64,000 nucleotides of DNA. Origin: Ignavibacteria bacterium RIFOXYC2_FULL_35_21 (GTDB lineage Bacteria; Bacteroidota; Ignavibacteria; Kapaibacteriales; UBA2268). The DNA is taken from the NCBI GenBank assembly GCA_001804705.1, contig MHAY01000001.1:1-64000 (forward strand). Reading direction: 5' to 3'. Positions 1 through 64,000 of the stretch are shown here, piece by piece (the first letter of the stretch is position 1; the number at the start of each line of letters is the position of its first letter). The notes under the pieces were generated by a model. That model did no database searches. It saw only the letters and a list, made by a program, of their open reading frames with translations, and had not been told where the DNA came from. Made by a program: the position numbers and the translations under genes.

Positions 1-243
1 CTAAATGTATAATGATTTTGAAAGAGGATCTAAATTTTCAACTAATTTTTGGAAATGACCTATTTTTCATTCCGACTGTAACATTTTGCATTTTTTTTTG
101 TTATTACTATAAGAAAAAAGGTTATTTCTAAAAAACTAATTAATATCTGGCGTGAAAAGCGTTTTTTATAGATTTATTTCATTATAAAAAACTAAATTTC
201 TAATTCTCAAATTAGTTTGATTAAATTTTTATTTGAGGCTGAC

Positions 244-2292
244 ATGAAAAATCTATACTTCTTTCTTTGTTTGTTCATCTGTATATTCTCGATACATTAT
301 AATTTGTTTTCCCAATTGACAAACCGATGGGAAATTGCAGATACAACAGACATTTCTTACTCGAGTTTCTATTCTCAATCAGGGGGAAATTTGTCAGGAA
401 TTGATGAAAATGACTTCGTAGTTATGGGTGGAACCCACGATTTTAATTGGCAAAATAATCGTTATTTAATAAAAAGATTTACAGAAAAAGCCAGTAAAAA
501 TGAGATAATCTATTATGATACAACAAACGTTAATTTCAGATTCCTTTCCATATCACATCCTTCAAAAAATTTCATAGTGGTTGTTGGCGATTCAAATGAA
601 TATTTAGGCCATTATGGTAAGTATGAAAATTATAAAACCTTTGGAATGATAATGCGAACAACAGACAGGGGCGGTACCTGGGAGAAAAGAATTATTGACT
701 CCAATAACAGTTTCATGAGTGTTTCAATGTGCGATAGTTTAAATGGGATTATCCTTCAAAGTGACAAAGATAATTATTACAATCCAAAAGAAGTATTTAA
801 TGACAGTTTGTTGATAACGAATTACGGATGGATTACTGCTTATAAAATTCCCGTTCCTTCGGATGCTGGACGCGTTGTAAATTGCTGGTGCCTGTCTCCT
901 CAAAAGTTCTATTTGCAATGTCGTAGTCTTTCAGATGGAACTGAATTTATATACAACACAACTGATGGAGGAACAACATGGAATCAATCAGCCCACTTTG
1001 ATAAGGGCATAAATATTTACGATATAAAATTTCTAAATGATAAAAAAATATTTGTAGCTGTTAACAGGTGGGTAGGAGACTTTCGCAGTGCATATGAACC
1101 GGGTATATATAAAAGTGTTGATGGCGGTGAAACATGGCTTGAATGTAAAAATATATTCAGGGAAAGAGAAGAAGATGTATTCCGTTTATATAGCATTGAT
1201 TTTTTTGATGACCTGAATGGAATAGCTGTAGGAGCGGAAGGTAAAATATTAAGGACAAACGATGGGGGGGATACCTGGACAAAAGAATATTTACCTTTTG
1301 AATTACCCAAACCTTCAATTTATAATACGATAATTACTGTATTTTATCCAAAGAACGATTTTGCATTTATTCTTATGAGTAATGATTTTGCATTAAATTG
1401 TTATAATTATAAGATATTATCCAAACCAACATTTTACAGCATTTATAATCCGGGATATCTACCCTTGAATGATGTTAAATTATCTTGGACATCAATTAAA
1501 GGAGCTGGCAGATACCGGTTAAAAGTTGATACAATTAGAGTTGGTGGAAATACCGGTCAATATGATTTCGAGCATCCGTTAATTGATACTATATTAACTG
1601 ATACTACATTTATAATTAAAAATCTGGAATATAATACAATATATCACTCATGGGTTAAAGCAATCAATGATTCGATGGAAAGCGACTGGAGTGATGAAAA
1701 CAGTGGATTTTCTACTATTTCCTTTGAAGATGATTTATACTCACCGAATTTGATATATCCTGCATATGCTTCCAGGGTAGAAAATAATAAAGTAACTTTG
1801 CGGTGGAATAATGTACCGACGGCTGAGAGATACCTAATCCTAATAAATAATGATGAAAACAGCGATGTGACTAGTGAATTATTAACTGATACTACCATTA
1901 CAATCACAGATTTAGTCCCATCGGCATTTTATTATGTTATATTGAAAAGTCAAAGAGGTATTAATACTTCGTATGAGAGATGGTCCTATTTCAGAACCAG
2001 AGCTGTGCTGGGAGTTGAAGATGAATTAATATCAGAAGAAAATGACAGATTAAATATTTATCCGAATCCTTTTTCTAATAAAATAACGATTGCAGTCGAA
2101 GGCAATAATAAAACCGAGGCAATCATTTTATTTGATATTTTTGGAAGAACTATTCAAACTCTAAAGACCAAATTTCTTGAATCGGGCAAAACTTTCGACT
2201 TAGAACTTGCGACTGAAGGACTTCCTTCAGGTGTTTATTTTGTGCGTTTGCAAGGTTCTCACATTGCGAAAGTAGTGATAAAGGCTGAGTGA
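244..2292 (+). CDS. Secreted YCF48/BNR-repeat protein with fibronectin-III-like domains and T9SS C-terminal sorting domain
   Basis: Signal peptide from the internal ATG at 244 (MKNLYFFLCLFICIF); repeated TxDGGxTW motifs; C-terminal IYPNPFSNKITI...GVYFVRLQ sorting domain. Confidence 0.8.
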   Translation: MKNLYFFLCLFICIFSIHYNLFSQLTNRWEIADTTDISYSSFYSQSGGNLSGIDENDFVVMGGTHDFNWQNNRYLIKRFTEKASKNEIIYYDTTNVNFRFLSISHPSKNFIVVVGDSNEYLGHYGKYENYKTFGMIMRTTDRGGTWEKRIIDSNNSFMSVSMCDSLNGIILQSDKDNYYNPKEVFNDSLLITNYGWITAYKIPVPSDAGRVVNCWCLSPQKFYLQCRSLSDGTEFIYNTTDGGTTWNQSAHFDKGINIYDIKFLNDKKIFVAVNRWVGDFRSAYEPGIYKSVDGGETWLECKNIFREREEDVFRLYSIDFFDDLNGIAVGAEGKILRTNDGGDTWTKEYLPFELPKPSIYNTIITVFYPKNDFAFILMSNDFALNCYNYKILSKPTFYSIYNPGYLPLNDVKLSWTSIKGAGRYRLKVDTIRVGGNTGQYDFEHPLIDTILTDTTFIIKNLEYNTIYHSWVKAINDSMESDWSDENSGFSTISFEDDLYSPNLIYPAYASRVENNKVTLRWNNVPTAERYLILINNDENSDVTSELLTDTTITITDLVPSAFYYVILKSQRGINTSYERWSYFRTRAVLGVEDELISEENDRLNIYPNPFSNKITIAVEGNNKTEAIILFDIFGRTIQTLKTKFLESGKTFDLELATEGLPSGVYFVRLQGSHIAKVVIKAE

Positions 2293-2474
2293 GTCATTCA
2301 ATTTGAATTACGAATTATGAATTACGAATGAAATTTTCGTTGTGAACTTTTTGCAAATATTGTGTCTTTTGGGGTAAAAATCCGGTTATGTTTTTTCTGT
2401 TTCAGCTTTAATCAAAATAAACCCTCCCAAATACCGTTGTATTTTATAAAATTTTCAAATAAGAAATAAAATCA

Positions 2475-3764
2475 ATGAAATATATAAAAATCAGGATTAA
2501 AAAATTACTACTAAAGAGCGTACTAATACTTTTCGGTTTTGCAGTTGTTCTGCCTGTTTTTGCACAGAAGCTGTTAATACCTATGGACCTGTCGCAGACT
2601 GACCATTTAAAAGCTTATGGATTGGTTTATTGGATATTGAAGCAGGGACAGCCTGTTGACTGGCTGCTGAACTACCGCGGCGGCTCATTTATGACTGAAT
2701 ATAACGATTTGTATGCTTCGGAATGCAGGGTTCGTGGAGTTAGTTTCGAGCAGATTGATGGGGCACAAGCGGCAAGCATATATGCCGAAGTTCAAAGCGA
2801 AAATGTAAATATGGATGTCGTTAAACTTGAAAAGCCACCGAGAGTAGCAGTCTATGCACCTCCCGGCTCACAGCCCTGGGACGATGCCGTAAGGCTTGCA
2901 CTCGATTATGCCGAAATCGAGCATGACATTATCTGGGATGAAGAAGTGATGGGTGGAAAGCTCGATAAATACGACTGGCTCCACCTTCATCATGAAGACT
3001 TCACAGGACAGTACGGCAAGTTCTGGGCAAGCTATAACAGCGCCCCCTGGTATATAGAACAGGTTGCATTAAACGAAGGAATGGCTAAGAAACTTGGTTT
3101 TTCAAAAGTATCGGAATTGAAAAAAGCTGTAGTACGAAAAATAACGGAATTTGTAGCTAACGGGGGTTTTCTTTTTGCTATGTGCAGTGCTACCGATACT
3201 TACGACATAGCAATTGCGGCTATGAATATTGATATTTGCGGCTCCATGTTCGACGGCGACCCTGCAGACCCTGATGTAAACTCAAAATTGGATTTCTCAA
3301 ATACATTTGCTTTTGAGAATTTCAAGCTGATAATGGACCCTTACGTTTATGAATATTCGAATATTGACGTAACTGAACTGGCATTGAATAATCCCGATTA
3401 TGACTATTTCACACTTTTCGATTTTTCTGCGAAGTATGACCCTGTGCCGACGATGCTGACTCAGGACCATGCAAATGTCATTCATGGATTCATGGGACAG
3501 ACTACAGCATTCCACAAAGAATTCATCAAGAAAAATGTAACAATCCTTGGAGAACGGGATGGCTCAGATGAAGTAAGATACATTCATGGAAACATTGGCA
3601 GGGGCACTTTTACATGGTACGGAGGTCATGACCCCGAGGATTACCGGCATTTTGTTTATGACAAAGAAACAGATTTACATCTATTTAAAAACTCACCGGG
3701 ATACAGGCTCATTCTCAATAATATTCTGTTTCCTGCGGCAAAAAAGAAGAAACAAAAAACCTGA
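2475..3764 (+). CDS. Conserved secreted protein of a family often auto-annotated as 'asparagine synthetase B' in Bacteroidota; function unknown
   Basis: 429 aa ORF with signal peptide; LLIPMDLSQTDHLKAYGLVYW...DWLLNYRGGSF resembles that family by memory; no asparagine synthetase motifs seen. Confidence 0.6.
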   Translation: MKYIKIRIKKLLLKSVLILFGFAVVLPVFAQKLLIPMDLSQTDHLKAYGLVYWILKQGQPVDWLLNYRGGSFMTEYNDLYASECRVRGVSFEQIDGAQAASIYAEVQSENVNMDVVKLEKPPRVAVYAPPGSQPWDDAVRLALDYAEIEHDIIWDEEVMGGKLDKYDWLHLHHEDFTGQYGKFWASYNSAPWYIEQVALNEGMAKKLGFSKVSELKKAVVRKITEFVANGGFLFAMCSATDTYDIAIAAMNIDICGSMFDGDPADPDVNSKLDFSNTFAFENFKLIMDPYVYEYSNIDVTELALNNPDYDYFTLFDFSAKYDPVPTMLTQDHANVIHGFMGQTTAFHKEFIKKNVTILGERDGSDEVRYIHGNIGRGTFTWYGGHDPEDYRHFVYDKETDLHLFKNSPGYRLILNNILFPAAKKKKQKT

Positions 3765-3850
3765 TAATGAGTTGCATCAATATAAATATAAAATAAAAAT
3801 TATTGCATTTCGTTGGGTTTTTTTTGGTGTTGAAATTTCTCAATATTTAA

Positions 3851-4255
3851 ATGAAGAATATCATTAAAATACTTCTGATTGTTGCAATTAACTTTACGTT
3901 AATTAGCCATAGCATTCTTCCCCACCATCATCATAATGGTATAGCATGTTTTAAGGATAAATCTGAGAACACAAAACATCAGCACAATAATCACTCCGAA
4001 CAAAATCAAAATGATGAAAGAAATTGCAATTTGAAACAACTTGTAATTTTAACATCGGGCAAGGTCTTTTCTTCCGACAAATCGCAAATAAATAATAATC
4101 TTATTGAGCATGAAACAATATTCTTTAATAAGCAATATTTGATTCAATTAAATTCAATAGCCTCATATTTAAACTATATAAAAAACTGTAAAGAAATTCC
4201 TAAAAATCCTTTAATAAATTCAATAACTGATTTAAGAGCTCCACCTATATCATAA
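3851..4255 (+). CDS. Small His-rich secreted protein, likely metal-related
   Basis: Signal peptide followed by ILPHHHHNGIACF and KHQHNNHSEQNQ; immediately upstream of RND efflux genes. Confidence 0.6.
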   Translation: MKNIIKILLIVAINFTLISHSILPHHHHNGIACFKDKSENTKHQHNNHSEQNQNDERNCNLKQLVILTSGKVFSSDKSQINNNLIEHETIFFNKQYLIQLNSIASYLNYIKNCKEIPKNPLINSITDLRAPPIS

Positions 4256-4328
4256 TTGGTCTTAACCGAAGAACCAAACAACTCTAATTAAATATAAAAT
4301 TACATTGTAAAACTAATTTTGGAAAGAA

Positions 4329-5828
4329 ATGAAAAACTTAATTGTATTAGGTTTCATTTCGCTAATAATCCTTATATCATGCCAAAACAGTAATCATGAT
4401 ATAAGCGAGGCAGATAGCGAAAATGAACAATCTGAATTATCTTTTAAACATACTCTGTTTTCAGATAAACTTGAAATGTACCTTGAACATAAGCCGTTAA
4501 TAGTAAATGAGTATGCTTCATTTGTAATTCATTTTACACAGCTTGACGGAACATATAAACCATTAAAAGATGCAAAAGTTTCAATTAAGCTAACTATTAA
4601 TGGTAATAGTCAAATATTCCCTGCAACAAAAACTGATGTAGCGGGTATTTATACAGCAAAAGTAAAGTCTTATGGAATTGGAAAGGCAAGTATAATTTTC
4701 ATTGTCGAAAAAGATACTTTGAAAGATAGTTTTTTAATCGAAAATATTCAAATCTATAAAGATTTAAAATCAATAAAAATATCTGAAGATGAGACACCAA
4801 ACCAAATCAGTTACTTAAAAGAGCAGGCATGGAAGACAGACTTCAAAGTTGAATTAGTTCAAAAGATACTATTCACATCAATCATAAAAACGAGTGGACA
4901 AATACTTTCTGCACCAGGCGATGAAATAATAATTACAGCCACTGCATCTGGTCAGGTTAGATTTGTAAAAAACAATCTTTTGCAGGGCATATCTGTAGCA
5001 AAGGGAGCAAGACTATTCGAAATCGAAACTTCTGATTTAACTGATGGAAATTTGGAAACAAAATATAACGAAGCAAAGGCAAATAATGAGAAAGCAAAAG
5101 CCGACCTGCAAAGAGCTGATTTATTAGTCAAAGACAAAATAATTTCAGATAAAGATTACCTCGTTACTAAAAATGCTTATAAACAATCAGAAATCAATCT
5201 AAAAACCTATTCGAAAAATACCAGGAATGGTAAAAAGAATATATATTCTCAACTTGATGGATTCATTAAAAAAATATACATTCATAATGGCGACTATGTG
5301 AGTACAGGACAACAACTTGCTTCGATCTCAAAAAATAAAACACTTATATTACAGGCTGATTTATCCTCACAATTCTATTCAAAATTAAATAAGGTTATCG
5401 GTGCCAACTTCAAAACAATTGGAAACGATAATACATACGATATCAAAGATTTTAATGGAAAAATTGTTTCTTATGCGAAAAGTTCAGATGCGCTAACATT
5501 TTATACACCTATTTATTTTGAACTTACCAATAATGGTGAATTGGTTACAGGTTCATTTGCAGAAATATTTCTTAAAACTAAAGAAGAAACTCAACAGGTA
5601 GTTATTCCAATGACAGCACTGACGGAAGAATCAGGCAAATTTTTTGTTTATGTTCAAATTGGGGGTGAATCTTTTTTAAAAAAAGAAGTTGAATTAGGCG
5701 ATAATGATGGTATTAACATTGTTGTCTTACAAGGTTTATCCGAAGGTGAAAGAGTAGTTACACGCGGAGCAATCCAGGTTAAAATGGCAGCAGCATCAAC
5801 GGCAATCCCACATGGTCACGAGCATTAA
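4329..5828 (+). CDS. Efflux RND transporter periplasmic adaptor subunit (CusB/CzcB-like lipoprotein) with extra N-terminal Ig-like domain
   Basis: Lipobox LISC; HlyD-like biotinyl-lipoyl/coiled-coil region; C-terminal IPHGHEH; next to CusA homologue. Confidence 0.85.
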   Translation: MKNLIVLGFISLIILISCQNSNHDISEADSENEQSELSFKHTLFSDKLEMYLEHKPLIVNEYASFVIHFTQLDGTYKPLKDAKVSIKLTINGNSQIFPATKTDVAGIYTAKVKSYGIGKASIIFIVEKDTLKDSFLIENIQIYKDLKSIKISEDETPNQISYLKEQAWKTDFKVELVQKILFTSIIKTSGQILSAPGDEIIITATASGQVRFVKNNLLQGISVAKGARLFEIETSDLTDGNLETKYNEAKANNEKAKADLQRADLLVKDKIISDKDYLVTKNAYKQSEINLKTYSKNTRNGKKNIYSQLDGFIKKIYIHNGDYVSTGQQLASISKNKTLILQADLSSQFYSKLNKVIGANFKTIGNDNTYDIKDFNGKIVSYAKSSDALTFYTPIYFELTNNGELVTGSFAEIFLKTKEETQQVVIPMTALTEESGKFFVYVQIGGESFLKKEVELGDNDGINIVVLQGLSEGERVVTRGAIQVKMAAASTAIPHGHEH

Positions 5829-5839
5829 GGAGTTAAAAT

Positions 5840-8800
5840 ATGATAAACAAGATTATTAAAGGTTCTTTAAACAATAGATTATTAGTTCTATTTGCTGGTA
5901 TAATATTAATAATAGCCGGTGCGGTTTCTTCATGGAATATCGAAGTTGACGTTTTTCCCGACCTGTCTGCTCCAACTGTTGTTATTATGACCGAAGCACC
6001 AGGAATGGCTGCTGAAGAAGTTGAAAGACTTGTTACATTCCCTCTCGAGGCATCTGTCAATGGAGCAACTGATGTGAGAAGATTACGTTCATCTTCGACT
6101 TCCGGCTTTTCTGTAGTATGGGTTGAATTCAATTGGGGTACTGATATATATCGGGCAAGACAAATTGTAAATGAAAAAATTTCAAGTATTTCATCCAAAT
6201 TGCCTGAAGGAGTCGGCACGCCTACTCTTGGTCCACAATCCTCATTATTAGCAGAAGCCCTGATAATTGGACTTACTTCAGATACAACCGATATGATGGC
6301 ATTAAGAACGTTGGCAGATTGGACATTAAGAACAAGATTACTATCAATCGGCGGAGTTGCCCAGGTAACAGTGATTGGTGGAGAGATTGAAGAATACCAG
6401 ATATTGGTAAATCCACAGAAGATGAGGTTATTCAATGTTTCACTCAATGAAATTATGTCTGCAGTTGAAAAGATGAATGTCAATGCTTCAGGTGGTTCAA
6501 TTTATCAGTATGGTAATGAATTTATCATCAGAGCATTGTTGAGAACGAGCAACACTGCGGATTTGTCACAGGCTGTTATTAAGACTATTGAAGGACTGCC
6601 TGTTAAAATAGGTGATGTGGCGGATGTAAGGATTGGCGCAAAATTTCCAAAACTTGGTTTGGCTTCGGAAAAAGGAAAGCCTGCTGTATTATTAACTATA
6701 ACAAAGCAGCCAAATATAAATACGATTGAATTAACCAAAAAACTCATCCAGGAAGTCAATTTAATAAAAAAGGAATTGCCAAAGGATGTAAAAGTGTCAA
6801 CCGATATTTTCAGACAATCAACATTTATTGAATCTGCAATTAGCAATATCGAAAAAGCATTGTTCGAGGGTTCAATCTTCCTGATTATTATATTGTTTAT
6901 TTTTTTGAATAACTGGCGGTCTGCTTTTATTTCAATGTTGGCTGTACCCCTTTCACTGTTTGGTACAATTCTGGTTCTTAACTGGCTTGGATATACGCTT
7001 AATACAATGAGTCTTGGAGGTATGGCGATTGCTGTCGGTTCAATGGTTGATGACGCAATAATAGACGTTGAGAATGTTTATCGGCGATTGAAGGAACATT
7101 TCAGGAAACCACCGGAAGAAAGACATAACATAATTGAAGTTGTTTATTCAGGCTCAACAGAAATCCGCTCTTCAATTTTTAATGCAACTCTAATCATCAT
7201 TGTAACATTCATACCTCTCTTTTTCTTAAGTGGTATGGAGGGTAGATTATTGAAGCCGTTAGGCATTTCATTCATAGTTTCTCTTTTTTCTTCGATGTTA
7301 GTGGCAATCACTTTGACGCCAGTATTGTGCAGTCTGATGTTAAATTCGGAAAAAAAGCTTGGTAAACTTGAACAAGATACCTTCTTATTAAAATTTCTGA
7401 AAAAATTATACAGTTACTCTCTTAACAAGGTGATTATTAAAAGAAAGATAGCTTTAATATCAGCAGTTATTTTATTTTTGATTTCAATTGCCCTGCTCTT
7501 CACACTCGGAAGAAGTTTTCTGCCAACATTTAACGAAGGAGCTATGACCTTGTCCCTTGGGACAAAACCCGGTATATCCCTCGAAGAATCAAACAAGCTA
7601 TTTCTCATAGCAGAAAATGCGATTAAGGAGGTCCCTGAGGTAATCACAGTTGCTCGAAAAACGGGCAGGGCTGAATTAGATGAACATGCAATTGGTGTCA
7701 ATTCTTCTGAGATTGAAGCTCCCTATAAACTAACAAATCGAAGCCGTGAAGAAGTTTTTAATGATGTACGAAAAAAATTATCTATCATTAGTGGGATTAA
7801 CTTTGAAGTCGGACAGCCAATATCTCACAGAATAGACCATATGTTATCAGGCACAAGAGCAAATATTGCCATTAAAATATTCGGAAATGATTTGAATCAA
7901 ATGTTCGATGTGGCTAATAACATAAAAAACGAAATCATTGATGTAGAAGGACTAACTGATTTGAATGTTGAACAGCAAATTGAAAGACCTCAGCTTCAAA
8001 TAAAACCGAAAAGAGACATATTGGCAAGATTTGGAATTACAATGCCCGAATTCGCACGGTTCATTGACGTTGCATTATCAGGCAGAGTGGTATCAGAAGT
8101 TTATGAAGGTCAAAAAACCTTTAACATCAGGATTAAGTATGATGAAACAAATAGAGCAACCATTGATGACATTAGAAATATTCCTGTTGATACCAAATTT
8201 GGACTTAATTCAACGCCAATTCCTCATGAAAATACATCTTCCGGCTCAGGTAAAATTCCTTTGAGTTTAATAGCTGATGTGGTTTCGGCTTCAGGTCCCA
8301 ATACAATCAACCGGGAAAATATGCAAAGAAAAATTGTAGTTTCCGCGAACGTTGAGGGTAGAGATTTGAGTGGTGTTGTCAACGATATTAAGAAAAATAT
8401 CGAGAATAAAATTAAACTGCCCGAAGGTTTTAGAATTGATTATGGAGGGCAATTTGAAAGTGAGCAGGAAGCATCAAGAATCTTATCATGGGTTTCAATA
8501 GCTTCAATTTTAATTGTCTTTTTATTACTGTTCCAGGAATTCAGAAAAGTAAAAATTGCAGGAATAATAATGTTAAATCTTCCTCTCGCATTGATTGGAG
8601 GCGTTCTAACTGTTTTTCTTACAGTTGGTATTATCAGTATTCCAGTTATTATTGGATTTATTGCTTTATTCGGTATAGCCGCCAGAAATGGTATCCTGCT
8701 TGTATCGCACTATGAGGATTTGAAATCATCATCGGAGCCGGACTTAAAGAAAAGAGTTATACAAGGTTCTTTGGACAGGTTGAACCCGATTTTAATGACT

Positions 8801-8986
8801 GCACTGTGTTCTGCTCTCGGAATGCTGCCATTGGCACTTGGAAGCGATTTGCCGGGCAATGAGATACAAAGCCCCATGGCTAAGGTAATTCTGGGCGGCC
8901 TTTTAACAGCTACTGCCCTGAATCTTTTCTTTATTCCTGTTGTCTATTTCATATTGAATAAAAATAAAAGGAGTGAACATGTTTAA
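5840..8986 (+). CDS. Heavy-metal efflux RND permease (CusA/CzcA family)
   Basis: 1048 aa; VDVFPDLSAPTVVIMTEAPGMAAEEVERLVTFPLE, GGMAIAVGSMVDDAIIDVENVYRRL motifs of HME-RND pumps. Confidence 0.93.
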   Translation: MINKIIKGSLNNRLLVLFAGIILIIAGAVSSWNIEVDVFPDLSAPTVVIMTEAPGMAAEEVERLVTFPLEASVNGATDVRRLRSSSTSGFSVVWVEFNWGTDIYRARQIVNEKISSISSKLPEGVGTPTLGPQSSLLAEALIIGLTSDTTDMMALRTLADWTLRTRLLSIGGVAQVTVIGGEIEEYQILVNPQKMRLFNVSLNEIMSAVEKMNVNASGGSIYQYGNEFIIRALLRTSNTADLSQAVIKTIEGLPVKIGDVADVRIGAKFPKLGLASEKGKPAVLLTITKQPNINTIELTKKLIQEVNLIKKELPKDVKVSTDIFRQSTFIESAISNIEKALFEGSIFLIIILFIFLNNWRSAFISMLAVPLSLFGTILVLNWLGYTLNTMSLGGMAIAVGSMVDDAIIDVENVYRRLKEHFRKPPEERHNIIEVVYSGSTEIRSSIFNATLIIIVTFIPLFFLSGMEGRLLKPLGISFIVSLFSSMLVAITLTPVLCSLMLNSEKKLGKLEQDTFLLKFLKKLYSYSLNKVIIKRKIALISAVILFLISIALLFTLGRSFLPTFNEGAMTLSLGTKPGISLEESNKLFLIAENAIKEVPEVITVARKTGRAELDEHAIGVNSSEIEAPYKLTNRSREEVFNDVRKKLSIISGINFEVGQPISHRIDHMLSGTRANIAIKIFGNDLNQMFDVANNIKNEIIDVEGLTDLNVEQQIERPQLQIKPKRDILARFGITMPEFARFIDVALSGRVVSEVYEGQKTFNIRIKYDETNRATIDDIRNIPVDTKFGLNSTPIPHENTSSGSGKIPLSLIADVVSASGPNTINRENMQRKIVVSANVEGRDLSGVVNDIKKNIENKIKLPEGFRIDYGGQFESEQEASRILSWVSIASILIVFLLLFQEFRKVKIAGIIMLNLPLALIGGVLTVFLTVGIISIPVIIGFIALFGIAARNGILLVSHYEDLKSSSEPDLKKRVIQGSLDRLNPILMTALCSALGMLPLALGSDLPGNEIQSPMAKVILGGLLTATALNLFFIPVVYFILNKNKRSEHV

Positions 8987-10151
8987 ATTATTGGTATTAA
9001 CACTTTTTATAGTTTTCTTTATGAACTATGAATTATTTTGTCAAAACAATATAAAAAAATATATAGATTCAATCGAAGCAAATAACCTCGAATTAATTTC
9101 AGCCCGTAGGCAATTATCGGCAGACATTATTGGTTCAAAAATCGGGATTTATCCTGACGACCCCCAAATCGGGCTTGATTATTTCCCGGTTAACCAGGCA
9201 AGGCTTGAACTCAGAGCTACACAATCCTTTGATTTTCCTACTTCATATTTGTTCAAAAGCTGGTTGTCCGATTACAAGGGTGAAAAAGCCAAGAAATTAT
9301 ATCTATTGAAAAGAAGGGAAATCCTAAAAGATGCAAGAAACATTATTATTGAGATTATTTATTTGAATAAATTATTGGTCCTTTTAGATAATAGAAAGAA
9401 AAATGTCGATAATTTGAATTTGATTGCCCGAAAAAGAATTGATGCAGGTGATATAAATGCCATTGATAAAAATAAAATTAATTTAGAGTATATGCAGGCG
9501 ATGCTGGATTATCAACTTACCGAAGCTGATTATAAAAAAAGTCTCGTCAGGCTGAATTCTTTAAACGGCAATAAACCGTTAATTGTAACTGATACTGATT
9601 TTCCGGATATAGAATTACCCAATGAAGAAGATGAATTATTAAAAGAATATATAGCTAATGATATTTTGTTAAATATAGCTTCAATTGATACATTAATTTC
9701 AGAATCTCAAATTAGTTTTTCAAAAAGTTTAAATCTACCCGGGTTGCTGATTGGCTACCGAATGGATTTAATTGCAGACAAGCCTCAACATGGTTTGATA
9801 TTTGGTTTTTCGATTCCATTATGGCAAAATAAATTTGCGGTTGAATATTCTGAAGAGCAAAAGGAAGCAAATGTTTTGGCTTATAACAGTATAAATAATG
9901 AATCCGTTACTAATTTAAAAACTCTTTTTTCCCAATATCAATATTTTTCCAAAACCTTCAGTGATGCTATGAATATCAGTTCATCAACAAACAATATCAA
10001 CTTGCTGAACATGGCACTGAATTCGGGTGAAATTTCAATCACAGATTATTTAATTGAAACATCCAAGTATTATCAAATTAATCAGTCTTTATTAAAATTG
10101 GAGTTTAATATTACACAATTAAAATCATTAATGAAAAGTTATGAATTATAA
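8979..10151 (+). CDS. TolC-family outer membrane efflux protein (CusC/CzcC-like)
   Basis: Signal peptide, TolC-like coiled-coil composition, directly downstream of RND permease with AGGAG ribosome-binding site; ATG at 8979 preferred over GTG 8973. Confidence 0.8.
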   Translation: MFKLLVLTLFIVFFMNYELFCQNNIKKYIDSIEANNLELISARRQLSADIIGSKIGIYPDDPQIGLDYFPVNQARLELRATQSFDFPTSYLFKSWLSDYKGEKAKKLYLLKRREILKDARNIIIEIIYLNKLLVLLDNRKKNVDNLNLIARKRIDAGDINAIDKNKINLEYMQAMLDYQLTEADYKKSLVRLNSLNGNKPLIVTDTDFPDIELPNEEDELLKEYIANDILLNIASIDTLISESQISFSKSLNLPGLLIGYRMDLIADKPQHGLIFGFSIPLWQNKFAVEYSEEQKEANVLAYNSINNESVTNLKTLFSQYQYFSKTFSDAMNISSSTNNINLLNMALNSGEISITDYLIETSKYYQINQSLLKLEFNITQLKSLMKSYEL

Positions 10152-10224
10152 CAAATCCGGTTAATATTATTTTAAAAATAGAAAAATGGCATTTTTAATT
10201 TTAACAAAATTAAAATATTTTCTT

Positions 10225-10254
10225 TTGTCAAACTTTTATCTATTACTATATTTG
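10225..10254 (+). promoter_or_regulatory. Bacteroidota-type promoter TTG-N19-TAnnTTTG
   Basis: TTG at 10225-10227 and TATATTTG at 10247-10254, exactly 19 nt apart, about 38 nt upstream of ATG 10292. Confidence 0.65.
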
Positions 10255-10291
10255 CTTAATTAGGTTAGAATTAAAAAATTAATTGAATTAA

Positions 10292-11122
10292 ATGCTTAGA
10301 AAAAGAGCCATCAGATTGTTAATCATTATCTTCGGATTTTATTATTATAGTTATGTATCCTACGCACAAAGCAATGTAAGTGTACCTGATACTGTGATAC
10401 CAAGAGGTAAGATTTACAGCATCCCAATAAGTGGAAAAATTGACATATCAAACGTTGACAGCCTCAGGATAAGACTCCAATACAATGCAAGAGTGATTGA
10501 TATAAAGTCTGCTGCAGGTAATGATAACTTCATTATGAATTGCAGAACAGTAAAAATTACAAATCAAGACTTAACTAATATTGATAAGGCGACAATAGAT
10601 GTATCCTGTGATAGTATTTCTCCAACAACTACCGGAATATTTTGTATGATTGATGTCGAAGGATTGGCTGGGCCCGATTCTTTAACGAATTTAATACCAA
10701 TTGCGGTATATGTAAATGGGAATCCTGACCTTTTAGCATTATCTGACGCAGGGCTAATAAAAGTTCCCGGTCCACCGGTTTATCAGCGTTTCCCGGAATG
10801 GTTAGGACAGAACTATCCGAATCCTTTCTCAGGGTACACATTTTTCCATTTAAGTATTGAAAATGAAACGAAAGTTGATTTCAAAATATTTACAAATGAC
10901 GGTTCAGAAGTAATTTCTAAAGATGAGAATAGTGAATCCCTTCAGCTTTACAAGGTAACCAGTACGGGTAATATAAAAATTAACAGGTTCGAAGATGTGA
11001 TAGATAAAGGGAATTATGAACTGCATTTCATACCTGATGCCGAACTTGCGAGCGGCTCTTATTTCCTTGTTATGCTGACAGACAATGGTATTTACAATAT
11101 AAGATTTCTTTATTTAAAATAA
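10292..11122 (+). CDS. Secreted protein with T9SS type A sorting domain
   Basis: Signal peptide; LGQNYPNPFSGYTFFHL...SGSYFLVMLTDNGIYNIRFLYLK C-terminus. Confidence 0.7.
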   Translation: MLRKRAIRLLIIIFGFYYYSYVSYAQSNVSVPDTVIPRGKIYSIPISGKIDISNVDSLRIRLQYNARVIDIKSAAGNDNFIMNCRTVKITNQDLTNIDKATIDVSCDSISPTTTGIFCMIDVEGLAGPDSLTNLIPIAVYVNGNPDLLALSDAGLIKVPGPPVYQRFPEWLGQNYPNPFSGYTFFHLSIENETKVDFKIFTNDGSEVISKDENSESLQLYKVTSTGNIKINRFEDVIDKGNYELHFIPDAELASGSYFLVMLTDNGIYNIRFLYLK

Positions 11123-13503
11123 TGAAAACGACATCAAAATACTTGCTATTGTTTTCAATCCTGTTATTGCTGATTCAGGCTAATGAGTTATTGGCACAGA
11201 AAGACAGTATGGCACCCAAGGAAAGACGTAAGATTCTCAATATTAAGAATTCGGAAGGGACCGAGTTTTGGCTTTGCTTCATGCAGAATTTCGAGGAAAG
11301 CGATAAGCAGTCCAATTCTAACATTCTTCTCCTGGAGTTATTCATTACCGGAAGCTATGATACAAAAGTCAGAATCGTTATTGACGGTTTAAATTTTCAG
11401 AAAGATACATTTCTTGTTGGCGGTACCGTCAATAATATCAAAATCAATCCCAAAGCAATGTCAACAGGAAAGGAAAAGCCCGAACGGCTTGCTATACACA
11501 TAACTTCGGAATTGCCGATTTCGGTTTACGGCCTGAACCGCCGCTTCCAGACTACTGATACATATCTCGGCTTGCCAGTCAGTGTTCTTGGTACAGAATA
11601 CAGAACCATGTGCTATAATGTTGCAAACAAGTTGATGTCCGAATTTGCAATCATAGCTACCGAAGACAGCACCGAAGTTGTAATAGTGCCGACATCCAAT
11701 ACATTTAAAGCAGTAAAAGGGGAACAAAACAGGGTATTTTTAAAAAAAGGCGATGTCTATCAGGTTTTTGCAAGATACGAACCGTTGGGGAGATGTGACC
11801 TGACAGGTACATATATTAAATCAAATAAGAAAATTGCAGTTTTCAGCGGTCATCAATGTGCTTATGTGCCGCAGCATATAATTGCATGTAATCACCTCGT
11901 TGAACAGCTTCCTTCGGTTCCTTCATGGGGAAAGCATTTTTATCTGGGCAAGCTTGAATCGAGGTCAAAGTATTCATACAGGGTTCTGGCAAATGAGCCG
12001 AGAACAAAGGTGTTTGAGGACAGCAAACTTGTAAAGACTTTGAATGGAGGTGAATTCTACGAAGGCACTTCGGGCAGGGATGTTCAGATAACTGCCGATA
12101 AGCCTGTTCTCGTTGCTCAATATTCACAGGGTTTTATGAACGGCGATTCGATAGGCGACCCCATGATGCTTTTCATCAGCCCGACACAACAGTTTCTGAA
12201 TGAATACCGCTTTGCAACGCCTGTTAATGGTGCATGGAAACATTATGTAAATGTTGTAGTTCCTTCAAAGGCAATCGGAACCATGCTGCTCGACGGCGAA
12301 AAGATTGATTCTACTAAATTCCACTCACTCGGACTTAGCCGTTATTCGATTGCATACATACAAGTTCCTTTCGGCAGTCATACAATTGAAGGAGAACTTC
12401 CTTTCGGAATGTCATCTTATGGTTTTGGGTTTGGTAACGATGCCTACGATGCATATGGCACGATGGGAGGCCAGTCATTCCACGAATATGAGCCTGCCCG
12501 TGATACACTTATTCCAAAGTGCGAGGAGAATAAAGATAATCCATCAGGAAGTGTAATCTTTCGCGATGACAGGGAAGATGACGCTGGCTTGAAAAGGGTT
12601 AAGGTTTTACAATCAAATGGTGTTGATGTAATAATACCAAGTTTTGAAGAAGGATTGCTCCAGCTTCCGGTTGATATCAAATTGAAAAACACGGGAACAT
12701 ACGGCAGAGCATTGTTCCAGATTGAAGACGTTGCCTTCAACTCGGCTATTTATACAGTGTGCAGTCGTTATGATTCAAAGCTCGGAAGAAATGTACTCGA
12801 TATATCAGAAGGCGAAAACGAAGACTGTGTCCCTGACCCGGGATGGCAGTTAGGAATTTTCGGAAAATATTCTGCCGGTTTCCATTCGGCTGATTTTTCT
12901 AATTCAGGAGACCTGGCATCCGACAACAAATTTGGGGAAGCTTTTGGATTTGGTGGTATAGGCGGATTACTTCTCGAAAGACAGATTAATTCAGATTTAG
13001 TCGCATCAATACGACTTTCTTTTGAAAATTATGGGGGTGAATTATCAGCACCCCAAGATGTTGATAGTTCATTTGATGAAAACACAAAAAAATTAGTTCC
13101 CACACAGAATGAAAATGTAGTTACCATTGATGGACTATACCTCCATATATCACCATCAGCAGAATGGTATATATCAAATTTCATTTATCTCCTTGGAGGT
13201 ATAAATTTTGCGTTGAATCTTTCTGATGCTATTACAACAAAAAATAGAATATTAATACCTGAAGATTTGGTTTTTAAGGAAAACGGAATGAAAGAAATAG
13301 TAACCGAACCAAAGAATTTAAATTCTTTGAGTAGTTTCAGGCTCGGTGTGTTTGCGGGTTTGGGAGTTACATACCCGATAGACTACAGATTCTCCCTGTT
13401 TGGAGAAACTTATTATACAATTCATTTTGGAAGCCTTATTGACGATGGAGACTGGGGATTCCAACAGCTTTCGTTTCAGGCAGGAATTAAAATAACATTT
13501 TGA
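11122..13503 (+). CDS. IgGFc-binding-N-like domain protein fused to C-terminal outer-membrane beta-barrel
   Basis: GTEFWLCFMQNFEE...LLELFITGSYDTKVRIVIDG typical of the IgGFc_binding family; C-terminal glycine/aromatic barrel ending SFQAGIKITF. Confidence 0.65.
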   Translation: MKTTSKYLLLFSILLLLIQANELLAQKDSMAPKERRKILNIKNSEGTEFWLCFMQNFEESDKQSNSNILLLELFITGSYDTKVRIVIDGLNFQKDTFLVGGTVNNIKINPKAMSTGKEKPERLAIHITSELPISVYGLNRRFQTTDTYLGLPVSVLGTEYRTMCYNVANKLMSEFAIIATEDSTEVVIVPTSNTFKAVKGEQNRVFLKKGDVYQVFARYEPLGRCDLTGTYIKSNKKIAVFSGHQCAYVPQHIIACNHLVEQLPSVPSWGKHFYLGKLESRSKYSYRVLANEPRTKVFEDSKLVKTLNGGEFYEGTSGRDVQITADKPVLVAQYSQGFMNGDSIGDPMMLFISPTQQFLNEYRFATPVNGAWKHYVNVVVPSKAIGTMLLDGEKIDSTKFHSLGLSRYSIAYIQVPFGSHTIEGELPFGMSSYGFGFGNDAYDAYGTMGGQSFHEYEPARDTLIPKCEENKDNPSGSVIFRDDREDDAGLKRVKVLQSNGVDVIIPSFEEGLLQLPVDIKLKNTGTYGRALFQIEDVAFNSAIYTVCSRYDSKLGRNVLDISEGENEDCVPDPGWQLGIFGKYSAGFHSADFSNSGDLASDNKFGEAFGFGGIGGLLLERQINSDLVASIRLSFENYGGELSAPQDVDSSFDENTKKLVPTQNENVVTIDGLYLHISPSAEWYISNFIYLLGGINFALNLSDAITTKNRILIPEDLVFKENGMKEIVTEPKNLNSLSSFRLGVFAGLGVTYPIDYRFSLFGETYYTIHFGSLIDDGDWGFQQLSFQAGIKITF

Positions 13504-13516
13504 GAAGAGTTTGCTA

Positions 13517-14194
13517 ATGGCATCAGGTAGCTTGAAGAGAATTTACGCTGTATTTAACAAAGACACAAAAAGTGAACTAAGGACCCGCTATTCAATCTCT
13601 GCAATTTTTCTTTTCATACTTACAACAATTACAATGATTGCGATATCTGCAGCGAATGAGAAATTAAATCCTGCAATTTCTGCAGGAATACTCTGGGTGA
13701 TTTTATTCTTTTCTGCGATGACCGGCATAGCAAAAGCCTTTGTCAGCGAGGAAGAAAGGGGAACCGGATTACTTCTGAAGATTTACACTTCAAACGAAGC
13801 TGTTTACTTCGGCAAGCTTTTATTCAACATTTTACTTTGTCTTTTACTGAATATTGTTTCTGCACTTTTCTTTCTTCTGATAAATAGTCAATTAATAGTT
13901 CAGGAACCATTAATTTTTATTTATATGCTCATTCTCGGTAGCCTGGGACTTGCTTCCGGGACGACACTTATTTCTGCTATAATAGCACGTGCAAATGTAA
14001 AAGGAGCATTATTTCCTGTTTTATCTTTTCCGATTCTTTTGCCACTTATTGTTGCCGGAATAGGATTAACCAAACTTTCATTTGAAGGCGGTTCATTTTC
14101 AGATGCAAAAAGCGATATCATTCTTATGCTCGCTTACAGTGGAGTCCTCATACCCGCATCATATATCCTGTTCGACCAAATCTGGGAAGAATGA
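13517..14194 (+). CDS. ccmB: Heme exporter CcmB
   Basis: KDTKSELRTRYSISAIFLFILTT...SEEERGTGLLLKIYTS...KLLFNI; multi-TM; ends FDQIWEE. ATG at 13517 preferred. Confidence 0.85.
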   Translation: MASGSLKRIYAVFNKDTKSELRTRYSISAIFLFILTTITMIAISAANEKLNPAISAGILWVILFFSAMTGIAKAFVSEEERGTGLLLKIYTSNEAVYFGKLLFNILLCLLLNIVSALFFLLINSQLIVQEPLIFIYMLILGSLGLASGTTLISAIIARANVKGALFPVLSFPILLPLIVAGIGLTKLSFEGGSFSDAKSDIILMLAYSGVLIPASYILFDQIWEE

Positions 14195-14228
14195 AATCAA
14201 TTAAAAATTAACAATTAACAATTAAAGT

Positions 14229-14312
14229 TGTCACCCTGAGCCTGTCGAAGGGTCTTTCATTCGTAATTCGTAATTCGTAATTATTCTGTCACCCTGTGCC
14301 TGTCGAAGGGTC
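14229..14312. repeat. Tandem pair of TGTCACCCTGWGCCTGTCGAAGGGTC repeats separated by (ATTCGTA)n tract
   Basis: Copies at 14229-14254 and 14287-14312 differ at one base; spacer carries attcgtaattcgtaattcgtaatt. Confidence 0.85.
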
Positions 14313-15102
14313 ATTTTTCAATTTTTCTTATAGGTAAATTCAAAGATTTTATAAATTCTTCATGTTTATCTTCATCAATATAATTTTTAAAATCATCTGG
14401 TGAAATAACATAATAATCAATAAGATTATTAATAATTTCCATTTCAGGTTCATGCCTTCTATAAATTGCAATAATGAATTTTAGATATTCTGGAATTTGT
14501 ATATTCAAATAATCGAAATAGAACTTCTTATCAATATTATCATCTCTATTTTTTTGTATAAACTCAAAAATATAATTAATAACTTTAAATAATTGGTTAA
14601 ATTGACTATGATTTTGCTTTTTAATTTCATTGAATTTATCATTAATTAATTTTAAATTTTCACTAATATTTGGATTAAATGTTTTAGTTTTATCGTTATA
14701 TATAACTAGATATCTTTTAGATAAATATTTTAAAACACTAATACCTTCATGAGGAATCCTTATATCTTCTGAACCTATAGAATAACCGTTTGTTTGTTTT
14801 ATAATTTCTTCAAAATACAAAGAATCTATCTCTTTATTTAGATTCTTTAACATAAATATATAATTATTTTCAAAATTTCCTTTTTTAGAATAATCAATTT
14901 GATGTTTTAAAGCTTTATAAAATAATATAGCAGCAAATAATGCAATCATTGAACCAAGTAAACCAGCAATAAAATTTCCATAATTAGCAAAAATATTTGT
15001 GTCTATATTTTTATAAAGTGAGAATGGGGGGGAAAAAAAGAAAAATAATAAAATACAAATTACTAAAATGACAACCCCCCAAATATAATATTTATTAATC
15101 AT
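14311..15102 (-). CDS. AbiC-like membrane protein (putative phage abortive infection family)
   Basis: Two N-terminal TM helices, FIAGLLGSMIALFAAILFYKALKHQ, then soluble helical domain; architecture matches the 33940 protein; next to RM enzyme. Confidence 0.55.
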   Translation of the reverse strand: MINKYYIWGVVILVICILLFFFFSPPFSLYKNIDTNIFANYGNFIAGLLGSMIALFAAILFYKALKHQIDYSKKGNFENNYIFMLKNLNKEIDSLYFEEIIKQTNGYSIGSEDIRIPHEGISVLKYLSKRYLVIYNDKTKTFNPNISENLKLINDKFNEIKKQNHSQFNQLFKVINYIFEFIQKNRDDNIDKKFYFDYLNIQIPEYLKFIIAIYRRHEPEMEIINNLIDYYVISPDDFKNYIDEDKHEEFIKSLNLPIRKIEK

Positions 15103-15134
15103 TTTTCTTCTCCATCTCCCTTAATTATTAATTG

Positions 15135-18100
15135 TTAATTCCCTTCTACAATTCTTATCTCCTCCTCCGTCAAATCATAAAGCTTATATACAATCTCATC
15201 TATTTGCTTATCTAATCCATCTATAATTTTCTTGTATATTTTCTTATCATCTTCAGTTCTGGAACTATAAAAATATTCCTGATTCTCAAGCATTTGTTCT
15301 ACGAGCTGAACAAGCTTGTCGTGTTTTTGCTTTTCAGATTTATTATTGAAATCAATAGAAGGTATTGGAAATTTTTTTGCATTTTGAATTAAAATTTTTT
15401 GAAATAGATTTTTTGATTGATCAAGAAATTTATTAAGATGATAAAAATTCATAAGTTTTGAATTAATAATACTTAAAATAAATTTCAGGTTAATATCCGG
15501 ACTTAAATTTTGTTTTAGTACAAGGTTAAAAATAGTTTGGGTATTATACAATTCTTCTTCTGAGTACCCAGCATATATACTTGGTGGATTACCACTTATT
15601 ATTTGTCTAATTAATATTCTTGGTTGTGTAAAAAATCTTTTTTCTCTTGGTGCACCTAACCATGGACCATAACTAATATATTCATCTCCATTCCATGATA
15701 CAAAATATTTTTTTACATCACTACCAGCTAATAATGTTTTAAATGTTTTATCTTTTTTTGTTGATGCATGGAAAACTCTTTCAATTATTTGTTTTTCAGA
15801 ATGTCCTTTGTATTTATCATAAGGAGTAATTCCCAAAGTGAAATCACATAAATTTAAAAGTTCATTTTTGCTTTTCTCAATTTTCTTTATTATCTCTATG
15901 GTTTGATTGTCTGAGAAAATATCAAAAACAAAAAAATCATTATTAATCCATTGATCTTGATTAATAATTTTATTATCATCGCAGTTTTTAGTTGAAATAT
16001 TAGAGATGTTTGATTTTCTATCATAAATAATGCAATCAATCAAACTATCATTATTTCCTATTGTTATAATAACAGATTCAGCTTTCACACCTACAAAAGT
16101 ATTATCAGGCAATCTTACAATATTTGCAATATTCTTATTATCTAAAATAAATTTTCTTAAATTTTTGTAAGAACTTTGATATAAAATTGAATTAGGTATT
16201 ATTATACCTAATTTCCCTTTTTCATTTAATACTCTTAAACCTTTTTCAAGAAAAATTGCATACAAATTTATTCTATTTTCAGTTGAATCATATTTCTTGA
16301 AATAATATCTTGTAAGTTCAGGTGGATGTCCTTTTAAATCTACCCAAGGTGGATTCCCAATCACAACATCAAAACCACCCGATTTCATTATATACTGAAA
16401 ACCATCTTTGCTGTCCCAATCAAAAACCTGAATTTTTGTTTTTTCTTTTTCATTGAATAATGATGGTTTGTTTTCAACATAAAAATCACTTCCAATCAAT
16501 GAATTTCCCCATTTAATATTATTATCTAAGTTTGGTAATGTAGGAAATTTAAATAAATCATAGTCCTCAATTACTTCATCGTGTGTTGAATCCTCTAATG
16601 CTTTCATTGATAGACTGAATTTTGTTACCATCACAGCCTGCGGGTCAAGGTCAACACCAAAAATGTTATTGGTCAGGATTTCACTTTTCAATTTATGGGA
16701 CAGATGGATTGTGTAATAGTCTTTTTTTTCACCAATCACTCTAACTTTATTTTTGTTCTTATTTGTGAATTGATTTATGTTATCCTTCTTTGTGAATTTC
16801 ATTAATTGGTCGAAATACCATTTTTTGTACCAGTCAATTAATTTCTGATAAGCTACAATCAAAAAGCTTCCTGAACCGCAGGCAGGGTCAAGCACTTTTA
16901 TTTTGGCAACATCATCAGGTGTTTTGCACTCCTCTAATTTCTTTCCGAGAGTGTTATCAACTATATACTCGACAATGTACCTTGGCGTATAATAAACTCC
17001 GCTTGCTTTTTTCTCATCATACTTAGGTACAAGCGCAATTCCTGCACCTTTCTTGATTATTTGTTCGGCTATGAAAAGTTCATAAACACTTCCGATAATT
17101 TCAACAGGCATTGCCGCAAGTGTATAAATGGAGTTTTCAGGTTTTAGCTCTTCAAAGATATTTATTAAAACGTTGTTCGATATTTCAATATCATCTGAAT
17201 CTTTATCAAAATCAAATACACTTCCATTATAAACATGGTCAAGTCTTTTAAAAATATCTTTACATAATTCATATAGCTTTACTTCTGTTTTTTTTGATTT
17301 TGAAAGATTAGATAAAATATTTGTAAGATGGTCAGGTTCTATCACTCTGTCGCTAAGCATTTTTACAAATATTATCCTGTTGATAAAAAGCAGAGTAGCT
17401 TTAGTAAGCTGGAAATCGCTAAGCGATTTATCATTTTTAAACATACTCTTTGCAATGTCTTTTCTCCACCTTTTTAAATCGTCTAAGAACTTCTTATCAG
17501 GAGTAATTCTGTTTCCAGCTATCTGCTTTTCGGTTAAATACCATTTATCTAATGAACCGTTAACGACATTATTATATTCGAGGAAATCCCAAACCTCATC
17601 GAATTTATTAATGTAATCTTTGTAAGTCCAGTCCTTAACAATATGTTTATTGTATGCTTCAAACCTGTCTTCATATTTTTTTTCTAAAGGTGTCGGGTCT
17701 AAGCAATCGAACATTCGGAATTCTTCAAAATCAGTAAGTACAGCGAGCCTTACTCTGTTATTCGGATTCTCCGAAGCATTTAATGTAGAGTAAGCATATT
17801 TATAAACTTGTTTAATATATCTGGCATTTGTTTTTAAATCATATTTTGCTTGTTTTGCTTCAATAAAAAAACAACTTTTCATTTGATTAGTATTTTTATC
17901 AGGTATTCTTACATGATAGTCAGGTTTTTTATTAGTTTCGTCCTTTGTTTTTAAAGTCATTTGTTTTTTAAAAACTTCTCTTCCGGGTTCTAATTCTTCA
18001 TTTGATACATCCCAGTTTAAATATTTAAAAAATAGTTCTATCAGATAACTCTCGGTATCTGCTTCACTATAATTACTTTTATATTCAATAATACCTGATT

Positions 18101-18161
18101 CAAATTTTTGCACTAATTTTGAAATCTTGTTTTTAGATTCAGATTTTGAATATATTTCCAT
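15135..18161 (-). CDS. Type IIG (Eco57I-like) restriction-modification enzyme, single polypeptide
   Basis: N-terminal PD-(D/E)xK-like PDYHVRI...FFIEAKQ; SAM motif VLDPACGSGSFLIVAYQKL; catalytic VVIGNPPWVDLKGH; 1008 aa. Confidence 0.88.
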   Translation of the reverse strand: MEIYSKSESKNKISKLVQKFESGIIEYKSNYSEADTESYLIELFFKYLNWDVSNEELEPGREVFKKQMTLKTKDETNKKPDYHVRIPDKNTNQMKSCFFIEAKQAKYDLKTNARYIKQVYKYAYSTLNASENPNNRVRLAVLTDFEEFRMFDCLDPTPLEKKYEDRFEAYNKHIVKDWTYKDYINKFDEVWDFLEYNNVVNGSLDKWYLTEKQIAGNRITPDKKFLDDLKRWRKDIAKSMFKNDKSLSDFQLTKATLLFINRIIFVKMLSDRVIEPDHLTNILSNLSKSKKTEVKLYELCKDIFKRLDHVYNGSVFDFDKDSDDIEISNNVLINIFEELKPENSIYTLAAMPVEIIGSVYELFIAEQIIKKGAGIALVPKYDEKKASGVYYTPRYIVEYIVDNTLGKKLEECKTPDDVAKIKVLDPACGSGSFLIVAYQKLIDWYKKWYFDQLMKFTKKDNINQFTNKNKNKVRVIGEKKDYYTIHLSHKLKSEILTNNIFGVDLDPQAVMVTKFSLSMKALEDSTHDEVIEDYDLFKFPTLPNLDNNIKWGNSLIGSDFYVENKPSLFNEKEKTKIQVFDWDSKDGFQYIMKSGGFDVVIGNPPWVDLKGHPPELTRYYFKKYDSTENRINLYAIFLEKGLRVLNEKGKLGIIIPNSILYQSSYKNLRKFILDNKNIANIVRLPDNTFVGVKAESVIITIGNNDSLIDCIIYDRKSNISNISTKNCDDNKIINQDQWINNDFFVFDIFSDNQTIEIIKKIEKSKNELLNLCDFTLGITPYDKYKGHSEKQIIERVFHASTKKDKTFKTLLAGSDVKKYFVSWNGDEYISYGPWLGAPREKRFFTQPRILIRQIISGNPPSIYAGYSEEELYNTQTIFNLVLKQNLSPDINLKFILSIINSKLMNFYHLNKFLDQSKNLFQKILIQNAKKFPIPSIDFNNKSEKQKHDKLVQLVEQMLENQEYFYSSRTEDDKKIYKKIIDGLDKQIDEIVYKLYDLTEEEIRIVEGN

Positions 18162-18251
18162 GATATGACCTTAGTTAATATTATTTTCTCTAATTTACCT
18201 AATTTTAAAATTAATTAAAAACCATTTTAAAATCATTTTAAAACCGTTTTC

Positions 18252-18282
18252 TTGACAAATCATCCCCACGTCCTTATCTTTG
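18252..18282 (+). promoter_or_regulatory. Putative promoter TTG-N20-TAnnTTTG
   Basis: TTGAC at 18252 and TATCTTTG at 18275-18282. Confidence 0.4.
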
Positions 18283-18382
18283 CAACGCATGTTCTTTGCT
18301 AAATAATGTCGGGCTGTATTAGCCGAAACCGGGATGCTCTGCCACTTAATAATTATGATTGCCCCCTTTTTCTAAGAGCCTG

Positions 18383-18401
18383 CACTGAGCTTGTCGAAGT
18401 G
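18383..18401. repeat. Partial CTGAGC(T)TGTCGAAG-family repeat
   Basis: CACTGAGCTTGTCGAAGTG matches the core of the copies at 14229, 14287 and 35023. Confidence 0.7.
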
Positions 18402-18824
18402 GGGATTAAGGGGGTTTTTACTGCCAATTAAAAAATTTCATATTAAATCATTGTTAATTCATTGAAAATTTTAAATTTAAATTTGATAATTGAGCAGGTA
18501 ATAACTTTTATGTCAATGAAATCAGTGATGAGTGATCACTTTTAATCAATTAATCCACAAAGATTTAAATAATGTTTTTGAGCAAATAAAAAATCGTGTC
18601 AAACCTGCTCAAAATGCCCAAATCTGCTCAATTTCGGCTCTATATATCCACAATTCAAAATTCAGCATTCATAATTCAAAATTCAAACTCAAAATTTCAA
18701 TTATCACCAAAAATAATCTCCAACGTTTAAACCTTTTCATTTCCTTTTGTGTCAAACGAACAAAGATTGAGTGAAAATCAACTCACAATTTGAATTAATT
18801 GTAATTATAAATAGGAGATATTTT

Positions 18825-19277
18825 ATGAAAAAGTTATTAATTTTTGGTTTATCGTTACTTTTCCTATTTGGCTTGTCAAGTACTGAATCGGGATTTGCTC
18901 AAACACAAACAGAAGTGAAGAAAGCAACCACAGATGGAAAGGCCCAAGTGCAGAACACAATCCGTGGAAGATATTTTGTTGATGAAAACAAAGATGGAAT
19001 CTGCGATAATAACAAAATGGGTGCAGGTCAGGGGATTGGCAGAGCAAAAAATTTCAGAGGACAGAATTTTGTTGACAAAAACAATGACGGTATTTGTGAT
19101 AATTTCCCGCAAGGCAGGGGTGTCAGAAGAGGTACTGGTGTTGGGCCAAACTTTGTTGATAAGAATAATGACGGAATCTGCGACAATCGTTCTGATGGTA
19201 TGAGTATGAGAAAAGGCATGGGCAGAAAGAGCGGAAATTGTGATGGCTCACACAGAGGATGGAGAGGAAGAAAGTAA
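18825..19277 (+). CDS. Secreted small protein with three FVDxNxDGICDN calcium-loop-like repeats
   Basis: Signal peptide from ATG 18825 after GGAGA; repeats YFVDENKDGICDN, NFVDKNNDGICDN, NFVDKNNDGICDN. Confidence 0.75.
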   Translation: MKKLLIFGLSLLFLFGLSSTESGFAQTQTEVKKATTDGKAQVQNTIRGRYFVDENKDGICDNNKMGAGQGIGRAKNFRGQNFVDKNNDGICDNFPQGRGVRRGTGVGPNFVDKNNDGICDNRSDGMSMRKGMGRKSGNCDGSHRGWRGRK

Positions 19278-19291
19278 TTTTAATTCGACTA

Positions 19292-19359
19292 ACCACCCCT
19301 TTAATCCCCTCCTTAATTAAGGAGGGGAAATTTTGAGCAAAATGAAAAATAGGGGTGGT
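19292..19359. terminator. Nested double palindrome between convergent genes (bidirectional terminator or REP-like element)
   Basis: Perfect 22 bp palindrome CCCCTCCTTAATTAAGGAGGGG (19306-19327) inside outer arms ACCACCCCT (19292-19300) / AGGGGTGGT (19351-19359). Confidence 0.7.
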
Positions 19360-19371
19360 ATGATTAAATTA

Positions 19372-20232
19372 TTATTCAAATTCAATATGAATGTTTGCCG
19401 CTTTTGCTGAGTGAGTTAATGCTCCGATTGATATGGCATCAATACCAGTCTTGACATAAGCAGGTAAGGTTTTTAATGTAATCCCACCCGATGCTTCGAT
19501 GAATATATTTTTGCCGCCAGGTAGAGAACGTATAAAGGATACACATTTCTTTATTTTGTCAGGTGACATATTGTCAAGAAGAAAACCATCAATGCCTGCA
19601 GTTATTCCTTCTTTTATTTGTTCGAGATTTTCTACTTCAAGTTCAATCGGGAGTTTGTAATTTTTCTTTTTAATTTTAATGATTGCATTTGTAATTCCGC
19701 CTGCGGCTTGAATGTGATTGTCTTTTATAAGTATGCCCGTTGAAAGGTCAAGCCTGTGGTTCCACCCTCCGCCGACTGTTACTGCATATTTTTCAAATAG
19801 TCTCAATCCGGGAATAGTTTTGCGTGTATCGAGTATTCTTACTTTATATGGTTCAGCAATTTTAACATATTCTCTTGTCAATGATGCTATACCACATAAT
19901 CTCTGGAGTAAATTCAGGAGAACTCTTTCATAAGAAAGAATCTTCCCGGAATTGCCTTTGATTGAAGCTATTACTTTTTCTTTTTTTATTTGTTCGCCAT
20001 CCTTAGCAAAGATTTTGCAATTGAAACCTTTTTCGAAGAAAAATTTGATAATATCAGCACCTGCAAAAACAATGTCTTCTTCAGGTATTATCAAAGCAGT
20101 AGAAACAGCCTTTGCAGGAATAGTTCCTGCCGTTGTTTTATCAATATCAGGAATATCTTCTTTGAGAAACTCAGAAATTTTTTTCTTGATGTACTCTTTC
20201 GGTAGTTTTCGATATTGAGTGTATTCTATCAA
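19372..20232 (-). CDS. nadC: Nicotinate-nucleotide pyrophosphorylase (carboxylating)
   Basis: LLNLLQRLCGIASLTREYV, VRILDTRKTIPGLRLFEKYAVTVGGGWNHRLDLSTGILIKDNHI. Confidence 0.95.
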   Translation of the reverse strand: MIEYTQYRKLPKEYIKKKISEFLKEDIPDIDKTTAGTIPAKAVSTALIIPEEDIVFAGADIIKFFFEKGFNCKIFAKDGEQIKKEKVIASIKGNSGKILSYERVLLNLLQRLCGIASLTREYVKIAEPYKVRILDTRKTIPGLRLFEKYAVTVGGGWNHRLDLSTGILIKDNHIQAAGGITNAIIKIKKKNYKLPIELEVENLEQIKEGITAGIDGFLLDNMSPDKIKKCVSFIRSLPGGKNIFIEASGGITLKTLPAYVKTGIDAISIGALTHSAKAANIHIEFE

Positions 20233-21146
20233 CTCAACTCCAACATTCGTTCAAGTGGTATCAGTGCTTTCAGTCGTAAATCTTCAGGAATAAGAATTTC
20301 AGGCTTCATATTCTCGAGAGCGGCAATCATTTTTTCGAGTGTGTTTAATTTCATGTGGGGACATTCATTACAACTGCATCCATCGAGATTCGGAATAGGA
20401 TAAAACTTTTTATTCGTGGCCTTCTTTTCCATCTGGTGTATGATTCCAGGCTCGGTAGCAACGATAAATTCATTGGCATCTGAACTTATAGTATAATTAA
20501 GTAATGATGTAGTCGAACCGATGAAGTCGGCATACTGAAGGATGTTTTCGGGACATTCGGGGTGTGCTATGAGCAATGCCTCGGGATGTTTATTCATCAG
20601 ATTAATCACTTCTAACTCCGAAAAAATTATATGCACCTGGCAGGTGCCGTCCCACAGAACCATTTTCCTGCCTGTCTTTTTGATTATATGTGCTCCGAGG
20701 TGTTTATCGGGAGCAAAGCAAATGTTTTGATTTATTGGAACGGAGTTCACAATCTTTTCTGCATTTGATGATGTACAGATGATGTCTGACATTGCTTTGA
20801 CATGTGTTGAACAATTGATGTATGAAATTACATAATTGCCGGGATAAGACTTGACCCATTTTTCAAATTTATCTGCGGGAGCGCTGTCGGCAAGGGAGCA
20901 TCCGGCATTCAAATCAGGCATGAGAACTATTTTTGCCGGATTAAGAATTTTAGCTGTTTCAGCCATGAAATGCACACCGCAAAATAGAATTACATCGGCA
21001 TTTGTTTGCTTCGCCTTTTGAGCAAGTGCAAGAGAATCACCGAGAAAATCGGCTACATCCTGAATAGAATTATCCTGGTAATAATGAGCAAGAATGACTG
21101 CATTTCGCTCTTTTTTTAATTTATATAATTTTTCTATTAAGTCCAT
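20229..21146 (-). CDS. nadA: Quinolinate synthase NadA
   Basis: NAVILAHYYQDNSIQDVADFLGDSLALAQKA; INCSTHVKAMSDIICTSSNA; NLDGCSCNECPHMKLNTLEK. Confidence 0.95.
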   Translation of the reverse strand: MDLIEKLYKLKKERNAVILAHYYQDNSIQDVADFLGDSLALAQKAKQTNADVILFCGVHFMAETAKILNPAKIVLMPDLNAGCSLADSAPADKFEKWVKSYPGNYVISYINCSTHVKAMSDIICTSSNAEKIVNSVPINQNICFAPDKHLGAHIIKKTGRKMVLWDGTCQVHIIFSELEVINLMNKHPEALLIAHPECPENILQYADFIGSTTSLLNYTISSDANEFIVATEPGIIHQMEKKATNKKFYPIPNLDGCSCNECPHMKLNTLEKMIAALENMKPEILIPEDLRLKALIPLERMLELS

Positions 21147-21296
21147 ATCACAAATCTACGTCTAATTTATTTCAAATCTTTCCACGTTTTTTTGGTGTAA
21201 TTATTTTCGTTAATTGATTTAGAAAAAAAAGAAGCAATGATAAATAATCCCTTTTATGGTGAAAAGCAATAAAAAACTGTATAAATTCAATTTCGC

Positions 21297-21413
21297 AATT
21301 TTCAATGTTAAAAAAGAAATAGGCTTTACGATATTTGGCCTATTTATAACTTTGAAGTCATAAAATTATTTAATTAATTGAATATTTTGAAAATGCTATT
21401 ATGTTGCGTAACA
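21297..21413 (+). promoter_or_regulatory. Bipartite conserved non-coding element, copy A
   Basis: Visually alignable with 33643-33802: CCTATTTATAACTTTGAAGTCATAA and CTATTATGTTGCGTAACA blocks; contains TAACTTTG -7-like motif at 21347. Confidence 0.6.
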
Positions 21414-21524
21414 TGAGTTAATAATATTTTTACTTCTAACAATAGTGATAACAATTGGTAGTTCATAATTTTGTTATATTAGCAGAATTTTTAGGTATTA
21501 ATAATCAAACTATATCTAATCATT

Positions 21525-22553
21525 ATGAAAAGTAAATTTAGAAAATTGCTTTACAATTTATTCTTCATCGTATTAGTGAGTAATGCAAATTCTCAACCTG
21601 CCTCTCCCATACCTTATGATTTGTCAAATGGCTCTTATCAACTTCTTAGTTGGGATTCATCTAATGTGGTAAATCCTGCGGGAACATATCCGCCGAATAT
21701 GGTATTTCATCAATCAACAAAACCCGACCCACAGCTTGAAGATGAAACGGACTCAGACTGGAAATGCGGGTACAATCTCGATTCCCGCTCACGCATTAAT
21801 GGCTTAGGCGATGACGGAATTGGCTTTATCAATACAGAGCAGGTGCAGGATGATTCAGTATGTTCCGGTGCAGGTTATGTTGGAGACGTAGTTCTTGCAT
21901 TGAGAACAATTAACTACAAAAATATACAGGTGAACTGGAAAGCAGGGCTGATAAGCCTTTCGGGAAAAAGTAACAGGCAGTACTGCATCCGGTTTCAGTA
22001 CAGGCTCGGCAATTCAGCCGATTTCATTGATATTTTTGATTCTTCAGGTAATCCTGTCGAATATAATTATTCAGGTTATCTGAACGACTATCCTCATCCT
22101 ACGCATGAACAGTTGTTCTCTGTTACATTGCCTACCGCGGCAGAAAACAAGATTCTTGTACAACTGCGATGGAAATATTATTTTATACCAAATGATAATG
22201 CCAGCGGCACAAGGCCTAAGATGAAGGTTGATGATATTATCGTTGATGGAGAAATGATTAATTCCATTCAGGATGAGATATCACCGGCATACGGCATAGT
22301 CTCAATATTTCCAAATCCTGCAAATGATAAAATAGAAGTAAAACTATTTTCACAAACAGGGAGCAATACTTGCTTAAATATTACTAATTTAATTGGAACT
22401 GAAATTATTTCGATTGATAATTATAAGATTGAACCCGGTGAAAACAGAATAGAACTTGATATATCCGGATATAAACTTGAATCGGGAGTATTTTTAATCT
22501 GTATAAAAAGCACTATGGGATTTGATTGCAGGAAATTTATTTTTATGAAGTAG
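21525..22553 (+). CDS. Secreted protein with T9SS C-terminal sorting domain
   Basis: Signal peptide; VSIFPNPANDKIEVKL...SGVFLICIKSTMGFDCRKFIFMK. Confidence 0.7.
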   Translation: MKSKFRKLLYNLFFIVLVSNANSQPASPIPYDLSNGSYQLLSWDSSNVVNPAGTYPPNMVFHQSTKPDPQLEDETDSDWKCGYNLDSRSRINGLGDDGIGFINTEQVQDDSVCSGAGYVGDVVLALRTINYKNIQVNWKAGLISLSGKSNRQYCIRFQYRLGNSADFIDIFDSSGNPVEYNYSGYLNDYPHPTHEQLFSVTLPTAAENKILVQLRWKYYFIPNDNASGTRPKMKVDDIIVDGEMINSIQDEISPAYGIVSIFPNPANDKIEVKLFSQTGSNTCLNITNLIGTEIISIDNYKIEPGENRIELDISGYKLESGVFLICIKSTMGFDCRKFIFMK

Positions 22554-22611
22554 AAAAATATTAAAGAATATCCTCGATAGGAAGATTGTGATTAATAATG
22601 ATAATGAATAG

Positions 22612-22631
22612 CCACTACTTTTAAGTAGTGG
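22612..22631. terminator. Palindromic hairpin downstream of 21525 gene
   Basis: CCACTACTT-TT-AAGTAGTGG, 9 bp perfect arms; no strong T-run. Confidence 0.45.
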
Positions 22632-22760
22632 TGTTGTTACTGCCCCACAATCGGGATTTATCCCCTTAATCGGAATATTATATATAATTTCTACAATATA
22701 TCTTAAGTAGATAATGTTATAAAATAACAGCAAGAAACAAATTTATTTTCAGAGGAAAAA

Positions 22761-23672
22761 ATGAAAAGAAAATTTCAATATCTGTTTTTGTTAATACTTT
22801 TATTGACGGCTTATAATCTGTTTTCGCAGGAAATCGAAGTTAATGTAACTGTCAATATGGACCAGCTTGCGTTCGAGGCAAGGACACAGGTATCGAACAT
22901 GGAGAGCGATGTCAAAAATTATATTAACAACCAGAAGTTCACGAATATAGAGTGGAAAGGGGATAAAATACCCGTTGATTTGACAATCTTTCTTAGCGGT
23001 GGTGCCGGGAATAGATACTCCGCAAGGCTTCTGATTATTTCACGCCGCTACCTGGATGGCCCTGACGAAGGACAGTCGGTTACATGTAAACTTTACGACC
23101 AGAAATGGAGCTTCGAATACGGCTTGGGTGCTTACCTGAAATACAATCCCAACACATACAATTCCTTCACTACCCTGATTGATTATTACATGAACCTTGT
23201 TATTGGATTTGACATGGACACGTATGGCGAGCTCGATGGCTCTTCTGCATTTGAAATGGCAAAGAATCTTGTTCTGCTCGGTGCTTCTTACAATGCCGAG
23301 GGATATCAGACTTACTCCAGCCCGGGCGACTTCACAAGGTTTAATCTTGTTGCAGAACTGAACAATGTCCGTTATAATGATTTCCGAAAGCTTATGTTTT
23401 CTTACTATGTTGATGGGTTGGACCAGATGTCAACAAACAAACAGCAGGCACTTGCCGCAATTGACAGTGTGATTTTCGAAATGGCGGCTTTTAAGGAAAA
23501 TAAAATGACCGGACCAAGTGTACTGCTCCAGGCATTCTTCGATGCAAAGGCTCAGGAAATCGGAGGACTATTCAACGGTTACCCAAAACCACAAGTGTTC
23601 CAGCAGTTGAAATATTTAGACCCGGGTAACACATCAATTTATGATGAAGCAATGGAAGGAAAAATCAGGTAA
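22761..23672 (+). CDS. porD: DUF4835 / type IX secretion PorD-like protein
   Basis: EIEVNVTVNMDQL...NYINNQKFTNIEWKGDKIPVDLTIFLSGG...YDQKWSFEYGLGAYLKYNPNTYNSFTTLIDYYMNLVIGFDMDTYGELDG. Confidence 0.85.
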   Translation: MKRKFQYLFLLILLLTAYNLFSQEIEVNVTVNMDQLAFEARTQVSNMESDVKNYINNQKFTNIEWKGDKIPVDLTIFLSGGAGNRYSARLLIISRRYLDGPDEGQSVTCKLYDQKWSFEYGLGAYLKYNPNTYNSFTTLIDYYMNLVIGFDMDTYGELDGSSAFEMAKNLVLLGASYNAEGYQTYSSPGDFTRFNLVAELNNVRYNDFRKLMFSYYVDGLDQMSTNKQQALAAIDSVIFEMAAFKENKMTGPSVLLQAFFDAKAQEIGGLFNGYPKPQVFQQLKYLDPGNTSIYDEAMEGKIR

Positions 23673-23882
23673 AATTCAAAATTAATTTATAAAAATTTCT
23701 TATCCTCTTGAAGACTGATTTATTGAAATATAACGTAAATCCAGATTAATCCGGAGTGTGGGATAATAAAATATATTCCATACTTCCCCCCTTTTTCCCA
23801 AAAGTAATAGAAAAATTTAGTTGTTTGAGTGGCTGAATTTACGTAAATTCAGCCATTAGTTTGTCCAAATTTTGATATTATT

Positions 23883-25013
23883 ATGATTATTCAAAGAAAT
23901 ATTGAGAAAATAATTTTTAGGAACCTCGTTTCAAACAAGGTAGTTGTCATCGCCGGTGCGAGAAGGACAGGGAAAACTGTATTATTGAAAGAGTCTATTA
24001 AAAAAGTGAATGAACCTTATTTATTCCTGAATGGTGAGGATATAGCAACTCATGAACTATTATTCCGGAGAAGCGTTATTAATTATAAGAATTTAATGGG
24101 TGATGTAAGGCTTTTAATTATAGACGAGGCTCAGAAAATTAATGATATAGGTTTGATTCTTAAACTCATGGTTGATGAAATCGAAGGTATGAAAATAATT
24201 GTTACGGGTTCTTCATCATTTGATATATCAAATCGCCTTGGTGAACCTTTAACAGGCAGGAAAATTACTTATCATCTATATCCTTTTTCTGAATCCGAAT
24301 TAATGCAAATTGAAACCAAAATTACCAAACCTGAGAACCTTAGGGATAGGCTTGTTTACGGGAATTATCCCGAATTGACTTTTTTAAATGGTAGAGAGAA
24401 TAAAGAAAAATACTTAAAGGAGCTTATCAATTCTTATCTTTTAAAAGATAAACTGTCTTATGAAAATATCAGGTCATCCGCAAAGATAATTGAATTGCTT
24501 AAGCTGATTTCTTTTCAGGTAGGTAGTGAAGTTTCAAATAACGAACTTAGCAGGCAATTATCCATCAGTAAAACTACAGTAGAAAAATATCTTGACCTGC
24601 TCACAAAGGTTTTCATATTACACAAATTAAGCGGATTTTCGAGAAACCTGAGAAAAGAAGTTACGAAAAGTTCCAAATGGTATTTTTATGATAATGGAAT
24701 CAGGAATGGAATAATAAATAATTTCTCTCAATTGAGCCAAAGGAACGACATCGGTAAACTGTGGGAAAACTATATTATAAGCGAAAGGTTGAAATACCAA
24801 AATGATAAGCAATATTACAGTAACAATTATTTCTGGCGGACATATGATAAGCAGGAAATTGACTGGATTGAAGAAAAGGATGGGAACCTTTCTGCTTATG
24901 AATTAAAATGGGCTGAAAAGAAAATAAAACCGCCTGATGGCTGGCTCAATTCTTATCCTGATTCTCATTTTAAGGTTATACATTCTGACAATTATTTTAA
25001 TTGGGTCAAATAA
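23883..25013 (+). CDS. AAA ATPase with DUF4143-type C-terminus
   Basis: Walker A AGARRTGKTVLLK; Walker B LLIIDEAQKI; C-terminal FYDNGIRNGIINNF...EIDWIEEKDGNLSAYELKW. Confidence 0.85.
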   Translation: MIIQRNIEKIIFRNLVSNKVVVIAGARRTGKTVLLKESIKKVNEPYLFLNGEDIATHELLFRRSVINYKNLMGDVRLLIIDEAQKINDIGLILKLMVDEIEGMKIIVTGSSSFDISNRLGEPLTGRKITYHLYPFSESELMQIETKITKPENLRDRLVYGNYPELTFLNGRENKEKYLKELINSYLLKDKLSYENIRSSAKIIELLKLISFQVGSEVSNNELSRQLSISKTTVEKYLDLLTKVFILHKLSGFSRNLRKEVTKSSKWYFYDNGIRNGIINNFSQLSQRNDIGKLWENYIISERLKYQNDKQYYSNNYFWRTYDKQEIDWIEEKDGNLSAYELKWAEKKIKPPDGWLNSYPDSHFKVIHSDNYFNWVK

Positions 25014-25310
25014 TTTTTGAGGCAAATTCATTATTCTTATGTCATTAAAATAATTAAAATGACAATGAAAAAAATATCTCTAAATTTGTGAGGTAAATAT
25101 CAAATTGTAAAATAATTACACCCTTGAAAAAGGGGGCTAAAAAATAGAAGGCAATAATTATATTATTAATTTTTTTCTTATTACTACTTTCTTATTTATA
25201 TAAGAAGTTATAAATATATTAAAAAAAATTATTATTTTACTGAAACAAAACAGCTTTTTTTGTGTCTATTAGTATATTACTTGACAAAAAATTAAAATAA
25301 AGGATAATTT

Positions 25311-28300
25311 ATGAAAAAAAGAACAGCGTTTGTCTTAGGTTTAACAATTCTGTTTTCACTTGTTTTATTGAATCTTCCGGTGTTTGCTAAGATTCAATCG
25401 AATTCTGTTATTGAAAAGGATGGCTCTATTCTGCTTCCTTCTCAGAAATCCACGACTCATGCGGTATCCAATTTTACACAAGCTCCGTTGCGAAGTCCCG
25501 AATGGAAAGCATTTTTCAATGCCAATGGCAAATGGACTGTGCTGATTGACAAAACGACACTGACTCCCCACAGGGCATTCGGCAAGCCGGTTCAAATTAA
25601 AAATATTAATAATATTACAAATGACAATGTTCAGTCTGCCTCGATGCAGTTCCTGCGGGATAATTCGAAATTATTGAATATCAATCCCGATGAGCTCAAA
25701 TTGACTAAGACAAAAAAGGTGAATAAGCTTTGGTATGTAGGATACAAGCAGGCCTATAAGGGCATTGAAGTGCTTTTGTCCGAAGTCGAGCTGAGAATAA
25801 GGGAAGACGGAAAGGTCATTGCTTTTGGAGTGGAATATTACAATAACATAAATGTAAATATCACTCCTACGATTCCGCTTGCAACAGCCATGAGCAATGC
25901 TTCTGAAGGATTGAAATTCGATTCTAAAAGAGATGTGACTCAATCCGAAGGTAGAATGTTTATTTTGCCCGTTAAAAATAATGGTAAAGTGAAATTCAGC
26001 CTTGTCTATGATATTAATGTCGAGACAAGGCAACCTATAGGCAAGTTTTCTTCGTTCGTAGATGCTCACTCAGGCTATGTAATCTGGAGATTAAATAAAA
26101 TACATGATGTCAATACAACTGTGAATACAAAAGGATATATTAAAGAAAAATATTCCTACGACACTGCCAAACAGATGCCCTTCCCGCATCAATATTTTAA
26201 CATCGGTACAGAAAGAAACGAATCTGATAAGAACGGTTCATGGACAAAAGATATTTCATCTCAGAAATCAATAATTGCGAAGATGGAAGGTCCCTGGGCA
26301 AAGGTTCAGTATATACTATTTCCTATCCAAACCTCATCTGATTCAGCATATTTTGAAGGAAGTCTGATTCCCGGAAGTAATTTTGTATTGAACTGGAATG
26401 ATAATTATTCCACTTTACAAGAAAGAATGTTGTTTTATCATACAAATTATATACATGATTATTTAAAGAACCTGGATTCGGCATTTGATGGAATGGACTT
26501 TCAGGTTATTTTAACTATTATACCAGATTTTTATTATTTTAATGCCGGTTCAGACGGTAGAGATATTACTTTCTATGGAACTGACTCACCTCCTAATCAT
26601 TTTGCAGAAAGTCCCTCGATTTTATATCATGAATATACACACAGTGTTAATGCACAACTCTATTTACAATTTGGCGGCACTCCACCACTTGGCATGGTAA
26701 ACGGTTCTACCCACGAAGCCACAGCAGACCTCGGTGCCGCTTTTATGTATGATGACCATATAATAGGAAAAGGTGCTTATGAGGGAGATACCAATCAAAA
26801 TGTGAGAGATATTGATAATAATAATATTTATCCCGACAGTATTGATGGCGAGCCCCACCATGACGGTATGATTTTATCGGGTGCTTTCTGGGACTTCAGG
26901 AAATTAACATCCCGTGAAATCGCCGAGAAGGTTTCTCATTTTTCCAAGTACGGCACACCCGACGACCCTGATGTTGGTATTGCATTCAGTGAATGGTTTA
27001 TCGAGGCAATTTTGACTGACGATAATTTCGGGACAGGAGATAATGACCCAAGCAATGGGACACCACATTTAATGGAATTAGTTACTGCATTCAACGAGCA
27101 TCAAATCGGAACAGATTTATTGCTTGCTTTTTCTTATGCACACACACCCTTGCCCGACACTAAGAACATAGTTGACCCATATATTGTGGAGTGTAATTTG
27201 AATTCAGAACCAAATATACTGAACAGCCATCCCGATTCGGTTTATGTTATTTATACAACAAATAATTTTGAAAGCATGAACATGGTTCCTGCAATACAAG
27301 AACCAACTGACCAAAATAAATACAAGGCAGAAATACCGGCACTTCCAAATGGAACATCGGTAAAATACTATATTCAGGCAAAGGAAAGCGTCAGCGGAAG
27401 AACATTAAAATTTACCGGTGCATACCCGGATTTTGAGCCATATCAATTTCTTGTCGGCTATGAGACTTTATATCTCGAAGATTTTGAACTCGAAAATAAT
27501 TGGACAGTTGACAATCAGGGAAATAGTTCACCAAATGGTAAATGGGAAAGAGATGTCCCCCAGGAGGTAGAATATAATTGGAATGCAAGTATTTGGGTTT
27601 TGCAACCCGGGGAAGATCATACTCCCGGTGGAACAAGATGCTATGTTACGGGTCATTTGGCTATTCCGGGAGATATTTTCAGTTATATGCCGGATGGAAC
27701 CACTACTCTGATTTCAGGATTATATGATTTGTCCGAAGTTAATAATTCCGTTATCAGATTCTATCACTACTTTACATGCAAAAGTTATTGGTCCGAATCA
27801 CCTGGTAATGAATCTAAATTGATTTTTGAAGTGTCAAGTAACGGAGGAACTTCCTGGGTGAGTGTAGATACAATTACTCAGTCAACGTGGGAGTGGAAAA
27901 AATCTCAATATGATATTAGTGATTATTTGAATACTACAGACAGAATGAGATTCCGTTTCATCGTTAAAACCTTTAATAATGAATTGGGATTTCTTGCTTA
28001 TTTAACAGAAGGACTCATTGATGATTTCGAAATACTCGTTCCGGGCGATATAGCTCCACCAACTATTATTGCTGATTTTGCGGGTACACCAACAACAGGA
28101 GTAGCTCCATTATCGGTTCACTTCAGCGATTCGTCAAAGGGTGCAGTTAGCACATGGTGGTGGGATTTCGGCGATGGTATAAACTCAACCGAAAAGAATC
28201 CCATACACCAGTACACAACTAAAGGTTCTTATAATGTTTCACTGACTATATCCGATGGGGTAAATCAGGATACAAAATGGAAGAATAATTACATAACTGT

Positions 28301-29096
28301 TATTCCTATGAAAGCAGATTTCACAGCCAAACCACTTGAAGGAATAATGCCGCTTGAAGTGCAGTTCACAGACAAATCGCAAGGAACTGTCTCGTCCTGG
28401 TTCTGGGATTTCGGTGAAGGTGGAACATCAACCGAACAGAATCCTACATACACATTCGTTGACGAAGGCTCATACTCCGTCGTACTTGTAGTAAAACATT
28501 CAGACGATTCTTCTGAAGTAATTAAGGACGACTATATATCAGTTTATAAAGCATTCGGAGCTAGCTTTACTGCAGATACAAATTCGGGTGTAATTCCGTT
28601 GACAGTCCATTTTACTGACCAAAGTTTCGGCAATCCTACATCCTGGATTTGGGATTTTGGAGACGGAGGAACAAGCACTGAACAGAATCCTTCGCATGTT
28701 TACACAACACAAGGAATATATAACGTTTCCTTAACCGTATCCGATGGCACTAAGCAATCCACAAAGACCAAGACTGATTTCATCAGTGCATATCATAGCA
28801 CTGCTGTTGATGATGAATCTAACGGATTGGTAGGATTGAATGTATATCCAAATCCTTTTAGTTCATCAACTGCAATCTATTATGAATTAAAGTCTCCTGC
28901 TTACGTTTCTCTTAAAATTTATGATTTAATGGGTAACCTTGTATCATCGCTTGTTGATGAAAGCCAGTCTGACGGCGGAAGAGTTTCAGTATGGAACGGA
29001 ACAAAACCTGACGGTACAAAAGCAAATACAGGCATGTATTTTTACAGGCTGCAGGCAGGAAGTAAAACATTTACAGGCAAATTGATTTTGTATTGA
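25311..29096 (+). CDS. Secreted FTP/PepSY-type M36-like zinc metalloprotease with three PKD domains and FlgD-like/T9SS C-terminus
   Basis: YHEYTHSVNAQL (HExxH), THEATADLGAAF, three WxWDFGDG PKD repeats, VYPNPFSSSTAIYYEL...TGMYFYRLQAGSKTFTGKLILY. Confidence 0.88.
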   Translation: MKKRTAFVLGLTILFSLVLLNLPVFAKIQSNSVIEKDGSILLPSQKSTTHAVSNFTQAPLRSPEWKAFFNANGKWTVLIDKTTLTPHRAFGKPVQIKNINNITNDNVQSASMQFLRDNSKLLNINPDELKLTKTKKVNKLWYVGYKQAYKGIEVLLSEVELRIREDGKVIAFGVEYYNNINVNITPTIPLATAMSNASEGLKFDSKRDVTQSEGRMFILPVKNNGKVKFSLVYDINVETRQPIGKFSSFVDAHSGYVIWRLNKIHDVNTTVNTKGYIKEKYSYDTAKQMPFPHQYFNIGTERNESDKNGSWTKDISSQKSIIAKMEGPWAKVQYILFPIQTSSDSAYFEGSLIPGSNFVLNWNDNYSTLQERMLFYHTNYIHDYLKNLDSAFDGMDFQVILTIIPDFYYFNAGSDGRDITFYGTDSPPNHFAESPSILYHEYTHSVNAQLYLQFGGTPPLGMVNGSTHEATADLGAAFMYDDHIIGKGAYEGDTNQNVRDIDNNNIYPDSIDGEPHHDGMILSGAFWDFRKLTSREIAEKVSHFSKYGTPDDPDVGIAFSEWFIEAILTDDNFGTGDNDPSNGTPHLMELVTAFNEHQIGTDLLLAFSYAHTPLPDTKNIVDPYIVECNLNSEPNILNSHPDSVYVIYTTNNFESMNMVPAIQEPTDQNKYKAEIPALPNGTSVKYYIQAKESVSGRTLKFTGAYPDFEPYQFLVGYETLYLEDFELENNWTVDNQGNSSPNGKWERDVPQEVEYNWNASIWVLQPGEDHTPGGTRCYVTGHLAIPGDIFSYMPDGTTTLISGLYDLSEVNNSVIRFYHYFTCKSYWSESPGNESKLIFEVSSNGGTSWVSVDTITQSTWEWKKSQYDISDYLNTTDRMRFRFIVKTFNNELGFLAYLTEGLIDDFEILVPGDIAPPTIIADFAGTPTTGVAPLSVHFSDSSKGAVSTWWWDFGDGINSTEKNPIHQYTTKGSYNVSLTISDGVNQDTKWKNNYITVIPMKADFTAKPLEGIMPLEVQFTDKSQGTVSSWFWDFGEGGTSTEQNPTYTFVDEGSYSVVLVVKHSDDSSEVIKDDYISVYKAFGASFTADTNSGVIPLTVHFTDQSFGNPTSWIWDFGDGGTSTEQNPSHVYTTQGIYNVSLTVSDGTKQSTKTKTDFISAYHSTAVDDESNGLVGLNVYPNPFSSSTAIYYELKSPAYVSLKIYDLMGNLVSSLVDESQSDGGRVSVWNGTKPDGTKANTGMYFYRLQAGSKTFTGKLILY

Positions 29097-29112
29097 TTAT
29101 TGATTTTGTAGT

Positions 29113-29131
29113 GGCAATTTCTAAAATTGCC
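29113..29131. terminator. Hairpin downstream of protease gene
   Basis: GGCAATTT-CTA-AAATTGCC perfect 8 bp arms, then TTATTTTTT. Confidence 0.6.
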
Positions 29132-29174
29132 CATTACTTATTTTTTAACATTAATTTATTGAGGATTTGTTCAA

Positions 29175-29894
29175 ATGAAAAAATTATTGCTTAGTATATT
29201 TTTGAGCGGTTTATTTTTTATTAGCGGCACATATGCACAGCCTAAGCTCGAAATCATAGGCGGAGACTCATACAACTGGAATAAAGTAACGCCTAAGGAA
29301 TCACCTCTGAAAGCAACTATATTGCTTAAGAATTCAGGGAAAGAAAGACTGTTGATAAACAGCGTGAGGCCCTCCTGCGGATGCACGGCAGTACTGCTCG
29401 ATACCAGCCAGTTGGAACCCGGGCAGGTTGCCAAGCTCGATGTAAAGTTAAACATTCCGAATAAATCGGGTCCCGTTGTTAAAACAGTATTCATTGCTTC
29501 GAATGACCCTGTGAAACCAAACGTTAATTTTTACCTGAAGGCAGATGTTCATGTTGAAATTGAGGTTTCCCCGAACCAGTATTTTAATTTTGACGATATG
29601 AAAATCGGAATAGAAACATCATCCAAAGTGAAACTAATAAATCACTCGACGAGGAGTGTTACTTTTACCGATTTTAAAATTACTCCTGATATTTTGAAAG
29701 TCAATCTTTCAAAAGAACTCGTATTAAAACCCAATGAGGAGTATGAAATAGTTGCCAGCGTTAAACCTGAGAAAAAGGGATATTTCGGATGCAATGTGAA
29801 GATGAAAACATCCCATCCCGAATACCCCGAGATTCTCATTATGGGCAGCAGCGTTGTCAGCGACACAGCGGAGATTAAATCCGTACCGAAATAA
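29175..29894 (+). CDS. DUF1573 domain secreted protein
   Basis: ATILLKNSGKERLLINSVRPSCGCTAVLLDTSQLEPGQVAKLDVKLN is the classic DUF1573 pattern. Confidence 0.85.
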   Translation: MKKLLLSIFLSGLFFISGTYAQPKLEIIGGDSYNWNKVTPKESPLKATILLKNSGKERLLINSVRPSCGCTAVLLDTSQLEPGQVAKLDVKLNIPNKSGPVVKTVFIASNDPVKPNVNFYLKADVHVEIEVSPNQYFNFDDMKIGIETSSKVKLINHSTRSVTFTDFKITPDILKVNLSKELVLKPNEEYEIVASVKPEKKGYFGCNVKMKTSHPEYPEILIMGSSVVSDTAEIKSVPK

Positions 29895-29908
29895 TGTATA
29901 AATTTTCC

Positions 29909-29936
29909 GTAGGGGCAATTCATGAATTACCCCTAC
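29909..29936. repeat. Palindromic repeat GTAGGGGCAATTCATGAATTACCCCTAC between convergent genes
   Basis: 28 bp palindrome with one mismatch; related to 29113 and 32106. Confidence 0.7.
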
Positions 29937-29939
29937 AAT

Positions 29940-32006
29940 TTATGGAACGAAAAACATTTTTTTCGATAATGACTGCCCTTCAAATTGAATACGGCATATA
30001 TAGACACCTGTAAATACATCAATGCCGGATTCATCCCTGCCATCCCATGAAATTGTGTGACTGCCTGCTATTTCAAAATCTGATACTAAATTCTTTACCA
30101 ACTGCCCTTGAATATCATAAATCCTGAATATAACATTTCCATCTTTTGGAATACCGTATTTAAATTCAGTATTTGAATTGAAAGGATTCGGATTGTTTTG
30201 TTCAAGTGTTAATTGAGATGGTATTTTGATTGTTATCAACTCTGATAGTGGACGACGCCAGATACTAAAACCAGTTCGCCATGTTCCAACAAATAATATT
30301 GAATCATGTAAGGTAACAGATTTTATATGTGAATATTGAGCTAAACCATCACTTACATCAGTCCAACTTGTATCATTAGATAGAAGAGAAATATCTCCAT
30401 AATTTGTTCCAATAAAGAAAATGTTATCATCATTAAACACATATGCTACTTTTGCCAAACTATTTTTAAAACCATCATCAATTTTTTTCCAGTTAGCACC
30501 ATAATTAGAAGAGTAAAATACTCCATCTCCATAGGTAGCAGCATAAAGATGAGAACCAATAGCTATTAATGAATAAACACTATATTTAGTAAATCCAATT
30601 CTTATTGAATTCCAACTTAAACCGTTGTTTGATGAATAAAATACGTAACCGCTATCTGAACCCGCATAAATATTAATTCCATTTGTAGCAAGGGATTTTA
30701 TTTTAAATTGTGTTAATCCTGTATTTACTCTATTCCAAGTTAGACCATTGTTTGTTGATTTAAAAATTCCAGTACTTGAAGTTCCTGCAAATATATTTGT
30801 TCCCTTAACAACCAAAGAAAGAATTGGATAATATAATAGTTCATTATCTAACATTTTCCAAATATTTCCATTATCCGATGATAGATATAGCCCTCTCCCG
30901 GTACCAGCCAAAATAATTGAATCTATTTCAGTAAGTGAGCTTATATATCCATCTTTAAGTCCATTATTATTTCTAATCCAACTATCACCATAATTAGAGG
31001 ATAAAAATATTCCGGAACCCTCTGTACCAGCAAATATTAAATTTCCTTTTGATAGCATAGTATTGACTTCAGCATTATACAATCCATTACTACCATCAAT
31101 CCAATTTATACCTTCATCATTTGAAATATAAATCCCATAACCACTTAAAGCAGCAAATAATTTCGAATTATAAGCCATTAATGATATAAAATATATACTG
31201 TCATTAATTAAATTCCAACTATTACCATCATCCATAGAAACAAAAATACCAGATTGAGTACCAGCAAATAATTTTGTCCCAAGGGTCGTAAATGATAAAG
31301 CATATAAATTATTTAAATTATTAAACGCTTCGCGCCAATTCTTGCCATTATTTGTTGTAATAAAGATACCATCAACTGTTCCTGCTATTAAATTAGAACC
31401 ACTTCTATAAAGTCTAAATACATGGTCTGCATTTAAGCCATTATTTACGGGACTCCAACTTATTCCATTATTAGTAGATTTATAAACACCATCATAACCA
31501 GCGCTGGCAAACAAAATAGAATCTATTAAAACAAGTGAATATACATAACATGTATCAGGTAAACCATTATTTCTAATTTCCCATGTTTTTCCGTTATTGG
31601 TTGTTATACAAATACCAACAATTTCTGTCCCAGCAAATAAAATAGAATCTTTAAATATTAAACATTTAACATCAGTTTCTTGCATTCCATGGCTTAACCA
31701 AGTCCAATTTGTTCCTTGGTTAGATGAAACAAAAACACCTATTTGAGTACCGGCAAAAATATTAGAATCACTAATAATAAGAGACTCTACCCAATATAAA
31801 TCATTCTCTACTAGTTCCCAGCTATCACCATTATTAGATGAACGAAATATGTCACCTTGTTTTGTGCCAGCATAAATAAAAGTATCATCGGCAACAAAAC
31901 ATCTAATATGTCCACCATAAGGTCCATTTGTTCGAACCCACTGGGCATTTGCAGGCTTTATCAAAAAGCAAAAGATAATAACAAGAAGAATAAGTATATG
32001 TTTCAT
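29940..32006 (-). CDS. Secreted multi-repeat propeller protein (YCF48/sortilin-like) with FlgD-like T9SS C-terminus
   Basis: Signal peptide; many SSNNGxSW/TNNGKxW repeats; SQLTLEQNNPNPFNSNTEFKYGIP...FTGVYICRIQFEGQSLSKKMFFVP. Confidence 0.85.
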   Translation of the reverse strand: MKHILILLVIIFCFLIKPANAQWVRTNGPYGGHIRCFVADDTFIYAGTKQGDIFRSSNNGDSWELVENDLYWVESLIISDSNIFAGTQIGVFVSSNQGTNWTWLSHGMQETDVKCLIFKDSILFAGTEIVGICITTNNGKTWEIRNNGLPDTCYVYSLVLIDSILFASAGYDGVYKSTNNGISWSPVNNGLNADHVFRLYRSGSNLIAGTVDGIFITTNNGKNWREAFNNLNNLYALSFTTLGTKLFAGTQSGIFVSMDDGNSWNLINDSIYFISLMAYNSKLFAALSGYGIYISNDEGINWIDGSNGLYNAEVNTMLSKGNLIFAGTEGSGIFLSSNYGDSWIRNNNGLKDGYISSLTEIDSIILAGTGRGLYLSSDNGNIWKMLDNELLYYPILSLVVKGTNIFAGTSSTGIFKSTNNGLTWNRVNTGLTQFKIKSLATNGINIYAGSDSGYVFYSSNNGLSWNSIRIGFTKYSVYSLIAIGSHLYAATYGDGVFYSSNYGANWKKIDDGFKNSLAKVAYVFNDDNIFFIGTNYGDISLLSNDTSWTDVSDGLAQYSHIKSVTLHDSILFVGTWRTGFSIWRRPLSELITIKIPSQLTLEQNNPNPFNSNTEFKYGIPKDGNVIFRIYDIQGQLVKNLVSDFEIAGSHTISWDGRDESGIDVFTGVYICRIQFEGQSLSKKMFFVP

Positions 32007-32105
32007 TTTGTGTTCTCCTTTTTGATGCTATTAGTTTTAAAGGAAATTTTTATAAAATTTTTACTTCACAACAATACAAAAATTATTACACTATTCAAAG
32101 TCATT

Positions 32106-32125
32106 GGGCAATTCGTGAATTGCCC
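32106..32125. repeat. Palindromic repeat GGGCAATTCGTGAATTGCCC downstream of rtcB
   Basis: 20 bp palindrome with one central mismatched pair, same core as 29909. Confidence 0.65.
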
Positions 32126-32133
32126 CTACATCT

Positions 32134-33573
32134 TTATCCTTTAATCACTGCTATTGGTTTTAATTTCACGATTTTTTTTGCGATCCCGGCTTTTTCTACA
32201 ACATCAACAACAGATTCAACATTTTTGTATGCCGCAGGTGCTTCCTCGGCTAATCCTTTGAGTGAACCTGTTTGTATGTTAATTCCTTTTTCGTTCAGTT
32301 CATTTTTCAATTCATCGCCTCGGATTTGTTTCCGTGCGGCTGTGCGGGACATCAGTCTGCCTGCGCCGTGGCAGGTTGAACCGAAGCTATGTACCATGCT
32401 CCCTTTTAATCCGGCAAGAACGTAAGACGAAGTTCCCATACTCCCGGGAATCAGTACGGGCTGACCAATGTTCCGATATTCAGGTGTAACTTCGGGATGA
32501 CCTGCTGGGAAAGCCCTGGTGGCACCCTTGCGATGTACGAGCACTTTTCTTTTTTCTCCCATGACTGTGTGTTCTTCGATTTTTGCAATGTTGTGAGCGA
32601 CATCATACAAGAGGCTAAGTTTTCCGGAGGATTTTCCAAAAACATTTCTCCAAGCCTCGCGGATTTCCCATGTAATAAGCTGGCGGTTTGTCCATGCGAA
32701 GTTTGCGGCGGCTGACATTGCCGCAAAATACGACTGTCCTTCGGGTGAGGATATTGGCACACAAGACAATTCACGGTCGGGTAGTGTAATTCCATACTGT
32801 GGTGCAAGAGAAATCATCTGTTTGATATAATCAGTTGCGACCTGGTGTCCCAAGCCGCGTGAGCCTGTGTGAATCTGAATCACAACCTGGTTTTCTTTTA
32901 GTCCGTAAGCACGGGCCGCTTCCTCGTCAAATATTTTTTGAACTCTGTTCACTTCTACAAAGTGGTTGCCTGCTCCCATTGTGCCAAGCTGGTCTCTCCC
33001 CCGGTCAACGGCATTTCTGGAAACAGCAGAAGCATCAGCCGAGTCGAGGCTTCCTCCAGATTCGATATACCTCAAATCGTTTTCTTCTGTATATCTTTCG
33101 CTGTCAGCCCAGTTACAGCCTTTGTTCAGGACTTTGTCCATTTCCACATTACTGAGCTGTACCCTTCCGCATTTTCCAACACCAGACGGTACATATTTAT
33201 ATATTTCCTTTGCAAGTTCATCAATCCTGTCTTTAATATCATCATAACTCAGATTTGATTTAAGCAGCCGGATTCCGCAGTTGATGTCGTATCCGATACC
33301 GCCCGGCGAGATTACACCATCGGACATATCCGTAGCGGCGACTGCACCAATCGGAAATCCATAGCCCTCGTGGGCATCGGGCATTACCATTGCATACGAG
33401 ATAATTCCCGGCAGGCTCGTTACATTTATTAACTGGACAAGTGTTCTATCCCTCATGACAAGGCTGAGCATGTCTTCGCTGGCAAAGATGCGTGCAGGTA
33501 CATTCATGAAATCTTTTGTACCCTTGGCAACTTCCCAAATCACAGGCGATATTTGATTGAAGGTTACTTCCAT
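32134..33573 (-). CDS. rtcB: RtcB-family RNA ligase
   Basis: VVMPDAHEGYGFPIGAVAATD, GGIGYDINCGIRLLKS, GAGNHFVEV, HTGSRGLGHQVATDYI, HSFGSTCHGAGRLMSRTAA. Confidence 0.96.
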   Translation of the reverse strand: MEVTFNQISPVIWEVAKGTKDFMNVPARIFASEDMLSLVMRDRTLVQLINVTSLPGIISYAMVMPDAHEGYGFPIGAVAATDMSDGVISPGGIGYDINCGIRLLKSNLSYDDIKDRIDELAKEIYKYVPSGVGKCGRVQLSNVEMDKVLNKGCNWADSERYTEENDLRYIESGGSLDSADASAVSRNAVDRGRDQLGTMGAGNHFVEVNRVQKIFDEEAARAYGLKENQVVIQIHTGSRGLGHQVATDYIKQMISLAPQYGITLPDRELSCVPISSPEGQSYFAAMSAAANFAWTNRQLITWEIREAWRNVFGKSSGKLSLLYDVAHNIAKIEEHTVMGEKRKVLVHRKGATRAFPAGHPEVTPEYRNIGQPVLIPGSMGTSSYVLAGLKGSMVHSFGSTCHGAGRLMSRTAARKQIRGDELKNELNEKGINIQTGSLKGLAEEAPAAYKNVESVVDVVEKAGIAKKIVKLKPIAVIKG

Positions 33574-33642
33574 TTTATTATTTAGATGTTACACTTAAAT
33601 TTTATTTTAAATCAATAATTTTCAATTTTCAATCAATTATGT

Positions 33643-33802
33643 AATTTTTAATGTTAAATAAGATAATGATTTTTCCGCTTTCGACCTATCTATAACCTTG
33701 AAGTCATAATTTATTTTTAATTAAATATTTTGATTTTTTTTCATTATAAATTCAATGAAAATTAAAAATTTAAAAATGAAAATTCTATTATGTTGTTTAA
33801 CA
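33643..33802 (+). promoter_or_regulatory. Bipartite conserved non-coding element, copy B
   Basis: Aligns to 21297-21413: GACCTATCTATAACCTTGAAGTCATAA and CTATTATGTTGTTTAACA, with about 45 bp extra between blocks. Confidence 0.6.
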
Positions 33803-33939
33803 AGAATTATTATCTCATTATTCTTTTTAAAGTTGTCGAAAAAATAATCTTTTTTTTGCAATTAAAATCAAAATATTTGTTGCCGATTTGTTATAAAATT
33901 TATTAACTTTGTCAAATTCAATAAAAAAATGATATATCA

Positions 33940-34833
33940 ATGTTTGAAAAAAAGAAAAAACAGCCGTCAGCAATGTTTTCTTATGAGGGATTCTCAATTT
34001 CTCTTATATGGATTGGTGTGATTGTCATTTTATCAATCTTCATTATTTTTTCTTTCGACATATTTGTTTTCCATTGGATAAGCGCCGAACAGAACAATAA
34101 ACTCGGTTCCCTCGGACAGCTTCTCGAAGGAGCAGTAGGCACTATGTGGGCTCTTGCAGGTGTTATTCTATACTATGAGGCACTGAGGTTCCAAAGAATG
34201 GAATTGAAATCTCAAAGGCACGAGCTGGAGCTGAACAGGCAGGAAGTCATCGAGCAGACCCAGCAGTTGAGGGCACAAAACCAAACACTATTTATTCAAA
34301 CATTCGAAAACACATTTTTCCAGTTAGTTTCTCTTCACAATGATATAGTTAATAATATTTCGATTGAACATTTTGATGTCGTTACCAACAGTGAACGAAG
34401 GATTACGGGAAGGCAGTGCTTTTTTCAATTTTACAACGATTTCAGATACACTTATTCAAATCATATTGATTTAGTGGGTGGTGCTTTCCCCGAAAAAGAA
34501 GATATTCTAAGTACTTTGAACGAAGCTTTCATAACTTTTTTCAACAGGTACCAGGAGATGCTTGGGCATTACCTCAGAAATGTCCATAACATTATTAAAT
34601 TTATTGATTCGAGCGATATAAAAAACAAATGGCTCTATACCAATCTTTTCCATGACCATCTTTCTAATTTTGAATTATGCCTTATTTTATACTACTGCAT
34701 TTCAGACATTGGTATTAAACTGAAACCTCTTGCCGAGAAATATTCTCTTCTTGAAAACATACCCGTTGACGAAATCATTGACATGAGGCACCGCGACTAT
34801 CTTAGCTCCACAGCCTTCAGGCCTATGAGATAA
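33940..34833 (+). CDS. Putative phage abortive infection protein (AbiC-like membrane family)
   Basis: Two TM helices, GTMWALAGVILYYEALRFQRMELKSQRHELELNRQEV...NQTLFIQTFENTFFQLVSLHNDIVNNI. Confidence 0.8.
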   Translation: MFEKKKKQPSAMFSYEGFSISLIWIGVIVILSIFIIFSFDIFVFHWISAEQNNKLGSLGQLLEGAVGTMWALAGVILYYEALRFQRMELKSQRHELELNRQEVIEQTQQLRAQNQTLFIQTFENTFFQLVSLHNDIVNNISIEHFDVVTNSERRITGRQCFFQFYNDFRYTYSNHIDLVGGAFPEKEDILSTLNEAFITFFNRYQEMLGHYLRNVHNIIKFIDSSDIKNKWLYTNLFHDHLSNFELCLILYYCISDIGIKLKPLAEKYSLLENIPVDEIIDMRHRDYLSSTAFRPMR

Positions 34834-35022
34834 CAATTTATAATTATTAAGGCTGAAGGCTGTTAGACTGTTAGGATGAATTAAATTAATATAACAATTC
34901 TATGGCGTAGTGATTAAATATCAGTAGAAGATGAATCGCTCTCCCACACTAATCAATTACGAATTACGATTTACGAATTACTAATGAAATTTTTCCTTTG
35001 CGAACTTTGCGTGAACAAAAGA

Positions 35023-35048
35023 GACCCTTCGACATGCTCAGGGTGACA
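35023..35048. repeat. CCCTTCGACA(N)GCTCAGGGTGACA-family repeat
   Basis: GACCCTTCGACATGCTCAGGGTGACA: reverse complement of 14229 copy with one mismatch; ATTACGA-type tract upstream. Confidence 0.8.
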
Positions 35049-35353
35049 TAGAGAATGGAATCCAAACCGAGTTTAGAATGACTTTCATTCGCTTTGTTTT
35101 TTACTGTTATATTATCGCAACGCGATAGCATTGTTTTGTTGATTTTTTACACCTACCCTGCCCTTCCTCAAGGAATGGAAATTAAAAATACATTTCTGCT
35201 ACTCTCATGAGGGGAATTTGATGCGGGTTATGGCTATGGATTCCGTACCAGGCACAGAATGTATAAAAAACATAATCCGTAAATTTAGCCATTAATAAAA
35301 AAATTGCAATTTGTAATTAAGAAAATCGTTGAATAGTTTAAAAGGAAAATGAA

Positions 35354-35548
35354 ATGGGAAATACAACTGAAATAAAATCACAAGTCAAAGAAGCTATGGC
35401 TGAGTTTTTCACGGAAAATAGGACTATTCTTCGTGACGCAGTCATTGATGCTATTGAAGATATTGGCCTAGAAAAAGCCATTGCTGAAGGCGACAAAAAT
35501 GATTATGTCAGCGAAGAAGAAATTCTGTCTACTCTTAACTCGATATAG
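35354..35548 (+). CDS. Putative antitoxin of RelBE/ParDE-like pair
   Basis: 64 aa, ends YVSEEEILSTLNSI, immediately upstream of RelE-like ORF. Confidence 0.6.
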   Translation: MGNTTEIKSQVKEAMAEFFTENRTILRDAVIDAIEDIGLEKAIAEGDKNDYVSEEEILSTLNSI

Positions 35549-35556
35549 AATTGTTG

Positions 35557-35829
35557 ATGAAAATCAAATTTGAAAGTTCATTCCAAAGGGACGTAAAGAA
35601 AATTCAGGATAAAAAATTATCTACACAAATTAAAAATGTAATCTCATTAGTAAAAGAAGTTCAGTCTGTTCAAGACATACCAAATTTCAGAAAAATAACC
35701 GGCTCAAGATATTATTACAGAATCAGAGTTGGTAACTACAGAATTGGATGTAAATACCAGAATAATGAATTTACTTTTATTCGCTTTCTCCACAGAAAAG
35801 ATATATACCATTATTTCCCTGAATCCTGA
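35557..35829 (+). CDS. RelE/ParE-superfamily toxin
   Basis: MKIKFESSFQRDVKKIQDKKL...FRKITGSRYYYRIRVGNYRIGCKYQNNEFTFIRFLHRKDIYHYFP. Confidence 0.85.
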   Translation: MKIKFESSFQRDVKKIQDKKLSTQIKNVISLVKEVQSVQDIPNFRKITGSRYYYRIRVGNYRIGCKYQNNEFTFIRFLHRKDIYHYFPES

Positions 35830-35866
35830 TATTTATTTTAAACTCAATAATCCCCTTGAACAACAA

Positions 35867-37366
35867 TTATTCAAAACCTGACGAAATACTATCTTCAGGA
35901 ATAGTTCTCATGCGTGTGCCTGCCGGTTTGGCATTGGATACGGAAAAAACCATTTCGCTTATGTAAGCAAAAGCATCTACCTGGTCATCGTGTGTCCCGT
36001 TTGGGAATTGCTCCAGCTCATCCTCGAAATCCATGAGCCAGGGTGCATTTTCCCTGAAATAAACAATATGGCTTTCGAGCTTTGTTGCCATTGGCAATGC
36101 TCTCGTAACTTTTTTCCCTTTTGGTTTTAATGCAACAATCGGAAATCCTTTCCTCAAAAGCATCTGCACAAGCATTATCTGGTACTGGGTGCTTTCGATA
36201 CCGAGTGATAAAGGATTCCACCTGTTGAAAATCTGCTCTACGAGTGCGGGATGGTCGGCGCCTGAAAATCTTTCGCGGATGATGTCATATATAAGCACTT
36301 CATTATCCTGAGTTACTTTGAATATAATTGCGGCAGTGAAATCGGCTGTTTCCTTGTCGCTGACTGCAAGGTCAATCGTTGAGTATGTTCTGCAATTGCT
36401 CTCACTGCAAAGTTTTTGCTCACCCTCACTTTTTTTCAGAATGCAGGTTGTTCCGTCAGTTGTAAAATACCTGAAATTTGTTTTTTTGAAAATGCCGCTA
36501 CCTTCCGGCGATGGAGACTGCTGATACAGAGCCGAGAACCAGTAAGACCCGATTGAATTTTTTATTGACTCCAGCTTTTTGAGAGGGAATCTCTTTTCCC
36601 AGAGTGCTTCGCCGGGGTTTCTGCCGAGCATGTCGTTTTCTTCTGCAATCGCAGGGAGGTTCAGTATAGTCCAGTCGTCGAACTCGGCATTGGGCTTGAA
36701 CTTTTCTGCCTCTGCCTGGCTGATAAGCCTGCCGCACAAATCATCCTGGTGCCAGCGTGTCATGATGACAACTATAATGCCATTCGGCTCGAGCCTTGTC
36801 AGTGCAGTTGATGTGAACCAGTCCCAGATGTTATCGCGTATGGTTTTTGAGTGGGCTTCTTCGTCATTTTTGATTGGGTCGTCAATGATTAGCAGGTCTG
36901 CACCTTTTCCTGTGATGGGCCCTCCCGCACCGACAGTGTTCATATTCCCTTCTGCATTGATGAACGGATAAACGGGCGACAGCTCGAAAGCGGCGGCTGA
37001 AGCGACATCGGGATTGATTTTTATTCCGAAATAATCTTCTCCGAATTCTGTAATGAGGGATTTTACCTTGCGTCCCCAGCTTACAGCAAAGCTCGCACTG
37101 TAAGATACGAGGATTACCCTGTGATTAGGGTTTCTACCGAGATACCATGCAGGGAAATATTTTGAAATCAACTCGGATTTACCATGCCTCGGCGGCATGT
37201 TCACAATCAATTTGTTTATTTTTCTTTGAGAGAGAGCCATCAGTTGTTTGTCAATCGCTTTGATATGTGCGGGATATGTCCATTTGCCGCGTGAACTGTG
37301 GTGTGCAAACCAGCCGGGTGATAAAATCCTGAAGCTGTCGAGAAATTCTAATTCTTTCTTATCCAT
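35867..37366 (-). CDS. Phage terminase large subunit
   Basis: Walker A MPPRHGKSELISK; Walker B DLLIIDDPIKNDEEA; MTRWHQDDLCGRLI; nuclease region TYSTIDLAVSDKETADFTA. Confidence 0.92.
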   Translation of the reverse strand: MDKKELEFLDSFRILSPGWFAHHSSRGKWTYPAHIKAIDKQLMALSQRKINKLIVNMPPRHGKSELISKYFPAWYLGRNPNHRVILVSYSASFAVSWGRKVKSLITEFGEDYFGIKINPDVASAAAFELSPVYPFINAEGNMNTVGAGGPITGKGADLLIIDDPIKNDEEAHSKTIRDNIWDWFTSTALTRLEPNGIIVVIMTRWHQDDLCGRLISQAEAEKFKPNAEFDDWTILNLPAIAEENDMLGRNPGEALWEKRFPLKKLESIKNSIGSYWFSALYQQSPSPEGSGIFKKTNFRYFTTDGTTCILKKSEGEQKLCSESNCRTYSTIDLAVSDKETADFTAAIIFKVTQDNEVLIYDIIRERFSGADHPALVEQIFNRWNPLSLGIESTQYQIMLVQMLLRKGFPIVALKPKGKKVTRALPMATKLESHIVYFRENAPWLMDFEDELEQFPNGTHDDQVDAFAYISEMVFSVSNAKPAGTRMRTIPEDSISSGFE

Positions 37367-37667
37367 ATTCTACTACCGTTAATAAAATAATTGCGATTTA
37401 GTGATTGGAATTGATATAAAAATAAAACGGTTTTAAAACGGTTTTTAAAAAAAATTGATAATGCAAAATGCAGAATGCAAAATGTAAGGGCAGGCATATG
37501 TGTCTGCCTATAAATAATACCACAACAATAATTGATTTTGAAAATTAGAAATAGAAAATTGAATAACAAATTAATCCGGGAGGGATTACAAATTTGTTAC
37601 ATGATATTTACCGCTCCCACACATATTTAACCCAGATTATTCAATAGAAATTGATATGGTATAATTT

Positions 37668-37701
37668 AATGTCATGCTGAGCGAAGTCGAAGCATGACAT
37701 T
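37668..37701. repeat. Inverted repeat AATGTCATGCT-N12-AGCATGACATT
   Basis: Perfect 11 bp arms; loop gagcgaagtcga related to the TGTCGAAG repeat family. Confidence 0.8.
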
Positions 37702-37889
37702 ATTAAGATTATTTTTCATTTTTAATGAATAATTTGGGTTTAAAGGATGGTGTATGAATATTGTGTCTTTTATAATTCCTTATTATTATTAAATTTAGGG
37801 CATTTTCTAATACCTCAATAGTCTAAAATATATGTTAATTATATGTAATTTCTAACTCTATAATATTCAACAAGAAAACTCTAATTCAT

Positions 37890-39770
37890 TTATGGAACAA
37901 CAACCCATTTATTCTCTTTTTTCTCTTGAAAAAGTTTTTTATCTTTTTTAAAAATACCAAAATTTTTATGACAATTCGAACATTGAGCTAAGTTGGGTTT
38001 CGATTTAAATAGAATGGTGTCGGATTTTAATCTATCCTTATGGCATTTTATACATAGTGAATGCATTGCATCGGTATAAGACAGAGTTTTGTAGGTTGAT
38101 AGTTTCTTTATTCTGGAGTCAGCCGGAATGATATTATTATGGCAGTCTTTACAAATTCGAGTTGCTTTTTTATTGGAGAATTTGAAATTCATTCCCTTAC
38201 TGACAGATTTGTTATGGCATTTGAAGCAGTCAAGATTAGCTCCGCTGGAAGAAGAATGCCAATCATGCCGGAAAGCATCCCCTGTCAAATACATATCATC
38301 ATGACATTCGTAACATCCGGTAGCTTTATCATCGGGTTTATTTATATGGTGACAGTAGCCGCAGGTAACACCGAGCTTTTGATGATTGGCATGAGCGAAA
38401 ACAACATTATATCCATCCCTGTTACCATCAATTAACAGGGTATCTGCTCCGCGTGCTTTTGTAACAGGTGATTTCTCGAAACCACTGCTGTGAATCTCCC
38501 CGCCTGAAATAAGAGCAAAAGTTAAACCGAATGCTATAATAAAAGCAAAAGAGAATTTTGTTCTGTTCACTATCGGATTAGAACCCAAATATACTTTGAA
38601 GGAATCGAATCTTGGCGTTCTATTAACATTACTTTGAACAATTGGAAATTCTTCCCACACTTTGAAATTCTCAACAAAAAAGAAGAAAATAAGCATTGCT
38701 GCAGACACCACTCCAGCCGAAATGGAAAATTCCATCAATGATGGAAAATAAAAGGAACCAATTTCAGTTAAATTATTAAGATGAGTTATTCCTCCTACAT
38801 TGAGCCTGTTAAATACGACTCCAACAACACCTATAAAAGCCCCAAAATAAAGGATAGAAATTTTTATTTTTTTAATTGGTAAAGAAAATATAATTAATGG
38901 GATAATGCATGATAGCAGAATCTCAATCCAGAACAGGGACATTCCCCAACTAAAACTAAAAAGGAATGAACCAGCACCACGAATAATAATATCAGCAAAT
39001 CTTACCAATAAATATAAGAACAGCATATATGAAGCATATTTCTTGATTTTTTCGAGGATATGTATTTCCTGCTCCCTCCTGTATAAGTAGCTTGAAGTCA
39101 TGCTTTCCACCATTACCATCATAAATCCAAGGCATATTGCAGATAGAAAGAAAATTATTGGTATTATTGGTGAATACCATAATGGGTGAAGCCTGTAAGG
39201 CATTGCCAGGAACAGGCTGCCAAGCGAGGATTGATGTAATGTTGACAGCATTATTCCAAGAATTACGAGGGGAATTCTGATTTTAAAAAGAAATCCGTGT
39301 ATGATTGACAGCAATTTTATGTTCGGATATTTTTCAAGAACAACAGGAGTAAATTCAAGGGTTAGAACCGTAAGATAAAGCATGACGCACCAGCCAACCT
39401 CAAATAATGGTGAGTGAGGATTCCAATAAATTATCATGTGCCAGATGTTCCAGGGTAATCCCAAATCGAACAGTAAACCAACAGCAACTGCAACATATCC
39501 GAGAAATGCAGTCAGAATAGCAGCTCTTGCAATCGGATGTAATACTTTTTTCCCGAAAATATAATTAAAAGCAGCAATGACAAAGCCCCCTCCTGCAAGC
39601 GCTACTCCTCCCATAACATCAAAGCCAATCCAAAAACCCCAAGGAGTGTTATCTGTCAAATTAGTAGTAGCGCCAAGGCCAAAAATAAAACGTGTTATTG
39701 CTACTGCACCCGCAATTCCGAGTATTGCCCAAAGAATTAATTTCGCTTTATTTATCCTGTCCATTATCAT
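37890..39770 (-). CDS. NrfD/HmcC-like membrane subunit fused to C-terminal hexaheme c-type cytochrome
   Basis: N-terminal multi-TM NrfD features (GFWIGFDVMGGVALAGGGFVIAA); C-terminal CGYCH, CYECH, CFKCH, CKDCH, CIKCH, CSNCH. Confidence 0.85.
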   Translation of the reverse strand: MIMDRINKAKLILWAILGIAGAVAITRFIFGLGATTNLTDNTPWGFWIGFDVMGGVALAGGGFVIAAFNYIFGKKVLHPIARAAILTAFLGYVAVAVGLLFDLGLPWNIWHMIIYWNPHSPLFEVGWCVMLYLTVLTLEFTPVVLEKYPNIKLLSIIHGFLFKIRIPLVILGIMLSTLHQSSLGSLFLAMPYRLHPLWYSPIIPIIFFLSAICLGFMMVMVESMTSSYLYRREQEIHILEKIKKYASYMLFLYLLVRFADIIIRGAGSFLFSFSWGMSLFWIEILLSCIIPLIIFSLPIKKIKISILYFGAFIGVVGVVFNRLNVGGITHLNNLTEIGSFYFPSLMEFSISAGVVSAAMLIFFFFVENFKVWEEFPIVQSNVNRTPRFDSFKVYLGSNPIVNRTKFSFAFIIAFGLTFALISGGEIHSSGFEKSPVTKARGADTLLIDGNRDGYNVVFAHANHQKLGVTCGYCHHINKPDDKATGCYECHDDMYLTGDAFRHDWHSSSSGANLDCFKCHNKSVSKGMNFKFSNKKATRICKDCHNNIIPADSRIKKLSTYKTLSYTDAMHSLCIKCHKDRLKSDTILFKSKPNLAQCSNCHKNFGIFKKDKKLFQEKKENKWVVVP

Positions 39771-40578
39771 CCTCTTGTTTTTGATTTTCAGATTGAATCT
39801 CGCTTTGCAATTTATTCCTTCGATTTATAACCCAGTAAATTCCGCTCATAACTGCCCCCATGCCGAGGAAGGCAAATGGAACCGCACCCATAGCCCATTT
39901 TGTTGTGATTGGAATTGCTTCATTAAAATCAGGCATTCCTGCAAGTTCTATTCCTTTTTCAATTCTATTATTGTAGTAAAGCAGAAAATCCAATGGGCAG
40001 TCTTTGGCTGTGATGTATAGAACATTTGTGCCGCCAACTTCATTTTCTCCATAGATAGTATTCAAATATTTATCCGGTTCAGAATTGATTCTTCGTCTTG
40101 CTTCCTTCAGAAGTTCCTCTCTTTCTCCGTAGATAGTAGCACCCGTTGGGCAGGCAGAAGTACAGGCCGGCTGGCTGATTGTACCATCTTTTATTTTGTG
40201 ATAACATAATATGCACTTTTTTATGTAAGGAACCGGCTGAACCCAATCATACCTTGGTATGCCATAAGGGCAAGCCATCATACAATAGCGGCATCCAAGA
40301 CATTTATCACTGTCGTAAACGACAGCACCTGTTTCAGTCTTATGCAATGCACCTACCGGGCATACTGAAACACAGGCAGGTTCAACACAGTGGCGACACT
40401 GCTTCCTTAAATTATACTTGCCATTGTGTAGCACAGATGTCCAGTTGCTTGCCGATAAACCATCATTTTTCTGCCATTCTCTTGGTTTGTCGGGCGGCAG
40501 ATTATTGATTACCTTACACGCCTTAACACATTCGTTGCAACCTATACATTTGGTTATATCAGTTAGAATGGCTTTCAT
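39748..40578 (-). CDS. DmsB/HmcB-type 4x[4Fe-4S] ferredoxin with C-terminal TM helix, no Tat signal
   Basis: CIGCNECVKAC, CRHCVEPACVSVCP, CLGCRYCMMACPYG, CILC...CTSACP; FLGMGAVMSGIYWVINRR. Confidence 0.88.
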   Translation of the reverse strand: MKAILTDITKCIGCNECVKACKVINNLPPDKPREWQKNDGLSASNWTSVLHNGKYNLRKQCRHCVEPACVSVCPVGALHKTETGAVVYDSDKCLGCRYCMMACPYGIPRYDWVQPVPYIKKCILCYHKIKDGTISQPACTSACPTGATIYGEREELLKEARRRINSEPDKYLNTIYGENEVGGTNVLYITAKDCPLDFLLYYNNRIEKGIELAGMPDFNEAIPITTKWAMGAVPFAFLGMGAVMSGIYWVINRRNKLQSEIQSENQKQEDDNGQDK

Positions 40579-41282
40579 AATGCTTCACCTTCTTTCCCTA
40601 AATCAATCATAACATTTTCTCCTGCCTCCGGAGGGAACTTCCACGCTCTGGCAGTAATCCACTGGCTCAATGGCAATAGAATGCAATGAGCTATCTTAGT
40701 GAATGGCATAAGAATAAAAATCAGACAACCACTAAGAATGTGTATCAAAATAAAAGCATTATAAACATCCGGATTTACGGTCAGTTGAGCACAAACCAAT
40801 CCGCTGATGAATGGAATGAGCAACAACAGGGGCCATAGATAATCCTGCTTCCTGCTGATAAATCTCGAGGTCTTGCTGCTAATTCTTATTAAAAAGAGTA
40901 ATATTCCTGTTGCAATTGTTATTATTGTCATCCAGTCAGCAAATTGTTTCGATAATGTTAAATTAAGCCAGCTAATACCAATCGAATTTTGAAATAGCAG
41001 TGCGTGGTCAAAAAGAAATATTGGAGTGAATATCAACCCAATATGAAATAATATAGAAACAAACGCATAAAATGGTTTCACCCGAAATGCTCTGACAGGA
41101 AATAAAAAGCCAAAAGTCATTTTTCTTACATATCCTTTGGGAATAGATTTGTCCTGAGCTTTCTTCTTTGCTTCAAACCCGTTAATTAATGATAAACCAA
41201 ATACCCTTAGAAGCCCTAAAATCATAATAGCAAATGAAAATCTAAAAAGAGGGCCCTTCGCAAAATTTAATAATTCTTCCAT
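40575..41282 (-). CDS. NarI/DsrM/HmcE-like membrane subunit (probable b-type cytochrome)
   Basis: Multi-TM with spaced His; FAFVSILFHIGLIFTPIFLFDHALL; 4-nt overlap with the ferredoxin gene. Confidence 0.7.
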   Translation of the reverse strand: MEELLNFAKGPLFRFSFAIMILGLLRVFGLSLINGFEAKKKAQDKSIPKGYVRKMTFGFLFPVRAFRVKPFYAFVSILFHIGLIFTPIFLFDHALLFQNSIGISWLNLTLSKQFADWMTIITIATGILLFLIRISSKTSRFISRKQDYLWPLLLLIPFISGLVCAQLTVNPDVYNAFILIHILSGCLIFILMPFTKIAHCILLPLSQWITARAWKFPPEAGENVMIDLGKEGEAL

Positions 41283-41321
41283 ATCATACTCTTAAATTAA
41301 AGGACAGAACAATATCTGTCC

Positions 41322-41690
41322 CTACATTCCGAAAATATTTTGAGGCATATAAGGATGCGTACCTTCAATAACCTCAATCCCTGACTTTGCTTTAATTTTA
41401 TTTATTATTATGTCCTTGTAAGGACAATGGTCAATAACACAAGGAGCCACATGAATTTTTGTAGGCTTCTCGTTCAAATGTTTATTCCACAAGCTGAATT
41501 GTGCAAGACGGGTAACAACTATCGCCCCGGGACAATCGCCGCAGTTAAGCAGCCCGATTAGCTCGACATCTTTTTCTTTGTATTGTGCGAATTCACCTTC
41601 CCGCCGATTGAATCCGACAAGGCAGCGGGAACAAGCAATGCAGGCATCGTTCATTGCTTTTTTGCATCCGAAAATCAGGAGCTTTTCCAT
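41322..41690 (-). CDS. CGGC-domain-like cysteine-rich protein
   Basis: CIACSRCLVGFNRREGEFAQY...LIGLLNCGDCPGAIV...HVAPCVIDHCPYKD. Confidence 0.7.
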   Translation of the reverse strand: MEKLLIFGCKKAMNDACIACSRCLVGFNRREGEFAQYKEKDVELIGLLNCGDCPGAIVVTRLAQFSLWNKHLNEKPTKIHVAPCVIDHCPYKDIIINKIKAKSGIEVIEGTHPYMPQNIFGM

Positions 41691-41691
41691 A

Positions 41692-42231
41692 TTATTCCTT
41701 TATTGTAAATTTCCAAATACAATAATTATTATTATCTGTTATTTCCGGTGGGCAGGAAAGACATTCAGTTTCGATTCTTCCGTCAATTGTTTTTGCAAAC
41801 AGGCTGTATTCAACAATGCCGACCGACTTACAGGGAAAATCCTTTAATCCCTTTCTGCGTCTTGCCTCCTGTACGCGGCAAGTCTCAACATAATAAATCA
41901 TACTCTTATTATCGAGAATCTCGATTTTGTCTTTATTAATTGTGGAATACAAGCGAAACCTCAATGCCCGTGCTAATCCTTCAATACCGGAGTTCTTACC
42001 GAGAGATAAAAATTCATTAATACGCTTTGCTTCTACAATGGTGAATTTACGCCATGATTCCCTGTCAATGTTTATTGCTTCATCAATACCATGCTTTTCC
42101 TCGACAGATAAAAACCAGCAACCGTCATGAGCAAGCCAGTTCTTTGCATAGATTTTCAAAAGTTCAAGGAGTTCTTCTTTTGATAAATCATCTATGCTGT
42201 TTGCTTTTGATATTTTATTAGAATCTTCCAT
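41692..42231 (-). CDS. DUF6125-like protein
   Basis: YAKNWLAHDGCWFLSVEEKHGIDEAINIDRESWRKFTIVEAKRI...CRVQEARRRKGLKDFPCKSVGIVEY. Confidence 0.7.
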   Translation of the reverse strand: MEDSNKISKANSIDDLSKEELLELLKIYAKNWLAHDGCWFLSVEEKHGIDEAINIDRESWRKFTIVEAKRINEFLSLGKNSGIEGLARALRFRLYSTINKDKIEILDNKSMIYYVETCRVQEARRRKGLKDFPCKSVGIVEYSLFAKTIDGRIETECLSCPPEITDNNNYCIWKFTIKE

Positions 42232-42700
42232 CGGATTTCATTTCATTTAATTTATTAATATTTTCAGTTAACCAACCGATTTTATACTCATTGTCATAAT
42301 TTTCACATCCGGGAACATAAGGCTTAATATCCAACAATGGAGTTCCATTCACTATATCAACATTTTCAATAATGACGTTGTTATCTTTAACTTCGATTAA
42401 TCTGACGACCGATAGTCCAATCGGATTAGGCCTTGCCGGAGCTCTTGTCGAAAACACTCCTCTTTCAACTTTATCTACGAAGGGTATAACATGAAGAGAG
42501 AATGTTTTTATTAAATGTAGATGATAAATTAAAGTAATATGTGAAAATCCATCCAAATCTTTTAAACCTTCAATAAATTCGTCAAAAATTACAATACGTC
42601 CCCTGATACCGATAGCTGCGGAGGGCTGAATCGGTACCCCCGTCGTTTCCTCAAAAGGTGAATATATAGTTCCAATAGGTTTAAATATTATATCCATCAT
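42218..42700 (-). CDS. TsaA/TrmO-family tRNA methyltransferase-like protein
   Basis: PIGTIYSPFEETTGVPIQPS...FSTRAPARPNPIGLSVVRLIEV...LLDIKPYVPGCEN. Confidence 0.88.
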   Translation of the reverse strand: MMDIIFKPIGTIYSPFEETTGVPIQPSAAIGIRGRIVIFDEFIEGLKDLDGFSHITLIYHLHLIKTFSLHVIPFVDKVERGVFSTRAPARPNPIGLSVVRLIEVKDNNVIIENVDIVNGTPLLDIKPYVPGCENYDNEYKIGWLTENINKLNEMKSDGRF

Positions 42701-44073
42701 TTTTCGATAATAATTGCTTTTAATATTAAATCGTGTAATCCGACAAGTTCTCCGTCAACTTTATTATCTTCCATCGTTTCCCGAATCTGCTTTTTGCAAT
42801 TTGCACAGGGTGCTATTACATAATGGGCTCCTGTTCTCCTGATTTGCCCGGCTTTTTTGGCACCTGATACTAAAGTCCTGTACTTTCTAATTTCATCAAT
42901 CGAAACAGTTCCGCCGCCGCCCCCACAGCAATAATTCTCAGTTCTGTTCGGTGTCATTTCGACAAAGTCCTTACAAAAGGCTTTAATTATTTCTCTCGGT
43001 TGCTCTACAATCCATCCCTGGCGGGCAATATTGCATGGGTCATGGTATGTAACCCGCTCAGTAACTTTATTAGGGTCGAGTTTAATTCTGCCTTCTTTAA
43101 GTAATTCATTTGTCAATTCCATTATATTAATTATTTCGGGACAATCACCACCCTGCCAGAAAGTCTTTAGAAATGTAGCACTGCGGCTGGCGTGGCCGCA
43201 CTCACCTATTAAAACTTTCTTAGCTTTCAATCTTTGAGTTTCTTCCTGTATCTTTCTTAATACCCTTCCCAAAACAAGGTCGCTATAAAACAATCCATAA
43301 TTAATAGCATCGAAATATTTTGTACCTATCGTCCAGCTTACTCCGGCAGCATGAAGAACAGCAGCAATACCCATCAATGTATCTGCCTCCATTAAAAAAT
43401 CCGATACAGGAGCAAAGAATATATACTCCGCATTTTCGACATCCAGGGGAAATTTAATATCAACATCCAGCATTTCTTTCAGCTCTTCCTCCAGGAATTC
43501 AATCGAATCCTTCAAAGCAACAAGTGGTATTCCGGAAGTGTTAGCTGTTGCACCTTGCAATTGTTCCCTTGTTGATACTACTAATGCTCTCGGAACAAGA
43601 TTCATTTCTGCCATAATATACCTGGCAAGATGGGTCATCATTCCATGGTCTATGCCGGACGGACATTCAAGAACACACTTACGACAAGCCGTACAGTTCC
43701 AGAAAGAATGTGCCATTTTATCAATGTGTTCCTCTGTAAGTTCAAATCCGCCAAACAGCCGCGCAAACATACTGCTTTCATATGAAAAGTATCGTCTGTA
43801 AACGCTGAGCAACAATTCAGAACGGTAGCAGGGTATATCTCTCAAATCTTTTGTGGTTTGGTAAACATGGCAGCTACTGGCGCATCTTGAGCATTTGGCC
43901 GATACCCGAATGTAATGTTCCAGCGCAGTACGGTAATTGCTATATTCTAATAATGATGCAAAGATATCAAGGAACTGAGAAACTCTGTCCCCTTGGGGAG
44001 GTTTCTCGATAATATATTTCATATCGGGTATTTCTTTGGGTGGGTTATTTTTTGTTATATTATCTTTAAACAT
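42697..44073 (-). CDS. HdrD/DsrK/HmcF-like Fe-S protein
   Basis: CTACRKCVLECPSGIDHG; YHDPCNIARQG, NYCCGGGGGTVSIDE, APCANCKKQI (CCG domain). Confidence 0.88.
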   Translation of the reverse strand: MFKDNITKNNPPKEIPDMKYIIEKPPQGDRVSQFLDIFASLLEYSNYRTALEHYIRVSAKCSRCASSCHVYQTTKDLRDIPCYRSELLLSVYRRYFSYESSMFARLFGGFELTEEHIDKMAHSFWNCTACRKCVLECPSGIDHGMMTHLARYIMAEMNLVPRALVVSTREQLQGATANTSGIPLVALKDSIEFLEEELKEMLDVDIKFPLDVENAEYIFFAPVSDFLMEADTLMGIAAVLHAAGVSWTIGTKYFDAINYGLFYSDLVLGRVLRKIQEETQRLKAKKVLIGECGHASRSATFLKTFWQGGDCPEIINIMELTNELLKEGRIKLDPNKVTERVTYHDPCNIARQGWIVEQPREIIKAFCKDFVEMTPNRTENYCCGGGGGTVSIDEIRKYRTLVSGAKKAGQIRRTGAHYVIAPCANCKKQIRETMEDNKVDGELVGLHDLILKAIIIEK

Positions 44074-44092
44074 AATTTACCTTGTCGTTTTA

Positions 44093-44482
44093 TTATTTAA
44101 TTTTTAATATTTTTCTAACGCTTGCCAACAAATTTTCTCTGTCAATCGGCTTTTCAAAAAAATCAAATTTATATTTAGAACCCTTTTTATTTGGAATAAC
44201 ACTTTTGAATTCTTCTGAGACACCGGTAATAATTATTACCGGTATTTTACTTGTTTTGAGATTTTCCTGTAAATCTCTAAATACTCTGACACCTGATTCC
44301 ATTGGCATAGAAATATCGAGGGTTATTAAATCGGGATTTTCTGATTCAGCTTTGATAATACAATCCTTACCGTTAGTGGCTGTTATAACATCAAAACCAT
44401 TATCAATAAAGAAAGTTTCAAGGTATCTCAAAACATCTACCTCATCGTCCACGACTAAAATCCTTTTTCTAACAGAATTCAT
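44093..44482 (-). CDS. CheY-like single-domain response regulator
   Basis: RILVVDDEVDVLRYLETFF...LITLDISMPMESG...IPVIIITG...KPIDRENLL. Confidence 0.9.
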   Translation of the reverse strand: MNSVRKRILVVDDEVDVLRYLETFFIDNGFDVITATNGKDCIIKAESENPDLITLDISMPMESGVRVFRDLQENLKTSKIPVIIITGVSEEFKSVIPNKKGSKYKFDFFEKPIDRENLLASVRKILKIK

Positions 44483-44843
44483 ATCAACTCAACAAAGAAA
44501 CAATTCAATTTTCACATTTACAAAATAATGAAAAATTATCTCCCTAAATCCTCATTGAGTCAGTATCATACACAGTTTTCAACGAATGTGATTAATATGT
44601 TGTAAAAGTAAGTCTATAAGATTTAATTGGTTATAAAAACACATAAATTAAATTCATTTTATTTTAATAATTAATTAATTAATTAATGAGAAAAATCAAG
44701 AACTTATAAAAAATAAATTAATTTCTATTCATTTTACGGCATAAAACAATAAAGTACATTAAAAAATACAGAGTTAAAAGAAATAGGAATAAATTTTCTT
44801 TAAATTTATATTTTTGTGGTATTGATTATAAAAAAGGGGATAT

Positions 44844-46655
44844 TTGTTGGAAGAGTTACAGGAAATAATAGCTGAACAATTATATGATTTGTTGCCTTTT
44901 AACGTAGATATCATAGATAAAGACTTAAATATTGTTCAGGCCAATAACAACTTTAGAGATTACTTCGGTGACTGGGAAGGAAAAAAATGCTATGAAGTAT
45001 ATAAAAAAACCTCTGAACAGTGTACTCATTGCAAGATAAATGAGGTATTTGAACAAGGATTGACAAAGGTTTCTAACGAGTCAGGAATAGATAAAAATAA
45101 TAAAATTTGCCACTATATCGTGCATCTTGCACCATTAAAAAATAAATCGGGTAAAGTAAAATATGTTGTCGAAATGTCAACTGATGTAACAGAGACAACA
45201 AGGTTCCAAAGGGAGTATAATATTTTCTTTGAAAACGTCCCAAGTTATTTATCCATTATTGATACAAATTATAGAATCATACGGGCGAACAAAAAACTGA
45301 GGGACACATTTGGAGAAGTACAAGGTAAGCACTGTTATGAAGTATATAAAAAAAGGGGCAGGAGGTGCCGGAGGTGTCCGGCAGCACTTACTTTCAAGGA
45401 CGGACTCGACCATTTTTCGTCGGAAATAGGCACTACTTTTTCAGGAGAAGAAACAAGATATTTTGTTAACACTTCAGCACTATCAAAGAATGAAAAAGGC
45501 GTACAACTTGTACTTGAAATAGCAAATGATATTACAGAAATCACCGAGCTTCAGGATTCATTAAGAAAATCCCATGATTTTTACGCAACGTTAATTGAAA
45601 ATTCCGATGATGGGATAATCGCAACAAATGAGAGAAATAAAACTGTTATTATGAACTCATCTGCTAAGAATATTTTAAGCTGGCAATCAAATAAAAAACC
45701 TGTCTATAATTCCCTAAAAAGTATTTTTCCGAAGGAATTTTTCGGAAAGCCAAATAAAAAAGGCATTATTACAAAGAAGGAAGAAGCCACAATCATTGAT
45801 TCAAACGGTAAAGATATTCCCGTAAGATTTAATGCTTTGGAATTAAGAAGTAAAAAAGATATTCTCGGCAGAGTAGCCTTTTTTCAGGATTTGAGAAGAA
45901 TAAAGGTACTGGAAAAAGAGAGAATGGAAGCTGAAAGATTAGGTACCGTAGGCCAAACGGTTGCAGGCCTTGCCCACACCATAAAAAATGTATTAATGGG
46001 ACTCGAAGGAGGAATGTATATCGTTGATACAGGCTTGAGGCAAGGCGAAGCCTCCCGAATTGTCGAAGGCTGGGAAATTCTCCAGAGAAATTTTAATAAA
46101 ACAACGGATTTGGTTAAAGGATTTTTAAGTTTTGCTAAGGGCAGGCTTCCTGAACTTGTTCCTGCTGACCCAAATAAAATTGTAAAGGACATTACGGAAT
46201 TATACTATGAAACAGCAAGGACTCAAAATGTCGAATTAACTTCCGAACTTGGTAAAAGCGTTTATAATTTTCCATTGGACCCCGATGGTATCGAATCATG
46301 CCTGACAAACCTTGTCTCTAATGCTATTGATGCTGCAATGATGAGAGAAGACAAAAAGGGCCAAGTCATAATCAGAACTAAATTCAAACATGCAACTCTT
46401 GTTTTTGAAGTAAGCGATAATGGCTGGGGAATGGATTCGGAAGTAATACAAAAAATATTTACTACATTCTTTACTACTAAAGGGAATAAAGGTACCGGAT
46501 TGGGTTTGTTAACTGTAAATAAAATTGTGAAAGAACATGGCGGAACTCTCGAGGTTGATTCTATACCTGATAGAGGTTCGACTTTCAGGATGATATTTCC
46601 ATTGAAAAGGCTTGAAACGATTGCAAAAGAATCTAAGAAAAATAAATTAAACTAA
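44844..46655 (+). CDS. PAS-domain sensor histidine kinase with two Cys-cluster PAS domains
   Basis: KCYEVYKKTSEQCTHCKI and HCYEVYKKRGRRCRRCPA; AGLAHTIKNVLMGLEGG H-box; ATPase NLVSNAIDAA, DNGWGMD, GNKGTGLGLLTV. Confidence 0.9.
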   Translation: MLEELQEIIAEQLYDLLPFNVDIIDKDLNIVQANNNFRDYFGDWEGKKCYEVYKKTSEQCTHCKINEVFEQGLTKVSNESGIDKNNKICHYIVHLAPLKNKSGKVKYVVEMSTDVTETTRFQREYNIFFENVPSYLSIIDTNYRIIRANKKLRDTFGEVQGKHCYEVYKKRGRRCRRCPAALTFKDGLDHFSSEIGTTFSGEETRYFVNTSALSKNEKGVQLVLEIANDITEITELQDSLRKSHDFYATLIENSDDGIIATNERNKTVIMNSSAKNILSWQSNKKPVYNSLKSIFPKEFFGKPNKKGIITKKEEATIIDSNGKDIPVRFNALELRSKKDILGRVAFFQDLRRIKVLEKERMEAERLGTVGQTVAGLAHTIKNVLMGLEGGMYIVDTGLRQGEASRIVEGWEILQRNFNKTTDLVKGFLSFAKGRLPELVPADPNKIVKDITELYYETARTQNVELTSELGKSVYNFPLDPDGIESCLTNLVSNAIDAAMMREDKKGQVIIRTKFKHATLVFEVSDNGWGMDSEVIQKIFTTFFTTKGNKGTGLGLLTVNKIVKEHGGTLEVDSIPDRGSTFRMIFPLKRLETIAKESKKNKLN

Positions 46656-46664
46656 AGGTATTCT

Positions 46665-47183
46665 ATGAAAAATATGAATAAGACTGTTCTCGTTGTCGAT
46701 GATGAAGCTGATGTGAGAAATTATCTTAAATCTGCCCTCAGTAATTATGGTTTCGAAGTTATACTCGCTTCTGATGGATTAGAGGCATCGGATGTTATAA
46801 AAAATCAGATTCCTGATTTGATATCGCTTGACCTTGTAATGCCGAAACATTCGGGAATAAAATTTTATCGGGATTTGCAAAAGAACAAACAGTGGTCGAA
46901 AATTCCAGTTCTTATAGTTACAGGGCATGCAAGGGATGAACTTGGTAAGGTGGATTTCGAAACAATGATGATGCAGGGACCGGGTGTTTATCTTGAAAAA
47001 CCGGTTAAGCCCGAAAATTATATCGAAAAAGTATGTCTTATGCTCAACCTTGTTATTCCCCAGGAAATCATCGAAAAGAAAAAAGATGACGAAACAGATT
47101 ATAGAAAGAAGATGCTCGAATCCCTATCAAAAGCCGATACAGATTCATTAAAGAAAGCATTTGAAGCAATGCAAAAGAAATAA
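46665..47183 (+). CDS. CheY-like response regulator
   Basis: KTVLVVDDEADVRNYLKSAL...LISLDLVMPKHSG...IPVLIVTGH...EKPVKPENY. Confidence 0.9.
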   Translation: MKNMNKTVLVVDDEADVRNYLKSALSNYGFEVILASDGLEASDVIKNQIPDLISLDLVMPKHSGIKFYRDLQKNKQWSKIPVLIVTGHARDELGKVDFETMMMQGPGVYLEKPVKPENYIEKVCLMLNLVIPQEIIEKKKDDETDYRKKMLESLSKADTDSLKKAFEAMQKK

Positions 47184-47198
47184 AATAGTTTAATTTTT

Positions 47199-47226
47199 AA
47201 GGGGGATAATAATATTAATCCCCCTT
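47199..47226. terminator. Bidirectional rho-independent-like terminator
   Basis: AAGGGGGAT-N10-ATCCCCCTT then AGATTTTTT, between convergent genes. Confidence 0.8.
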
Positions 47227-47233
47227 AGATTTT

Positions 47234-47746
47234 TTATAATCTGATTTTTTTAAAATCTTCTTTCATCTTACATATATCGTTTATCCAGCCTTCGATATCC
47301 TCCTCATGTTCCAATTCTTCATTCAGAATTGTCGTAGCAATTTGAAACGTAGAATGGTCTTTGCCATTAGTAAAATCGGCAATTTCTTTGTATCTCTGGA
47401 TAGCACAGCGCTCACCCTTGAGATTTTGTTCCAGAATAATTTCAACATAAGGGTCGGTGGGAGCATCATAATCACAACGTGCAAGAACCATCCAGTCGGA
47501 AGGATTAAGGACAGGAGTACCGCCAATCTGAATAATCCTGTCGACAAGCAAAACCGCGTGATTGAATTCCTGTGTTGCATGAAGCATAAGCTCAGGTTCG
47601 ATTTCAGACCGCATGGGGCCTTCCATTAATCGTGCTCCAATCCAATATTGGTAGTAAGCCAGCCATTCTTCCGATAGAGCGGCATTAAGAACGGAAATTA
47701 ATTGGTTCACATCAATGTCGAGGATTTCGATAGCTTTTCTTCCCAT
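47234..47746 (-). CDS. Ferritin-like/bacterioferritin-like diiron protein
   Basis: LNAALSEEWLAYYQYWIGARLMEG...MLHATQEFNHAVLLVDRI...LNEELEHEEDIEGW; start at MGRKA with AAGGAG upstream. Confidence 0.75.
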   Translation of the reverse strand: MGRKAIEILDIDVNQLISVLNAALSEEWLAYYQYWIGARLMEGPMRSEIEPELMLHATQEFNHAVLLVDRIIQIGGTPVLNPSDWMVLARCDYDAPTDPYVEIILEQNLKGERCAIQRYKEIADFTNGKDHSTFQIATTILNEELEHEEDIEGWINDICKMKEDFKKIRL

Positions 47747-47771
47747 AATAAACTCCTTAAAAAAACAAAAA

Positions 47772-48419
47772 TCATTCAATAGTGTATAAATAGTTTGGAA
47801 TTTTAACCTTTAGTATTGTCCAACCGCCGTCCAGGTCACTCCATTGGTCACCAACCGAACCAATAATATGATATTTTTTTGAAAGTTGTTTCCTGATGTG
47901 CGATTTGTATGCAAGGGCGGTTTTACTTTCAAATTCCGGGGGCCTGCAAATAAGCGTATCAAAATTTGTATAAGCTTCTTTTCTCAGGTTCTCGAGCGTT
48001 TTTTGGTACTGACTTTGTTTTCTCCCGGTAAGAAAGATAATGTGAATATTTTTATTATTAAGAGAATCGTATAGTCTTTTAACGCCTGGAATGGCTTTTG
48101 CATTAGCCGAATCAATCCAATTATCCCAGAGAGCTTCTGCATAGCTAAAGTTATAATTTACCTGGTAGCTCCAGCTTGAAAGAGCCGTCTCGTCGATGTC
48201 GAAAACAAAAGCAGAATGAGCGGGAATTGAAAGAAAGGACAGTATGAGCAATGCTTCGTCAACCGCCTTATTTACATCCCTTTCATAATTGCCTGAAACA
48301 TGATAGTCATATACAGCTTTTTTTGCATCGGATAAATTAATTAATTGAATTTCATGCCGAGCTAAGGAAGCTGAACAGAGAAGAAATAAAGGAAAAATAT
48401 ATGACAATGTTTTTTTCAT
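47772..48419 (-). CDS. HAD-superfamily acid phosphatase (class B-like), secreted
   Basis: Signal peptide; AFVFDIDETALSSW; IIFLTGRKQSQYQKTLENL; GSVGDQWSDLDGG. Confidence 0.85.
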   Translation of the reverse strand: MKKTLSYIFPLFLLCSASLARHEIQLINLSDAKKAVYDYHVSGNYERDVNKAVDEALLILSFLSIPAHSAFVFDIDETALSSWSYQVNYNFSYAEALWDNWIDSANAKAIPGVKRLYDSLNNKNIHIIFLTGRKQSQYQKTLENLRKEAYTNFDTLICRPPEFESKTALAYKSHIRKQLSKKYHIIGSVGDQWSDLDGGWTILKVKIPNYLYTIE

Positions 48420-48431
48420 AAATTACTCCAT

Positions 48432-48557
48432 TCATAGGACAGTACGCATATTACGGGTACTGTAGAGCGAATCAAAGTCCTTACCGAAGTTATCCGTTAT
48501 TTTTTCGGAAAGGCATTTGCCACCGTATCCTGAACGATATAATCCGAACTTTTTCAT
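48432..48557 (-). pseudogene. Remnant of DUF1016 (YhcG-type) N-terminal domain
   Basis: 41-codon ORF MKKFGLYRSGYGGKCLSEKITDNFGKDFDSLYSTRNMRTVL*, resembling the 'EYGKKLLEKLSKDLTKEFGKGFS..NLRNMRQFY' DUF1016 pattern (recalled, not searched). Confidence 0.5.
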
Positions 48558-48696
48558 TTTCTAATTTCCCTGTGCAGAGGAAATATAAATAATAAAAACC
48601 GCGACAAAAATAAAAGATGAAATTTTAATCAACATAGTTCTAAAAAATAAAAAATATTATAAAACAAGTATAATTAAAATCACCGACAAATACAAT

Positions 48697-49221
48697 TCAA
48701 TGAAGTTTTTCTGTATGATTCACAATATTTTGTTCAATCACCGCTTTAACAGCTTTTTCAATTAACTGAATATATGTAACAATTGGCTCAATACCTGCAT
48801 TATGCAAATGATCGTATATGCCATAACCCATGCCTCTTGCAAGCAGGTATTTACAATCCAAAATATTACCAATCATAGTATTATGTTTGTCTTCCGAGTG
48901 ATGGTCCCAGCCATGTCCCATTCCTGAACCGAATCCAATTCCTGCACCTTGTCCCATTCCGAAACTCTGGCCTTTTTGCATAATCATGTCAGTATCGGAT
49001 TCTAAGGGTATGGATTTAATACCACCGTGCTGATGTTGGTGTAAATGCTGATTATAAGGATGACCTGCTGCATGGAAATTAACTTTTTCCCTTCTTTCGT
49101 GTTTGATAACAGCATTGTTTTCTATGGTGAAAACTTCATAGAATCTTGCCGAGCCATAGTGCTGGCTTACAGATGTGCCATTGTTAGAAACAACTGCGAT
49201 TTTATAACTATCCGTATCCAT
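48697..49221 (-). CDS. Dinitrogenase iron-molybdenum cofactor biosynthesis (NifX/NifB-like) protein with His/Gly-rich insert
   Basis: KIAVVSNNGTSVSQHYGSARFYEVFTIENNAV; HLHQHQHGG and GMGQGAGIGFGSGMGHGWDHH insert; DCKYLLARGMGYGIYDHLHNAGIEPIVT. Confidence 0.82.
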   Translation of the reverse strand: MDTDSYKIAVVSNNGTSVSQHYGSARFYEVFTIENNAVIKHERREKVNFHAAGHPYNQHLHQHQHGGIKSIPLESDTDMIMQKGQSFGMGQGAGIGFGSGMGHGWDHHSEDKHNTMIGNILDCKYLLARGMGYGIYDHLHNAGIEPIVTYIQLIEKAVKAVIEQNIVNHTEKLH

Positions 49222-49232
49222 TGTAAAACTCC

Positions 49233-49658
49233 TTAAATTACTTTAATTCCCTCTTCTTGAGGATTAATATCTATTCTTGCCAATTTTGGACAATTTTTAC
49301 ATTTATCCCTTCTACTTGAAATAAAATTTCTACTTGTGATTTTATTTTTTTGTTCATTTAATATGAAATCGGAGCAGAAATCACCACCTTCAATTACAAG
49401 AGCTTTACCATTTATTAATGCATCCGCCACAATATATCTCGCTTTTTCGACAATCCTTCCAAATGTAGCTCTTGAAATACCCATTTGCATTGCTGCATCC
49501 TCATGAAACATAGCTTCTAAATCTGCCAGTCTTAATGATTCAAGTTCATCGTGACTGATTATATTTTTTTCTAAATTTCTCATCATAATTCCGCTCGGCT
49601 TGAAAAAAGTCGAAGCCGGAAATCGTTCTACAAATCTACATTTTCTTGGTCTTGACAT
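49233..49658 (-). CDS. DUF134 family DNA-binding protein
   Basis: MSRPRKCRFVERFP...LESLRLADLEAMFHEDAAMQMGISRATFGRIVEKARYIVADALINGKALVIEGG. Confidence 0.9.
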   Translation of the reverse strand: MSRPRKCRFVERFPASTFFKPSGIMMRNLEKNIISHDELESLRLADLEAMFHEDAAMQMGISRATFGRIVEKARYIVADALINGKALVIEGGDFCSDFILNEQKNKITSRNFISSRRDKCKNCPKLARIDINPQEEGIKVI

Positions 49659-50498
49659 AATTTTTTAATAATTTAATTATGAGCATATACTCAAAACTAA
49701 TAAAATATGTTTAATAAAAAAAATGTTCTCGAATAAAATTGTTATATGAATTTTTTGATTATTTCGCTACAAAGGAAATTGATTTATGAAGGATAAATTA
49801 GTATAAACAAACAATGGTGTCCGCCCCCGCTTTTTTAAGGGGGAATTCTCTGAAAAATAATACTATTTCTTATTAATAATATTATTATATCTGACAATAG
49901 TGATAAACAAACAAACAATTGATGTTAGTTTTAATATTTCAGTAAACCAAGTAAACATTTTAACAACAATAGGTATTATAAACTATCTTGCATTTTGATA
50001 CATCCATACTTCACAAAAACTATACATTTTTTGAAAACAATAGCGGACATTTTATTGTTTATTTGTTTTATCTTCGATTTATTTTGATGAACAAGGAAGG
50101 CAAGAAGAATAAGGGCATTTCGGGATATTATATAAAATCAGATAAAACAAGATTGATTAAGATAAATAATTTTGTGCTCCCTGTGGGAATTTATATGATA
50201 ACCGAAACATTAGTTCTGCACTTGCTTTTCAGATAAATATAAAATTTTTACGGACACTATTTTGTTTATTGACTTTGATATATTATTAATTATAGTATTA
50301 AGAAAAGATGACATGTAAATTAAGATTTGTTAGGAATATTTTGCATTGATTATTTTTTTAATGCAAGCAATGCGTATTTTCCTTAACAACTTCAATAACC
50401 TCAATTATGACATTTTTATGACAATTCTTTTACTTGCCAATGACATTCTGTTTTTCTATATAGATTAATTTCGCTTCGTAAAAAATAAGGAGAATGTA

Positions 50499-51515
50499 AT
50501 GGATGCGGAAAATCAAATTATAAAAACAATACTCGATAATTTCAAAGGAACTAAGGGACATTTGAATGAGTTCTTTCATTCAGATTCAGAAATTATCAGG
50601 CTCGGAAATAAAGATTATCTCCTAACTGTTGACAACTATTCTGACGAAGACCACTTCCGGACAAACAACCCTTATGTTCTTGGCAGGAACCTTGCAGTCT
50701 CTACAATCAGCGATATTTTCGCCTCCGGAGGCAGGCCTGTTTTCTTTGCAAACAGTCTTACAAAAGCTGGAGACTGGGACCTTGAATATATTAATCGGTT
50801 TTCAAAAGGCATTTCAGATGTTTTGCAAATTTGTGATGCAGTGTTTATCGGTGGTGATTTAGGTTATTCTCACAATTGGAATTTTACCGGAATTGCCATA
50901 GGAGAGTCTGAACGAATCGTTACAAGGAAAGGAGCTGCTCCCGGTGATTTTATTTATCTGACCGGTCCTGTTGGAAACGGTAATTTTGAATCTGCATCCC
51001 AACTGACAAAACTTGTTAAGGGATTAGAGAATTTATTCGAGAACAATATCATTCAGTTCCCGCTAAGGCTTAAAGAATCCGGCCTTGTATCAAAATTTGC
51101 AAGTTCTTGCATTGATACAAGTGACGGACTTTTTAAATCACTAAGTATTATTTCAGAGTTAAATAATACAGGTTTTTTGATTTCTGATATACCATACTCG
51201 GACCCCGGGCTGAAACTTACAAACAGCCTGCATTTACCTGAAGAGATACTGATGTTTGGTGAAAGCGGTGAATATGAACTCATGTTTACAATTCATCCTC
51301 AGGATGAAATCAATATGCTCTCTAAGTCATCAGAACTTGACATCGAGTTGTTTAAAATCGGTAGTATAACAGAAAATAAACAAAAATTGATGCAGAATTC
51401 AGCTCAGTCAATCAATTTTAATGATTTTAACATTGAGGCAAGAAGTTTTGAAAGTCATTATGATTATATCGGCGAATTAACTCAATATTTGTCTAATAAA
51501 CTTCATAAAATGTGA
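50499..51515 (+). CDS. ThiL-like / AIR synthase-related kinase
   Basis: DYLLTVDNYSDEDHFR, GRNLAVSTISDIFASGGRPVFFANSL, IDTSDGLFKSL. Confidence 0.8.
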   Translation: MDAENQIIKTILDNFKGTKGHLNEFFHSDSEIIRLGNKDYLLTVDNYSDEDHFRTNNPYVLGRNLAVSTISDIFASGGRPVFFANSLTKAGDWDLEYINRFSKGISDVLQICDAVFIGGDLGYSHNWNFTGIAIGESERIVTRKGAAPGDFIYLTGPVGNGNFESASQLTKLVKGLENLFENNIIQFPLRLKESGLVSKFASSCIDTSDGLFKSLSIISELNNTGFLISDIPYSDPGLKLTNSLHLPEEILMFGESGEYELMFTIHPQDEINMLSKSSELDIELFKIGSITENKQKLMQNSAQSINFNDFNIEARSFESHYDYIGELTQYLSNKLHKM

Positions 51516-52546
51516 TGGGAAAGATAATCCTTACCGGAGCCAGTGGACTTACAGGAACTCACATTGCCGAGTATTTTTCTGCCCGAGGTCTGAAACTTAC
51601 TTGCCTGGTAAGGTGGAGCAGTAACATTGAATTCCTTAAAACACTAAATGTAGAAATATGTTATGCCGATTTAAATAATCCCGAAGAACTAAGAAAAGCC
51701 TTACACGGTGCTGAGTGTATTATTCATACAGCAGGAAAAGTCGGCGACTGGGGATGCTTCGATGAATTTTATAAAACTAATGTCATTGGCACATTAAACT
51801 TATTGGAAGCTGCAAAATTCAATGATGTCAAACATTTTATTACAACCGGTTCAATATCCTGTTATGGTGAGGAATCAACACCGGTCGTTAAAAATGAGGA
51901 AATGGAGTATAACTCTCATTATAATTATTTCCTTGATAAAATTTTTCCTTCCGGAATGAATTATTACAGAGACACAAAAGCTGAAATAAATAATCGTGCA
52001 ATAGAATATTGCAATAAAAATGATATTAACCTGACCATTATTGAACCGGCATGGATTTACGGAGAAAGGGAATTTAATTCCGGATTTTATGATTTTCTGA
52101 AATCAATGAAAAGCGGTTTGTCTTTTACACCCGGTTCAAGAAAAAACAAATTTCATACAATTTATGTAAGGGATTTGGCAAAAATCTATTACCTGGCTTA
52201 TCAGAAAAAGCTTGTCGGAATAAATAAAATTTTAGCAGTTGCGACTAAAGCAGAATTTCAATACAAATTACTCGATTTGTTCTGCTGGAACGCAGGTTTC
52301 AGGATTCCCAAAAGAATCCCAAAGTTTTTTATCTATCCGCCAGCTTTTTTAACCGAGCTTTTTTATACTGCTTTTCGAATAAAAACTGCTCCGGCGATAT
52401 CCCGTGCAAGAATTAATATTTTTTATGATAACATAGAATATTCTGGTAAAAAAGCCAGGGAACTACTTGGTTATGAACCGGACTATACTCTGGAAGAAAG
52501 CATAGAGAAAACTGTCAGGTGGTATAAGGATAATAACTATTTATAA
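51512..52546 (+). CDS. NAD-dependent epimerase/dehydratase or 3-beta-HSD family
   Basis: ILTGASGLTGTHIAEYF Rossmann motif; CIIHTAGKVGDWG; TGSISCYG; NYYRDTKAEINNRA. Confidence 0.88.
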   Translation: MMGKIILTGASGLTGTHIAEYFSARGLKLTCLVRWSSNIEFLKTLNVEICYADLNNPEELRKALHGAECIIHTAGKVGDWGCFDEFYKTNVIGTLNLLEAAKFNDVKHFITTGSISCYGEESTPVVKNEEMEYNSHYNYFLDKIFPSGMNYYRDTKAEINNRAIEYCNKNDINLTIIEPAWIYGEREFNSGFYDFLKSMKSGLSFTPGSRKNKFHTIYVRDLAKIYYLAYQKKLVGINKILAVATKAEFQYKLLDLFCWNAGFRIPKRIPKFFIYPPAFLTELFYTAFRIKTAPAISRARINIFYDNIEYSGKKARELLGYEPDYTLEESIEKTVRWYKDNNYL

Positions 52547-52556
52547 ATTTTTTTTA

Positions 52557-53852
52557 TTGTTTTATATGAAAAAGGTTAAAAATCTTATCGGTATCAGGAA
52601 AAGGATATATGAAATTTATATCAAAATCTATGTCCTTATGCATTTTACAAAAGAAATTGTTACAGGTAAGTTTCCTGTAAAAAATTTCTATAGATTTTTG
52701 AAAAGACTTTTATTCTTTCTTTCCAAGATGAGAGATAATAAATATGTCAAATCTGGCAAATACACAAAAGTCAATTTGTATGTCCCGGCTTTTCCATCAG
52801 AAGCTTTTTTCAAAGCTTGCAGGAAAGTAATGATTGCAGACGAAAAAATGCCCTGCGTTACAGTATTATTATCTGTTACTTCAGCATGCCGGTACAACTG
52901 TGAGCATTGCTATCAAAAGCTTGATTACGGGAAGGACATGGATATTAATATTCTCTGCGAGGTAACAAAACAGCTCGATAATATGGGTGTATCTTTTTTT
53001 AATATAGAGGGCGGAGAACCATTCCTTGTTTTCGACAGACTCGTAAAGCTCTGCAAAGCAGTTAATGTGGGTGAAATTTGGGTTAATTCAACAGGTGACG
53101 GAGTAACATTAGAGAGACTTCTTACTTTAAAGGAAATTGGGGTTAAGGGATTGATGTTTTCTCTTCATTCGGCAGAACCTGAAAAAATCAACTCTTTCAT
53201 GAAAAGCGATAAAGCCTGGTATAATCTGAATAACGGAATTGATTTATGTCACAAGGCAGGACTTAAAGTTGCTGCCAATACATGTATTTTAAAAGATGAT
53301 TATTATAATGGAACATTTGATACAATTCTTAACCTTGCAAAAGATATAGGAGTCTCTATTATCCAATTAATCAAGCCGAAACCCTCAGGCGGCTGGCTTG
53401 GTGCCGAGATTGATAACTTCACAAAAGAAGACTTGGAGTATATTGAGAAATTTGTTTTTATGTATAACAATCATCCGGAATTGATTGATTATCCATTTAT
53501 TGCTGCACAAATTGTTGATGAGAAGAGCGATATGTTTGGCTGTACGGCAGGCGGAACCGATAGGTTTTACATCAATGCAAAAGGGGATGTCCAGCCATGC
53601 GAGTTTCTGAATATTTCTTTTGGCAACATCACATCAGAGGATTTCACAAGCATATACACAAGAATGAGAAATAGCTTTAATGAACCGGGTGACCGTTGGC
53701 TGTGTGAAGTCTGTTCTAACAGCGTCAGGGAAACTGTTGTGGAACATGGTGTAAAGGCTCTGCCATTAAACAAGGAATTGTCATTAAATGTTATAAATAA
53801 TTGGCAGAGAGGAAATGTTCCTGACTTTTATAGAAAAGTTGTTGAATTATAA
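52557..53852 (+). CDS. Radical SAM / SPASM domain protein
   Basis: SACRYNCEHCYQ (CxxxCxxC); GGEPFLVFDRL; C-terminal GCTAGGTDRFYINAKGDVQPCEFL...WLCEVC. Confidence 0.9.
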   Translation: MFYMKKVKNLIGIRKRIYEIYIKIYVLMHFTKEIVTGKFPVKNFYRFLKRLLFFLSKMRDNKYVKSGKYTKVNLYVPAFPSEAFFKACRKVMIADEKMPCVTVLLSVTSACRYNCEHCYQKLDYGKDMDINILCEVTKQLDNMGVSFFNIEGGEPFLVFDRLVKLCKAVNVGEIWVNSTGDGVTLERLLTLKEIGVKGLMFSLHSAEPEKINSFMKSDKAWYNLNNGIDLCHKAGLKVAANTCILKDDYYNGTFDTILNLAKDIGVSIIQLIKPKPSGGWLGAEIDNFTKEDLEYIEKFVFMYNNHPELIDYPFIAAQIVDEKSDMFGCTAGGTDRFYINAKGDVQPCEFLNISFGNITSEDFTSIYTRMRNSFNEPGDRWLCEVCSNSVRETVVEHGVKALPLNKELSLNVINNWQRGNVPDFYRKVVEL

Positions 53853-53862
53853 AAATTAAAAT

Positions 53863-54888
53863 ATGAAAACCGGAAATAAATATATTACATTTATCAGGGC
53901 ATATATTAAATCAATGAGATTATATTACTCATTCATTACGGGTATTAGCGGTTTAATAGGTTTATCATTTTATCAGTATCTCGCTTACTCCGGTGATGAC
54001 AAAACATTTTTTGGTTTTAACCATACTATTGAAACACCAACACCTTTGCCGAAATTGTTATTAATTCTTATTATTCTATTTCTCAGTTGGGGAATCAATC
54101 AAATTTATAATGACTATCTTGGATTAAAGGAAGACAGGATTAATGCCCCCGATAGACCAATGGTCTCTGGTGAGCTCAATCCCCTGGCAGCTGTTTTTGT
54201 TTCAACTATGCTGATGATAATAGCATTTTGCTTAACATGGTTTTTCCTCGAAACCGAAGCAATCATCCCATTGATTATTGGAGTTGGTTTAAATATCCTT
54301 TATGAATATGCCAAGGGCTATGGTTTATGGGGAAACATAATTTTCGGTTTCATGATTTCTACTTGTAGCATGTATGGTTTTCTTGCATCAGGAAAATCAG
54401 ACATATCATTGTTTTCATTAAGCCAGATTCTGCTGATAGTTTACATAGCTTTAATAAATGGCTTGATGACGTTCTATACATATTTTAAGGATTATGAAGG
54501 CGATAAAGCTGTTGGTAAAAAGACCATCATCGTCAGGATGGGATTGGTTAAATCGCAGAAATTATCCATCATAGCATCATTTCTTCCCTTAGCTGTATTC
54601 TTAATTTTTTATTACGGTATCGGAGCTTGGCATTTCGAGTTAAACGGTATTTTTCTTGTTTTAGGCCTTTTGGCTACAGGCTTGCAGATATGGACCGGTT
54701 ATCTTTATTTTATTAATCCGAAAGGAGAAATGACATATTTTTCTCTGGCTATGAATTTCAGAGCATGCACATGTTCGGAATCGGCATTGATTTCCGTATT
54801 TAATCCTGCTTTGGGTGTTGTTCTGTTCCTTATGTCATATTTCTTTATTGGTTTTCTTTTTAATTTTCATGTTAATAGAAAGGGTTAA
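53863..54888 (+). CDS. UbiA-family prenyltransferase
   Basis: INQIYNDYLGLKEDRINAPDRPMVSGELN and TYFKDYEGDKAVGKKTIIVRMG; multi-TM. Confidence 0.9.
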   Translation: MKTGNKYITFIRAYIKSMRLYYSFITGISGLIGLSFYQYLAYSGDDKTFFGFNHTIETPTPLPKLLLILIILFLSWGINQIYNDYLGLKEDRINAPDRPMVSGELNPLAAVFVSTMLMIIAFCLTWFFLETEAIIPLIIGVGLNILYEYAKGYGLWGNIIFGFMISTCSMYGFLASGKSDISLFSLSQILLIVYIALINGLMTFYTYFKDYEGDKAVGKKTIIVRMGLVKSQKLSIIASFLPLAVFLIFYYGIGAWHFELNGIFLVLGLLATGLQIWTGYLYFINPKGEMTYFSLAMNFRACTCSESALISVFNPALGVVLFLMSYFFIGFLFNFHVNRKG

Positions 54889-54890
54889 CT

Positions 54891-56105
54891 GTGACTAACT
54901 TGCTCTTCAGTGGAAAAAATATCGGTAAGCTGCATCTGAAAAACCGGATAATACGTTCAGCCACCTACGAAGGCGCCAGCGACCGTTATGGATTTCCGGC
55001 TAAGAAGTATTTGACTATTTATGAAACCCTGGCAAAATATGACGTTGGAATGATTATCACAGGCTTTTCTTATGTCTCGAAACAAGGGAAAGCAATGCAG
55101 ACAGCTCAATCCGGCATTGATTCCGCAGAGAAAATTAAGTATTTCCGTGATGTTACAAATGCAGTCCATAATTATAATTGTCCTATTATTTTGCAATTAG
55201 CTCACACCGGCAGGCAAACCTTAGAAATTGAAACAGGAACAACCCCGGTTTCAAGCACAACGAAAAAATCAATCTATTTCAGAGAAAAACCTAAGCTTAT
55301 AACTCCGGAAGAAATAAAGGAAGTCATAACTCAATTTACCAACTCTTCAATTTATGCTAAAGAAAGTGGATTCGACGGTGTTCAGCTTCATGCTGGGCAT
55401 GGCTATCTTCTTCATCAGTTTTTATTACCTGAAACCAATAAACTATCTAACGAATTTGGTATTGATAAATCAACAGGATTCGGAACAAAAATTATTGATG
55501 TTATTATAGATAATATCAAAGAGAAATGCGGAAATGATTTCCCGGTGCTTATCAAAATCAGCGGGAACCATGATATTTCGAATAATTATCATAGTGATAA
55601 GTTTGAAAATCTTATAGCCTTTTTAGATTCAAAGCGGTTTTCTGCCATCGAAATCAGTTATGGTACGATGGATTACCCTCTTAATATTTTTAGGGGGAAC
55701 CTGAACCTCGATACTGTTTATAGATATAATCCGATTTACAAAACCGACAGCAAAATCAAAAGATTTCTTTCTGAACAGTATATTCAAAGAATCATTCAGC
55801 CAAAATTTAAGAAATTTACCCGGATGTATAATCTCAGTTTTGCCGAAAGAGCTAAGAAACTAACTGATATACCAATAATCTCCGTTGGTGGTTTCAGGTC
55901 GGGAAATGAAATTGAATTTGCCATTTCAAAAGGTAAAGCGGATTTTGTCAGTCTTTCAAGGCCCTTTATTTGTGAACCCGATTTTGTAATAAAACTGAAA
56001 AATTCCGGGATTAACTATGAATCTAAATGTAAAAATTGCAATGAATGTGTTTTTATGTGTGACTCAGGTAAAGTCACTGCTTGTTATACAAATAATAAAA
56101 ATTAA
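54891..56105 (+). CDS. NADH:flavin oxidoreductase / Old Yellow Enzyme-like with C-terminal Cys cluster
   Basis: LKNRIIRSATYEGASD; ILQLAHTGRQT; FDGVQLHAGHGYLLHQFLLPETNK; CKNCNECVFMC. Confidence 0.88.
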   Translation: MTNLLFSGKNIGKLHLKNRIIRSATYEGASDRYGFPAKKYLTIYETLAKYDVGMIITGFSYVSKQGKAMQTAQSGIDSAEKIKYFRDVTNAVHNYNCPIILQLAHTGRQTLEIETGTTPVSSTTKKSIYFREKPKLITPEEIKEVITQFTNSSIYAKESGFDGVQLHAGHGYLLHQFLLPETNKLSNEFGIDKSTGFGTKIIDVIIDNIKEKCGNDFPVLIKISGNHDISNNYHSDKFENLIAFLDSKRFSAIEISYGTMDYPLNIFRGNLNLDTVYRYNPIYKTDSKIKRFLSEQYIQRIIQPKFKKFTRMYNLSFAERAKKLTDIPIISVGGFRSGNEIEFAISKGKADFVSLSRPFICEPDFVIKLKNSGINYESKCKNCNECVFMCDSGKVTACYTNNKN

Positions 56106-56125
56106 TTTTTTAAGGAGTATTAATC

Positions 56126-57307
56126 ATGATGAATCCTGAAAATAATCTGAAAGACAGAGTAGAATACGATGATTCTGTTCTGACAAATATCGGATATAAT
56201 CCTTATTATTTATCGATTAATAGTGAACAGTCCGATATGATAACCGTTAACGGCAGAAAAATGATAAACCTTGCAACAAATAACTATCTTGGTTTATCTA
56301 ATGATGAAAGAATCAAATCTGCTTATATTGACGCTATTAATAAATATGGAATATCCATGTGCGCTACTCCCATTGCAGGTGGGTATACTGAACTATTTGA
56401 AACAACACAGAAAAAACTGTCCCGTTTTATCGGTGTCGAAAACGTGCTTGTCTATCCATCCTGCTACCAGGCAAATAATGGTATTTTCCAGGCAGTTGCT
56501 CGTAAGGAAGATTTAATTCTTTTTGACAGGTATGCTCATTCTTCGCTAATTCAGGGAATAAAAAGTGTTGGATGCAAAATGCTTCCCTTCAGCCATAACA
56601 ATGTTGAATGTCTTGAGTATCTTCTTAATAAATCAACAAATTTTGCGAAAGTATTTGTTGTAACCGAATCGGTTTTTTCTACTGAAGGGGCAATAGCACC
56701 TTTCAGAGAAATTTATGATTTATGCAAAAAATACGATGCAATTCCGGTTGTTGATGACTCACATGGAATAGGTGTTATCGGTAAAAACGGAAGAGGAATA
56801 CTTACTTTTTCTGGAATTGAAAATTATGAAGGGATTTATACATCTTCGCTTGGGAAAGCTTTGGCTAATAATTGTGGTGTTGTAGGAGGCAGTAAGGAAC
56901 TTATCAGCTTTTTGAGTTTTTTCAGCTCCCATCTGATTTATTCTACTGCTGTTTCACCGGCTGTTTTGGCTGGTATTAACAAGACAATAGAAATAGTAGA
57001 AGAAGAATATTACTCACTTGCAAAGACAATCTACACTTATTCACAGGAGATTAAATCGTCCCTGATTGAAAATGGGTTTAAAGTTTCTGACAGCAAAGCA
57101 CCGATTAATTCGATTATAGCCGGAACATCTGACAAAACTGTTGATTTGGCAAAACAATTATTTCTGAAGGATGTTTTATCAACACCGTTTATTTTCCCAT
57201 CCGTTCCCAAAAATGACGGCAGAATAAGGCTGATTGCCGGTGCAAATCTTAAAGAATGCACTATTGACAGGGTGCTGGAGCTATTTAAAAATATCAGGTT
57301 AAACTGA
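56126..57307 (+). CDS. PLP-dependent alpha-oxoamine synthase family (AONS / KBL / serine palmitoyltransferase-like)
   Basis: NLATNNYLGLSNDERIK; VVDDSHGIGVIGKNGRG; YTSSLGKALANNCGVVGG. Confidence 0.9.
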   Translation: MMNPENNLKDRVEYDDSVLTNIGYNPYYLSINSEQSDMITVNGRKMINLATNNYLGLSNDERIKSAYIDAINKYGISMCATPIAGGYTELFETTQKKLSRFIGVENVLVYPSCYQANNGIFQAVARKEDLILFDRYAHSSLIQGIKSVGCKMLPFSHNNVECLEYLLNKSTNFAKVFVVTESVFSTEGAIAPFREIYDLCKKYDAIPVVDDSHGIGVIGKNGRGILTFSGIENYEGIYTSSLGKALANNCGVVGGSKELISFLSFFSSHLIYSTAVSPAVLAGINKTIEIVEEEYYSLAKTIYTYSQEIKSSLIENGFKVSDSKAPINSIIAGTSDKTVDLAKQLFLKDVLSTPFIFPSVPKNDGRIRLIAGANLKECTIDRVLELFKNIRLN

Positions 57308-57308
57308 G

Positions 57309-58241
57309 ATGAAAACCTTATTAATAATAAATCCATATTCAAGAAGTGGTAAATCTGCGAAACTTGCAAATATTTGTACGAAATATCTTAGAGAACGGAA
57401 TTTCGGATTTGAAACTACGGAATTAAAGAATTTTGATGATGCGTTCAAATTTTCTCAGGAAGCAAATCTATCCGGATATAATAATATAATTGCCCTTGGT
57501 GGAGACGGAACTATTAATAAGGTTTTAAACGGATTTTATGATTCGGATGGTAATAGAATTTCAGATGCTAATTTTGGTGTAATCTATACAGGTACGAGTC
57601 CTGATTTTTGTAAAAGTTATGGCATACCTACAAATATAATCAAAGCAACTGATGCTTTAATAAATCAAAGAGTCAGGGAAATACCGATTGGAATGATAAA
57701 ATTTAGAATAAGCCTGGATTCCAATAAATTTACTACTAATTACTTTGCATGCTGTGCAAATATCGGTTTGGGAGCCTCTCTTGCAAGAAAGGCTAATTCA
57801 GGTGTCAGGAAGTATTTTGGTGATTTCGCCGGAACACTTATCTCTTTGCTGCAATTGCTGAGCAAATACAGGGGAACAAATTATTCATTCATAAGAGATG
57901 GGGTGGAATCAAATCAACAGAACGTGATTAATATTTCTATTGGAATAACAAATTATATCGCTTCGGGAATTAAAGTAAGCAGAAAAAAGGATCTGGAAGA
58001 TTCGGAAATGTATCTGCTAACTACTGCAAATATAAGATTGTCAAATGTTCTTAAATTATTATATCGCGTTTATTCAGGCAAAGAATTTCAAAATTCGGAT
58101 TTTCTTTTTTTAAATTATGCTGAAAAGATTGAGATTCAGCAGAACTATATTCATCCTGATATTGAATTCGATGGTGATCCGGCGGGATTCCTTCCCTGCA
58201 GCATCGAAATGGCTAAGGATAAATTAAAGATTATTTATTAA
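57309..58241 (+). CDS. Diacylglycerol/sphingosine-kinase-like lipid kinase
   Basis: LLIINPYSRSGKSAKL; NIIALGGDGTINKVLNGF; EFDGDPAGFLPCSIEM. Confidence 0.88.
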   Translation: MKTLLIINPYSRSGKSAKLANICTKYLRERNFGFETTELKNFDDAFKFSQEANLSGYNNIIALGGDGTINKVLNGFYDSDGNRISDANFGVIYTGTSPDFCKSYGIPTNIIKATDALINQRVREIPIGMIKFRISLDSNKFTTNYFACCANIGLGASLARKANSGVRKYFGDFAGTLISLLQLLSKYRGTNYSFIRDGVESNQQNVINISIGITNYIASGIKVSRKKDLEDSEMYLLTTANIRLSNVLKLLYRVYSGKEFQNSDFLFLNYAEKIEIQQNYIHPDIEFDGDPAGFLPCSIEMAKDKLKIIY

Positions 58242-58256
58242 CTGTGTAATTGAATT

Positions 58257-59252
58257 ATGGTTGTATTGAAAAATAAAATATTCATTTTACTTATTATAGA
58301 TTTTATTCTATTGGTACTGGCTTTTTTTAATTGTATATTATTATGGAACAAAGCAGGACTCCCACAAGAATACAAATCAAATATCAATAGCTTCTCCTTT
58401 GATGTGAGGCATATAAATAAAGGTGAAAGAATTATCGAATTTGACGGAAAGGCCATGGATAAATCCGTGCTAATTGATTTCCATTTAATGCACCATAAAA
58501 TTAATGATACCGTAAATATCAAGTCCATAAGAAATGAGAAAATCTTTGAAAAAAAAGTTATCCTACCTGAACATTATAAGAGAACTGACCTTATCATTCT
58601 TATAATTGTAACATTACTTTACTTTTTCACAGGTATATATATTCTGATTAAATATAGGTCATCAGAATTTGCAATAGTCATTCATATGCTTTCAATTTGT
58701 ACTGCAGTAATGCTAATATACGATTGGGGAGATTTGACGACTTATAGTAAAATATTAAATTTTATAATCATGGCAATTTATGAAATAGGTATTTTTATGG
58801 TACCTACTTTATTCCTGCACTTCAGTTTTAATTATCCGGCTTACAGATCTAAAGTCAGGCTTGTACTCCTAGTTCCATTTTATTTTATGAGCTTTGTTTG
58901 TATCATCATTACTTTAATAAATCTTTCAAGAATAATATTTTTCAATATTGCAATTGAAAAAACTTACTTCCTGCAATTTTACACATATATAGCAGATATT
59001 TTTTTGGTAATAGGGTTAATTCTGACGGTAGCCAAGCTGGAACATTCAGCCTTAACAATAACGGGCGCACTTTCCAGAAAGCAAATTTACTGGGCTTTGC
59101 TTGGTATTTCTTTCGGACCCTTAGTTTATGTATTTCTCTATCTGATTCCGCGATTGTTGCTTGGTTTTGAACTGGTAAGTGAGGTATTTCTGGATTTAAC
59201 AATTATTGTTGCACCAATTATGTTATTAATTTCTGTTTCGAGGAGAAAATAG
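58257..59252 (+). CDS. Multi-TM (7TM-like) sensor module without kinase, paralogous to N-terminus of 60588 kinase
   Basis: WGDL..LNF...IYEIGIF..P..FLHFSFNYP and RKQIYWALLGISFGPLVYVFLYLIPRLL match the 60588 protein region by eye. Confidence 0.75.
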   Translation: MVVLKNKIFILLIIDFILLVLAFFNCILLWNKAGLPQEYKSNINSFSFDVRHINKGERIIEFDGKAMDKSVLIDFHLMHHKINDTVNIKSIRNEKIFEKKVILPEHYKRTDLIILIIVTLLYFFTGIYILIKYRSSEFAIVIHMLSICTAVMLIYDWGDLTTYSKILNFIIMAIYEIGIFMVPTLFLHFSFNYPAYRSKVRLVLLVPFYFMSFVCIIITLINLSRIIFFNIAIEKTYFLQFYTYIADIFLVIGLILTVAKLEHSALTITGALSRKQIYWALLGISFGPLVYVFLYLIPRLLLGFELVSEVFLDLTIIVAPIMLLISVSRRK

Positions 59253-59439
59253 ATGAAAAAGAATGTCAACAATATATACTCTAATTTACAAACTGAGCAA
59301 TTGGGTTATGTCTATCGTTTTAATGAATGAGGACCGTTAATTAGGATGTGAAGGTGCAGAGTTCGGGTATGTAGTTATGAACAAAAAGATTAACTTTTTA
59401 TTTGTAAATTTAAACTGATATTATTTTTCAAATGAATCT

Positions 59440-60522
59440 ATGAAACTAAAAATATATATTATTATATTATTATCATACGCTACTTTCATAACTGCTGAAG
59501 GAGCAAACGACACTATCGCGGCAACTAAACTAGATGTTTTTCCTTTTGTCCTCTACGACACTGATATTGGCTTCGGTGCAGGAGTGAAAGGATATTATTT
59601 CAATCCATTTGAACAAAACGAGTCATTCGATATATTGCTTTTTGCCAGTACCAAGGGTGAGAGGCGTATTGCGTTTGGATTTTCAGAGCCTGATTATCAA
59701 TACAGACAAAGGAAGATTTATGATTTTGCGTTTGATTTGTTAGTTGACTATGATTTATTGATTCAAAACAACTTTTTTGGAATAGGTAACCAAGCAAAAT
59801 TTGAAGATAGGGAGTATTATTCCCGCGAGCCGCTTGAAATCAGTATGACTGCGAGCAGAGCTTTCTCACCATATTTTATCGCCTCATCAGGTTTAAGGTA
59901 CAAGACAATTGCAAATAATAACCTCGGTGAAAACAGCAAATTGAAATCAACGGGCAATGCGTTGAACACATCACGTATTAATGCAACTTCATTCTTTATT
60001 AATGCCAGGTATGACACAAAGAACAGTTTTATTAATCCCAGCGAAGGTGTTTTTATAAAAGGGGAAATAGAGTATATACCTAATATTATTATCAATAATG
60101 TAAATTATGTAAAGATATATTCGGATTTACAGTATTATTACACAATACATTTTATAAAAACAATATTTGCAACACGGATGAAAATTGAAAGTCTGATAGG
60201 TTACAATTTGCCCGTTCAGGTTTTATTGCCCGTTGGAGGCAATAGAACTGTCCGTGGAGAACCACAAGACCGTTTTTTGGATATGAGCTCGGCTGTTTTT
60301 AATGCTGAACTAAGATACCCCATTTATTGGCGGTTTGGCGGAATAATCGGATTTGATGCAGGTAAAGTATGGCATTCAATTGATAAAATGGATTTTGCAA
60401 GATGGGTATTAAGTCCAGCTTTGGGATTGAGGTTTTATTTCGATACGTTTGTAGTTAGGTTTGACGCAGGATTTAGCAGAGAATATACAGGATTCTATTT
60501 TAATGTCGAGCATATATTTTAA
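59440..60522 (+). CDS. Omp85/BamA-like outer-membrane barrel protein without evident POTRA domains
   Basis: Signal peptide; VLLPVGGNRTVRGEPQDRFLDMSSAVFNAELRYPIYWRFGGIIGFDAGKVW surface-antigen motif. Confidence 0.75.
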   Translation: MKLKIYIIILLSYATFITAEGANDTIAATKLDVFPFVLYDTDIGFGAGVKGYYFNPFEQNESFDILLFASTKGERRIAFGFSEPDYQYRQRKIYDFAFDLLVDYDLLIQNNFFGIGNQAKFEDREYYSREPLEISMTASRAFSPYFIASSGLRYKTIANNNLGENSKLKSTGNALNTSRINATSFFINARYDTKNSFINPSEGVFIKGEIEYIPNIIINNVNYVKIYSDLQYYYTIHFIKTIFATRMKIESLIGYNLPVQVLLPVGGNRTVRGEPQDRFLDMSSAVFNAELRYPIYWRFGGIIGFDAGKVWHSIDKMDFARWVLSPALGLRFYFDTFVVRFDAGFSREYTGFYFNVEHIF

Positions 60523-60587
60523 CACTTGAATATTTGATTCTTATTCAACCGTGTTAAGAAACGGGCAAAAATAAAACTCAAAAGAGA

Positions 60588-63065
60588 ATGAAAAAATCAA
60601 GCTTAAAAATCACAATCATACTTGCTATTGATGCAGTGTTAATAGCATTGTGTGTCTTAAATATTATAGGAGTATCCAGGAAATCTGATGTTCCTAATTA
60701 TGATAAGCAGGACTTGGTTTTTAATAAAAACTTCGACGGAATACAAAAAGGTGATATACTTGCAAAGCTCAATGAAAGGGAAATTTCGGACTCACAGGCT
60801 CTTGAATACTCGTGTGATAATCTGCCTGTCGGAACTATAGTAACACTTGGGATCGAAAGAAACTGTAAACCTGTAGTAGCAAAAGTAGCTTTGATAAATT
60901 ATTATGATATTTTTTATATAATAGTTTTAATTTTTGTCGGGTTCATGTTTATTTTACCGGCAATATTTGTATTAATAAAAAAACCTGAAGAAACCTTTTC
61001 TTATGTATTCCATTTGTTGATGTTGTCTATTACATTGATGATTGTATTGACCTGGGGGGATATGTCTGTATTTGACATTAAACTCAATTTTGTAATCAGA
61101 AGCATATATGAAGTATCAATCTTCTCTACTCCAATTATTTTGGTTCATTTCAGCTTTCTTTTCCCGAGAAAAAAATGGAATAATCTGTCAAAACTCACTA
61201 TTCCTCTATATATATTTTTAGGTGCAGGATCGGTTTTTCTGATGGCTTTGACTTATCTGGCAATAGTTCAGAAATCGAGCAATGCTATTTATTTGTATGT
61301 CAGTATACATTACTATTTAACAAAAATTTTCTTCGCACCGGCATTGATTTTTGTTTTACTAAATTTTTTAGATTCTTATAAGAGATATAAAGAAGAATAT
61401 ATCAGACAAAAGCTTTTATGGATTATTCTGGGTTTTTGTTTTGGTCCTTCTGTATATGTATTGTTATGGATCTTACCACAATTGATTTTTGATGAGCCAT
61501 TCATAGATGAATCGATAATGATATTGACTACTGCAGTATCACCTGTTACATTTTTCTTATCAATTGTAAAATACAAGCTATTTGATATAAATTTAATAAT
61601 AAGACGAAGTACAGTTTATGCTTCAGCTATAATCATACTATCGATACTGTATGTAGGAATTTTTTACTTAGGCATCAGAATTATTCCTGAAAATCTGTCA
61701 AATATGCCTTCTGTTGAAGACATTGTTATTCTTACAACTGTCGGGGCAATAATTATTGCTCTGCTTTTCCATCGTACTAAGATGGCAATTCAGAAATTTA
61801 TTAACAGGAATTTATTTAAGGTAAAATATAATATTAACCGGGTTCAAATAAATTTTATTTCCGAAATAAAAAACTGTAATTCCTTTGAGCAAATAGCTGA
61901 TTTAGTCAAAAACTCAATAAATGAAATAATATCTGTTGATTCATTTGGCTTCATGTATTATGATCCATTAACAAAAAAGTTTGAGATTATAGAACAAAAA
62001 AATATAGAAATTAACAATGATAATTTAAATCTTTTATTTAAAGAAATAGTTGGTGATAAAGCCAATCAACCACTTTCTCTCAGGGATAGTATTGAAGAAG
62101 GTAACGATTTTCTTTGCAGAGAATCTCTATTGAACTCTTTTAATTCATCACTCATTATTTTTTATATTTCAGAGGATAGACAATTTTTTAATGCCTTACT
62201 TATGGGCAGAAAAAAAGATTTCTATATGTACACAAGTGAAGACATTGCTATTCTCACGACAATTATCAGCGAATCAGGTAAGGCAATTAACCGTCTAATC
62301 CTGGAAAGAGAGATATTTATGCAACAGGAAGAGAAAAGGCGTTTGGAAGAGTTAAATCAATTGAAATCATATTTTGTTTCAAGTGTTTCACACGAATTGA
62401 AAACACCTTTGACTTCAATAAGACTTTTTGCCGAACTGATGAGAACCAGACCCGAAATACAAGAACCAAAGAAATCAGAATACCTGGAAATCATACAAGG
62501 AGAATGTGACCGGTTGAACCGTCTTATCAGCAATGTACTTGATTTTGCAAAAATAGAGCGGGGTGCAAAAGAATATAAATATGAACCAATAAATTTGAAA
62601 GACCTTCTCGAATTGGTTCTTAAATCAATATCCTATCAGTTGAAAATAAAAAAATTCAAGCTTGAAATGGTAAGTGAAGAAATTGATTATAGTTTTACAG
62701 GTGACGCTGACGCCATTACAGAAGTCTATTTAAATTTACTTTCGAATGCAATAAAATATTCACTTTATAAAAAAGAAATCCTTATTAAATTATTCAGCAC
62801 TAAAGAAAATATTTGTATTAGTTTTACAGACAAAGGAATTGGTATTTCAGTTCAGGATAAAGGAAAAATATTTAATGAGTTCTACCGCTCAAAAGATGCA
62901 AATTCATCGAGTACGGGAGGCGCCGGAATAGGTTTATCCCTTGTAAATCACATTATGGCGGCACATAATTGCAAGGTAGAAGTCGAAAGCATTGTTGGTG
63001 TAGGAAGTACATTCACTCTTTATTTTCCTAAAGGAGTTACATATGAAAAAAATTCTGATAATTGA
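60588..63065 (+). CDS. Sensor histidine kinase with PDZ-like extracytoplasmic segment and 7TM region
   Basis: IQKGDILAKLNEREISDSQALEY...VGTIVTLGIERN; SSVSHELKTPLTSIRLFAELM; NLLSNAIKYS; DKGIGISVQDKGKIF; GGAGIGLSLV. Confidence 0.9.
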   Translation: MKKSSLKITIILAIDAVLIALCVLNIIGVSRKSDVPNYDKQDLVFNKNFDGIQKGDILAKLNEREISDSQALEYSCDNLPVGTIVTLGIERNCKPVVAKVALINYYDIFYIIVLIFVGFMFILPAIFVLIKKPEETFSYVFHLLMLSITLMIVLTWGDMSVFDIKLNFVIRSIYEVSIFSTPIILVHFSFLFPRKKWNNLSKLTIPLYIFLGAGSVFLMALTYLAIVQKSSNAIYLYVSIHYYLTKIFFAPALIFVLLNFLDSYKRYKEEYIRQKLLWIILGFCFGPSVYVLLWILPQLIFDEPFIDESIMILTTAVSPVTFFLSIVKYKLFDINLIIRRSTVYASAIIILSILYVGIFYLGIRIIPENLSNMPSVEDIVILTTVGAIIIALLFHRTKMAIQKFINRNLFKVKYNINRVQINFISEIKNCNSFEQIADLVKNSINEIISVDSFGFMYYDPLTKKFEIIEQKNIEINNDNLNLLFKEIVGDKANQPLSLRDSIEEGNDFLCRESLLNSFNSSLIIFYISEDRQFFNALLMGRKKDFYMYTSEDIAILTTIISESGKAINRLILEREIFMQQEEKRRLEELNQLKSYFVSSVSHELKTPLTSIRLFAELMRTRPEIQEPKKSEYLEIIQGECDRLNRLISNVLDFAKIERGAKEYKYEPINLKDLLELVLKSISYQLKIKKFKLEMVSEEIDYSFTGDADAITEVYLNLLSNAIKYSLYKKEILIKLFSTKENICISFTDKGIGISVQDKGKIFNEFYRSKDANSSSTGGAGIGLSLVNHIMAAHNCKVEVESIVGVGSTFTLYFPKGVTYEKNSDN

Positions 63066-63726
63066 AGATGACCCTGCTATCCTGCTTGGTTTACAGGCTT
63101 CGCTGGAAGAAGATAATTATGAGTTATTAACTGCTTCTGAGGGTGAAACCGGATTTCAGCTTGCTAAAACAAGCAATCCTAGTGTCATTATTCTCGATTT
63201 AATGCTGCCTATTAAAAGTGGTTTGGATATATGCCGTGACCTGAGAAAATTGAACATAAACATTCCGGTTTTAATGTTGACAGCTAAAAAAGAAGAAGTT
63301 GATAAAGTGCTGGGTTTTGAAACAGGTGCCGATGATTATTTGACAAAACCTTTCAGTATTCTGGAACTCAGAATGAGAATAAAAGCATTGCTGAGAAGAG
63401 TTGAACCGAATAAAAGAGAGATTGAACCGGTTGAATTCGGAAACTTGAAAATAAATTTCAAAAGATTGGAGGCTTTCAAAAATGATGAGCCATTAAATTT
63501 ATCAGCAAAAGAATTTCAAATACTAAAATATTTTACTGACAGAGAAGGTGAAATTATTTCGCGCGATATGCTGCTTGATGATGTATGGGGATATGAGAGC
63601 TACCCAACCACACGTACTGTTGACAATTTTATACTATCTCTCCGGAAAAAAATCGAGGATGATCCATCACAACCTAAATATATTTTAACTGTTCATACAG
63701 TAGGATATAAATTTGTAAAGGAATAG
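63043..63726 (+). CDS. OmpR-family response regulator
   Basis: KILIIEDDPAILLGL...IILDLMLPIKSG; C-terminal winged helix DDVWGYESYPTTRTVDNFILSLRKKIEDDP. Confidence 0.95.
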   Translation: MKKILIIEDDPAILLGLQASLEEDNYELLTASEGETGFQLAKTSNPSVIILDLMLPIKSGLDICRDLRKLNINIPVLMLTAKKEEVDKVLGFETGADDYLTKPFSILELRMRIKALLRRVEPNKREIEPVEFGNLKINFKRLEAFKNDEPLNLSAKEFQILKYFTDREGEIISRDMLLDDVWGYESYPTTRTVDNFILSLRKKIEDDPSQPKYILTVHTVGYKFVKE

Positions 63727-63883
63727 AAAAACTCCTTCAAAATTAAACATATAAATATGGCACAAAATAGATAAAATTGCTTTAAAGAATTTGGAGAAAA
63801 ACTATCAATAAAAATATGTAGTTTATGAGGAATTTTAAAATTTAATCCTTGTTAATTATTGATTTATTAAGCAGTTATATCAG

Positions 63884-63957
63884 TGCTCCCTGTGGGACTC
63901 GAACCCACGGCCCATTGATTAAGAGTCAATTGCTCTGGCCAGCTGAGCTAAGGGAGC
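63884..63957 (-). tRNA. tRNA-Lys (anticodon CTT)
   Basis: Reverse complement GCTCCCTTAGCTCAGCTGGCCAGAGCAATTGACTCTTAATCAATGGGCCGTGGGTTCGAGTCCCACAGGGAGCA; cloverleaf, anticodon loop CTCTTAA. Confidence 0.95.
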
Positions 63958-64000
63958 GTCGCAAAATTACTAACTTATCCTTAATTAGCCAAGAATATTT

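Follow-up and report, generated by a model that had tools for sequence, protein, structure and literature searches.

A NrfD-hexahaem transmembrane redox operon with a DsrK-like subunit and a lineage-specific TrmO-DUF6125-CGGC insertion in a probable sulfate reducer

The locus described here lies in the window, a stretch of 64,000 nucleotides. It raises the question of whether its redox genes code for one of the described Hmc, Tmc or Dsr machines or for a distinct relative of them, and of what three small genes, coding for TrmO-like, DUF6125 and CGGC-domain proteins, do in their midst.

Organization and distribution of the operon

In the ORF listing of the 64-kb window the locus is a set of eight minus-strand ORFs at 37890-44482 (Table 1). 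The eight genes called by the first-pass annotation are all ORFs in place, and their names agree with the HMM matches (response regulator, CCG/HdrD, TrmO, DUF6125, CGGC, NarI-like, HmcB-like Fe-S, NrfD plus class III cytochrome). The four overlaps it had reported are exact, with 4 bases of the ATGA type at 42697-42700 and 40575-40578, 14 bases at 42218-42231 and 23 bases at 39748-39770. Family assignment follows from HMM scores of 61.6 bits (cut-off 25.8) to PF03916 for the NrfD part, which has ten transmembrane helices plus one, 126.8 bits (cut-off 93.25) to TIGR00104 for TrmO, 89.6 bits (cut-off 27) to PF08821 for the CGGC domain, and 254 bits for DUF6125. Promoter and terminator scans of the locus stayed near shuffled expectation; we infer that the operon is transcribed as one unit.

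Table 1. Features of the locus and of its surroundings in the window
Feature	Position	Strand	Basis
NrfD (10 TM) + extra TM helix + periplasmic hexahaem c domain, one chain	37890..39770	-	HMM, TM prediction
HmcB/HybA-like 4x[4Fe-4S] subunit, C-terminal membrane tail, without Tat signal	39748..40578	-	HMM, alignment
NarI/HmcE/TmcC-like cytochrome b	40575..41282	-	Five TM helices, four invariant His (two b haems)
CGGC-domain protein; accessory gene	41322..41690	-	HMM; eight invariant Cys
DUF6125 protein; accessory gene	41692..42231	-	HMM; invariant Cys 118, 134, 160, 171
TrmO-like, N-terminal domain only, AF_0241 type; accessory gene	42218..42700	-	HMM
HdrD/DsrK-like cytoplasmic Fe-S subunit	42697..44073	-	HMM, Cys pattern, tree
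Single-domain CheY/DivK-like response regulator	44093..44482	-	Best NCBIfam match DVU0259/DivK, below cut-off
PAS histidine kinase, divergent, travelling with the core	44844..46655	+	HMM, synteny
Second single-domain response regulator, after the kinase	46665..47183	+	Synteny
NifX-like (PF02579) + DUF134 pair, loosely linked here	48697..49658	-	Pfam, synteny

The full order (response regulator, HdrD, TrmO, DUF6125, CGGC, NarI, Fe-S, NrfD::c6) recurs in two genomes of the same genus (G051, G053) and in one of another genus of the family (G009), with overlapping frames and across 58-95% protein identity. Because of this recurrence, and because dN/dS is 0.03-0.2 wherever dS is unsaturated, the arrangement is not a matter of chance: the operon is real and well preserved. 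The search for the same order elsewhere, which the first-pass annotation had proposed, thus succeeds within two genera, while beyond them the four redox genes that form the core are found without the three small ones. Such cores are present in G327 (HdrD 71% identical), at two loci of G330, the LCP-89 genome (65% and 52%), and, within the class, in ten genomes (~58-62%); in G179 the narI ORF was not called. The nearest named relatives with the window operon are the Bacteroidetes MAGs FW215_bin.12, WY4.bin46 and clean1621, followed by ChocPot_Mid (G327), whose name suggests that it is the Thermonerobacter study's MAG from Chocolate Pots. Among 395 sampled genomes of the phylum no other has a close HdrD, and the other 38 genomes searched that carry CGGC, most of them Desulfobacterota, lack the core. 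A NrfD homologue (E up to 1e-30) is coded in 28 of the 40 genomes reached through CGGC loci, but the full fused length is matched at more than 50% identity in G327 and G330 only; nearly all other matches, mostly from Desulfobacterota, cover only the NrfD part at 32-42% identity.

A histidine kinase and single-domain response regulators accompany the core in LCP-89 and in roughly a dozen further genomes of Bacteroidota (as in L161, L162, L141 and L146), and homologues of the first regulator of the operon adjoin the core in L022-L024, L161 and L146. The response regulator, initially listed as an additional gene, is therefore present not as a lone extra but as part of a conserved two-component set. 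The divergent kinase and the second regulator of the window accompany the core elsewhere as well and are for this reason best counted as part of the locus. A dsrA-like gene lies near the core in 8 of the 11 loci of the class (seven genomes); it is confirmed by HMM in L147 (585 bits), whose sequence start the other dsrA-like genes share.

The four-subunit core

The core genes code for a DsrK-like HdrD, a two-haem cytochrome b, a 4x[4Fe-4S] protein and a NrfD fused to a bis-His hexahaem domain. Their cofactor ligands are kept in the 16 members aligned. HdrD has the invariant cysteines C61, C64, C68, C82 and C127, C130, C133, C137, followed by C347-X34-CC-X38-CXXC, that is, the two N-terminal [4Fe-4S] sites and the CCG-type site of the HdrD/DsrK superfamily. 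The NarI-like subunit keeps four histidines, corresponding to two b haems, and the Fe-S subunit 16 cysteines for four clusters. The haem domain of NrfD::c6 has six CXXCH motifs and at least six further invariant histidines, which are enough for six bis-His haems. The NrfD part has ten predicted transmembrane helices and then one more, by which the haems would come to lie outside. The periplasmic side is also where the biology of c-type haems puts them. It is this NrfD-hexahaem fusion, of which no description was found in the literature consulted, together with the DsrK-like HdrD and the Fe-S subunit without Tat signal, that defines the variant.

For HmcB/C/E/F, TmcB/C and DsrK alike, the subunits stay below the curated cut-offs. 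The scores (bits/cut-off) are 215/420 for HmcB, 284/550 for HmcC, 106/275 for HmcE, 217/750 for HmcF, 223/735 for TmcB and 109/240 for TmcC, and the best model of HdrD is DsrK, with 292 bits against 400. HdrD proteins of the family form their own clade (17 rows, support 100/100), clearly apart from the proteins that NCBIfam labels HmcF and TmcB. Their grouping as sister of the DsrK of DsrMKJOP is weak (89/62) and, because long branches meet there, provisional. The operon has no gene for the 16-haem HmcA or the small HmcD, its only multihaem being the six-haem domain of NrfD, nor for the triheme DsrJ or the Tat-bearing DsrO, both of which are coded elsewhere in the genome (L035). Membership was thus rejected for Hmc (scores, tree, missing subunits), for Tmc (scores, presence of NrfD, HdrD outside the TmcB clade) and for DsrMKJOP (DsrK score, separate clade, missing DsrJ and DsrO). 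The gene-by-gene comparison that sets the family apart covered these three systems and left out Nhc and Ohc. The possibility, raised by the first-pass annotation itself, of a described Hmc or Dsr subtype finds no backing in the curated Hmc, Tmc and Dsr models, none of which claims the operon. By these sequence criteria the core is a new relative of the known Hmc, Tmc and DsrMK machines.

The TrmO, DUF6125 and CGGC genes

The three small genes, first thought to make the variant, accompany the core in only four genomes of two genera. They do not define it, as the distribution of the core without them shows; their conservation with the complex holds within those four genomes and fails elsewhere. 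A conserved general role of the trio in the complex was rejected on the same ground, and the trio looks like a lineage-specific add-on that probably handles metal or sulfur.

Where dS is measurable, dN/dS is 0.03 for CGGC, 0.07-0.10 for DUF6125 and 0.17-0.20 for TrmO, so all three are maintained by purifying selection. Between the two genera no other protein of the operon is conserved as well as CGGC (89%, versus 81% for HdrD and 68% for NrfD). Its homologues are known from over 60 loci, largely of Desulfobacterota, and most of them are 63-78% identical to it. In 31 of 67 loci its neighbours, identified by Pfam on examples, include at least one of NBP35/Mrp, MinD-ferredoxin ATPase, NifU_N, NifX-like (PF02579), zinc ribbon and DUF5320 proteins. 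A NifX+DUF134 pair adjoins the complex itself in L161 (G327) and L022 (G009) and lies ~4 kb away in the window. These neighbours and the cysteines of CGGC suggest a role in metal or Fe-S cofactor handling, and sulfur or metal cofactor work is the best guess for the trio. The predicted CGGC structure is Rossmann-like (pLDDT 80.7), with no Foldseek match under E 0.001 and a VIA Z of at most 7.3, which is within the range of unrelated rows; the AlphaFold model of DUF6125, built from four close sequences, is unusable (pLDDT 38.7). The literature search turned up no paper that names either the CGGC domain or DUF6125. In G327, TrmO sits with a DGC-domain protein and a TsuA/YeeE-like transporter. Elsewhere in the family DUF6125 is often found between an ORF of ~1,090 aa and one of 535 aa, which on inspection look like a B12-dependent mutase and an acyl-CoA carboxylase.

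The trio could also be a passenger whose members perform their own tasks in tRNA modification and metal handling and share the transcript at a spot that tolerates insertions. This is a serious, if tentative, alternative: the core works without the trio in many genomes, the operon takes other insertions (a TonB-dependent receptor gene at the hdrD-trmO junction in G051/G053, a four-helix-bundle gene at another junction in G174/G184), and TrmO is the only one of its genome, as expected of a housekeeping gene. It fits less well with the gene order and overlapping frames kept over 58-95% identity in two genera, with CGGC being the slowest-evolving member between them, and with the joint absence of the complex, TrmO and DUF6125 from G052, the fourth genome of the genus (91% complete), which has no close HdrD, TrmO or DUF6125.

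Putative function and comparison with known systems

The window genome (4.15 Mb, 97.75% complete) answers the call of the first-pass annotation for sulfur genes. It codes for dsrA and a second, dsrB-like match, three DsrC-domain matches, aprA and a DsrMKJOP locus (L035, DsrK 727 bits), a set that makes the organism a probable dissimilatory sulfate reducer and, with the genes of the operon, supports the original view of a transmembrane redox complex of Hmc/Tmc/Dsr type. Sulfate-reducing Bacteroidota of family UBA2268 (Kapabacteria) are described (PMC10591310), and the window genome is presumably one of this family. The 82-aa ORF that follows dsrB has no Pfam or NCBIfam match, so DsrD is not claimed. 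Two further HdrD-NarI modules (L164, L165) each have a kinase and a regulator; L164 combines DsrC with NarI/DsrM-like and DsrK-like genes and with a kinase and regulator of the same family as those of the window operon.

The reading that we hold to be reasonably probable is that of a lineage-specific transmembrane oxidoreductase of the Hmc/Tmc/DsrMK superfamily, acting in dissimilatory sulfur respiration under its own two-component switch, into which the trio was inserted with CGGC in cofactor supply. It starts from what was observed in gene content, cofactor residues, phylogeny, the dsr neighbourhood of the relatives and the restricted distribution of the trio. NrfD, with its quinol site, and the periplasmic hexahaem would trade electrons with menaquinol and/or cytochromes of the periplasm. 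These electrons would cross the membrane through the di-haem cytochrome b and reach the cytoplasmic, DsrK-like subunit, whose CCG-type cluster would reduce (or oxidise) a disulfide or trisulfide, in all likelihood the one on DsrC. The most likely function is then to link menaquinol or periplasmic haems by electron transfer to (tri)sulfide chemistry of the DsrC type, with partners and direction of flow inferred. In one lineage TrmO-DUF6125-CGGC, inserted between hdrD and narI, would share the operon, and CGGC, with its eight invariant cysteines, would help to provide metal or Fe-S cofactors, TrmO and DUF6125 being its partners, a putative role in maturation. The Dsr link is favoured because the ligands are invariant in 16 members, HdrD is nearest to DsrK, dsrA-like genes are neighbours in relatives, and the genome has its own dsr set and L164; the cofactor part leans on the neighbours of CGGC, the NifX+DUF134 pair beside the complex in L161 and L022, and the selection on the trio. 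Tmc has likewise been proposed to feed DsrC (PMC4215793). Against this best explanation stand the weak sister grouping of HdrD with DsrK and the lack of a convincing fold match for the CGGC model; besides, a genome that already has DsrMKJOP and two further HdrD-NarI modules needs another reason for a further route to DsrC.

Electrons may instead flow outward, as proposed for Hmc: low-potential electrons from the cytoplasm would pass through the periplasmic hexahaem to acceptors that are periplasmic or external, or the complex would act in redox sensing. Hmc, which also has a NrfD subunit, is proposed to move ferredoxin electrons to periplasmic c3 (PMC4215793), and by sequence logic the hexahaem faces the periplasm; we consider this unlikely, as HdrD is nearest to DsrK and not to HmcF and the loci of the relatives adjoin dsrA-type genes.

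The Fe-S subunit raises a plain question about the topology of NrfD/HmcB pairs. Tail anchors and Tat-type export are described for HmcB and HybA (PMC10924467), and a Tat motif is present in nearly all Desulfobacterota counterparts with a complete N-terminus and in Fe-S subunits of other complexes of the lineage (L035, L036, L156, L157). It is found in 0 of 16 members of the window family, whose longest possible ORFs leave no room for it, and is also missing from the 16 unfused HmcB/NrfD pairs of the class that were examined. The conserved C-terminal tail, with Arg/Lys after its helix, suggests that the Fe-S domain is outside, at odds with the missing signal. One similar Tat-less protein probably hitchhikes with a Tat-bearing hydrogenase (PMC10924467); the window operon codes for no such partner. 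A rather improbable reading combines a Dsr-linked complex whose ferredoxin-like subunit would never be exported and would stay on the cytoplasmic side with the DsrK-like subunit, a NrfD with its own periplasmic hexahaem, and, in one lineage, a dedicated CGGC/TrmO/DUF6125 module delivering or repairing cofactors.

In the preferred, Dsr-linked reading, the complex is a distinctive candidate for an electron route to the sulfite/DsrC step besides DsrMKJOP in little-studied Bacteroidota-type sulfate reducers and LCP-89. Its fusion is recognisable in metagenomes. Through the trio, two uncharacterised families, CGGC and DUF6125, gain a tie to an operon for electron transfer, a setting in which they are open to experiment.

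Among known systems, Hmc of Desulfovibrio vulgaris (HmcABCDEF) shares with the operon an HmcB-like Fe-S protein with membrane tail, NrfD/HmcC, a NarI-like HmcE, an HdrD-like HmcF, a periplasmic multihaem and nearby regulator genes, rrf1/rrf2 in D. vulgaris (PMC10924467). That the complex is simply a divergent Hmc, as this gene set plus regulators (PMC10924467) might propose, is very unlikely: all subunits score far below the Hmc cut-offs, the six haems are fused to NrfD where Hmc has a separate 16-haem HmcA, HmcD is missing, HdrD is outside the HmcF clade and nearer to DsrK, and the Fe-S subunit has no Tat signal. DsrMKJOP/DsrMK are alike in a DsrK-like HdrD with CCG motif, a di-haem NarI-like subunit, Fe-S and NrfD subunits and a dsr neighbourhood, which the window operon has in the loci of its relatives; they differ in the clade of DsrK, in the triheme DsrJ and in a DsrO in place of the HmcB-like Fe-S protein, and the true DsrMKJOP is coded elsewhere in the genome. 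Tmc (TmcABCD) resembles the operon in its TmcC-like cytochrome b (109 bits) and DVU0259/DivK-like response regulator, whereas the operon adds NrfD and a 4x[4Fe-4S] subunit and has its HdrD outside the TmcB clade; Tmc as described in PMC4215793 has no NrfD-like subunit. The tail-anchored Fe-S/quinol-oxidase pair with FeFe hydrogenase (PMC10924467) has the same C-terminal tail, absence of signal peptide and NrfD/HybB-like neighbour gene, but its Tat-bearing hydrogenase is coded alongside. CGGC proteins of sulfate reducers share the eight invariant cysteines of the window protein and are often found near Mrp/NBP35, NifX, NifU-like or MinD genes instead of a complex of the window type.

Insertion points in related operons

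The hdrD/trmO junction, which carries a TonB-dependent receptor gene in the two closest relatives and none in the window, is not the only site at which the operon has been interrupted. The junction between narI and the Fe-S gene is a second insertion point, occupied in two genomes of the class that have the core without TrmO-DUF6125-CGGC. In G179 a separate narI ORF was not called and the Fe-S ORF is 432 residues long, possibly by frameshift, insertion or an artefact of ORF picking. Open frames of ~1,090 residues containing NrfD (L177 and L196, from genomes G358 and G338) are possibly other NrfD fusions.

Features in the window and at related loci
Feature	Location	Context
Eco57I-type restriction-modification methylase, TaqI-like specificity domain	window 15135-18161	
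Putative phage abortive infection protein (putAbiC-like, PF16872)	window 33940-34833	
Phage-type terminase large subunit (Terminase_6N/6C)	window 35867-37366	immediately downstream of operon
TonB-dependent receptor	L024:5371-7674; L023:5396-7744	hdrD/trmO
Four-helix bundle (TIGR02436)	L143:7729-8136; L148:7018-7434	narI/Fe-S gene
Fe-S ORF	L142:9920-11218	G179
Tandem DsrC domains, 236 aa	L166:4883-5590	own genome, C18

Phage-related and restriction-modification genes

The window also codes for phage-related proteins and a restriction-modification methylase (see table).

DsrC and HdrD-NarI modules of the same genome

Two more HdrD-NarI modules (L164 on C34, L165 on C58) are found in the genome, each with a kinase and a single-domain regulator, and DsrC neighbours one of them, together with an NAD(P)-binding protein that resembles GltD. 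The gene coding the tandem pair of DsrC domains is adjacent to hyp-type maturation genes and an ORF resembling a [NiFe] hydrogenase large subunit. DsrC in double form is unusual.

Follow-up and report, generated by a model that had tools for sequence, protein, structure and literature searches.

In Rhodobacteria, SPT genes have as neighbours those for a reductase of the epimerase family and for a specialised ACP (PMC9386255), and the cerS gene of Caulobacter lies in a separate operon. A kinase that phosphorylates dihydrosphingosine has been described in Bacteroidota (PMC9045371). Enzymes of the UbiA family group by acceptor, and the Asp of their motif 1 has a Mg2+-binding role (PMC9385802). 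In this paper, we have analysed a 64,000-nucleotide stretch of DNA (the window) from Ignavibacteria bacterium RIFOXYC2_FULL_35_21 (contig MHAY01000001.1, positions 1 to 64,000), in which a preliminary description had placed a single operon of seven co-directional genes at 50499-58241 and had likened it to the SPT/CerR/lipid-kinase logic of sphingolipid synthesis. We propose that this operon specifies a lipid pathway, as yet uncharacterised and patchy in its distribution, whose opening step resembles that of sphingolipid synthesis, a reading to which we assign a probability of about 0.45.

The seven-gene cluster is real and closely packed. All seven open reading frames are present within 50499-58241 on the + strand, separated by intergenic gaps of -4, 10, 10, 2, 20 and 1 nt, as the proposal of one operon with tiny or overlapping gaps had it, and each family assignment is backed by Pfam. 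The genes encode, in order, a ThiL-like kinase of the AIR-synthase superfamily (50499..51515, 338 aa; Pfam AIRS), an extended SDR of the epimerase/3beta-HSD family proposed to be a ketone reductase (51512..52546, 344 aa; Epimerase and 3Beta_HSD), a radical SAM/SPASM protein with conserved Cys residues (52557..53852, 431 aa; Radical_SAM and SPASM), a UbiA-family membrane transferase with the atypical first Asp motif NDYLGLKED (53863..54888, 341 aa; UbiA), an Old-yellow-enzyme-type (OYE-type) FMN oxidoreductase that carries a C-terminal Fe-S cysteine motif and is devoid of a FAD/NAD domain (54891..56105, 404 aa; Oxidored_FMN), an alpha-oxoamine synthase (AONS) with its catalytic residues, proposed to condense an amino acid with an acyl thioester in the manner of SPT (56126..57307, 393 aa; Aminotran_1_2), and a DAGK/YegS-family lipid kinase with a GGDGT motif (57309..58241, 310 aa; DAGK_cat and YegS_C). 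For the radical SAM gene, comparison with the nearest relative makes the ATG at 52566 a more probable start than the TTG at 52557. None of the seven proteins passes a curated cut-off in the NCBIfam profile comparison, so each lies outside the named equivalogs. A promoter scan of the region gave a signal near the shuffle mean, and the terminator-like sites exceed that mean, yet are mostly inside genes.

When the UbiA protein was used as the query across 85,462 species genomes, 79 loci (numbered with L below) were obtained, and co-occurrence was counted in the 54 of them with 8 kb or more of readable sequence past UbiA. Of these 54 loci, 50 have five or more of the seven genes and 37 have the complete set, which answers decisively in the affirmative whether the genes co-occur across genomes. 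The loci span about 18 phyla, mostly of anaerobes, in several gene orders; since genes other than the query recur together over this range, the arrangement is far beyond chance, and chance clustering is ruled out by the co-occurrence of the unqueried genes in 50/54. The widest form of the cluster has nine genes, encoding a ketosynthase (KS), ACP, AONS, SDR, OYE, radical SAM protein, UbiA, DAGK and ThiL-like kinase. Cultured hosts of the cluster include Desulfosporosinus lacus, D. hippei, Petroclostridium sp. X23 and Alkaliphilus peptidifermentans. The preliminary description could name no pathway for the seven-gene combination, and we found the gene set described nowhere in the literature searched, which covered a minority of the subscription journals. 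Plasmids searched with the radical SAM protein and viral contigs searched with the radical SAM, UbiA and AONS proteins gave no match. The distribution is patchy, the remaining 122 genomes of the order having no match either, and horizontal transfer is argued from this patchiness alone. Composition gives no sign of recent acquisition, as the GC content of the cluster (34-36%) is similar to that of the flanking DNA. Distant radical SAM homologues in Bacteroidota (L005-L029, 23-30% identity) have unrelated neighbourhoods and were therefore not taken as orthologous clusters.

The proposed bound at 58241 proved too short. A 331-aa membrane protein with a weak PDZ match (58257..59252, + strand) follows the DAGK gene after a gap of 15 nt and is likely co-transcribed, and its homologues sit directly after DAGK in the related Ignavibacteria loci L034, L038 and L046; no operon end is therefore visible at 58241, and the operon appears to continue into this gene. 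Further downstream on the + strand lie an outer-membrane barrel of the Omp85 superfamily (59440..60522; Pfam Omp85), a possible accessory in Ignavibacteria, and a PDZ/multi-TM sensor histidine kinase (60588..63065; Pfam HisKA and HATPase_c), a possible regulator there; homologues of both are close to the cluster in L032 and L038. In L109, an Omp85 homologue fused to an endo/exonuclease/phosphatase-type domain adjoins a UbiA module, and in L116 a similar histidine kinase adjoins UbiA-DAGK. The 331-aa membrane protein is also similar to the sensor portion of the kinase encoded at 60588.

In the AONS, H138, D210, H213 and PLP-binding K244 are invariant in 62/62 orthologues and R368 is kept in 61, so that the residues binding PLP and the carboxylate are retained. 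The nearest solved relative of the AONS profile is the SPT of Sphingobacterium multivorum (PDB 3A2B/8GUH). In a phylogenetic tree, the window protein falls in its own clade (100/100 support) on a long stem, outside the SPT, KBL and BioF references, and it scores below the curated SPT cut-offs of NCBIfam. Most clusters use this lineage of their own. In the clusters of Kiritimatiellae and Lentisphaeria (L098 and L100), however, the AONS is nested in the SPT clade (100/100) and scores best with the SPT model, yet below its cut-off, and the UbiA, radical SAM and ThiL-like genes stay despite the exchange. This exchange supports an SPT-like reaction for the AONS of this cluster family, as judged from sequence, though it rests on two loci and the second lineage takes its sister position with no more than 89/91 support. 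Given the separate clade and its long stem, the window enzyme could instead use Gly or Ala, together with a short acyl group.

The preliminary description saw no ACP in the cluster. This is correct for the window and the Ignavibacteria clusters, from which both KS and ACP are absent, but not for many other lineages, where 39 loci have a dedicated ACP directly upstream of the AONS and 37 encode a KS of the elongating type (Cys-His-His).

Outside the AONS, too, catalytic residues are conserved. The SDR has an invariant GxxGxxG motif, with Y152/K156 kept in 47/52 orthologues; its nearest NCBIfam model is HpnA, far below cut-off, and its agreement with CerR, also of the epimerase family, is at superfamily level. 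The residues H167, H170, Y172, C380, C383, C386 and C398 of the OYE-type protein are conserved in 61-62 of 62 orthologues. The CxxxCxxC motif (C111, C115, C118) and the auxiliary C329, C348 and C383 of the radical SAM protein are invariant in 53/53, and the protein folds like the SPASM/twitch enzymes SkfB, BlsE and MoaA. The GGDGT motif of the DAGK is likewise invariant in 53/53, the YegS C-terminal domain is present, and the nearest solved structures are DgkB/BmrU-type kinases followed by sphingosine kinase 1. In the ThiL-like protein, D29, D45, D72, D120 and D206 are invariant in 57 orthologues; its score of 133 bits lies below the NCBIfam thiL equivalog cut-off of 184, and it is a paralogue of thiamine-phosphate kinase. 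It is unlikely to be a housekeeping ThiL: its gene accompanies the cluster, and one Latescibacterota genome (G490) has it in addition to a true ThiL. The source genome has no canonical ThiL, so the protein may have a dual role in this organism.

The UbiA fold is supported by Pfam and by a structure model (pLDDT 89) whose best PDB match is 6M31; this digeranylgeranylglyceryl phosphate synthase is the nearest solved structure by both sequence and fold. Of 71 orthologues, 70-71 retain the Asp pair of motif 3 (D210 and D214). Motif 1, N-x3-D-x3-D, is incomplete, its middle Asp, which binds Mg2+ in characterised enzymes, being replaced by Gly (G87) in 69/71 orthologues. For this reason, prenyl transfer may not be the reaction of the protein.

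What was observed is that the genes are conserved, occur together, belong to the families named and keep their catalytic residues; from this we infer substrates, an order of steps and a product. An acyl-ACP would be supplied by KS and ACP or, in the window, probably by the housekeeping FabF/AcpP, if acyl-CoA is not used instead. Serine is the likeliest amino acid for the AONS to condense with the acyl thioester; CO2 would be lost and a 2-amino-3-ketone resembling a long-chain base formed, whose ketone the SDR would reduce; the flavoenzyme would reduce a conjugated double bond, and the radical SAM enzyme would make a radical change to the head group or the chain. Phosphorylation of the head-group alcohol would fall to the DAGK-family kinase. 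A second phosphate may come from the ThiL-like kinase, whose gene comes right after DAGK in 45 loci, by analogy with ThiL, which acts on a phosphate monoester. UbiA would join the phosphorylated lipid to a second moiety, probably a polyprenyl group; a phosphorylated lipid is proposed as its substrate because its nearest relative is an archaeal enzyme that alkylates a lipid phosphate. The product is best read as an uncharacterised phosphorylated, possibly prenylated, sphingoid-like aminolipid. A broader idea is that the cluster makes a bacterial membrane lipid, or a cofactor anchored to lipid, of a new class: an SPT-type amino-ketone base that is modified by the radical SAM enzyme, phosphorylated by DAGK and the ThiL-like kinase, and linked by the atypical UbiA to an isoprenoid; horizontal transfer would have spread it through anaerobes from about 18 phyla. 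This idea is put forward tentatively, as somewhat improbable in its full form.

KS, ACP and AONS together form the core of prodigiosin bipyrrole formation (PigJ/PigH), and the same combination in many clusters could mean that KS extends an acyl-ACP to a beta-ketoacyl-ACP, that AONS condenses this with an amino acid, and that the hydroxypyrrole or pyrrolinone formed when the aminodiketone cyclises is prenylated and phosphorylated to a prodiginine-like pigment or lipid-anchored redox cofactor. Ring systems are often prenylated by UbiA enzymes, and the set of Riflebacteria additionally has an MMPL exporter and a PKS-dehydratase-like protein. However, Ignavibacteria keep all the other genes without dedicated KS and ACP, L098/L100 have an SPT-clade AONS in place of the native enzyme, the UbiA is nearest to a glycerolipid enzyme, and no aromatising oxidase is seen in the set; we regard this N-heterocycle as unlikely. 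Alternatively, the two kinases may act as VTE5 and VTE6 do, the consecutive kinases that turn phytol into its diphosphate: DAGK and the ThiL-like kinase would convert a lipid alcohol into the diphosphate donor of UbiA, and AONS, SDR, OYE and the radical SAM enzyme would make the acceptor or the alcohol. The ThiL-like gene directly follows DAGK in 45 loci, another Ignavibacteriales genome (L109) holds SDR, DAGK, ThiL-like and UbiA genes together without AONS or radical SAM, and UbiA-DAGK stands alone at a contig end in L116. This scheme seems quite unlikely to us, as it requires an allylic transferred chain and a UbiA whose Mg2+/diphosphate motif is altered, and identity between the UbiA proteins of L109 and the window is no more than about 24-26%. 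A canonical ceramide operon with accessory genes, in which AONS, ACP, epimerase-family SDR and DAGK-family kinase would correspond to spt, acpR, cerR and sphingosine kinase, is improbable: neither CerS nor AasR is among the recurring genes, the AONS of most loci falls outside the SPT clade and misses all SPT cut-offs, the same genome carries a separate SPT-clade enzyme, and UbiA, radical SAM, OYE and ThiL-like genes are left unexplained. Finally, an alpha-hydroxyketone signal of the CqsA/LqsA kind, suggested by the AONS family and a weak match to the CqsA-type model, is very improbable, given 219 bits against a cut-off of 428, no sensor gene common across lineages, and a UbiA, a lipid kinase and an ACP for which such signals have no need.

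The preservation of this gene set with intact active sites in many anaerobic phyla implies a common, apparently undescribed molecule, possibly a biomarker lipid of anoxic settings, and the aminolipid pathway proposed here would bring Clostridia and many candidate phyla into the range of SPT-type lipid chemistry. The cluster also provides test cases for a metal site that is altered in UbiA enzymes and for ThiL-like kinase activity beyond thiamine metabolism, and its cultured hosts would allow the pathway to be tested directly by comparative lipidomics.

Compared with known systems, the cluster shares with the rhodobacterial sphingolipid operon (spt, acpR, aasR, cerR, cerS; Caulobacter crescentus) an AONS-fold enzyme, an epimerase-family reductase, a lipid-kinase step and, in most cluster lineages, its own ACP gene beside the AONS. 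The parallel drawn in the preliminary description gains support from the ACP beside AONS and the SPT-clade AONS of some clusters. No CerS-type N-acyltransferase is among the nine recurring genes, so this is probably not the canonical ceramide pathway, although cerS could lie elsewhere in the genome, as it does in Caulobacter. The cluster set has a KS in place of AasR and CerS, and adds UbiA, radical SAM, an Fe-S OYE and the ThiL-like kinase. With the SPT of S. multivorum the catalytic residues are common, and the enzyme of two clusters is nested in the SPT clade, whereas the window AONS stands apart on its long branch. The prodigiosin PigJ/PigH system has the KS, ACP and AONS combination, whereas the cluster shows no pyrrole-forming or oxidising partners, and its UbiA, kinases and radical SAM protein have no prodigiosin counterpart. 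ThiL is the nearest family of the protein encoded at 50499 and the acidic ATP/metal residues are kept, but a nearly invariant E-D pair takes the place of the ThiL H-F motif. MjDGGGPS (6M31), which acts on a lipid phosphate, is the closest structure to the cluster UbiA, in which its motif 1 Asp66 is replaced by Gly and its Asp180 aligns with Tyr.

The seven forward-strand genes at 50499-58241 (ThiL-like, SDR, radical SAM, UbiA, OYE, AONS and DAGK) are separated by gaps of -4 to 20 nt, and both the co-directional cluster and the protein families proposed in the preliminary description were borne out. None of the seven proteins passes a curated NCBIfam cut-off, and thus each falls outside the named functional groups. 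The gene of a 331-aa membrane protein (58257-59252), which starts 15 nt 3' of the DAGK gene and keeps this position in related Ignavibacteria loci, is probably a further member of the operon. A PDZ-like multi-TM sensor part occurs twice in the window, alone in this protein and fused to a histidine kinase (60588-63065), and in Ignavibacteria the two accompany the cluster; a similar histidine kinase adjoins UbiA-DAGK in locus L116. An Omp85 barrel also lies near the cluster, in the window (59440-60522) and in two other Ignavibacteria loci (L032:5672-7792 and L038:20095-22248), where it carries a fused endo/exonuclease/phosphatase-type domain not present in the window copy.

In the host order, the radical SAM protein was found in only the window genome out of 123, and the UbiA protein had no match at E<=1e-15 in any of the 395 further genomes sampled from the phylum. 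A wider search used a query in which the genuine sequences of UbiA and the radical SAM protein were combined with decoy rows (randomly substituted copies), whose sole role was to guide which search motifs were chosen; the patterns were derived from UbiA only, and each match was verified with tblastn, using the genuine sequences. Among 85,462 species genomes, a single scan found 79 loci, 60 with at least five of the genes and 38 with all seven. Co-occurrence across genomes, which had been proposed as the test of a shared pathway, was evident among the 54 loci with at least 8 kb readable beyond UbiA (at least five genes in 50, all seven in 37). Since the patterns did not select for the non-UbiA genes, five of which the query lacked altogether, the recurrence of these genes is independent evidence. 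Judged by their record titles, the loci that carry five or more of the genes span about 18 phyla, i.e. Ignavibacteriota, Bacteroidota, Bacillota, Cloacimonadota, Omnitrophota, Auribacterota, Neomarinimicrobiota, Latescibacterota, Calditrichota, Desulfobacterota, Spirochaetota, Synergistota, Armatimonadota, Planctomycetota, Riflebacteria, Bdellovibrionota, Kiritimatiellota and Lentisphaerota, groups that we take to be mostly anaerobes. The majority of the source genomes are metagenome bins, and some are complete or isolate genomes, including Petroclostridium sp. X23, several Desulfosporosinus and Alkaliphilus peptidifermentans. That a conserved and coherent pathway exists is nearly certain; a literature search found no description of the gene set.

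The usual clostridial order is UbiA-OYE-ACP-AONS-DAGK-ThiL-KS-SDR-rSAM, and one Bacteroidales locus reads ThiL-KS-SDR-rSAM-UbiA-OYE-ACP-AONS-DAGK; the acyl carrier protein (ACP) was confirmed by Pfam PP-binding, and the ketosynthase (KS) by ketoacyl-synt with a conserved Cys-His-His. The earlier remark that the cluster has no ACP therefore holds for Ignavibacteria, whose clusters lack both KS and ACP, and for the window, which encodes neither anywhere, but not for many other lineages, where both belong to it. The host genome has a housekeeping fabG-acpP-fabF set. Loci of Riflebacteria additionally encode a PKS-dehydratase-like protein and an MMPL exporter. In many Clostridia, an XRE-type helix-turn-helix protein of ~150 aa, which may regulate the cluster, is encoded 5' of it (upstream of UbiA in L045, L047 and L055).

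Active sites are conserved across orthologues with UbiA as the sole exception. The residues retained are, in AONS, the PLP Lys and the Arg that should bind the carboxylate of the amino acid; in DAGK, the kinase motif GGDGT; in the ThiL-like protein, its acidic residues; in the SDR, the Tyr/Lys pair (47 of 52); and in OYE, the His/His/Tyr and Fe-S cysteines. The radical SAM protein, whose fold matches are SPASM/twitch enzymes, keeps its radical SAM cysteines and has three invariant auxiliary cysteines, compatible with a MoaA-like open-site auxiliary cluster. A distant homologue lies near an SDR and two sterol-desaturase/fatty-acid-hydroxylase-like proteins in one Bacteroidota genome (L024:5237-11422), possibly another lipid locus. 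In UbiA, Gly occupies the position of Asp66 of the archaeal enzyme MjDGGGPS, which binds Mg2+ (PMC9385802), in 69 of 71 orthologues, and a conserved Tyr aligns with Asp180. As the fold is still that of UbiA, nearest DGGGPS, with the Mg2+ Asp altered, our best guess is that the protein would alkylate a lipid phosphate with a changed metal site.

In 45 loci, the ThiL-like gene comes immediately after DAGK. A related Ignavibacteriales genome carries a divergent SDR-DAGK-barrel-ThiL-UbiA module (L109:5994-12992) without AONS or radical SAM, a grouping that links the two kinases to UbiA; an endo/exonuclease/phosphatase-type domain fused to an Omp85 barrel follows this module. The window ThiL-like protein scores under the thiL cut-off, and a Latescibacterota genome encodes such a protein alongside a true ThiL (253 bits). 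Canonical thiL was not found in the host genome, where the second thiL match is HypE, beside HypD.

In a maximum-likelihood tree with a small set of six reference sequences, the window-type AONS forms a single clade (100/100) whose long stem separates it from SPT, KBL and BioF. A second lineage (Riflebacteria, Bdellovibrionota, Auribacterota and Armatimonadota) is placed as the sister group of SPT, a position with moderate support (89/91), and the operon AONS of Kiritimatiellae and Lentisphaeria, for which SPT is the top NCBIfam model at a score below cut-off, is nested with Sphingobacterium SPT (100/100), its UbiA, radical SAM and ThiL-like partners being retained. The simplest reading of this gene exchange is that all three lineages would perform one job, an SPT-like condensation, and such an initiation of the pathway is, on balance, favoured. 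Besides the window AONS, the host genome encodes an SPT-clade enzyme (L002, G000:C98) and a true KBL (L003, G000:C74) that passes its cut-off at 552 bits; the window AONS is thus a third, distinct one.

A phosphorylated and prenyl-linked product is plausible, though unproven. In Rhodobacterial sphingolipid operons, SPT is accompanied by a special ACP and an epimerase-family reductase (PMC9386255; PMC11324152), and dihydrosphingosine is phosphorylated by a kinase of Bacteroidota (PMC9045371). The cluster is like the Rhodobacterial pathway in its first steps; however, we did not assign it to that pathway, because the window AONS branches outside the SPT clade and four other enzymes are foreign to ceramide synthesis.
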